Source of the DNA: Chrysochromulina tobinii
Lineage: Eukaryota > Haptophyta > Prymnesiales > Chrysochromulinaceae
Assembly: GCA_001275005.1 (NCBI GenBank)
Contig: JWZX01003105.1
Coordinates: 1 to 38,015, forward strand
Length of the DNA stretch: 38,015 nucleotides
Direction: 5' to 3'
In this document: piece after piece, positions 1-38,015 of the stretch
Layout: each line of letters begins with the position of its first letter
Position numbering within the stretch: position 1 is the stretch's first letter
Position numbers and translations under genes: made by a program
The notes under the pieces: generated by a model
What the model saw: only the letters and a program-made list of their open reading frames with translations
Told to the model about the DNA's origin: nothing
Database searches by the model: none

Positions 1-132
1 GCTTTCCCCACAGGGAGGAAAGCCCATTTTCGCGCGCATGCGGCCGGGACACCGTCACCGGTCCCAAAACACAATGTCTCTACTCGCAAGAACGATGTCT
101 TTTAAAGCTCTCTCGTCACCCACAAATCCTTT

Positions 133-2369
133 TTAGTGGTTCTTGAGCGCCTGCCAGACGGCCGAGTTGCATTTAAAGCCAGAGCCGAAGGCAATCTGCC
201 AGATGCGATCGCCCTTGCGCAGTCGGCGCGTGACGCCATTCGGAGGCGGCGTGCCGCCCTCGCGCTGCAGCCCGCACGCGTTCCCGTACTCGGCGATCAG
301 CTCGAGCTCGTACCAGATCGACGCGGACGAGACGTTGCCGTACCGGTAGAGCGAGAGGCGCGACGCCTCGAGCACGTGCGGGGGGAGGTTGAGGTTGTTC
401 TCGATGGCGTCGATGACCGCACGCCCACCAGTGTGCACGCACACCCACTCGACGGCGCGCATGAAGTTGGGCACGTACGGCGGCAGCTCCTTGGCAAGCA
501 CCGCCGCGGCGCGCTTGGCCTTCTCCGCAGAGCTCGGTGAGGACGGCGGCGCCTCCCTCGTCGCGGCCGCCACCGTCGCCTGCGCCTTGCCACTGGCCGT
601 CCGGCTCGCGCCGTTCGCCGTCGCGTGCCCGTCGCTCCCTCCCTCGGCGACGGTCGCCGCCTTCGCTGATTCCGCCTCGTCATCGGGTATGGGCCGATAG
701 CCGATGACGGCACCGACGCTTGGAATGGTGACGATCGCCCGCACCGCAGCCGCGAGCGGCTTGCGCAGCGGGCCGACCGGGACCTGGCCACGGAGTGCCT
801 TGCGCGCGAGCAGGTTGAAGAAGAAGCGTAGCTGCTCGGACACGGGGAGTATGAGCGGACCGAGCGACGTGATGTTGCGCTTGAGCGCATCGCCCGCGAT
901 CTGCATGATCTGCTTGGAGAGGCGTACGCCGCGCACGCCCTCCGCGTCCTCCTCCTGGTAGACGGCGCGGTAGCACTCGTCGCTCTGCCCCAAGTGCGTG
1001 CGTACCGTGTGCAGCAGCTTGAAGCGAGCGCGCCGCCTGTCGGCTCGACGGTTGGAGAGAAGCATCGCGGCGGCGCCGCAGCGGAAGAGGCAGTTGGAGA
1101 GCAGCATTGATTTGTCATTGCCGCGGTACCAGTTCTGCGTGATGTTCTCCGTAGAGACGACGAGCGCTCGGCAGTTGCGGTGCTCAGGCGACGCAAGCAG
1201 CTTGGCGGCCAGGTCGACGGCGATGATCGAAGCTGAGCAACCCATGCCGCCGAGGTTGTAACTCTGCACGTCGGAGCGCATCTGGAAGCGGTTGACGATC
1301 ATCGCCGAGAGCGAGGGAGTCGGGCAGAAGAGCGAACAGTTCACTACGAGGATGTCGACGGCCTTGGCGTCCGTCTTGGTGGCCGTCAGGACCCTCTCGA
1401 CAGCACGGAACATCATGAGCTCTGCCTCCTCGCGCGCGCCACCCATGCGCAGCCGCTCGCGCTCCTGCATGCGCGGATTGGCGATCGCCGCGTCCGAGAA
1501 GATCGACGGCGGGAAGATGGAGCACTCGCCGATGCACGAGGTACGCAGGATCTTCTCCTGGAACGCCATCGCCTGCTCCGTGAAGCACGGCGTGCCATCT
1601 GCGTGGCACTGCGTGGCACGGCGCGCGAGGATAGGGGAGAGGGCGCACAAGGTGAGGGTGGCGCGCGCGACGTGCGTCGGAGGGAGGCGAGGGCTTTGCA
1701 AGTTGGCTAACGCGAGGGCTCGAGTGTGCGAGCGTGGACCACGCCTACCGCGGCCTTAGAGACTGCAAGAAAGCGCTCGTAGAGCACGGGCTCGCCCGCC
1801 TGGTTGACGGCATCTCCGCCATCGATGGCCGCGTGCCGGTACGTCTGAAAATCGACGAGCAGCACCTCGGGCCGCTGGCGCATCCACAGCACCGTGCTCA
1901 GCCATACCATGCACAGGAGCACGACGATTGTGCCTGAGATGGAGCCGCGTGCCCCCAATATGGCGTCGCTGACGGCCATCAAGAGGTGTCGGTACAATTC
2001 GTAGTGCTCATCCTTGCACGACTCACAGTAGAGCAGGTAGATGGAATAGCCAGCCAGCAGGATCACCGCGACACGAAGCAAAATCGCGGTCAAGTCGATA
2101 CGCTCTCGGTAGCCACGGAGCACGTCGCGCTTGCTTGCGAGCCAGACCAAGCGGAGCTGGGCCCACTCTTTGGCCGAGAGCACGGTATCGCCCTTGCCCG
2201 TGTAGCCCTTGCGCTCATCACCGTCCATCTGGCCGGGCCACTCCATGATCGGGAGAGGTTGTTCGCGCGCGCGGCTGCCGACGCGGCACACACAAGCGGG
2301 CTGCTTGAGGTTCGTGTGAAAATGGGTTGCGCTTTTGTAGAAACTAGTGGGGTTGCGCTTGGTCGTCAT
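133..2369 (-). CDS. 3-ketoacyl-CoA synthase (KCS/FAE1 type), two exons
   Basis: Condensing enzyme of very-long-chain fatty acid elongation (acyl-CoA plus malonyl-CoA gives 3-ketoacyl-CoA), expected in the ER membrane. Exon 1 is 2369..1749 and exon 2 is 1608..133; the intron 1609..1748 has donor GTAGGC and acceptor CCACGCAG, phase 0 at both ends. Exon 1 carries two hydrophobic segments and the KCS signature RPEVLLVDF; exon 2 carries FQEKIL and the thiolase fold. The catalytic Cys lies in GGMGCSAS (codon 1237-1239), with His in VCVHTGG and HVLEASR, Asn in YGNVSSAS, and a C-terminal GSGFKCNSAVW. From 2369 the protein is 698 aa. The ATG at 2246 gives 657 aa and is at least as likely, because the first 41 residues look like leader sequence. 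Plant KCS are about 500 aa; much of the excess is a low-complexity Ala/Ser/Thr insert at about 490-690. Family assignment is firm; the start is not. Confidence 0.9.
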
Positions 2370-2471
2370 CGTCGACCGTTTTTCGATACTATGAGCTATG
2401 GATGAGTGAGGCCGGGTCGCGCGCGCGCTGCGTGCCGGCTGCCTTACTCGTTACTGGACGAATTCATGGGT

Positions 2472-2487
2472 GGTGTTAAAAAACACC
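2472..2487 (-). promoter_or_regulatory. Histone mRNA 3' stem-loop (H2A)
   Basis: On the minus strand this reads GGTGTT-TTTT-AACACC: a perfect 6-bp stem with a 4-nt loop, 33 nt after the H2A stop codon, followed by ACCCA. Size and flank match the replication-dependent histone mRNA processing signal of metazoans and green algae. The same 16 nt plus flanks recur downstream of H2B at 14926..14941. Role as a 3'-end processing signal is inferred from position and form. Confidence 0.8.
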
Positions 2488-2520
2488 GGGGTTGGTTGGT
2501 TTTGAAGTGCGCGGAGATAT

Positions 2521-2895
2521 TTAATCCGACGCCTTCTTGGACTTCTTCGGGAGCAGGACCGAGTGGATGTTCGGGAGAACACCGCCGGCCGCGACCGTCA
2601 CGCCCGAAAGGAACTTGTTGAGCTCCTCGTCGTTGCGGACCGCCAGGGTGATGTGGCGGGGGATGATGCGCGACTTCTTGTTGTCGCGGGCGGCGTTGCC
2701 GGCAAGCTCGAGGACCTCAGCGGCCATGTACTCGAGGACAGCCGCGAGGTACACGGGGGCGCCCGCGCCGATGCGCGACGCGTACTTGCCGAGCTTCATG
2801 TGGCGGTGAACGCGGCCCACCGGGAACTGGAGGCCGGCCTTGGCCGAGCGCGACGTCGCCTTCTTCTTGGAACCACCGCGGCCACCTTTCACCAT
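2521..2895 (-). CDS. Histone H2A
   Basis: Core nucleosome histone, 124 aa, single exon. Visible hallmarks are the basic N-tail, the [14 protein letters not shown] segment, the [20 protein letters not shown] helix, [11 protein letters not shown] and the [13 protein letters not shown] docking region. The C-terminus ends KKASD without SQ(E/D)-aromatic, so it is not an H2A.X form, and no H2A.Z signature is seen. The start is the ATG at 2895; in-frame upstream codons are not histone-like. It has a histone promoter block and a 3' stem-loop in common with H2B at 14524, consistent with S-phase expression. It is not paired head-to-head with H2B, as H2A genes often are; H2B lies 11.6 kb away. Confidence 0.97.
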
Positions 2896-2924
2896 TTTTG
2901 AATTGAGTTGATTTGATTGCTGTT
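2896..2924 (-). promoter_or_regulatory. Histone-like 5' leader with CAATCAAA motif (H2A)
   Basis: The leader just before the H2A ATG reads (minus strand) AGCAATCAAATCAACTCAAT then TCAAAA. The H2B leader (14503..14523) is AGCACAATCAAACTCAATCA then AAC. Both are AC-rich and T-poor, in contrast to the GC-rich surroundings. I infer a shared untranslated leader with a common transcription or translation role. Confidence 0.5.
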
Positions 2925-2959
2925 TCAATCTATCCACTGAAAAGGATAACCCATTTGTC

Positions 2960-2991
2960 TGGTCGGGAACGCGAGTGCGGCTGGCTCGGCG
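2960..2991 (-). promoter_or_regulatory. Shared histone promoter block (H2A copy)
   Basis: This 32-nt block matches 30 of 32 positions with 14431..14462 upstream of H2B. Its core on the minus strand is AGCCGCACTCGCGTTCCCG. The 3' edge lies 64 nt before the H2A ATG; the H2B copy lies 61 nt before its ATG. Identity plus equal spacing at two unlinked histone genes supports a histone-specific promoter element. A G-rich CAAAGAG-containing stretch precedes it in both. The binding factor is unknown. Confidence 0.75.
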
Positions 2992-3136
2992 AACGTCTCT
3001 TTGTTTTGCCCCCTCATCTTTGGTGTTGCCTCGCCACCACGTTGCTCGTCGCGCTCGCGGGCCTCTTCGGCGCGGCTGGCAATGGAGCATGTTGTCATAA
3101 CGTGCCCTTTGACCGCTCCGTGGCTAACTTCTCTTT

Positions 3137-3529
3137 GTGTGGCGCCTCACCTCCTCTCGCGGCCGAGCGCTCGGCCGACAGAACCTATCCCGTGTCTCCG
3201 CCTCCGCTCTCGCCAATGCCGCCTGCCCCGATCCGCCGCCTGCAGAACTGTGCAGTGATGGCGACCTCGTCGGCGGCTCCCAAACGATTGCCGCCGATGA
3301 CGCTGAGCTCGTCGTCCCCTCGCTCTGTGGCGGCCGGGGTGGCGCCGACGGCTGCCACGCCGTGTTCACATGGATCGAGGCACAACGCTGGACCGACGTC
3401 TTGCGCGCGAGGCTCGACATCGGTGGTGACGGCATCATCGAGGGGTACCTGCTTCAGCTCGTCTTCGCTCCCAGGTCGCCGCGCGCCTGCGCGTCAAGAA
3501 CTTTCTTCGGCGGCGCGGTCGTTTGCTAG
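3137..3529 (+). CDS. Possible hypothetical exon, unresolved
   Basis: This open frame has no ATG at its 5' end (it opens at GTG). It contains a stretch with balanced composition, around GGSQTIAADDAELVVPSLCG and WTDVLRARLDIGGDG, that looks more protein-like than the Arg/Ser-rich noise in neighbouring frames. A second frame, open from about 3430 to 4056 (RSQVAARLRVKNFLRRRGR then LLGKTRRLLF), could be a later exon. I could not find splice sites joining them and recognise no domain. It may be a degraded or spliced gene between H2A and the flagellar gene, or chance in GC-rich DNA. Confidence 0.2.
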   Translation: MWRLTSSRGRALGRQNLSRVSASALANAACPDPPPAELCSDGDLVGGSQTIAADDAELVVPSLCGGRGGADGCHAVFTWIEAQRWTDVLRARLDIGGDGIIEGYLLQLVFAPRSPRACASRTFFGGAVVC

Positions 3530-4377
3530 GAAAGACGAGGCGCCTCCTCTTTGCCCCCCTCTCGACTCCGGAGCAACCCGCGCCTTCCATCGAGGGTCTT
3601 GCAAGGAGTGAGTATCCCAGCGCTGATCGGGTCCACGAGTCCACCACGGACACATGGAACGCCCCGGACGCAAGCGTCCATACTCAGGAACACTTCTCGA
3701 TCCTGCGCTCGTCTGCCTCCGCTCTCAAGCGTGCCTTCACTGACGCAGGTCATTTCAGCATCATGCTCGCGCGCGCGTGCGAGCGATTGGCTCCGGCTAC
3801 GGCAGCTGCTCCCCATGACCTTGGCGTGACGCAGGGAGCCGTCCAACGCCCCCGAGCACAACCAAATCTTCCATCGCATGCGCAGCTCACCATTCGGAAG
3901 CTGCACGTGCATTTGTGCAAATCACAAAGCGCGTGGCGGCGACGCACAAGGCTGGCGAGTAGCATGGTACGCGACCGGCGCGTTTTCTGCCCTTGCCATC
4001 GCACCCGCATCCGGCAGATAGCGGTCATGCCTGTGGCACATCGGGTACGTGTTTGAGTGTGACGTGGGAGTCATGTGACGTGACCTCAGAATCGGTGGGC
4101 CTGAGTTGAGCATATTTTTCTGACACTCGCAGTGTGCCATGTAACGCTCCAGTCTCAAAGCAATGACAACGCACACACCGCCCGCACCCACTGTTCTAGA
4201 GAAGTAACCATGGTGCATGGAATAGCGCGCCGGAGTATACTCGCGCATCATTGCCGCGCAACGCCCCGCATGATGTGCCCGCGCGTCCCACCGAAGGCGT
4301 GCGCGCGGACGGCCACCGCCGCCCGCCTCGCACCTTGCGCCGCCAACGCCGCCGCCGCCCGCCTCGCGCCGCCACAC

Positions 4378-5655
4378 TCAATAGAGCTGGTTCCAGTGGC
4401 CCTGCTTGATGATGGCGACCGAGCGACCCTCCATAGGCCGGACGGTCTTGTAGTAGCATTCGGCCTCGTGGCGACCATTGTCCGAGATATTGCCCGTGAG
4501 CGACTCGTGCGAGAACGCCTCTGCAATAAGCGAGTCCTTGCACCCGAACTTGGAGCGCTGCGGCGCCGTCGCTGCCAGCGTCTTCATTGAGAGCCCCAGG
4601 TCCCCCGGCTTGAAGCCGCTCGTGGCCATCACGTTGACGCGGCCTGTGGTCGTGGCCAACTCGTTGCGAACGGGTCCGACGTCGTTGATAGCCGTCTGCG
4701 GGCGGTAGCCCGCGTACCCGGGCAGCTGGTGCGCGTACTGGAAGAGCGTCTGCAGCTCAAAATTTTTGGTGCCCTCGCGCGGCTGCTTACACAGTCCCTG
4801 ATGCGACGCGTGCGGGTTGCGCCCTGTCTCGGGGACGAAGCCCGAGTAGCCAGGCGGATGATATGTGGCCTTGGAGGTGCCCTGGAAGTACTCCGCCGTG
4901 GACGCCGTGAAGTTGATCTGCGTAGGATCCGCCGGCAGCTTCGAGCGCGGGTCGACGCCATACGCGCCGTACGCCTCGCGGTAGCTCGTCTTGAGCTCCG
5001 GCTCACGCAGCGCGACGCCGCTGAACTGGCGGTTGGCGCGCACCTTGGGCTCGGGCCCGGGCGGCAGCACCTTCTTAACCGCCATCAGCAAGTTGCCCTC
5101 CTCGCTCTTCTGCATGTACTCGGTCGTGTAGAATGGGCTCGGCTCTTTCAGGTTCACGGTGCCGGGTGGGCGCAGCATCCCGGTGGCCGTCACGTCGGAC
5201 GGGTAGTCCTGCTGCTGCAGGTGTGCGCCTTGATTGTACGCGCCATTGAAGGTCGAATCGTGGAAGAAGCGCCTGTCCATCGTGTCCGGCGGCCGCCGGA
5301 TGTACGGCGGGTCGCCAATTGGGCGTGCCGCCTTTGAGTCCCAGAGCGGGTTGGGAGCGGTACCCTCAGCAAACTGCGCGGGCGAGAGCTGGAAATCGAT
5401 GGAGAAGGACGAGAGCGGCTTCTTGATCGTGCCGCCGTCGCCGTGAGAACCGTATCCACGGTCCGTCTTCGCGCGCGCAGCACAGCCTGTCTTGGTGGGG
5501 ATATCGATGTTCTCCTCCATCGGCACCATCCCGGTGTAGCCCGGCACGCCGACGCCCAGCCGGTAGCAGATGAACGACTTGTTGGCCGCCGTGTTGCCAT
5601 TGTGGAAGGTGTCGCCCAGCGGCCGCGCCGCTTGCCCGGCCGCGTCAGTGGACAT
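4378..5655 (-). CDS. PGY-motif ciliary microtubule inner protein (CIMIP2/FAM166-like)
   Basis: 425 aa, single exon, ATG at 5655. The protein is rich in Pro, Gly, Tyr and Thr with no membrane segment. It repeats a PGYxG(F/M/Y)xP motif: VPGYTGMVP near residue 38, PPGYSGFVPETGRNPH near residue 274 and LPGYAGYRPQ near residue 315. Such PGYTGF-type motifs mark the FAM166/CIMIP2 and related proteins that bind inside doublet microtubules of the axoneme. I infer a structural flagellar role; the exact orthologue is uncertain. A second axonemal gene (CFAP74-like) lies at 16445. The ends are clear: the C-terminus is GHWNQLY followed by TGA. Confidence 0.65.
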   Translation of the reverse strand: MSTDAAGQAARPLGDTFHNGNTAANKSFICYRLGVGVPGYTGMVPMEENIDIPTKTGCAARAKTDRGYGSHGDGGTIKKPLSSFSIDFQLSPAQFAEGTAPNPLWDSKAARPIGDPPYIRRPPDTMDRRFFHDSTFNGAYNQGAHLQQQDYPSDVTATGMLRPPGTVNLKEPSPFYTTEYMQKSEEGNLLMAVKKVLPPGPEPKVRANRQFSGVALREPELKTSYREAYGAYGVDPRSKLPADPTQINFTASTAEYFQGTSKATYHPPGYSGFVPETGRNPHASHQGLCKQPREGTKNFELQTLFQYAHQLPGYAGYRPQTAINDVGPVRNELATTTGRVNVMATSGFKPGDLGLSMKTLAATAPQRSKFGCKDSLIAEAFSHESLTGNISDNGRHEAECYYKTVRPMEGRSVAIIKQGHWNQLY

Positions 5656-5899
5656 GGCTGCCGCTCAGGGGAGGGGTTGGACACACGAGCACAGAACTGA
5701 CACGATGTTTGCCAACACGGCGTTTTGGCTTTTTTCACGGTAACGGGTGCCCTGAAACTTTCAAGCATGAGATCCTTTGAGAAACAACTCCGCGTGTCCG
5801 GAGCCGCCATGATCTCCTGAAATTCTTCTCACTCTTCACTCTTGCCTCGGATATTGTACCGGCGCGCGGTCATTCGAGTCCTCAGGTGAGAAAAGCATA

Positions 5900-6652
5900 T
5901 CATGAGGAGACTAGCCATCCTCGAATGGTAGTTAGAGCCCGCCCCTGGAACGTCTCGCTGCTGGCGACGATGCCCACGAAGACGGACAGCACTAAGAAAA
6001 AAGCACAGAGGCACAGATGCACGGTGCCGAGGCGGTTGACCTTGCGGGCCAGCATCGCATCGGGGTCCTCGTCGACCAAGTAGCCGTTTGGGTTCAGCAC
6101 GTGCTCCTGCATCGCCTTGGTCGCGTACTGCCGCTGCAAGTAGCGGCCGCGCACGCCAGCGTCACGCTGCAGCGCATCGAAGAAGACGAGCGCGTCACCG
6201 TCATGAGCACGGATGGCCGCAGCAGTGTTGAGTGCGCCGCTCGTGAGCAGCCAAAGCTTGTGCTCGGTCGACTTCTCGTTGCCCGTGGACGAGCCGAGCG
6301 CGTGCCGTGCGAGCCGCGCGAGCGCGGCCACGCCCTCCGTCGTGACGGCAAACGGCCGACGCCGCACAAACGCGCAAACCTCAAGCGCCTTGGACGCATT
6401 GTCTGGGCTGAAGTTTTTACCCGTGTGTTGCGCGGCGACGAACTCGAGGACATCGACCAGCCGTTCCTCGCGGAGCTTGGGCAGCGCCTCGAAGACGCAC
6501 TTGGCGCAAGCCTGCATTACGGCCGCTTCGGCATTGGCGGCAGGTGCAGTGGCGGAAGTCGCAGCAGCGGGTGGCTTCGATGAGTGATCGGGAGGCGGTG
6601 CGCCGCTGCACCCGCTGCCACCGCCGAGGCCACGCCGCTCGCGGTCGGTCAT
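5900..6652 (-). CDS. Small tail-anchored protein of unknown function
   Basis: 250 aa from the ATG at 6652; longer readings run into the gene on the other strand and lack protein character. The layout is: a Gly/Pro/Ala-rich N-terminus (residues 1-45), a helical soluble region (about 50-190) with VMQACAKCVFEALPKLREER and an Arg-rich FVRRRPF, then one hydrophobic segment near residues 215-235 (LGTVHLCLCAFFLVLSVFVG) and a short tail. This suggests a C-terminal membrane anchor with a cytosolic domain. I recognise no family. Its start codon is about 90 bp from that of the divergent armadillo-like gene, so the two probably share a promoter. Confidence 0.6.
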   Translation of the reverse strand: MTDRERRGLGGGSGCSGAPPPDHSSKPPAAATSATAPAANAEAAVMQACAKCVFEALPKLREERLVDVLEFVAAQHTGKNFSPDNASKALEVCAFVRRRPFAVTTEGVAALARLARHALGSSTGNEKSTEHKLWLLTSGALNTAAAIRAHDGDALVFFDALQRDAGVRGRYLQRQYATKAMQEHVLNPNGYLVDEDPDAMLARKVNRLGTVHLCLCAFFLVLSVFVGIVASSETFQGRALTTIRGWLVSS

Positions 6653-6742
6653 GCAAGGTGTCGTGGCCGTCCGCTTCCGCCGAGGGTGAGCGTCGCCATC
6701 GTTCACACGGCCCTCCAAGGACGAACAAACAGCTGGCGCTCC
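6653..6742. promoter_or_regulatory. Compact divergent promoter
   Basis: Only 90 bp separate the ATG of the tail-anchored protein (6652, minus) from the ATG of the armadillo-like protein (6743, plus). Both open frames run to this boundary, so promoter and both leaders must be packed here or overlap the coding ends. I see no TATA box. A bidirectional promoter is inferred from the geometry alone. Confidence 0.45.
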
Positions 6743-8533
6743 ATGCAGGTCGACCTCAATCCGCCGAAGAAGGTGAAAGCTTCGGACACCGACGTCGTGT
6801 TCGAAGGCGCGATCGTCTCCATCGACGCTGACAACTATGTGGTCGATACATCCTTTGACGATGCGTCCGCCGGTGGCGTGCCCACTGACACGACTGCCGA
6901 GGACATCCTCGCCGCCTTTGCAACCTCGATGAGGGCTTTTGCGCGCGCGCAGCAGGGCGTGAACGCCGCGTGCAGCATGCGCTCGTTGATGGGGGTCCTG
7001 CACTTTGACGCTTTCGCCAGTGAAGCCACGGTGTTCGACGCACTCATGGCTCTCAACTCGCTGCTCTATCGCAATGCCGCTAATGTCGAAGCTGCCCATG
7101 ATGCGGGCGCGGTCGCGCTCATCGTGAGCCTGGTACGGCGCGACACGGCTGCGAGCGAGCATGACCTGCAGCGTTCACGAGAGCTCACACGCGCAGCGTT
7201 GCAGGCGCTGCTGCTCTTGAGCCAGGGTGACCCATCGCGCGCGCGCCGAGTGCAGCTTGGTGGCGCGGTGAGTGCGCTCGTTTCCGGCGCGTTCGCGCGC
7301 ACCGAGACCGACCCGGAGGCTGCGTACTGGGGCGCCAAAGTGCTCGAGCGTATCAGCAGCGCTGGGCCCGAATGCATGCAGTCAATTGCGCTCGCCGACG
7401 GCGCCATCGGCGCTCTCCTGGCTGTGCTCGAATGCGGGTACTCACCAGGCACCCCCTTTACAGATGACCCACCCCCTTTGAACGTGAGCGCCGACGCTAG
7501 TGAGAGCACCGTATCGCCCGCGGCCGAAGCCTCGATGCGGCGGTTGCTACTCAAGCCGACGGGAGCGCATCGGCAGGCGGCGGCAGCGGCGGCGATGGCC
7601 CTATGCGCCCTCCTCCATGCACCCGAAACATCGAGCGCGGTGGTCAAGGCGGTCGAGGCGGTCGCGGCGCTTCACGGCCAGGCGCCACGCATCGGTCACG
7701 CGATCAAGGCCGCCTCCTCGGCGCTTCTCGCATTGATCCATCGGCATTCGATCGCGAGGCTTCGTGCGGCGTTGACACCGGTTATGGAGGGTGCCACTGG
7801 AGCGCCGGGAGAGAGCGCGCGGCTTCTGGCCGATGCTTGCACTTTCGCGCGCACCATGCTCGTGCCCGAGAAGACTATCGGCCAAGCACGCGCCACCTTC
7901 AAGCGCCGCCAGCAAGAGGTCGACCAGGGCGCGGAGGACCGCAAGCGCAATCCGTGCAAGTATTCGGAGGCGCCAGCGGCAGCATCGCCGCGTACGCCGC
8001 GTACGCCACCGGCGGTGTCTCCCCGAGGGAAGCCGGCGACCACTGGGGGTCGCATCAGCACAGGGTCAACGACGCCGCGTGCGGCGGCCCCGTCCACGAC
8101 GACCCGCGCGGCGGCCCCGGCTGCATTGGCGTCGGCGCCATTGCCGTCACCCGACGGCGCCACTCGACGACGCTTGTCCGGTGCGCTGCCGCCGCCGCCG
8201 CCGCTCTCGCTGCCCTCGCCGGGTGGCGGGTCGTGGGCGCACAGCACGACGGCGCAGAGCTCCTCCACAACCACCCAGCAGGCCGAGGCTGCCATCGACT
8301 CGCACCTCGGTGCGGCGCGCGCGGTGCTGTACGAAGCGATGGCGCAGCTCAAGGCGGAGCACGAGGCGCAGCTCGCGCGCTCCCAGCAGGAGATCCGGAA
8401 TCTGCGTGTCGAGCTGCAGTCCGTGAGGCAGGCCGAGGCGGCGCTCCAGGCAAAGCTCGCGACCATCTCACGCAGTGTAACGCTCGCAACACGGCCGCAT
8501 GGAGCTCAGCAGCACGAATCAACCGAACGGTGA
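6743..8533 (+). CDS. Armadillo-like helical repeat protein with C-terminal coiled coil
   Basis: 596 aa from the first ATG at 6743 (MQVDLNPPKKVK). Residues about 50-400 are Ala/Leu-rich helical repeats with armadillo/HEAT character, such as LMALNSLLYRNAANVEAAHD followed by AGAVALIVSLV, the next ALQALLLLSQGD, and AAAMALCALLHAPETS. A Pro/Ser/Thr/Ala-rich linker (about 410-520, with PRTPRTPP and PPPPPLSLPSPGGG) follows, then a coiled coil (about 530-580, EAQLARSQQEIRNLRVELQS). This is a scaffold-type architecture with no catalytic motif. It could serve flagellar, basal-body or trafficking roles; nothing here decides. It is divergent from the gene at 6652. Confidence 0.7.
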   Translation: MQVDLNPPKKVKASDTDVVFEGAIVSIDADNYVVDTSFDDASAGGVPTDTTAEDILAAFATSMRAFARAQQGVNAACSMRSLMGVLHFDAFASEATVFDALMALNSLLYRNAANVEAAHDAGAVALIVSLVRRDTAASEHDLQRSRELTRAALQALLLLSQGDPSRARRVQLGGAVSALVSGAFARTETDPEAAYWGAKVLERISSAGPECMQSIALADGAIGALLAVLECGYSPGTPFTDDPPPLNVSADASESTVSPAAEASMRRLLLKPTGAHRQAAAAAAMALCALLHAPETSSAVVKAVEAVAALHGQAPRIGHAIKAASSALLALIHRHSIARLRAALTPVMEGATGAPGESARLLADACTFARTMLVPEKTIGQARATFKRRQQEVDQGAEDRKRNPCKYSEAPAAASPRTPRTPPAVSPRGKPATTGGRISTGSTTPRAAAPSTTTRAAAPAALASAPLPSPDGATRRRLSGALPPPPPLSLPSPGGGSWAHSTTAQSSSTTTQQAEAAIDSHLGAARAVLYEAMAQLKAEHEAQLARSQQEIRNLRVELQSVRQAEAALQAKLATISRSVTLATRPHGAQQHESTER

Positions 8534-9284
8534 GCTCCTGAGGCCCATGGTTGAGTCAACCCGATAGCGATACCCATGTGTGAGCCATGTATACGTGAGC
8601 TCCCGGCGTTTATACATCGATAGCCATACGGATGATGTGTTCGGATCATTCGGTCATATAGGGCCGTCCCCGGCGGAAAGTGCTTTAGTTATCGATTTTA
8701 CACGTGCGCTGTTCCGTAATAGCAAATACACCTATCGTGAGACGAAGTACGTATACGTACCCGGTTACGCTTACGGCTTACGCCGGCGCCGCCCGCTCAG
8801 ACGCGAGACGGGACTCGGGAGTCGGGAGACGTGGAGCTCCGTACGCGTACCGCCTGTCCGTTCCCGTCCGCTGGGACGTGTGTATACTATCGGCAACCGA
8901 CAGCAGCATGCTGCCGGTTTTTCAACCGAGTCGCTTCGCGCATCGCGGCAGCGCGGGCGGCCACCTCACGGCCACCTGCATCCGCCGTGCCGCCCCCCCG
9001 GCCGGAGAGGAAAGTGGGTGCTCGAGCTATACACGCGGGACCCATTACACCGACGACCAATCGCGCCCGCACTGCGCAGCCACGCCGACACCGGCCACCG
9101 CACATGCCCATGTGCTACATGCACGCCACCATGCACCATGCTGAGCATCATGCCCACCTAATCTACATGCGATGTGAGAGAGAAGGGCCATGTTCGGTGT
9201 GGCCAACGCGCCATGATTTCGGACGCGTACCAGTCCGCGTCTCCGCGACTCCGTGTCGAGACTCCGTGCTCGGATTCATGGATG
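8534..9284. other. Intergenic, about 750 bp
   Basis: This lies between the stop of the armadillo-like gene and the stop of the CAP-Gly gene (convergent 3' ends). It contains scattered palindromic GTATACGTAC-type words and short open frames without recognisable protein. I see no tRNA, terminator hairpin or transposon signature. Confidence 0.5.
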
Positions 9285-12200
9285 TTACCTCATCGCATAT
9301 TCCTCCTCGACTTCCATCATAGCCTTCTGCTGGACCTCCGCGATGCCCTCAGGCTCGATCAGCGGCCGCAGTGCAGCCACTCGCCGCGTAGCTTCCTCTG
9401 CTAGTCGTTGCGCAACTGCTGCCTCGGTCGCCGCGCTTTCAGCCGCCGCTTTTGCATCCGCGGCCGCCCGCTCGGCCGCCGTCGCCGCCGTCTCACGCGC
9501 CGTTTTGAGCTCTGCTTGTGCGGCGCGGAGCTGCCGCCCGAGTTCTTCGGCCTGCGCCTGGGCTGCCTGCGCTGCCTGGGTTGCCTGAGCTGCGCGCTCC
9601 GCTTGGACGGTTTGGGCAGCCTGGGCCTCTTCGGCCGCCTGCGCTGCTTCCCGTGCTGCTTGCGCCGCCTGGGCTAGTTGTGCCGCCTGGGCTGCCTCGG
9701 CTGCCTGCGCCGCCTGGGCCGCTCGGGCCGCCTGCGCCGCCTGGGCTGCCTGAGCTGCCTGGGCTGCTTGCACCTCCTGCGCCGCCGCCTGCGCTGCCTG
9801 CGCTGCCTGGGCTGCTTGTGCTGCTTCCTGCGCTGCTCTAGCTGCCTTGTCTGCTTGTGCCGCCGCCGTGCCGTCTTCCTCGGCCATGGCGACCATGAAC
9901 TCTGCCTGGGCTGCTTGTACTGCTTCCTGCGCTGCTCTGGCTGGTTTGTCTGCTTGTCCCGCCGCTATGCCGTCTTCCTCGGCCATGGCGACCATGAACT
10001 CGCCGAAATTGACCTCACCGTCCTTATCAATGTCTGCCGCCATCATCATTTCGTCGATGGTCTTGTCGTCGACATTCTCGTACGTGCTCCGGATGTACTC
10101 CTTGATCTCATCGGCGTTGATTTGGCCGCTCTTGTCGACGTCGATCTTGGCGAACACCACGGCTGTCGGCGCCCCAGCCACCTTTGGCTGCTCCGCTGCG
10201 GCTTCCATGGCCTCCTGCTCCTCAATGGACTCAATGACCTCGCGCGCCACCTCGCGCGCGTCCTCCGGTTGCAATGCCGCCTCAGCTACGAGCCACCCTT
10301 CCAGACGGGCGGCACTCTGCCTGAGCACTTCGGCGAGTTTGGCAGCCCCCTCTCTGGCCACACGGCTGACCGCTGGCGTGACGGTGCGGCTCGTTGTCTC
10401 CGCCGCGCTCCCCGCCACGCTCTCCAAAACCCTGCCACCCTGCTCGAGCGCCTGGCGCGTCTCGGACGGCACCACCTGCTCCCAGCTCCCGGCGCGTGCA
10501 CGATCGAGGGAGCTCGCCACGCCGGCCGCCGCCTCGTCCACCCAGCTAGCGATGGCTCCCGCCACCCGCTCGGCCAGCTGCTCCGTTTCGGACATGGGTC
10601 CACCCACCGCGCCGCTCAGCGCATCGCCTTCCGCAACGGCAGTACCCTCCCCGAGGGCTGTGACGGCTGGTGCGTCCTCCGTCTTCAGACCCTGACCCGT
10701 CGCGTCTACCACTGGAGCGACCTTCGCCGGCAGCCCCGGAACCACCTTCGCTTCGGCTTCGAGCTGCGCATTCCATGCGGCAATCCTTGCGCGTCGCTCC
10801 GCGGCGGTCTCCACTTCCTCCAAATCCGCCTGGAAGCATCCCACAGCGTCACACGGAGCTGTCTCGGGAGCTGGCTTCAAGGCCTCCACAGACGATCGGA
10901 GCTTCTCCTTCGCGGCCTCCAGCGTGTCCTCCAGATCAAACAGCCCCAGACCGCGCGTTTCCGCCAGCGAGGAGGCCAACTGCGTCAGAGGCATTGGCAG
11001 TGGCAGCCTCAGGAATGAAGACGACACGCCGAAGGTCGCCAGTACGCCCGCTGCCACAAAGCTCGCGAGCATCCTCTCCTGTTTGCTCAAGCTTTTGGCG
11101 TCTTGGTGCATGACCCATGGGTTCTGTGCCAAGGCCTGCACCTTTTGCGGAACTTGCTTCAGCTTCTGAGCGACCGCCAATGCAGCGAGGGATGGACTTT
11201 CACCAACGGTCTCGATGGGCGTGAGCTTCTGTGCTCGTGCAAAGAGGCCATGGTCGGGCGGACACTCGAAGTAGCGCACGCCCTCCACAGTGCCGTCGTG
11301 TTTGCCCTTCGGCTCAAGCAGCGCGACGCCCACCCACACGCCCGGGTTGAAGGACGTCTCCCCGATGAAGCGCACGTAGCCCTCATCGCCGAGCTCAGTG
11401 AGCACGCGGTCGCCCACCGACACGGGTTTTCGTGCCTCGGACGTGGCGACGTCGACTGGCAGGGAGCTCCTGAGCGGCGAGGGCTTGGCGCCGTCGAGCC
11501 AGCCCAGGGGCTCCTTGGCGAGGTTGCCGAGGCCCTCGTAGAAGATGGTGGGAGCGTCACGCTTCTCCGCGGGCGACGCGAACTGGCACAGGCCAGAGCC
11601 CAGCGAAGGCGCGGTAGGCGCGTCGCTGTCTGCCACGAAGAGAGTTTCGTCCGCGGTCCGAAGCCCCCATGTGTCAAGAACGGTTGCGGGTGCGTTGGCA
11701 CGTTGGCTGCTCACGCCAGATGACGCCTCTGGAGCCGGTCGTCGAATGGTGATTTGCGGCGGCATCTCCGAAGGTGCTGAGGCGGCAGGTGGTCGTGGAA
11801 TGGTGATATGCGGCCCGGCTGTCGAGCTTGCGGAGGAGACGGCTGTCGGGGCATCCATGCTCATGGGAATGCCTACTTGCGGCACGGGGAAGACGAGGCC
11901 GGCGTCTGACGTCGCGCCTCGATCAGGCAGGCTCCGGAGCTTAGTAGGGAAGACGACGCCCGCGTCCAACTGGATCTTCTTCTGCTGCAGCTCGATCTCT
12001 GCCTCTGTCATCACATCATCCAACTGTGCCAGGCGGTCCAAGAGGCGTGCGAGCTCACTTTGCTCTTCAGCGGTCAGCCCGCCGGTTTCTGCCCGATACT
12101 TGAGCACGTCGAGCCCTTGCGCAACGCGCTCAGTAGCCTCTTTGATCATCTGTGGCGTCATCTTCGGATTGCTCATCAACCGCACGCACGAGCGAGGAGA

Positions 12201-12413
12201 CAATCGGTTCGTCACAGAGCGGTACACAACATTCGGTGCTAGGGCCAGCACCAGCACATTCATGACCAACATGAGCACGTTCGAGAGGTGTCTTTGTGCA
12301 GAGCTTCTCCGATGAGGAGAGAAGAAAGAAGGCGCCAGAGATAAAATCCCCAAGATCCAGACGTGCATTTCGTCCGCTAGCTGTATCGTCGATGTCCCCC
12401 ACGCGAACCACAT
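9285..12413 (-). CDS. CAP-Gly and EF-hand protein with long Ala/Gln-rich tail and N-terminal signal-like segment
   Basis: 1,042 aa from the ATG at 12413, or 995 aa from the ATG at 12272. The second start gives a clean signal-peptide-like N-terminus (MLVMNVLVLALAPNVV) followed by a basic, Ser-rich stretch, as in complex-plastid targeting. In order, numbered from 12413: a helical segment (about 80-145); a Pro-rich linker; a CAP-Gly domain at about 330-398 (VGDRVLTELGDEGYVRFIG, GVWVGV, GKHDGTVEGVRYFEC), the fold that binds tubulin tails and EEY motifs; a helical region (430-740); two EF-hands at about 753-805 with loops DVDKSGQINADE and DIDKDGEVNFGE; and an Ala/Gln/Glu repeat tail, probably one long helix. 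A 33-residue block is duplicated at the start of the tail. A calcium-responsive linker is inferred. A CAP-Gly domain with a secretory leader would be odd. Confidence 0.75.
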   Translation of the reverse strand: MWFAWGTSTIQLADEMHVWILGILSLAPSFFSPHRRSSAQRHLSNVLMLVMNVLVLALAPNVVYRSVTNRLSPRSCVRLMSNPKMTPQMIKEATERVAQGLDVLKYRAETGGLTAEEQSELARLLDRLAQLDDVMTEAEIELQQKKIQLDAGVVFPTKLRSLPDRGATSDAGLVFPVPQVGIPMSMDAPTAVSSASSTAGPHITIPRPPAASAPSEMPPQITIRRPAPEASSGVSSQRANAPATVLDTWGLRTADETLFVADSDAPTAPSLGSGLCQFASPAEKRDAPTIFYEGLGNLAKEPLGWLDGAKPSPLRSSLPVDVATSEARKPVSVGDRVLTELGDEGYVRFIGETSFNPGVWVGVALLEPKGKHDGTVEGVRYFECPPDHGLFARAQKLTPIETVGESPSLAALAVAQKLKQVPQKVQALAQNPWVMHQDAKSLSKQERMLASFVAAGVLATFGVSSSFLRLPLPMPLTQLASSLAETRGLGLFDLEDTLEAAKEKLRSSVEALKPAPETAPCDAVGCFQADLEEVETAAERRARIAAWNAQLEAEAKVVPGLPAKVAPVVDATGQGLKTEDAPAVTALGEGTAVAEGDALSGAVGGPMSETEQLAERVAGAIASWVDEAAAGVASSLDRARAGSWEQVVPSETRQALEQGGRVLESVAGSAAETTSRTVTPAVSRVAREGAAKLAEVLRQSAARLEGWLVAEAALQPEDAREVAREVIESIEEQEAMEAAAEQPKVAGAPTAVVFAKIDVDKSGQINADEIKEYIRSTYENVDDKTIDEMMMAADIDKDGEVNFGEFMVAMAEEDGIAAGQADKPARAAQEAVQAAQAEFMVAMAEEDGTAAAQADKAARAAQEAAQAAQAAQAAQAAAQEVQAAQAAQAAQAAQAARAAQAAQAAEAAQAAQLAQAAQAAREAAQAAEEAQAAQTVQAERAAQATQAAQAAQAQAEELGRQLRAAQAELKTARETAATAAERAAADAKAAAESAATEAAVAQRLAEEATRRVAALRPLIEPEGIAEVQQKAMMEVEEEYAMR
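9500..9850 (-). repeat. Coding triplet-type repeat (Ala/Gln tail)
   Basis: The minus strand encodes many (Q/E/R)AAQAAQAAQ units, giving degenerate 9-nt and 15-nt DNA periodicities of the GCxGCxCAG kind. It is in frame inside the CAP-Gly/EF-hand gene. The repetition is visible on both DNA and protein level and probably varies in length between strains. Confidence 0.8.
9805..10002 (-). repeat. 99-bp in-frame tandem duplication
   Basis: Bases 9805..9903 and 9904..10002 are near-identical direct copies (33 codons each). The copied block starts with EFMVAMAEEDG, the exiting helix of the second EF-hand, and runs into the Ala/Gln tail. Few substitutions separate the copies, so the duplication is recent. 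Confidence 0.8.
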
Positions 12414-12734
12414 ACCGTATCAAAGGAAACAGAAAACCGCACTCAGAGGTCAACACAAGAGTACTCGACGGTGGACTCGCTGACGCCTAATAGTAATCAT
12501 TTTAAATGGCAGCACGCGAAGCCCCATGGGACAGATAAAAGTTAGCAAGCACGCTGCTTCGAGCGCTGGCCCCTGCGCCCTGGCCGCTGCTCGTTTCCAC
12601 GTTTGTGAAACTCCCGGCGCGCAGTCGACGCGCAGCGTCAAACGCGTTACATCCTGTGGTCCCGCTAACTGTGACAGTGCTACGTGGTAAGATTGGCGTA
12701 TAGGACAGCATGGCATGGTGCGAGCCCGCGCGAG
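12414..12734. other. Intergenic, about 320 bp
   Basis: This lies between the start of the CAP-Gly gene and the 3' end of the RING gene. An AT-richer patch (around 12485-12510, AATAGTAATCATTTTAAATGG) stands out. It should hold the CAP-Gly promoter and the RING gene's 3' untranslated region. No further element recognised. Confidence 0.4.
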
Positions 12735-14069
12735 TCAGCCCTCGAGACGCCAGGGCAGGTACGCGAACTCCCGGTGCGCCTCCAGCGGAAGCTGCAGCAC
12801 CTCCTCGCCCATGCCTATCGAGTGCAGCCTCGTCGTGACGCTCGAAGGCGCCCCTAAGCGCGCCGCGGCGGCGAGCGATGCAGCGGCGCTGAGGATGCGG
12901 CTGCCACCGCCACCGGCTGGGTACGGGTACGTGCCTTGGAAGGTGGTGCATGGCGCGTCAGTAGACCAGGCCGCGTTCGAGGCCACATCGAGCAGCGAGC
13001 GGTGCGCGAACGGCGCTATGATGGGCGCCGCAGACCCCCCGGGCGCCCAGGCATTGCTCATCGGCGGTGGAGCGTACGCCTGCGGTGGTGGCGGCGACGC
13101 TGTGGGCGGCGCTGCCGGTGGTGGCGGCGCCGTCGGCTGGTTCTCGGAGGCGAGGGCGAGCCGCGCAAGGGTGAGACTAGCCCTGAGTGTGCGAGGTGTC
13201 CCTCCCAGACTGCACGCAAGCCTGCGGCGGCCATGGCGTCGTCGAAGGCGTCGGCGGTACGCGAGGAGGCCGCCTCACGGATGGAGTCGGCCGCCTGCTC
13301 CAGACGGCGCTCGCGCTCGAAGATCTCGTCCGCGCGCTCGCGAAGCAGCGCCTCGCGCTCGGAACGGCGCGCCAGGTGCCGCTCGTAGTGGGCAGCGAGC
13401 GCGGCGCGCTGACGCGCAAGAGCAGGCCGGTCGGCGGTCGCGGCGGTGGCGTTCGCGCCGGCGAAATGATACGCCGCACCCATGAGCGTGCGTACCTCGC
13501 TCATGTGGTCAACCTCGTCCGTATGCGAGGGGGCGGTGGGCTGAGCGGAAGAGCGGGCGCGCAGCGCGCCGCTCCTCCATCGTGGCAGCCCAGGCGCGAC
13601 GGCCGCTGCGCGCATACGGCTGCAGGGCGGCCAGGGATTCGGCCCATGGGGGGACGCGGTCGGTGGCGCGGCTGATGCCGCCGGCGAGCTGTCCAGCCGC
13701 TAGGGGCCCTGGCCCGATGGGGGGCTCGGCGTGCGCAGGCGGCGGCGTGGGCTCAGCGAGGGGCGTCCGGCAGATGGGGCAGGTACCGCGGCAGTCGCGC
13801 AACCACGGGAGTAGGCACGCCTCGTGGAATGCGTGCGAGCACCGTGGCAGCCGCGCCACCGGCGCCGCCTCGAGGCAGTTGAGGTCGTCCAGGCAGATGG
13901 CGCACGTCGCCGTCGCATCGGGCTCTTCAACGCGCTCGAGCGTGGCGAGGGCCCGCGCGTCGGCGGGCGAGGCGCCGCCGCTCATTAGGCCGGCAGTGGT
14001 CGCCTCTAGCAGCCGCGCAAGCCCGTCGCTCGAGCCCGGACAGAGCGCGGCAGCAATGCCGTCGATCAC
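12735..14069 (-). CDS. RING-H2 finger protein, multi-exon, splicing unresolved
   Basis: Probable E3 ubiquitin ligase. The frame 14069..13509 holds a complete C3H2C3 RING: CAICLDDL, RCSHAFHEACLLPWL and GTCPICRTPL. Downstream, coding character continues in two other frames. One runs about 13570-13180 and is a coiled-coil-like segment with DEVDHMSEVRTLMGAAYH and REALLRERADEIFERERRLE. The other runs about 13175-12735, with a Pro-rich linker then a conserved-looking tail ending AHREFAYLPWRLEG. I infer at least three exons. One possible first intron starts at 13617 (GTATGC) and ends at 13575 or 13572, but it is only 43-46 nt, so assembly indels are an alternative. The 5' end is also open: the first in-frame ATG is 13985, and protein-like sequence extends further upstream. 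Confidence 0.6.
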
Positions 14070-14430
14070 CGTTGACCGCTCGGGGAGGCTTGACGAGAAG
14101 GAGAGGGCGAAGCGTCTCGTGCGTCGACGGTCGTGTCGCTCGCCTGGTCATACGGAGGTCGGGGCGTGGCTGTGAGCTGGGCGTGTGCGGTGTGCGCGCG
14201 AGTCGCGTGCGCTCTTTTGGGGGGATGCCCGCTCCTCAGATTGGGCACGGCAGGTGCTGGGTTCGGTGCGGAGGTCCACCTGCGGTCGCGGCGAGGGAGC
14301 GGCCGTACTGTATGTAGGCTTGGCGCGTCGTCGTCGGCAAGGCGCCGCTTGCTCCTTCGGTTGGAGGGGGCGCACCGTCTCCTCCGTTGGGCGGCTCCAT
14401 TGGCGTATGGGGGGCAAAGAGGAGGAGCCT

Positions 14431-14462
14431 CGCCGAGCTAGCCGCACTCGCGTTCCCGTCCA
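14431..14462 (+). promoter_or_regulatory. Shared histone promoter block (H2B copy)
   Basis: This matches the block upstream of H2A (2960..2991, minus strand) at 30 of 32 bases, and ends 61 nt before the H2B ATG. Directly after it H2B has an AT-rich CCAATTTTTTATG run (14460-14472) that H2A lacks, which may act as a core promoter. Confidence 0.75.
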
Positions 14463-14523
14463 ATTTTTTATGTCAACCCCAAGAGGACGTTAGCCAGAAG
14501 AGCACAATCAAACTCAATCAAAC

Positions 14524-14886
14524 ATGCCGCCCGCAAAGAAGACCCCCGCAAAGAAGTCCGAGAAGAAGCCCAAGGCGACGGGCGAGAAGAAGAAGAAGAA
14601 GAAGAGGACTGAGTCGTACTCCTCGTACATCTACAAGGTGCTCAAGCAGGTGCACCCGGACACCGGCATCTCGTCCAAGGCCATGTCGATCATGAACTCG
14701 TTCATCAACGACGCCTTCGAGCGCATCGCCGTTGAGGCGGGCAAGCTCGTGCGCTACAACAAGAAGGGCACCCTGTCCTCGCGCGAGATCCAGACCGCTG
14801 TGCGCCTCATCCTCCCTGGTGAGCTCGCCAAGCACGCCGTCTCGGAGGGCACCAAGGCCGTCACCAAGTACACGTCCAACGCTTAA
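14524..14886 (+). CDS. Histone H2B
   Basis: Core nucleosome histone, 120 aa, single exon, ATG at 14524. It has a Lys/Pro-rich N-tail ([18 protein letters not shown]) and the H2B fold with [57 protein letters not shown] and a C-terminal [17 protein letters not shown]. The conserved ubiquitination-site lysine context near the C-terminus (AVTKYTS) is present. The promoter block, AC-rich leader and 3' stem-loop match those of the H2A gene, pointing to common control. Confidence 0.97.
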
Positions 14887-14925
14887 GCGTCCGACGGATC
14901 AAGCGCTCAGCGCTCACTATACCCC

Positions 14926-14941
14926 GGTGTTTTTTAACACC
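14926..14941 (+). promoter_or_regulatory. Histone mRNA 3' stem-loop (H2B)
   Basis: GGTGTT-TTTT-AACACC, 39 nt after the H2B stop, followed by ACCCA. About 26 nt including the flanks (CCCC before, ACCCAT after) are identical to the H2A copy. A 6-bp stem, a 4-base loop and the ACCCA flank fit the histone 3'-processing stem-loop, although the stem sequence differs from the animal GGCTCT consensus. Confidence 0.8.
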
Positions 14942-15159
14942 ACCCATCCCTTCCGAGAACGCCCCATACACAAGTACTAAGTAGTCAATAGTAGTAGCAG
15001 ATGCACCAGTGAGAGTGAGAAAGGAGCCGAGGGGTTCAATGTTAGCATGAGCAATTTCAGTCGCTTTGACGTGGGGTTCAGTCAACCCTGAGAGCGATCC
15101 GCTCATATCTTTTAGTTACACACGCAACTCGTGAACCCGAACTTCTGAACAAAGTGAAC

Positions 15160-16296
15160 ATGCATGTCACCAGCACCGCCGACTGCGCCCCGACGCCGCC
15201 GCACCTGCACTTGATCGCCTTCTTCATCGTGTCGAGCCCGCTGTGCATCTGTGCGTACGCGGTCACTGACTCGGCAGCTGTCGTCGCCGCTTGCGCGGCG
15301 CTCGTGGGTTTGCCTCGCTTGCTCTGTGCGCTCACATCGCCGGCAGCGCACACGGCAGCGCATACGGCGGCGCTGGCTGTGTATTGGAATCTGGTCATGG
15401 CGATCTGCTTCCTCTCGCCGATTTTCCTCGGCCTCGCGTGCTACGCGAGGCCGCCGCTCTGTGCCTGCGTCGTCGCGTGGCTCGTGTGGACCAAGGTCGT
15501 GCACCGGCCAGAGATGAAAGGTGAGGCGGCGCCGTGGCGCGAGTTTGCCGAGTGCGAGTGGGGCTACCACGCGTTCCGGCGCTTCCTCTCGTTGCGCCTG
15601 CACATCGACGACGCGCTGCGCGCGCGGCCTCCCGAGCAGCCCGTCATCATCGGAGTTCATCCGCACGGCATCGCGTCCGACTACCGGATTCTGATGGACG
15701 GCATGCTATACAGCGCGCTGCCGGGCAGGCCGGTGCTCACGCTCGCCGCGTCGGTGCTCTTCCACCTGCCCCTCGTGCGCGAGCTGTGCGTGTGGACGCG
15801 CTGCATCGACGCCTCCAAGCCCGTCGCCGAGCGCGCTCTCCGAAAGCGCAACTCCCTCATGATCATCGTCGGTGGCGAAGCGGAGCAGATTGGCACGCGC
15901 TACGGCATCGAGGAGGTCGTGCTGCAGAATCGTTACGGGTTCGTCAAGCTCGCGCTCGCGCACGGCTGCGCCCTCGTGCCCGTCTACTGCTTCGGCTGCG
16001 TCGACTGCTACTGGACGTGGTCGAATGTGCTCCGCGGGCCGCGCGAGGCGCTGCGCAAGCGGCTGGGCGTGTGCCTGCCCCTTTACGCGGGCTCGTTTGG
16101 AGTGCTGCCGCTGCGCGTGCCGCTCGATATGGTCTTCGGCGCGCCGCTCGAGCTCACGCCGCCCGTGACGCCCGGCAAGCCGACGGAGGAGGAGGTTGCC
16201 ATGGCGCACGCACAGTACATCGCGGCGCTCGTGGCGCTCTTCAACCAGCATAAGTCGGCGTTCGGGTACGACGAACGCGAGCTGAGCGTGAAGTGA
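15160..16296 (+). CDS. DGAT2-family acyltransferase
   Basis: 378 aa from the ATG at 15160. It probably makes triacylglycerol (acyl-CoA plus diacylglycerol) at the ER; monoacylglycerol or wax acyltransferases belong to the same family. Hydrophobic segments cover about residues 15-115. The acyltransferase domain has the family signature HPHG at residues 167-170 (VIIGVHPHGI), then RALRKRNSLMIIVGGEAEQ, an RYGFVKLAL segment with VPVYCFG, and PLDMVFGAPLEL near the C-terminus. Length is near the usual 330-390. The family Glu-rich GGxxE signature appears as GGEAEQ. With the KCS at 133-2369 this is the second lipid-synthesis gene in the window. Exact substrate cannot be read from sequence. Confidence 0.85.
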   Translation: MHVTSTADCAPTPPHLHLIAFFIVSSPLCICAYAVTDSAAVVAACAALVGLPRLLCALTSPAAHTAAHTAALAVYWNLVMAICFLSPIFLGLACYARPPLCACVVAWLVWTKVVHRPEMKGEAAPWREFAECEWGYHAFRRFLSLRLHIDDALRARPPEQPVIIGVHPHGIASDYRILMDGMLYSALPGRPVLTLAASVLFHLPLVRELCVWTRCIDASKPVAERALRKRNSLMIIVGGEAEQIGTRYGIEEVVLQNRYGFVKLALAHGCALVPVYCFGCVDCYWTWSNVLRGPREALRKRLGVCLPLYAGSFGVLPLRVPLDMVFGAPLELTPPVTPGKPTEEEVAMAHAQYIAALVALFNQHKSAFGYDERELSVK

Positions 16297-16444
16297 TTGT
16301 ACAGGCTACTGTGTTTGTGAAACGGTAGCGAGTGGGGACCGCGGCGCGAGCGCCGCGCTGACGCCCGGGTACGGTACGGCGATGACAACGTGATTTGCTG
16401 ATTTCTGATTTGCGCGTGCTCTCGAAGGCGCGACGTTGCGAAGA

Positions 16445-19400
16445 ATGGCGACACACTTGCCTCCTCCGCCCTCTGGCTTCCTCAGCTTCGACGACGAGGA
16501 GGACTTCGACCCGCTCGAGTCGTACGACCCAGATCCAGAAAATGAACCCGCAATGCCGGCCGCCAGCGGCCCCGACGTTGCCGCCGACGCCGCCGCGCTG
16601 CTGAAGAAGGCGACGCACAGCAACGGCATGCTGTCCACGTACGACGATGACAAAACGTACAAGGATCGTGTGCACAGGGCGCGCGTCGCCGGCGACTTCC
16701 AGTATCTGCGCAAGCGCGCCGAGGACGCCAGTGAGGCGGCCTCTGTCGCGCAGCGCAACGAGCGCACACAAGGCGAGCGGTATGAAGAGTTGCGCAATCG
16801 CTCGGCCGAGGCGGAGGCGGAGGTGGAGCGGCTGACGGATTTGGGCAAAACGCAGCCCAACATAGGCGCGCAGCAGGCCGCGCACAGTCGCCTCGCCGAC
16901 GCGCTCGGCGCCGAGCGTGCGCAGGCCGAGACGATGAGCCGCGCGGTGGCGGCGGCGCGTGCGGCCGAGGTGGAGCGCGACGCAGTGCTGCTGGAGCTCA
17001 CGCACAAGCGACGCGAACACGAGGGGCTCGAGCACACGACGCACGCGGAGGAGTCCATGCAGCAACTCGCCGCGCCCGGGCGCGCCGCACGCGAGCGCGC
17101 CGCGGCCGAGCGCATAGTCAAAGGCTCGCGCGACGCAGAGGAGCGCGCCAAGGCCGCGGAGCATGTCCGCCAGCAGCAGGCGCGCTCGCAGCTCGAGCAG
17201 GCGCGCGCGGGGCACAAGCGCGCGGTGCTCTCGCTGCGAGAGCGCGTCGCCAAGGAGCGCGAGGGTGCTGACGAAATCGCCGAGGGCTACCGCCAGCGCA
17301 ACGACGAGCGCGCGGTGGCTGTCATGGAGCTCAAAGAATCGACCGCGGCCATCTCGGCTCAGATGCGCGCGGCGAATGCGAAGCGCGCGGAGCGGCAGGC
17401 GGAGGTGGAGCGGTCGCGCCAGGCCGAGAAGGCCGCGATCCTCGCCGCGGGCGGCAACCCGTACATGGTCTTCCGCCAGCGAGAGGAGGAGGCACGGCTG
17501 GCGCGCGAGCGAGCGAAGATGGAGAGGCAGCTCGACGCCAACATGACCGAATTGCAGGGGACCATCTTGCAGGGGTACAAGGAGGAGGCGGAGAAGCGCG
17601 ACAAGGCGAAGACCTCCAGGGAAATGATCGAGGCCAAGGCCAAGGCCATCTCGTCCAACGGCAAGGCGCAGTCCAACACCAAGTTCATGTTCGAGAACAC
17701 GAAGGCCAAGGTGTCTGTGATCGACCCGACCTCCAAACTGGACCACATCAACCCGTCGCAGCACATGACAGTCAAGAGTCGGCCCGACTGGAAGATGGGG
17801 CTCACGACTGCCGAGGCGGGCGTCGACAACCTCGGCATGGGCTCCGGCAACACAAAGTACGGTGGCAAGATCGTGGTCGATCCTGACGTGGTGGACTACT
17901 ATGCGGAGAAGTATCCGGAGGTGACCGCCGAGATGATGGCCAAGGCGGAGGTCAAGGTCGCCAAGGCGCGCGCGGCGGGCGTGCCACCGGGCGGCCACAA
18001 GACGGCGATCGCCCTGCCCGAGCCCACGGCCGCCACGGTGCGGCTCATGGCCGCCGAGGCGAGCGCGCGCCACGAGGCGGTCGATGAGCTACTCGAGCCC
18101 GAGGCGGAGGGCCTCTGGGAAAGTGCGGTGGACGGCGTCGAAGGGCCCCTTCGGCCCTCCAAGGGCGCCAAGGAGAATGCTTTCGGGCTGCGCGAGCTGT
18201 CCACCCTCGAGAAGCGCTACATGGCCGAGGCGCAGGCGCGCCAGAAGCCCAACCAGATCATCCCACAGGTAGTTGGCGGCAAGACGTGGTCGGGTCCCGC
18301 GTTCATCTGCAAGCCGAACGTGATCCTCTTTGCGGACTTTGATGTGGGCAAGACGTACGAAATCAAGTTCACGCTCACAAATGTCTCGTACACGTTCAAC
18401 GCCTTCCGGCCGGCGGCGCTGCCCGACGCGGTCGCCTCCTTTTTCGAGCTCTCGCACGTACCGCCGGGGCGCATGTCCGCGGGCGTCACGGCGGACCTGT
18501 TCATCAAGTTCTCGCCCAAGATCAACCAGGACATTGAGAGCGAGATCACCTTCAACACCGCGACCGGCCCGATGACGGTGCCTCTCAAGGCGACGACCAA
18601 GAAGGCCAAGATCGCACTCGCCACGCCCACGATCGACTTTGGCGCGGTGGTGATGGGGGAGACGCGCCGGCTGCCCCTCACCTTTGTCAACGGTGGCGCC
18701 CTCGACTGCCCCCTCACGATCTCGACGCTGCATGCGACGATGCCGACGGACCCGCCGGCCGACGGCGAAGCGATCGGCGGCGAGGAGCCGGCGCCGCTAC
18801 CTCCGCTCTTCACCTTCGATGCCGGCGTCGAGCAAACCGTCGTCAAGGGGTACGACACGACGACGATCATGCTCACCTTTGCGCCTCGCCAGCCGGGCGA
18901 CGCAGCGACGCTCTTCAAGCTCGGCTATGGGCCCGCGCAGCCGGACGACGAGATCTCGGTGCACGGGCTCGGTGTGGCCGTACCCATTTACGTCGAGCGC
19001 GACACGATCGACCTGCTCACCTGCTGCTACGACGGGCTGTACCGCGAGTCGGTCGTGCTGCACAACCGCTCCAAGACTGCGCTCAAGGTGAACGTGCTCG
19101 TGCCCCGTCCGCTCAAGGGGTACCTCGAGTTCGTGCCCTCGACGGGCTTTGTGCAGGCGCGCTCGCCCTTCGCCGTGAGCCTCAAGCTGCGTGCGAACCC
19201 GGACATTTTGAAGACGTGCGAGCAGTACATCACGGACGAGGTACTCTCGATCCCGATCAGTGTGAGCGTGCCCGAACAAGTGCTGCCGGTCTCCTTTATG
19301 CTGCGCGCACAGCTGACCGACCCTACGCTCCGCTTCGAGCGCGATGGGCTCGAGGTGAGCACGCTCCACTTTGGCTCGTGCCCGCTCAACGCGAGCCGCA

Positions 19401-21514
19401 TCCTCGAGCTCTCGATCCGCAACGTGTCGGCGCTGCCGCAGCGCTTCGGCTTCTTGCCGTTGCCCAAGGAGCTCGATGTGCAGCCTGGGGACGCGATCGG
19501 CACGATCTTACCGGGCGAGACGCTCGTGCGGCGCGTGCTCTTCTCGCCCACGGCGGAGATCACTCACAAGATCACACTCACGTGCCGCACGTCGCTCAAC
19601 CGCACGTACCACCTCAAGTGCGTGGGCACGGGCATCCAGCCGATTCTGACGCTCTCGAGTGTGAAGCTCTCGCTCCCGCCGACCGTCGAAGGGGACACCT
19701 CGTTTGGCGACGTGACCCTCACCAACAGCTCGAAGCACGAGGCGCGCACCTTCGAGTTCGCGCCGCCGGTGGGCTCATGCCTCAAGCTAGCGCCCAAGGT
19801 GGGTACCCTGCCGCCGGGGGAGTCTGTGCGGGTGCGCATCGAGTTCACCGCTCCGGTCAACCCCGACACGAGCTACGCGCCGCACGGACGCAGCGGCGCA
19901 GGCGTGCCCGTCGTTACGGAGGGCGAGGAAGGCGGCGAGGAAGGCGCCGTGGCGGGCGCCGTGGCGGCGCCGGAGCCGTCGCCACCCTCAGCGGGCGGCG
20001 ACGAGGGCGCCGGCGGCGACGAGGGCCCGCCCGACACGGCGCCAGTCGAGTTGCTGCCAGGTGCTGTGCCGAGTGTCGCTGACGAGCCGTGGACCCTGCT
20101 GGCGCGCCCGACGGTGCTGTGCTTCGTGCGTGCTGAGGGGCAGCCACTGGATCACGCGGCGACCCTCTTCTTGGGCGTCGAGACGCCGGTGGTGGCGGTG
20201 CCGATGGTGCTTGCAAGCTCGGGCGGGGTCACGTCGGAGGTGGCGTTCGGCTCGGTGCCCGTCGGCCAGTCGCGCATGGTCTCGATTGCGATCATCTCGC
20301 GCGAGGACGTGGCGCTGCAGCTCACGGCTGACCCTTTGGAGGAGCTCGGTCCTTTTTCGCTCATCAACGCGCTGCCGCTGCTGCCGCCGCGCGGCGCCGT
20401 CGAGGTGCCGCTGCGCTATCTCCCCATGAAGCAGCTGCCAGGGCGCGAGACCCTCAAATTGCGAGCGGGCGGCTGCACCTTGTCGGTGGCGCTGAGTGGT
20501 CAGGGCGTCTCGCCCACACTACGGCTGCTCGGCCCTCAACCCGACCCACCGCCCGCGGGCGGCGCGCCCATCCCCGGTGTCTCCACACCCCAGATCGATC
20601 CGGAGACGGGGGAGCCGTCCAAGGTGAAGCTGGGGGGCGAGGCGAGGCGCTCGTACCGGAGCGACTCGTGCGTGCTCGTGCATTGCGGCGACGTGCTCGT
20701 GGGCTCCGAGGCGTCGAAGACGGTGACCATCGAGAACAAGTCTGCCTTTGCGGTGGGGTACGCGCTGAAGCTCCTCCAGGCGGGCCACACCAACAACGGG
20801 GCCGCACCCGTCTTTGATGTGTCGCCCACCGAGGCCGAGATTGCGGGTGGCGCCACGCTGACGCTCACGGTGCGCTTCGCGCCCGACCTTGCGTCGGATA
20901 GCTTCTGGCAGCTGCTTGAGGTGTCGGTGCCTAATCAGGAGAGCTCGCCGCATCTGCTCATGCTGCGCGGGCGGTCGTACGAGTCCGCGGGCTACGTGCT
21001 GGCGCCGGAGCAGCACTCGCAGGTTGGCCCCTCGCTGCTGCTCGCGAAGGCTCGCGACACCATCTGCCTGCCGACGCCCGCTCTCACTGGGATACCCGCC
21101 GCTGCGCCCACCGACAAACGCATCATTGAGGTGCTTCTCGTGCCGAGCGGCGCGGCGGGCGCTGCCACGGCCACGCTGCTCATCGGCAACTGCAAGGCCC
21201 TCGTGCCAGACCCGAAGGCGGCGGGGCTCGAATTCTCCTTTGAGGGGCTGGACGATGCTGCGAGTCGGCGCGGGTTTGGGGTAGAGCCTCTCAAGGGAGT
21301 GGTGAAGGAGGGGGAGCAACAGGCGATCAAGCTGAGCTTCACACTCAAGGAGGAGGCGCTCGCGGGCACCGAGCTCGGCGTGATCGCCTCGTTTGGCGTG
21401 CCGCAGTGGGCGGAGGTGAGTCTCAAGTGCGTGCTCAAGGGCGGCACCCCGCCGCCCGCGCAGCCGGAGACGATCGTGCTGCTCAAGGGGTACATTGCCG
21501 GGCGCTCCCATTAA
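16445..21514 (+). CDS. CFAP74: CFAP74-like axonemal central-pair protein
   Basis: 1,689 aa in one exon, ATG at 16445. N-terminal acidic segment (FDDEEDFDPLESYDPDPENE), then a long charged coiled coil (about residues 75-420, many RA/KAE repeats). From about 600 a series of ASH/MSP-type immunoglobulin-like domains begins: FICKPNVILFADFDVGKTYE, then LTNVSYTFNAFRP, then PPGRMSAGVTADLFIKFSP; later units include IDFGAVVMGETRRLPLTFVN, FGDVTLTNSS, VAFGSVPVGQSRMVSIAI and VLVGSEASKTVTIENKS. Coiled coil followed by ASH arrays and overall size fit CFAP74, a C1d central-pair component controlling ciliary beating. HYDIN or CFAP47-type proteins share ASH domains but are larger. A Gly/Glu/Ala-rich spacer at about 19915-20050 interrupts the array. 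Confidence 0.75.
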   Translation: MATHLPPPPSGFLSFDDEEDFDPLESYDPDPENEPAMPAASGPDVAADAAALLKKATHSNGMLSTYDDDKTYKDRVHRARVAGDFQYLRKRAEDASEAASVAQRNERTQGERYEELRNRSAEAEAEVERLTDLGKTQPNIGAQQAAHSRLADALGAERAQAETMSRAVAAARAAEVERDAVLLELTHKRREHEGLEHTTHAEESMQQLAAPGRAARERAAAERIVKGSRDAEERAKAAEHVRQQQARSQLEQARAGHKRAVLSLRERVAKEREGADEIAEGYRQRNDERAVAVMELKESTAAISAQMRAANAKRAERQAEVERSRQAEKAAILAAGGNPYMVFRQREEEARLARERAKMERQLDANMTELQGTILQGYKEEAEKRDKAKTSREMIEAKAKAISSNGKAQSNTKFMFENTKAKVSVIDPTSKLDHINPSQHMTVKSRPDWKMGLTTAEAGVDNLGMGSGNTKYGGKIVVDPDVVDYYAEKYPEVTAEMMAKAEVKVAKARAAGVPPGGHKTAIALPEPTAATVRLMAAEASARHEAVDELLEPEAEGLWESAVDGVEGPLRPSKGAKENAFGLRELSTLEKRYMAEAQARQKPNQIIPQVVGGKTWSGPAFICKPNVILFADFDVGKTYEIKFTLTNVSYTFNAFRPAALPDAVASFFELSHVPPGRMSAGVTADLFIKFSPKINQDIESEITFNTATGPMTVPLKATTKKAKIALATPTIDFGAVVMGETRRLPLTFVNGGALDCPLTISTLHATMPTDPPADGEAIGGEEPAPLPPLFTFDAGVEQTVVKGYDTTTIMLTFAPRQPGDAATLFKLGYGPAQPDDEISVHGLGVAVPIYVERDTIDLLTCCYDGLYRESVVLHNRSKTALKVNVLVPRPLKGYLEFVPSTGFVQARSPFAVSLKLRANPDILKTCEQYITDEVLSIPISVSVPEQVLPVSFMLRAQLTDPTLRFERDGLEVSTLHFGSCPLNASRILELSIRNVSALPQRFGFLPLPKELDVQPGDAIGTILPGETLVRRVLFSPTAEITHKITLTCRTSLNRTYHLKCVGTGIQPILTLSSVKLSLPPTVEGDTSFGDVTLTNSSKHEARTFEFAPPVGSCLKLAPKVGTLPPGESVRVRIEFTAPVNPDTSYAPHGRSGAGVPVVTEGEEGGEEGAVAGAVAAPEPSPPSAGGDEGAGGDEGPPDTAPVELLPGAVPSVADEPWTLLARPTVLCFVRAEGQPLDHAATLFLGVETPVVAVPMVLASSGGVTSEVAFGSVPVGQSRMVSIAIISREDVALQLTADPLEELGPFSLINALPLLPPRGAVEVPLRYLPMKQLPGRETLKLRAGGCTLSVALSGQGVSPTLRLLGPQPDPPPAGGAPIPGVSTPQIDPETGEPSKVKLGGEARRSYRSDSCVLVHCGDVLVGSEASKTVTIENKSAFAVGYALKLLQAGHTNNGAAPVFDVSPTEAEIAGGATLTLTVRFAPDLASDSFWQLLEVSVPNQESSPHLLMLRGRSYESAGYVLAPEQHSQVGPSLLLAKARDTICLPTPALTGIPAAAPTDKRIIEVLLVPSGAAGAATATLLIGNCKALVPDPKAAGLEFSFEGLDDAASRRGFGVEPLKGVVKEGEQQAIKLSFTLKEEALAGTELGVIASFGVPQWAEVSLKCVLKGGTPPPAQPETIVLLKGYIAGRSH

Positions 21515-21891
21515 AGACGCATAGGTATCGAGAGGCGACACAGGCAGAGGGGGAGATGCCCCGCCCGGACGCCTCACTCTGCTGTGGGCAGTGGGGTCTC
21601 CACTGCAAAGGCCGAGCCCACCCCCGCGCATTTTGCGTGTCCGGTGAGGGCAGTCGCGCTGTGAGTGTACATGTGTACCGCCCCAGGATGCACAGCCGAT
21701 CACCGATGCGAGGCAGGACGAAGCTACCAGTGCTGCATTTTTTTAATGGCCAAACATAGACTTTCTTCGCAGACGCTCGCGCCGGTCGAGGACTTCTGGA
21801 TCAGGGTGTCACAAGTCCTCTTGGCTTTGGGAGCGTCCACGCTGCCCCTGGAGCCGATAGGGGATCCTATCGTGAGATTGAACCCTTTTCT
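21515..21891. other. Intergenic, about 380 bp
   Basis: This holds the 3' region of the CFAP74-like gene and the presumed promoter of the secretory Thr-rich gene. A T-rich run near 21737 and two overlapping short palindromic words near 21855-21875 are visible. No gene recognised. Confidence 0.4.
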
Positions 21892-23116
21892 ATGAGACTA
21901 CGGCACCTGCATTGCGTGTGTGCCTGCTTGTTTCTCGCGGGCACGCGCGGCTACATCACCACCAAGGCCGAGGTTTTGGAAGAAGAGGTCTCGAAGCGAA
22001 AGACGGTGGTGAGTTCGCTGGATGCAGCACCCGTCAATCTTCTTTCAACCTCATGAGTTGCCGCCTTCCCCCGGGGGGTCTGCCCTCACCTCCCGTCCGC
22101 AGGATAACATCATCGCCTCACTCGAGGCGGCGCAGCAGTCAGTCGACTCGAGCAGCTTGACGGAGCTCGAGCAGCGCTCGGCTCGGGCAGCGCTACGGCC
22201 AGTGCTGGCCGAGGCCCTGCGCGCAGCGGCCGAGCTCGAGCGCATCGCGGCGGGCCCGGAGCCGGGCAGCGCGGCCGATCCCGAGCCGAAGCAGCAGCTT
22301 TCGGATGGTGAGCCGACCCAAGCGCTTCGATGGGCGTCACTCAACGGGACGTCGCCGGACGACGAGGCACGCCAGGACATTTTGCGCGCTTCTGACGACC
22401 TCGTGCATGCTTCTGAGATCATGCGTGCTTCTGATGAGGCAGCAGGCAGCAGCGATGGGGCCGAGGCGAAAGGGGACGCGACGGGCAAGACGGGGAGCGA
22501 AGGCGAGGGCGAGCCGCCCTACGCGATCTTCCTCGAGCTCGGCGAAAATGTACTGCAGCAGCCGGCTCTGCTCGCGACGCCGACGATCACGACGACCACG
22601 ATGACCGAGAGTGGGAGGCACGGGAAAACCACCACCACCACTACTACTACCACCACGACGACCATCACCACCACCACGGTGTCGGCGGACGCGGAGACGA
22701 GTGAGACGAGTGGGTTGTTGGCGGCTGTAGAGACCCGCCTGTCCGCTCTACTGCACGCGATGCTGCCGTCCGCTCTCGCCTCCCTCGCGCCGCCGAGCAT
22801 GCCGTCGCCGCCGCCCACCGGCGTGCCCGTTATAATGCCGTCGGTGGCAGCAGAGGCGGCCAGTGCCGCCTCAGGCATTGCGGCGGAGGAAGAGGTGAGC
22901 GGTGGCTCGGTCGCTGACGTGGCTTCCGCTGACGTGGCTTCGGGCGCGCTGGAGGTCAGCAGCGGCGAGGCTGCGTTCGTCGGGTCGACATTCGTCGAGT
23001 CGGCGTCCGTTGAGGCCAGCAGCGGTGCTCCGCTACCCTCCCCCGACGCGTCGCCCGAGCCATCGCCCGAGGCGCCGACCATGCCGATCGACGTGCTCGA
23101 GACACAGAGCCATTGA
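21892..23116 (+). CDS. Secreted or organelle-targeted Thr/Ser/Ala-rich protein, two exons
   Basis: Exon 1 is 21892..22008 and exon 2 is 22103..23116. The 94-nt intron has a strong donor (GTGAGT) and acceptor (CGTCCGCAG), phase 0 at both ends, giving 376 aa. Exon 1 encodes a clear signal peptide (MRLRHLHCVCACLFLAG then TRG) and a charged helix (KAEVLEEEVSKRK). Exon 2 continues with a helical segment (about 40-95), an acidic low-complexity region, a run of about 20 Thr with few interruptions near residue 200, and a Ser/Ala/Val-rich tail with SPDASPEPSPEAP. No enzymatic motif. A cell-surface or secreted, possibly O-glycosylated protein is inferred. The reading that starts at 22022 instead lies inside the intron and lacks the signal peptide. 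Confidence 0.65.
22623..22680 (+). repeat. ACC/ACT triplet repeat encoding poly-Thr
   Basis: A run of ACC, ACT, ACG triplets encodes almost uninterrupted Thr in the secretory protein. Mixed synonymous codons suggest either an old microsatellite or selection for Thr. Confidence 0.8.
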
Positions 23117-23848
23117 GACAAGGGGCTGGCGGCCCCAATCGCCGGGCGCTGGCGCGTGATGCGGGCGCAGACACGATGTGGTTGAGAATGCGCCCTCGCA
23201 CTGCGCGTTGATCGCCGCTTTGCACAAGTTTTCTATGGGGTGCGCGCGACCGTGTTGGCCTCCTTCGCGCCAACGATCTCCGTAATCGCGAATAGTTCTG
23301 AGCGCCCTTGTAGGCAAACGGGGGTAAAGTCCAAAGTCGGCATGCAAGTGCCAAGTCGGGAGGTGGTGCGCCCGTGCGCCGAGCCGGAGTCGAGACCCGC
23401 ATGCTGGAGTGGTCGAGTGGACAACCGGCGCCGGCATGCTCCGGAGTGGCCGCACCGGCGCGGCGAAAATGGAAAAAAAGCTTAGCTAAACGAAACGCGC
23501 GCCGGACGAATAAATCACAATATATATAGAAAATACCGAGGCCTCCGCGGGCTCCGCTCGCACGCTTGCTCGACCATCTTACAGTTTACACGGTAAGGGG
23601 GGCGCGCGTCGACTGTGCACGTCCACTGGACTGTAATCCGCCCGCGATCCCTACCCGCCACCCACAGTGTCGTCGCCTCGTCAGGCACCCCCGAAGACGC
23701 ACAGCTGTTGCCCACCCTCTACTGCCCATGGTTGCCCACGTCTCTTAAGGAATGCACCGCTCTCTTCCTCTTTCCTGTCTCATGCATGGCCCTCTCATGC
23801 CTCATGCACGGGCACGGCCCCTAGAGCATGCATGCACGGGCACGGCCC
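23117..23848. other. Intergenic, about 730 bp, convergent 3' ends
   Basis: This lies between the stop of the secretory protein gene and the stop of the RND gene. An AT-rich island at about 23505-23545 (AATAAATCACAATATATATA) stands out against GC-rich flanks and may serve 3'-end formation. A 28-bp repeat sits at the right edge. No credible gene seen. Confidence 0.4.
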
Positions 23849-23855
23849 CTAGAGC
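23806..23855. repeat. 28-bp tandem repeat spanning the RND gene stop codon
   Basis: The 22-nt core GCACGGGCACGGCCCCTAGAGC occurs at 23806..23827 and again at 23834..23855 with a CATGCAT spacer. The second copy contains the stop codon of the minus-strand RND gene (23849-23851), so a stop-like CTA is duplicated just downstream. Confidence 0.8.
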
Positions 23856-26800
23856 AGCTCGTCGTCCACGTCTTCCTTGCCGTTGCGCGAGGGTGGCGGC
23901 AAGCGCGAGGGTGGCGGCAAGCCGCGATCTGGCGCGTGGCGCGGCGGCATGGCGCCCATGGCCGAATCTGAGTGGTAGCGCGGCCCGTATCGCTCCGGGC
24001 CGAGGCCGCCGCCTGACTCGACGAGCTGGACCGACCAGCCATCGCCCTCCGAGTGCGGCGCGGTGATGGCGGGTGGGGCCTCCTCTGGCTCCTCGTTCGG
24101 TTGGGCTGTGTGATAGCCGCGTGTCGCCTTCGGGCCGACGAGCATGAGGACGACCAAGAAAGCGAGCGAGAAGCACGCGGAGACGATGGTGACCAGAAAA
24201 AAGATCTGGCCAAACTCGCGGAGGAGCAGCAGCTGTGCGGCGAGCACGGGCGAGACGGCGAGCAGCGTCGTCGCGGCGGACGAAACGATCGACGAGGCCC
24301 GGGCGAAGACAGTCGCGCGGCTCTTATAGAAGCGATCGGCAAAGAGTGAGTTCTTGTATGCGTGTGCGAGGTGGATGATGTAGTCGACCGACATGCCTAC
24401 GACCAATGAGAGGGCGAGGGCGGAGGTGACTCCAAGGGGGATCGCGAGCAACTTCATCACGCCGAGGAGCGTCACCACCATCGCGATCAGGCAGTAGAGC
24501 GCCACGTAGCTGATGATGAGCGAGCGCGAGAAGAGGGCGATCGCCGCCATCGACACGAAGGGCGTCACTGTGAGCGCGGTGGACACCGACGAGAAGAACG
24601 CCATCTCTGTAGCGAGCACACTCCACTTGGCGCACGTGTGCACGCCGTACTGCAGCGGGCTCGACGCCTCGGAGACCAGAGAGGGCACGTCAGCGCCGCC
24701 AGCGAGTCCGAGCCTCCACAGTGGCTCCACGATCATCACGCTCGCATTCTGTGCCGCGCTCGCATTCTGTCCACAGTCGTCGCCGTAGCACACGACGTCC
24801 CGGTCGAAGGGCTCGCGCACGGCCCGTGGCGCGTGCTCAAGAAAGGCATCCCATTCGCCCTTGAAGTTGCGGAGCAGGGGTGGATCGGCCACCAGACCGA
24901 TGGCGCCCTGCCCGCCTGTGGGGAACTTGCTCGGCAGGTCGCCGATCCTGATCCAGATCACCTTGCCGTGGTCTTGACAATCGTGCTCGCTCGGCGGGCA
25001 GATCTTGAGCCCCACGTCAGCCACTAGCCACCACTTGCGCCCGAGGAGCTCGCGCACCGTCTCGTCGAACAGGCGGGGCTCGATGGGGAAGGGTTGGCCC
25101 TGCGCCACCCGGTCGTCATGCAGCTCCTTCATGAAGCACTGGACCTCCTCCGGCGCGTGGTCGGGATGCAGCGGGGAGCGCGCGCCGTGCAGCAGCTCAC
25201 AGAACGCCAGGAGCTCGAGCTGCGTGCTCGTGGCGCTCGCGTCGAAGCCCTCGATAAGCTCGGGCGCGTTCTTGCTCCATGCGACATTTTTCCCGATTTC
25301 GCCGCCGCACATCTCCTCTTTGCAACCGCTCGTGCCAAAGTAGAGGCGGCAGCGCTCGGCCTCGGGTAGGCTCGTCCTCGATGGCATGGGGCCGCTCAGC
25401 AGGGGCGTGTTGTTGAGATCAATGACGGAGCCTGAGAGAGTCCAGAGAGAGCTGCCGAGGGTCATGCACACGATCGCGGTCATGAGGAGCGCACACGCCG
25501 AGGGGATGCGAGCAGTCGCGTGCGGCGCGTCCTCGGTCGAGAAGCCGCAGAAGTTCACGCCAGTGTACCATGCTTCCATGGCACCGAAAATGGGGACCAC
25601 ATTGATGAAGGAGAAGAGGGCGAGCGTGACCACGAGCATGTATTGCACCGGCCAGAACGCGTGGTACTCCATGGTGATGTGGCCACCACTCGCCAGCGAC
25701 ATCATGAAGCACGCGCCCATGAGGCTCGCACACAGCGCGCACACGCCGAACGAGACGCGCCGGAGCACGCGCCGATCGTGCCCAAAGGCCTGGGCGAGGA
25801 CGCCGCCACTGTACAGTCCGTGGGTGAGCGGCGTGGCCGCACTCAGGACGCCGAAGAGCAAGATGCCTAATGTCTCCCACCAGAACCAGCCGTCCAAGAG
25901 CGGCAGCAGCAGCGCCATCCCCAAGCAGACGCCGCCCGCCATGCGCAGACGGCGAGGCGCGTCGTCGGCGCGCGGCGAGGGCGCGAAGAGGGCGATGGCG
26001 AGGCCGCGCTTGAACAGGTACCCGAGGAAGCCAAGCAGCACACCATGCAGCGCTAGGGTCAGCTCCAGCAGCATGGGCAGCGCGCGGATCGAACCGAACA
26101 GTGCATTGGAGAGCGTCGTGTTGAACGTGATCACCAAGGAGAAGAGCACGCCATGCTGCACGACGGCGGCCGCGATCGCGAGCCTCTCGCCCAAGTCGTA
26201 CAGCTCCTCCTCTGTCGCGCCGGGCAGAGGGCGAGCGCCCCAACGAGAGGCGGCCGTCTCGCCGCTCATTTGAAGGTCGGCGGCGTTGAGCAGCCAAATC
26301 GCATCCGCGGAGAGGAGCGCGGCCAGCAGCAGGCCGTGCCAATTGGCAGCATCAAAGGAGGGCCAGAGGCCCTCCGGCCATCCGGGCAGCGCGTCCTGCG
26401 TGATGAAGATCCACAGCGTGGTGACGAAGCAGAAGAGGGCCCCAAAGAGGGCGAGCTGCGAGGGGATCGGCGAGCGCTTCGACGCCTCGGTGGGGTGGAG
26501 CATGTGCACTGGCCGGCCCGTGCGGAAGACATTGGAGAGGGCAAGCAGCGGCGGCACGTGCCCGAGTAGCGAGAAGGCGAGCAAGTTGGACGCAATGATG
26601 GCACGCGGGCCGAAGGCGGCGTTGAAGGCCTCTGGAATGAGCGCCAGGATCAACACGATCGTGCCCGCGATTAGAAAGCCCGCCGCCATCGTTTGCAGCC
26701 GGCGCAGCAGCTTGCCACGGCGCTCCGGCTCGCGCTGGATGTACGCAGGCGGCGCGAAAAAGCCCAGCGGCTCGCCGAAGAGGATGACGCGCGCGCCAAC

Positions 26801-29800
26801 AGCTGAGAGCGCCCCGTCGAGTAGCCAGAGAGCCGCGAGGCAGCCGCCGACGAAGATGGGCCAGCCCGAGCCGCTCTTGAGCCCATCAATCCAGCCGGGC
26901 AGGAGCCGGCAGTGCGCGAGCTCGTCGAGAGTCAGATGATGGTCCCCATCATTGCCGTCGCAGACCACCGGGTTGTTGGCCTTGAACCAGGCGACGAGCG
27001 CGGAGACGCCGAAGAAAAGCACCATCAGCCCATGCCCGAGGAGCGACGCGTCGCGGGCCCGCTCCGAGAACTCGGTCGGTACGAAGAAGGAGCTCTCACG
27101 ATTCTTGAGCGCCACCTGCGCGATCGAAGCGTGTGCGGCGGCGTTGGCCAGGCACCAGAGCACCACCAGGTTAGCGAGGCCTGGCGGGAGCGTGCGCGCG
27201 ATGGGCAGCCCCGAGAGGAAGATCATGAACCATCCCGCGTGCGAGTGGACGGAGGAGGCGATCAAGAACTGCGCCTTGTACTCGGGCCGCGAACGAAAGT
27301 GCCACACGGGCTCACCAAAAAAGGCAGCTTGTGCCGCGAGCGAGAGCATCGCCGCATCATAGAGCCAGACGATGCCGAGGAAGAGAGAAATCCCGCCTGG
27401 TCCCGACCAAGTCCAATGTAACGGCCAGCCGCCGCCTTGCAGGTCGCCGTTGACAATCGAGAAGATGATGATGCCAAAGATGCCGCTCGCGGCCGAGGCG
27501 GCCACATACGCGCCCGTGGCCGCCGAAGGCTGCTCCCGCATCCACTCGGTGACGCTGACCACCCACCACTGGGTCTGGTAGTGAGCGACCGCGGCCACGC
27601 GCCCGAAGAAGACTGAATGGAGAAGGAGCAGCAGCCCGAGGAGGTTGCCGAGCGGCGAGGCGGCCTCGCGCGCAAAGTCACACAAGAAGAGGGCGAGGTA
27701 CATGAGCGCGAACCCAAGGGTGGCCATGAAGGAGGCGACGACGCCCACGCCAGTGACGAAGGCCGCGGGCGTCTCACCATGCGCTGGCGACTGGAAGAAG
27801 CCTACTGTTCGGTCCGTGTACAGCGCAAACGTGAGGCCTCCCAAGAGGACAGCATCGTACACGCAGAGCACCGAGAGCGTCGCACCAACCCACGCGGGGC
27901 CGCTCTCGTAGTCCGGAATGTGCTGGCCGGTCGCCAGCAGGTGCGCGTACCTGTGAGTGGATCAATCAGAGGTCATCAGAGGCCGTCAGAGGTCATCCGA
28001 GGACGTCAGAGGTCATCCGAGGTCATCAGAGGTCATCCGAGGTTATCAGCGTACCGCGCAGGCAGGTTGGACGCCGCGGCCTCGGGCGCGGTCAGAGAGG
28101 TGATCCGTGTAGTGTTGAGGCCTTCGACGGATCGAAAGAGATGGCTGGGATTCGAGGGTGGCAGGCGCGCGCGCTCGATGATGCCGGCCATCAGAGGGTC
28201 GGGCGCGAAGGTGAACGAGGCGTCGCTGCCCGGCGAGAGTTTGAGCGCAAACGGCGTGAGGACCACTACGACAGCAGCGAAGCCAGCAAGGATGAGGCCT
28301 TTATTGTCCCACAGATAGCGGTGGACGGCCTGCAGTGCGAGCAGGCGTTCCTTTTGCTTGCGCTGCCGCTCCGCCGGGTTGGGTGGCGGTGCGTATGGAT
28401 TGAGTCGCCCTCGCTCCTCGAGCAAGAGCAGCGCCGGCAGGTACACTCCACACAGCCCAAAGTTGATGAAGATGAGCGTGCCGCCGCACAGCCCGAACTG
28501 GTAGACGGACTTGATCTCGGACAGGCAGTTGATGAAGAGCGAGGCGGCGGTGGTCGCGTTGGCGTAGAATAGGGGTACAGACGCCTGGCGTACTGTCCAT
28601 TCGATCCGCTCCTCTTCTGAGGCGGGCTGGCCGCGACGGTTCATGAGCATGCGGCTCTGCGCCCAAGTCTCGTGAAGGACGAAGATATTGTCGGCGGAGA
28701 CGCCCACGACAACGGCGAGCGAGGCGGCGGCGAAGGCGGAGAGCGTGCTCTCGAAGAAGATCACGCACACCACAAAGTACATGAAGGGGAAGGAAAGCAA
28801 GATCTGCAGTGCGGCCAGCCCCGCGAGACGCCATTGGCCGAAGTAGGCTCGCATGTAGCAGCCCACAAAGACGACGGAGAGGAAGACGAGGAAGAGGTCG
28901 TTATAGAGGAGCACGAGCAGCTCGGCGGTCATCAACTCGAGCGGCCCGCCAAAGTACACATGGACGTACCAGCTCTTCGACCAGGACGACGCGGAGACGT
29001 CGTAGAGCTTCTGAGCGAGAGCGTACCACTTGTCGCCCGTCATGGCGCTTCGTCGGACAGAGAGCGTCGAGCGTAAGTACGATGCGCGGGCGCGCTCGTG
29101 GTTTGCACGCTGCAGGTCCGCACCCTGCCGCTCGTGCGAGGCCGCGTACATCTCATCGGCGTCGAGCAGTTCCGTTGGCGCATCGACCGACAGGAAGCCG
29201 TCGCATGCATTCGACTCAAGCCACTGCACCGTCTTCGCCACGTCGTCCGAGTCAAAGGGCGGCAGCGCGCAGCCACCGTCGTGCTCGACTGCAAGGCGGC
29301 CGTCGAAAAAGAGCTGGGGCAACGTGCGGTTGCGCGAGGCATACGGGTACAGATAGTTGAGCACTGAGTCGATGGGTTTACAACCTTCCGAGGCAGGCCC
29401 ACCGCCTGGCGCCATGTAGCACACCTCTTCCATCTTCATCCACTCCCACAGTTCGCGCTCGAGGTCGTGTACCTCCTTGAGCTGGCGCAGCGCGAGCATA
29501 TTGGACGCGCCCAGCCCGCGCCGCTCGTACACCAGCGTCACGTTCTCGTAATCGCCGTCGTATGCCAGCCGCCGCCCATGTGCCTCGTCCGCCGCCAGCG
29601 AGCTGTCCTCGTCAGCGAGCCGTCGCCCCAGGCCCGGGAAACTGCGCGCGTCGTCGAGCTTGCCGAGCTCGTAGAAGTGGCGCACGTCCACATGCTTTGT
29701 CGCGATGAACATGTTCTCGTTCACCGAGAAGAGGGTGGACGCGGCGAGCACCACCCAAAGCGTTGCGACACCCGCTGCAAAGAAGACGATAAGAAGCACC

Positions 29801-30075
29801 TTAGAGGGCGAGTCAGCGATGAAGGTGGCGACACGGCCGACGCGGAAGTTGGGCGGGAGCTGGATCTTTACGTCATCCTGTAGGTCCTCCTGCAGCACCT
29901 CGGTCGGTACCGCCTGTACCTCATCCTCCTCATTCTCGGCAGGCTGCGTTTGTGAGTACTCATCCACGATGCCCCGCACGCGCTCGAGCTCGGAGTCGTA
30001 CTGCCGCAGCGGCTCGCGGTCCATGTCCCCGGACACCGGATCGTCGGACAGCGGGTTCATGGTCGTCTCCTGCAT
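23849..30075 (-). CDS. RND/Patched-Dispatched-type transporter with inserted five-repeat polytopic module, two exons
   Basis: 2,040 aa: exon 1 is 30075..28055 and exon 2 is 27950..23849. The intron 27951..28054 has donor GTACGC and acceptor CACTCACAG, and the joined codon is Arg 674. First RND half: TM near 93-116, a large non-cytosolic loop (117-375), then a five-helix sterol-sensing-like block with the GxxxD motif in VVVGVSADNIFVLHE, and a further TM near 610. Residues about 690-1510 hold some 20 TMs in five similar four-helix units. A second loop follows, with Cys and N-glycosylation-type sites. The second RND helix block has VVGMSVDYIIHLAHAY (about 24360-24410), also GxxxD, and an Arg/Pro/Gly-rich tail ending DDELL. 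RND proteins of this class use a proton or sodium gradient to move lipids or sterols; substrate here is unknown. The ATG at 30060 is an alternative start. Confidence 0.8.
25442..27890 (-). repeat. Five protein-level repeats of a four-TM unit (inside the RND protein)
   Basis: Approximate unit starts are 27885, 27400, 26866, 26344 and 25882. The first helix of each unit has a (W/Y)(L)xD-like core: VLCVYDAVLLGG; IVWLYDAAMLSLAAQAAFFGEP; ALWLLDGALSAVGARVILFGEP; LLSADAIWLLNAADLQMSGE; ILLFGVLSAATPL. Units 2 and 3 share FGEP, a NL(V/L)-helix and a VPTEFSER / HPTEASKR loop. Unit spacing is about 155-180 residues. Divergence is high, so the repetition is ancient and seen only in protein. Confidence 0.7.
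26921..26959 (-). other. EF-hand-like acidic loop in the RND insert
   Basis: DGNDGDHHLTLDE lies between repeat units 2 and 3. It resembles a calcium-binding EF loop (acidic positions, then LT and Glu) but register and flanking helices are not canonical. Metal binding is possible, not shown. Confidence 0.35.
27951..28054 (-). repeat. Intron made of a 10-bp tandem repeat
   Basis: The 104-nt intron of the RND gene contains eight 10-bp units at 27968..28047 on the plus strand: AGAGGTCATC, AGAGGCCGTC, AGAGGTCATC, CGAGGACGTC, AGAGGTCATC, CGAGGTCATC, AGAGGTCATC, CGAGGTTATC. Only about 24 nt remain for splice signals. The septamer GGTACGC occurs at both splice junctions. Confidence 0.85.
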
Positions 30076-30292
30076 TTCGGCGCTCTACCTCAAAAGCCGC
30101 GCGGCGCCCACACACCCACGCGAGAGAGAGGTCGCGACGAATTTCGACCCGCGAAACAGCGTTACGTTGGAATCTCCCCACAAGGCGATGCCGCCTGTGT
30201 TGAAAACATGGTCGAAGAGCCGGATGCCAGAGTCTGCTCAGAGTCTGCGCGTCTCTACTACGGTGTATTAGTGACGCGGAAATCAAACATTA

Positions 30293-30300
30293 TATTTATA
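30293..30300 (-). promoter_or_regulatory. TATA-like box upstream of the RND gene
   Basis: The minus strand reads TATAAATA (extended TATAAATATAA), an AT island in GC-rich DNA, about 218 nt before the RND ATG at 30075. It is a good TATA match in the right direction; the start site is unknown. Confidence 0.4.
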
Positions 30301-30389
30301 CCTCATTCTCCCCGGCCGAAATCGTAATCGTTCGAGTCGCGGGGTTTAAAGCCAGCCGTCGACAGCGTAGTGCCAGACGCTCCTCCGTC

Positions 30390-31240
30390 TTACGCCAAGA
30401 AGCCAAGGTCGTGCCCATTCTTCTTTGCCAACTTGATCAGATTCGTGCGCAGCGTCCTGTTTGGGTGCGAATCGAGTCACCACACATCCAGTCAGGCGAT
30501 TGAAGCAGAACGGTGGACTGACACGGCGAGGGGTGGTCTGAAGGTCTGTGCGGGTTCCTGCGATGATGTGCGCACCGCGGCGTCTCCTTGACGAACTCCT
30601 CAAAGTCGATCACCTCGTCGCCGCTTGTGTCCGCCCGCTCAAGGATGCCCGACACCTGCTTCTCCTCGAGAAAATCAAAGCCTAGCGCCTTCAGCGCAGC
30701 ACGGAGCTCCTCCTTGTCGACGCCGCCGCTGCCGTCCTTGTCGGCGGCCTCGAACATTTTGCGGATGACCAGCTGGCCAAAGGGCGACTCGCTCGTGTCC
30801 ACGAAGGCCGAGATCACCTTCGAGTGCTGCGCGATCACCTCGCCACGCAGCTTGTTGAGCTCCTCCTCGCCCATCAGCGCCTTGGCACCTTTGACGATGG
30901 GTGCGAAGATGCCGTTGGCGGCGGGCTTCCGCTTCTTCTCAGCGGCGGGCTTCTTCTCAACGGCCGCAGGCTCAACGGCTGGTGCAGCAGGCGCCGGTCC
31001 CCATGAGGACGAATCGGATGGCGAGCCGGCAACTGCAACTGCTGCCGCCGCAGCATCCGCCGTCGAAATGGCAGGCGGGCCCGGGGCCAGCTCAGGCACT
31101 GAGCTCCACGCGAAGCCTTCGGGCGCCGGGAAGGTGCTCATCCTGACGTGAATCACTGGGTTCATGCTGGCGTGAACTGCTGAGCGCGATGGCGCCAGCA
31201 TGGGCGCCCATGCTGTCGAAAGGAGAAAAATGCCGAGCAT
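30390..31240 (-). CDS. Plastid-type two-EF-hand calcium-binding protein, two exons
   Basis: 243 aa: exon 1 is 31240..30576 and exon 2 is 30456..30390. The 119-nt intron has donor GTGCGC and acceptor CCCAAACAG, and the split codon is Arg. The 22-residue end, RTLRTNLIKLAKKNGHDLGF then LA, restores the ending I know for this algal/plant EF-hand family. Start at 31240: MLGIFLLSTAWAPMLAPSRS resembles a signal peptide followed by a basic, Ser/Ala-rich transit-like segment. Then come an Ala/Pro-rich linker, a helical domain with LMGEEELNKLRGEVIAQHSK and VISAF, and paired EF-hands with loops DKDGSGGVDKEE and DTSGDEVIDFEE. A calcium sensor, probably plastid-located, is inferred. A longer reading to 31513 would hide the signal peptide and is unlikely. 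It is divergent from the methyltransferase at 31505. Confidence 0.8.
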
Positions 31241-31504
31241 CACGAAGTGTGGCACCGCGCTATAAGAAGAGAACGAGATTTCGTGCAAGATTCCCCATTT
31301 CTCTTGGAAAAGAGAAGAATAATCTCCTTCGACAGTTGCCAAATCCGAATTTATCTGGTGAACGTGTGTGTCCCGATGCCCCGTTCGAATCTTATTGAAC
31401 TTTTGTGAATTCCGCATTCGCGCAGAGGGTCCTGCACAGGCACATTCTCCTCGGATATCGGCCTGGCCAAATAGCTGGCCCTGTGGACCGCGCACAGAGT
31501 TAAT
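31241..31504. promoter_or_regulatory. Divergent promoter region, EF-hand protein and methyltransferase
   Basis: 264 bp separate the two start codons. The region is AT-richer than its surroundings, with CTATAAGAAGAGAA near 31260 and runs of GAAAAGAGAAGAATAATC near 31305-31325. It must hold both promoters; which words matter cannot be told. Confidence 0.45.
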
Positions 31505-32665
31505 ATGCTCCACATTTTAACTGTCGCGCTGAGCGCTTGGTCCAGTAGTTGCGGTTTCGGCTTTGTGGCTTCGCGTTGGCCAAGCCAAGCAGATCAATAC
31601 CCAGCCGCTACACGAAGGGCCGCTTCTCCGATGATGTACACCTGCCGACTTTGCAAGGCCTCGTACACCGCAGAAACGAATGGGCCGACTGCATGCAGGC
31701 ACCACCCTGGGACGCTTCGCGGCGAGAGCGCGCGCAAGGGCGATTGGGAAGGAACGTCAGGAGCCGAACAGGGCCAAAGTGGCGCGCTCGTCTATACGTG
31801 GACTTGCTGTGGCGCTCCCGCAGAAGCCCCTGGCTGCGTGATCGGATTCCACCAATCATATGATGACGTGTCGCCGCCGCCGCCTCCCGCCCGGGCCTCC
31901 TCCCCCCGCGCCTGTGCAAGCGCCGCGATCACCTCGACGCGCGAGTCGCTGTTGGCAATCGCCCGGGAGAATGACGAGACGTTGCCGCAATCGTACTTCG
32001 CAGAGCTTGACTACGACGCGGGCGGCGTGCCTTGGGACCTTCGAGGACGGCCACAGCCTCCGGTACGCAACGCCTACAATGATGGTGCATTCGGTGCGCC
32101 GGGCACCGCCATTCTCGACTGCGGCTGCGGTGCGGGTGGCAATGCGAACTGGCTCGCCGCACGTGGATACGAAATCACCGCGTTCGACTTGAGCCCTAGT
32201 GCTGTATCCACAGCGCTCGCACGCGCAAGCGAGCCCGAGGTCGCACACGCTATCTCAGAGGCACGCGGCTCGGTCGAGTTCGTCCAGGCGTCTGCCGTCG
32301 ACCTCGCGGCTGCGCAGCGCGTGCAGGCACGTGCGCGCGATCTCGGCGGCTTCGAGATCGCCCTCGATTCGGCGATGCTGCATTGCTTGGATGACGAATC
32401 TCAGAACGCCTTCGTCGAGGGCGTGCGCCCTCTCATGCGAGCCGGCGGTCGCCTCTTCATTGGCTGCTTCTCCGATGCCAACCCTGATCCGTGGTCGAAC
32501 CCGCGGCGCATCTCAGAGAACCGGATGCGTGAGTTGCTCTCCCCAGAGCGAGGCTGGCAGATCCGCAGCCTCGACGAGGCGTGGTATGAGCGCCCAGCCG
32601 AGCGATCCGCCTCGGGTGGCGGTGCATGGACCATGGCCTGGTGGTGCGTCGCTGAGGCTGTGTAG
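31505..32665 (+). CDS. SAM-dependent methyltransferase with N-terminal Cys/His (CHORD-like) module
   Basis: 386 aa, ATG at 31505. N-terminal hydrophobic leader (MLHILTVALSAWSSSCGFGF) with a basic tail (RRAASPMM), suggesting ER or complex-plastid targeting. Residues about 45-118 form a Cys/His module: YTCRLCKASY, ACRHHPGT, then YTWTCCGAPAEAPGCVIGFH, similar in spacing to CHORD-type zinc-binding domains. The C-terminal part is a class I methyltransferase: a substrate-entry segment VPWDLRGRPQPPVRN, motif I ILDCGCGAGGNANWLAARG, an acidic ITAFDLSPSAV, and ALDSAMLHCLDDE followed by AGGRLFIGCFSD. It resembles TehB/thiopurine-type small-molecule methyltransferases; substrate unknown. Zinc module plus methyltransferase in one chain is uncommon. 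Confidence 0.75.
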   Translation: MLHILTVALSAWSSSCGFGFVASRWPSQADQYPAATRRAASPMMYTCRLCKASYTAETNGPTACRHHPGTLRGESARKGDWEGTSGAEQGQSGALVYTWTCCGAPAEAPGCVIGFHQSYDDVSPPPPPARASSPRACASAAITSTRESLLAIARENDETLPQSYFAELDYDAGGVPWDLRGRPQPPVRNAYNDGAFGAPGTAILDCGCGAGGNANWLAARGYEITAFDLSPSAVSTALARASEPEVAHAISEARGSVEFVQASAVDLAAAQRVQARARDLGGFEIALDSAMLHCLDDESQNAFVEGVRPLMRAGGRLFIGCFSDANPDPWSNPRRISENRMRELLSPERGWQIRSLDEAWYERPAERSASGGGAWTMAWWCVAEAV

Positions 32666-32840
32666 GCATGGTCGTGGAAAAAGCCGTGGGGAGAACGGCT
32701 ACTCTTGGGTCTCTTTGGAGTGTGAATGACTGCACGTCGACGCGGGTTAACACCCTGGTACCGGTACAACGGACTTCTTGCGCGAGGAGTGTCGTGTCTG
32801 GGGCGTAGGGCTTTTACAAGTACTGTACTGTACTGTATTT

Positions 32841-32866
32841 GTCAAGTCAACTTGTCTTGACTTGAC
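32841..32866. repeat. Perfect 10-bp inverted repeat
   Basis: GTCAAGTCAA-CTTGTC-TTGACTTGAC forms a perfect 10-bp stem with a 6-nt loop, just after a GTACT/GTACTGTACTGTA repeat (32818-32838). It lies between the methyltransferase stop and the FOXRED1-like gene. It could be a 3'-end hairpin or a cruciform; function unknown. Confidence 0.6.
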
Positions 32867-32982
32867 TGCCTGTCCGGTGTTCATTGTCTTCTTTCATACC
32901 GGTAAAAAGACACCGGGGGGAGCCGGGACACACACGGGACATTCATACCGGTAGCAAGCCCGCGTGCGCAAGTCCACAGGAC

Positions 32983-34480
32983 ATGCTCTTGCATGCGGCC
33001 AGGTCCAGCTCGAGTCGATGGCTGCGACGCAGCCGATGCCTTTCAACGCATACTCCGTGCGACACGCTCATCATCGGCGGTGGTGTCATGGGCTCATCCT
33101 TGGCCTACCACCTCGCCGCAGCGCGGGGAACCGGTGAGGGCATCGTGGTGATCGAGAGAGACAGTAGCTACAAGGTCGCGAGTGCGATGCTGTCGGCTGG
33201 CGGCATCCGCCAGCAATTCAGCCTGCGCGAGAACGTTCAGATGAGCATGTATGGCATCGACTTCCTCAAGCGATCCGCCGCGCTGCTCGCCGTCGACGAT
33301 GACGCGGAGCCGGTCGACGTGCAGTTCCAGGAGCGTGGGTATCTCTTCCTGGCCTCTGCGGCGGGTCACGAGACGCTGCGCCGCAACTACGCGACGCAGG
33401 TGGGCGCGGGCGCGCACTGGATCGAGCTCCTCGATCCCGACGAGCTCCGCGCGCGCTTCCCGTGGCTTCGGCTGGACGGCGTGGTCGCTGGCAGCCTTGG
33501 AACTGCCAACGAGGGCTGGTTCGATCCATGGGGACTGTTACGCGGCATGCGGCGCAAGGCGACGGCGCTCGGAGTGACGTACGTCGAGGGCAGGCCAGTG
33601 GGCGCCACGGTCGATGCGGCCACCAAGCGCGTGCTATCTGTCGACGTGGCGTCGACTTCGCGTTCGAGCGGCGGCGACGGCGGCGGCGTCCTTCAGTTTC
33701 GGCCGGCTCGTGCGGTCGCGAACGCCGCCGGCCGCGCACGCCGCCGCGGTGCTGTCGACGCTGGCGGGCGCGCACCGGGCGCTCGATATCCCGGTGCGCC
33801 CGCGTAAGCGCTGCATCTTCCATCTGCGCTGCCCGCCGCCGCCCGATCAAGCGCCATGGCGAGCGCCCGGTACGACGCCCAACCAAGCGCCATGGCGAGC
33901 GCCCGGTACGACGCCTATGTGGCACGCGCCCTTGACTGTCGACCCCAGCGGCGTCTACTTTCGGCCTGAGGGCGCGAGTAGCACGGAGACGTACCTGTGT
34001 GGCGTCTCGCCCGACGCGCCGTACGACGAGGACGTGTGGGACGCCGACGGGCTCGCGGTCAGCGAGTCGGACCACACGCGTCTCTTCGAGGAGACCATTT
34101 GGCCCGTCCTGTACAACCGTGCGGAAGCCTTTGGCGAGATGAAGGTGCTCGGATCCTCCGAGGACGCGGTGCTGATGACTTCCAATGGCTTCCCTCTGAT
34201 GACGTCTGATTGCCTCCCTCATCAGGTGCTCGGGTCCTGGGCGGGCTGGTACGAGTACAACACTTTCGACCAGAACGCGATCATCGGCTGGCACCCCGAC
34301 CTGCCCAACGTGGTGCATCTGAATGGCTTCAGCGGCCACGGGCTGCAGCACGCACCCGCGGCCGGTAGAGCCGTCGCCGAGCTAGTCGAGCACGGCGCCT
34401 TCCGCACGCTCGACCTCTCACTGTTCAGCTTCGATCGGGTGATGGAAGGCAGGCCGGTGCTCGAGACGGGGATCGTTTAA
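32983..34480 (+). CDS. FOXRED1: FOXRED1-like FAD-dependent oxidoreductase with frameshift and probable unannotated intron
   Basis: Mitochondrial DAO-fold flavoprotein family needed for complex I assembly. Start at ATG 32983: the N-terminus LLHAARSSSSRWLRRSRCLS is Arg/Ser-rich, like a mitochondrial presequence. The FAD Rossmann motif is IIGGGVMGSSLAYHLA; then ASAMLSAGGIRQQFSLREN and NEGWFDPWGLL. Near 33735 the frame shifts by one base: the upstream frame reads RAVANAAG, and the family continues in the other frame with HAAAVLSTLAG and PVRPRKRCIF. The rest is in that frame: VDPSGVYFRPEG, WAGWYEYNTFDQNAIIGWHP, NGFSGHGLQHAPAAGRAVAE. An 81-nt segment (34144..34224) interrupts conserved sequence in frame and looks like an intron; a 36-bp duplication lies at 33848-33919. 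Either a recent pseudogene or, more likely, an assembly indel in a GC-rich run. Confidence 0.8.
33848..33919 (+). repeat. 36-bp tandem duplication in the FOXRED1-like gene
   Basis: CAAGCGCCATGGCGAGCGCC begins at 33848 and again at 33884, each followed by CGGTACGACGCC. Two in-frame copies encode QAPWRAPGTTPN. The family has no such insert here, so it is lineage-specific. Confidence 0.8.
34144..34224 (+). other. Probable 81-nt in-frame intron
   Basis: The segment starts GTGCTCGGATCC and ends CCTCATCAG, and the next exon again begins GTGCTCGGGTCC. Removing it joins GEMK directly to VLGSWAGWYEYNTFDQN, matching the family. Its length is 27 codons without a stop, so it is easily mistaken for coding sequence. 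Confidence 0.65.
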
Positions 34481-34566
34481 ATGGAAGTTACAAGTACTGG
34501 GTCGACGGTATTTTTGAACCAGTTTCACACCCTCATCAAGAGTTGCGACGAACTCTCAGCCCCGCC

Positions 34567-36161
34567 ATGAGGGGCTCCGACCACGTTGGGTGCGCGCTCC
34601 AAACTCTCCGGAACCGTCGCGACGTGGTGGTTCGCCATCCGCGAGGCACACTCACTCACCCACCCTCCTGCCCTGTGATCGCTGAACGCTGTGCAGGAAC
34701 AGCGGATGGGGCCAGCAGCAGCAGCTGCAGCAGCAGATGTTACCAGGCATGGGTGGCTTTTCGGGTGACCAGCCGCTCTTTCCCGGGCAGCAGCAGCAGC
34801 CGCAGCGGCACCAGGTGAAGAGTAACCACGTGCGCTCCGGCCAGCAGCAACTCTACGGATCTGAGTCGGCTTCGGGCGGTGGCGGTGGCGGTTTCCGTGG
34901 TGGCGGCGGCATGGGCGACGGCGGCATGGGCGACGGCGGCATGGGCGACGGCGGCATGGGCGGCTGTTCAATCAGCAGCGTCGCGACGACCGAGCGCGGC
35001 TTCAACATGAGCGCCCCCGCCTTCACCCCAGTCGGTGTCGCTGGCGGCGGCGGCAGCGGCGGCGGCGGCGTCGGTGGCGTCGGCCTGCCGCCCCTCGGCT
35101 CGCACTACGTGCCCACGCAGCACCACGAGGCAGCAAGGCACAGCACCGGCGTCGCTGCGCCGCCCGCATTTTCTTCGACTGAGGCGGTGCCTCTGGCGGG
35201 GCTGCTAGAGGTCTTGGCACAGATGAAGGACGAGGTTCGCCATGCAATGGGCCGCTGCATGCAGACGCCCTCAGCCGGCGATGAACTCGGAGCAGGCAGC
35301 GCCCAGGCAGGCCGCCGCGAGAGCGAGGAGGCAGAGGAGGCAGGCCGCCCCACCCCCGCCGAGCTCCAGCTCACGGAGGAGAACCAGGAGCTGCGCCTGC
35401 AGCTGCGGCGCACGGAGGCAGAACTGGCCGGCGCCCGCCACGAGGTGGCCAGTCTTACTGAGCAGCTGATGCGCTCCATTCTCACTCTGAAGGCGCAGAC
35501 TGATAAGCGGCGCGCCACGCCCTCGCTGACAGAGTTGGTCACGTCAGTCGCATCCTCGGCCGCCAGTAGGGCCATGCTCGAGGCCGGCGAAGCCCTGCGG
35601 TTTATGGATGCCGGTACGCCAGGTATGGTGGGCATGCCAAAGCCGCCGCCGCCGCCCGTTGCGGATGCGATGGAAGACACCGGCTCCGGAAGGGACGGTG
35701 CGAGCGTGAGCAGCGCGGCGTTGCCTCGTGGGGCTCCTCTTCGAGATGTACTGCGTGCGGAGCTCGCCAAGCGCGAGGCGGAGATCGAGGCCGCGCGGAA
35801 GCAACTTGGTCAGGCCGCTTCGATGAGCAGTGCGCTTCGTCTCGAGTTGAACAGGAAGGACGTTCAGATTCGTGAGCAGCAAATTCAGATGCAGCAGCAG
35901 GCCGCCGTTATCGCACACCTACGCGCCGAACTGAGCGTGCCTTCAACGGCCGTCAACGGCCAGAACAGCGGCGTGCTCGGGCAGCAAGGGGGCCTCAGCA
36001 CGCCACGTGTGCACTCGCAAGACGCGTCGCCGAGAACGCCGCGCACCGGGCAGCCATTGTCGACGCCGTCGCGGCCGCCGTCGCGGCCGCCGCACGGGGC
36101 GTCGCTCGAGCCCGACATCCTCGGCGGCCTCGCCCTTCCTATAGGCTACATTGCCGAATAG
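34567..36161 (+). CDS. Gln/Gly-rich coiled-coil protein, short first exon
   Basis: Proposed exons are 34567..34589 (23 nt) and 34697..36161; the 107-nt intron has donor GTGCGC and acceptor GCTGTGCAG, phases agree, 495 aa. The N-terminus then reads MRGSDHVGNSGWGQQQQLQQ and runs into a frame that is also open from ATG 34737 (474 aa). The layout: Gln/Pro-rich segment; Gly-rich stretch with four GGMGD-type repeats (34909-34962); Pro/Ser linker; a coiled coil (about 215-270, LTEENQELRLQLRRTEAELA); a second coiled coil (about 365-420, RAELAKREAEIEAARKQLGQ); and a Ser/Pro/Arg-rich tail (SPRTPRTGQP, PSRPPSRPP). Low-complexity plus coiled coils suggests a scaffold or condensate-forming protein. No family recognised; the first exon is a prediction. 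Confidence 0.6.
34909..34965 (+). repeat. 15-bp coding repeat (GGMGD)
   Basis: The 15-nt unit GGCGGCATGGGCGAC is repeated three times, with a fourth partial copy, and encodes Gly-Gly-Met-Gly-Asp. Copies are identical, so it is a young minisatellite. Confidence 0.85.
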
Positions 36162-36708
36162 ACTCGAGTAGAAATCCGTAACATGTTTGAAGCGACTTGA
36201 AAGGTCGCGTACATTAGAGCACATGGATAGTCGCTCGAGGCCCTGGTCCGCAGCCATCTTACTGTGTGTGTGGAGAGACTGTAGTGCTGGTTGTGCACCG
36301 CCTCAAACCGATCTGTCTTTAACGGAAGCAAGCAAGCATCTGTCTCAACTCTAATTAAGTCGAGACAACACAAGTACCTAAACAAGCGCAAGTTCGAATA
36401 CCCCTGTAGCCAGCGGAGTAGGAAAGGGTTGCTTGCTTGCTTGCTTTAACGGAAAATGAGTCGCTATTCATTTTCTTGGAGGAAACCTTGAGTGTGCTGT
36501 TGTAATGGCTAATGCATGCGCGAAACGAAACGACATCGACGCAAAACGCGTTTCGTCAGCCCAAGTCCCCGACAGAACCGAACGACGCGAAGGACCGCCA
36601 CAGACTACTCGGTCGAGAAATACGTGTCCTTCCGGTGCAGCTCCTGCACTCTCCTCTTCGCGCGCTGCCATTTGACCCTCAATCGCGTCCCAATCGCCAC
36701 CAGACAAT
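36162..36708. other. Intergenic, about 550 bp, with GCTT repeats
   Basis: This holds the 3' region of the coiled-coil gene and the upstream region of the zinc-ribbon gene. AAGCAAGCAAGCA at 36326-36338 and TTGCTTGCTTGCTTGC at about 36429-36444 are inverted copies that could pair across a loop of about 90 nt. No gene recognised; an upstream exon of the next gene cannot be excluded. Confidence 0.4.
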
Positions 36709-37659
36709 ATGATGGGCATCGCGGTGTTCGGTGGGCCGTCCAAGACGCCGCTCGATACCCGCCCGTTTCTAGGACCTGCGGGCGGCAGCACGGTCATCAT
36801 GAGAGGGCCACGGGTCCTTGTGACCAACCAGACGCCGTGGAATGACGTGCGCAACTCGCACGAAGCACGATCTGCGCAGGCGATGGCATCGTCCGCATCC
36901 GAACGAGTTCTACTACATGCGGTCGAGCAGCGGGGCGAGCGGTTGCACCGTGCCGCCTCCGCGGGGTGCTTCCGGCGTGCCGATGGGCATGTGCGCAAGC
37001 AGTGCCCCACGTGTGGGCACGCATGGCTCGACAAGCACCGCAAAAACGAGTGCCCCAAGTGTCTCAAGCCCTTGAGGGAGTGCGATCCGCGCAACCCAAG
37101 TCGCCCTAGCCCCAACCTGCTCAAGCGGCCAGCCCTACGGCCGCCCACGGCGGGTAGCATGTCGCGGCTCGGTCTCCTGCAAGGCACCACAAACATGACA
37201 GCAAACCCGTCGATGAGTTCGTTCCGCCTGCTGGCACCTCCCTCGCCTGTGCGACCCGCGCCACAGCTGACCTTCCAGGCGCATTTTCTGCCTCCGGATC
37301 TGCCTCCTCCAGCTCCCGCCAGCAGCGCGACATCGACTCGGCAGCGGCAGCGCGTCGAGATCTCGCCCAGAAGCGGCAAGCAACGGCTCGTCACCGATCA
37401 CGCTGCGTTTGGAGAAGATGCAGATGAATTCCAGGCCTTCGTGAGAAGGCGGGAGGATGCAGAATTTCAAGCTTTCGTCCAATCGTGCGCAGTCCTAGCG
37501 GCGCAGACACAGGCGGCCGCGGTGGGCCGGCTGGATGCCGAGCGAGCCGAGCTGACTGCCAAGCTGAATGCTGAGGCGGTGGCCAAGCTGACAGCCGACA
37601 AAGCTGAGTGGCTCAGAAACGATGTACGCCTCTGGGCAGCCGGCGGCCGCGCTGAGTGA
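36709..37659 (+). CDS. Zinc-ribbon (CxxC-CxxC) protein of unknown function
   Basis: 316 aa from ATG 36709 (a second ATG follows directly). Residues about 97-125 hold a four-Cys ribbon: [20 protein letters not shown] then KCLKPLREC. After it come a Pro-rich, low-complexity region (about 130-215) and a charged helical C-terminus with the near repeats [12 protein letters not shown] and [12 protein letters not shown] followed by an Ala/Glu/Lys coiled coil ([20 protein letters not shown]). Zinc binding is likely; role unknown (nucleic acid or protein binding are both possible). The opposing open frame over the same DNA is Arg/Ser-rich and not credible. Confidence 0.6.
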
Positions 37660-38015
37660 GCGTTGCCAGGTGCGTTAGCTAGTACATGGGTTGCAGCTGC
37701 AAGTGCAACCCGCATGGGTCGGCGTACGGCGGTCGATCCCGGTACGGTAACGCGGTGCGTGAGGCGTCGTGCGTGATAACGCTTAACGGACGAGAGCGAG
37801 AGAGATTTAATGCGCAGATTTGAAACTGAAGACTGAACAAAAGCCGTGTACACCCCGACCTGCCCAATTGGCGGGACCCCCTCGCCCATAGGGTGGGGGT
37901 AGGGTAAAAGTGAGGGCATTTTGGCGTAAGATGGTAAAAGTGTGCAGGGTACAAGATTCGCGTAAAACGGTAAAAGTCCTCGTGCCTCCGCCATCGCCCT
38001 CCCCACCGCCGCACA
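37660..38015. other. 3' flank with degenerate repeats, window end
   Basis: No gene recognised. Three copies of GGTAAAAGT lie at 37903, 37933 and 37969. The last two extend to an 18-nt GCGTAAGATGGTAAAAGT / GCGTAAAACGGTAAAAGT pair (16/18). They are AT-rich words in a GC-rich genome and may be the edge of a repeat family that continues past the window. Confidence 0.4.

What the first reader, a model, noticed from the sequence alone, without database searches (positions are those of the whole stretch)
25442..27890. Transporter with a five-fold repeated, about 20-helix module inserted into an RND fold
Seen: after joining the two exons, RND-type helix blocks with GxxxD motifs lie at both ends, and about 780-820 residues between them fall into five units, each of about four hydrophobic helices with recurring W/Y..D, FGEP, NL-helix and PTE.S.R features. 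Known: Patched, Dispatched and NPC1 have 12-13 TMs in two halves with no such insert. Inferred: a fused second membrane domain (channel, carrier or scaffold) coupled to a gradient-driven lipid or sterol exporter; the acidic EF-like loop hints at ion sensing. This is my best candidate for an undescribed system.
Basis: partly seen in the sequence, partly recalled or inferred. Interest (0 to 1): 0.9.

Follow-up and report, generated by a model that had tools for sequence, protein, structure and literature searches.

The report
Dispatched-like pump with membrane hairpin array
A small planktonic alga makes membrane pumps related to the animal exporter Dispatched that carry an extra block of about twenty membrane helices built from repeated helix pairs, a combination for which no description was found and whose job is still unknown.

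Summary
A two-exon minus-strand gene (28055-30075, 23849-27950) encodes a 2,040-aa RND protein nearest to Dispatched. About 820 residues with 20 predicted long helices sit in its second outer loop, after TM7. The repeats are real: four of six pairings of units 1-4 match at 1.6e-6 to 5e-8 (two pairings are weak), against a best of 0.026 in 120 shuffles. The basic unit is a two-helix hairpin, ten in tandem, mostly Asp in odd and His in even hairpins. Unit 5 is divergent and not recognised from the window protein itself. The fusion is no artefact: five homologues of 2,076-2,450 aa hold it in one frame, and 3 of 5 RND loci found in the same genome (Chrysochromulina tobinii) carry it, one apparently with six units. 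No Pfam, NCBIfam or PDB sequence family matched the array convincingly; fold searches of a moderate model gave nothing significant. Function is inferred: most likely an accessory membrane domain that collects lipid-linked cargo for an ion-driven exporter; an ion relay or a passive scaffold remain open. The genome also has 12 Hedgehog-type Hint matches, a possible cargo class.

The parts
28055..30075 (-). exon 1, from ATG (MQETT) to the splice site; RND N-terminal half
   Evidence: start codon is a choice, a second ATG lies 5 codons on
27951..28054 (-). intron, GT-AG, 104 bp, filled by a 10/20-bp tandem repeat
23849..27950 (-). exon 2 with stop codon; hairpin array, loop 2 and RND C-terminal half
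29740..29814 (-). RND TM1 (p88-112)
   Evidence: hydropathy
28441..28917 (-). RND TM2-6, sterol-sensing domain (p387-545)
   Evidence: PF12349 29.9 bits, cut-off 22.3
28690..28704 (-). TM4 motif GVSAD, followed by Asn (p458-462)
28231..28290 (-). RND TM7 (about p596-615), followed by the start of outer loop 2
   Evidence: hydropathy and conservation
25436..27904 (-). hairpin array, p690-1512, about 20 helices
27449..27898 (-). unit 1 (p692-841), D706 and H785
26975..27397 (-). unit 2 (p859-999), D872 and H947
26909..26962 (-). Cys-bracketed EF-like loop (p1004-1021), one residue longer than canonical
26393..26860 (-). unit 3 (p1038-1193), D1052 and H1138
25889..26347 (-). unit 4 (p1209-1361), D1223 and H1309
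25436..25843 (-). unit 5, divergent (p1377-1512), H1384 and N1457
   Evidence: not recognised from the window protein alone
24617..25435 (-). rest of outer loop 2 (p1513-1785)
24140..24577 (-). RND TM8-12 (p1799-1944)
   Evidence: hydropathy; PDB matches
24383..24397 (-). TM10 motif GMSVD (p1859-1863)
24023..24055 (-). C-tail motif HSEGDGWSVQL (p1973-1983), also in P0002-P0005

Best explanation
The gene encodes a Dispatched-like RND exporter whose second outer loop has taken in a tandem array of ten two-helix membrane hairpins. Shown: the architecture, the repeats, the conservation of the fusion, and buried Asp/His at matching places. Inferred: the RND core uses a proton or sodium gradient through its TM4/TM10 Asp residues to move a lipid or sterol-linked cargo outward; the array lies beside the core with hairpin turns on the cytosolic side and linkers outside, and works as an accessory membrane domain that collects or holds the lipid part of the cargo and passes it to the outer loops; the Asp/His pairs hold hairpins together and could make the step pH-dependent. 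Secreted proteins with Hedgehog-type Hint domains are a candidate cargo.
For: Dispatched is the best PDB sequence match (1.4e-23 for P0004; 1.6e-46 for profile A5), and both GxxxD motifs are kept. Array repeats. Five homologues hold both RND halves and the array in one frame. Array and RND identities between members correlate at 0.99 over 36 pairs of 9 proteins. D1052, H947, H1138, H1309 in 11 of 11 rows, D/E1223 in 11 of 11. K+R density is higher in hairpin turns than in linkers in 9 of 11 rows. 12 Hint matches over the cut-off in the same genome.
Against: No direct evidence of function, cargo or ion. The second TM4 Asp of hDisp1 is Asn here. Two of 11 rows (P0003, P0005) show no charge bias. 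The model's overall arrangement is unreliable (pTM 0.48), so placement beside the core and Asp-His contact are untested. Co-occurrence with Hint proteins is not linkage.
Confidence: 0.4

Rival explanations
1. The array is an ion path: alternating Asp/His make a proton or metal-ion relay that energises or gates the RND core.
For: Polar residues of this kind are costly in a membrane yet kept in all subfamilies. Of 34 units, 28 have both an Asp/Glu/Asn and a nearby His, 3 neither, 3 only one (Fisher p 0.006, rows are related).
Against: Group B and P0007 lack both in two of their middle units and still have the array. RND pumps carry their own coupling residues. No channel-like fold match.
Confidence: 0.2
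2. The array is mainly a passive scaffold or anchor: it fixes the pump in a membrane region or assembles pumps with each other or with partners.
For: Unit number varies (five or apparently six) and the array diverges faster than the RND part (23 to 42% against 30 to 50% identity to the window).
Against: Strong conservation of buried Asp/His is more than a plain anchor needs.
Confidence: 0.25
3. The unit is a far-diverged member of a known four-helix membrane family, for example EXPERA (EBP, sigma-2 receptor), rather than a new domain.
Confidence: 0.12
4. Artefact: two genes wrongly joined, by misassembly or by a false intron.
For: No transcript was available. One public gene model of a paralogue (P0012) leaves out 560 residues of the array.
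Against: Single-frame fusions of 2,076 to 2,450 aa in P0004, P0006, P0007, P0008 and P0010, and three loci in this genome.
Confidence: 0.01

Closest known systems
Dispatched (DISP1), RND superfamily
   Same: Sequence match over both membrane halves, sterol-sensing domain, GxxxD in TM4 and TM10, two large outer loops
   Different: Dispatched has 12 TMs (PMC7362390, passages); here about 20 more helices sit in loop 2, and the second TM4 Asp is Asn
NPC1 / Patched
   Same: RND fold and sterol-sensing domain; weaker sequence matches
   Different: No such array; lower scores than Dispatched
Rotary ATPase proteolipids (c subunits), recalled, for the array only
   Same: Two-helix hairpins with a buried acid and a cytosolic turn; duplicated four-helix forms exist (recalled)
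   Different: No sequence match came up; here ten hairpins in one chain, acid in the first helix, His alternating. Analogy only
Photosystem antenna chains (CP47, IsiA), fold list only
   Different: 7 to 8 A rmsd, no significant Foldseek match; read as a common arrangement

Membership tests
RND superfamily | Sterol-sensing or Patched-type domain by curated model | tested here: met
   PF12349 29.9 bits against cut-off 22.3; PF02460 19 against 23, below
RND superfamily | GxxxD in TM4 and TM10 | tested here: met
   Window p458 and p1859; of 13 rows examined, TM4 motif in 9 and TM10 motif in 11, the others lacking the region or starting inside it
RND superfamily | Two halves of six TMs with large loops after TM1 and TM7 | tested here: met
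   Hydropathy; no model of the whole chain was made
Dispatched | Best sequence match to Dispatched among solved RND proteins | tested here: met
Dispatched | Three conserved Asp in TM4 (two) and TM10 (one) | tested here: not met
   hDisp1 Asp572, Asp573, Asp1051 (PMC8630017, passage); here Asp-Asn in TM4, Asp in TM10. Hence Dispatched-like only
Dispatched | Releases sterol-modified secreted protein | not testable with these tools
   12 Hint matches in the genome are circumstantial
EXPERA (PF05241) | Match to the curated model or to a solved member | tested here: inconclusive
EF-hand loop (PROSITE PS00018, pattern recalled) | Canonical 12-residue loop | tested here: not met
   Window and P0001 have one residue too many; met in P0002-P0006

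The most novel reading that the evidence does not exclude
The array is a new class of membrane domain: a serial chain of Asp/His hairpins, variable in length, that forms a continuous lipid conduit or proton relay inside the membrane, wired into a Dispatched-like pump, so that one polypeptide both gathers a lipid-linked secreted protein (for instance a Hint-processed one) and exports it.
Probability: 0.25. Interest if true: 0.85.

Novelty: new variant of a known kind. Interest (0 to 1): 0.7.

Why it matters
RND transporters are usually seen as a fixed 12-13-helix design that varies in its soluble loops. Here a repeat-built membrane domain about as large as a transporter has been added inside one loop and kept in three gene groups, with unit number able to change. 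It offers a natural experiment on how lipid cargo reaches a Dispatched-type pump, in an alga that also has Hedgehog-type Hint proteins, and it adds a membrane repeat that the family libraries searched do not hold.

Tried and rejected
Known family for the array: Pfam on exon 2 (none at E 1), on 9 unit pieces (best 0.024), on 22 units (best 0.015, LysE, one member); NCBIfam on the insert (holin 0.068): all read as chance. PDB by sequence: insert alone (best 1.8); unit profile A8 (best 1.1); the whole-family profile A5 gave heme A synthase at 0.014 within the insert, which A8 did not repeat, so it was not followed.

Array outside this family: insert in viral contigs (no pattern match) and in GTDB genomes (8 pattern matches, none confirmed); family profile in viral contigs (14 pattern matches, none confirmed); insert in own genome (only itself); P0007 in own genome (15 matches, all at RND loci). 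The pattern scans reach close relatives only, apart. No named eukaryote besides C. tobinii was available.

EXPERA as source of the unit: see rivals; inconclusive. A strict five-fold ring: weakened by apparently six units in group B and P0007 (the first of the six is weak).

Literature: searches listed no title or abstract on such a fusion; listings only, except passages of PMC4580454 ('patched', 'sterol', 'RND' absent from the main text), PMC8630017, PMC7362390, PMC2362128 and PMC2784329. Only the open-licence library was searched.

Full report
What is there. Two long minus-strand frames, 28033-30084 and 23849-27961, join over a 104-bp GT-AG intron, 27951-28054, into one 2,040-aa protein. The joined stretch LPARYAHLL is matched by LPARYEALL in P0002 and IPARYAALL in P0003, whose frames run on without an intron there. 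Hydropathy places TM1 at p88-112, TM2-6 at p387-545, TM7 at about p596-615 and TM8-12 at p1799-1944.

The core. Exon 1 passes Pfam's cut-off for the sterol-sensing domain (29.9 against 22.3 bits) and misses that for Patched (19 against 23). P0004, a full-length homologue, finds Dispatched homolog 1 as its best PDB sequence (1.4e-23); profile A5 gives 1.6e-46. Of 13 rows examined, the TM4 motif is in 9 and the TM10 motif in 11; the rest lack the region or start inside it. hDisp1 has conserved Asp572, Asp573 and Asp1051 in TM4 and TM10 (PMC8630017, passage). The second of these is Asn here, so I call the protein Dispatched-like.

The repeats. Profiles of units 1-4 from a six-row alignment match each other at 4.9e-8 (1-3), 1.3e-7 (1-2), 1.5e-7 (2-3) and 1.6e-6 (3-4); 2-4 (6.7e-4) and 1-4 (0.024) are weak. 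Of 120 shuffles that keep membrane and non-membrane columns apart, the best is 0.026; matches of any unit to the RND or loop-2 blocks are no better than 0.12; unit 5 gives 0.035 to 0.44. Against a model of non-last units, the last units of C (4e-7), P0006 (1e-6), B4 (4.5e-4) and P0007 (1.5e-3) are found; those of P0002 and P0003 reach 0.04, those of P0004, P0005, P0001 and the window only 0.17 to 1.5; the best reversed control is 0.086. Unit 5 is thus a divergent unit by way of its relatives. The strong values for last units come from a model that includes them and are not independent.

A finer repeat. The first half of the unit (TM1-TM2) matches the second half (TM3-TM4) at 3.2e-10 over 65 profile columns without a gap, Asp opposite His; the best of 200 shuffles is 0.0021 and the reversed control 0.14. 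A hairpin model built from these halves marks eight hairpins in the window at 4e-9 to 1.5e-18 (self-matches in part), starting 70 to 110 residues apart, and only a trace (0.11) beyond them. The consensus is helix - rrGrPlGllrP - helix. The second AlphaFold model (pLDDT 73.0, pTM 0.48) shows 20 helices of 16 or more residues and a bridge residue in 9 of 10 hairpin turns; its overall arrangement is not reliable.

Conserved chemistry. In A5 (11 rows): D1052 11 of 11; D or E at 1223 in 11; D or N at 706 in 11; 872 variable; H947, H1138 and H1309 11 of 11; H785 10 of 11. In unit 5 the window's group (7 rows) has H and N; P0008 and P0010 have D and H; P0013 H and H; P0007 a gap and H. Of 34 units from nine proteins, 28 have both an Asp/Glu/Asn and a His within five residues of the aligned place, 3 neither, 3 one only (Fisher p 0.006; rows are related, so this is only indicative). 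K+R density is higher in hairpin turns than in linkers in 9 of 11 rows, strongly in P0008 and P0010; P0003 and P0005 lean slightly the other way. This mostly fits cytosolic turns and outer linkers, as expected of an insert hung from an outer loop. The linker between units 2 and 3 holds an EF-like loop between two Cys, both present in 7 of 7 rows of the window's group. It fits PROSITE PS00018 (pattern recalled) in P0002-P0006; 7 of 2000 shuffles of P0004 match anywhere; the window and P0001 have one residue too many.

Distribution. Three searches of the 5.8-billion-protein set, each scoring about 8,000 candidates, gave 13 proteins, 13 of 13 with unit matches. Two searches used the array as bait. 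The third used the RND part of P0004 and found two others, P0006 and P0007; both carry the array. P0004, P0006, P0007, P0008 and P0010 hold both RND motifs and the array in one frame. P0012 carries the name Chrysochromulina tobinii and is 99% identical to this genome's paralogue, on a contig of 10,002 bases like C1152. The published genome is 59 Mb with 63.4% GC (PMC4580454, passages); the held one is 53 Mb. RND genes found here lie on C1946 (window), C1569/C1152 (copies, 99.7% identical), C1127, C1561 and C2253; the first three loci have the array, the last two show none (best E 0.12 over 139 frames). Groups A and C have five units; C1127 and P0007 appear to have six, the first weak. Among 9 proteins (36 pairs; P0013 left out, its C-terminal part being short) array and RND identities correlate at 0.99, and the two trees agree where resolved. 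I infer that the array entered before the groups parted.

How it may work. The core has the parts of a gradient-driven exporter. A large helical insert next to the substrate-handling loops, with buried Asp/His, is best read as an accessory membrane domain for lipid cargo, possibly pH-controlled. An ion relay and a passive scaffold are the main rivals. All of this is inference. The genome has 12 Hint matches over the cut-off. In 6 of 6 loci that I looked at, the domain starts with Cys-Phe and has a T-x-x-H stretch; the frame of L029 has a hydrophobic stretch near its start; no signal-peptide program was run. Hog proteins were reported from the haptophyte Pleurochrysis (PMC2362128, passages). 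Since Dispatched releases Hedgehog (PMC8630017, abstract), such proteins are a fair cargo guess and no more. Emiliania huxleyi has an EST cluster, GS00985, best matched by mouse Patched domain-containing protein 2, listed after ciliary dynein and MORN rows (PMC2784329, passage; table heading not seen); whether it has the array is unknown.

Verdict. The finding is real and conserved, and I found no described match to the array in the libraries and papers searched. The core is a known kind; the array is a new and unexplained addition.

Noticed in passing
27951-28054, and G000 genome-wide: The intron is filled by a 10-bp repeat; a 19-bp stretch of it occurs 155 times in the genome (91 forward, 64 reverse; read-backwards control 0), often in short arrays. 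It may mark a family of repeat-filled introns.
   Followed up: partly
L027-L034 (G000 contigs C919, C1735, C1698, C662, C914, C1867, C2049, C2012): At least 12 Hedgehog-type Hint domain matches over the Pfam cut-off in this alga; six loci read by eye.
   Followed up: partly
L006 851-8167 (C1569) and P0012: The public gene model P0012 skips residues 846-1405 of the 2,438-aa open frame of the paralogue, that is, much of its array.
   Followed up: partly
L006 and L007: C1569 and C1152 hold copies of the same gene at 99.7% identity over 8 kb: alleles or a recent duplicate.
   Followed up: no
window p56-61 (exon 1), P0004, P0006, P0008, P0010, P0012, B1: A VPTE-x-L motif in the N-terminal tail is shared by all three gene groups; meaning unknown.
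   Followed up: no
16409-21514 (+): A 1,701-aa open frame that by eye looks like a coiled-coil and repeated beta-domain protein of the flagellar ASH/HYDIN kind; not searched.
   Followed up: no
30437-31516 (-), 31475-32665 (+), 32866-34480 (+): Neighbouring frames that by eye look like an EF-hand protein, a methyltransferase and an FAD-dependent oxidoreductase; not searched.
   Followed up: no
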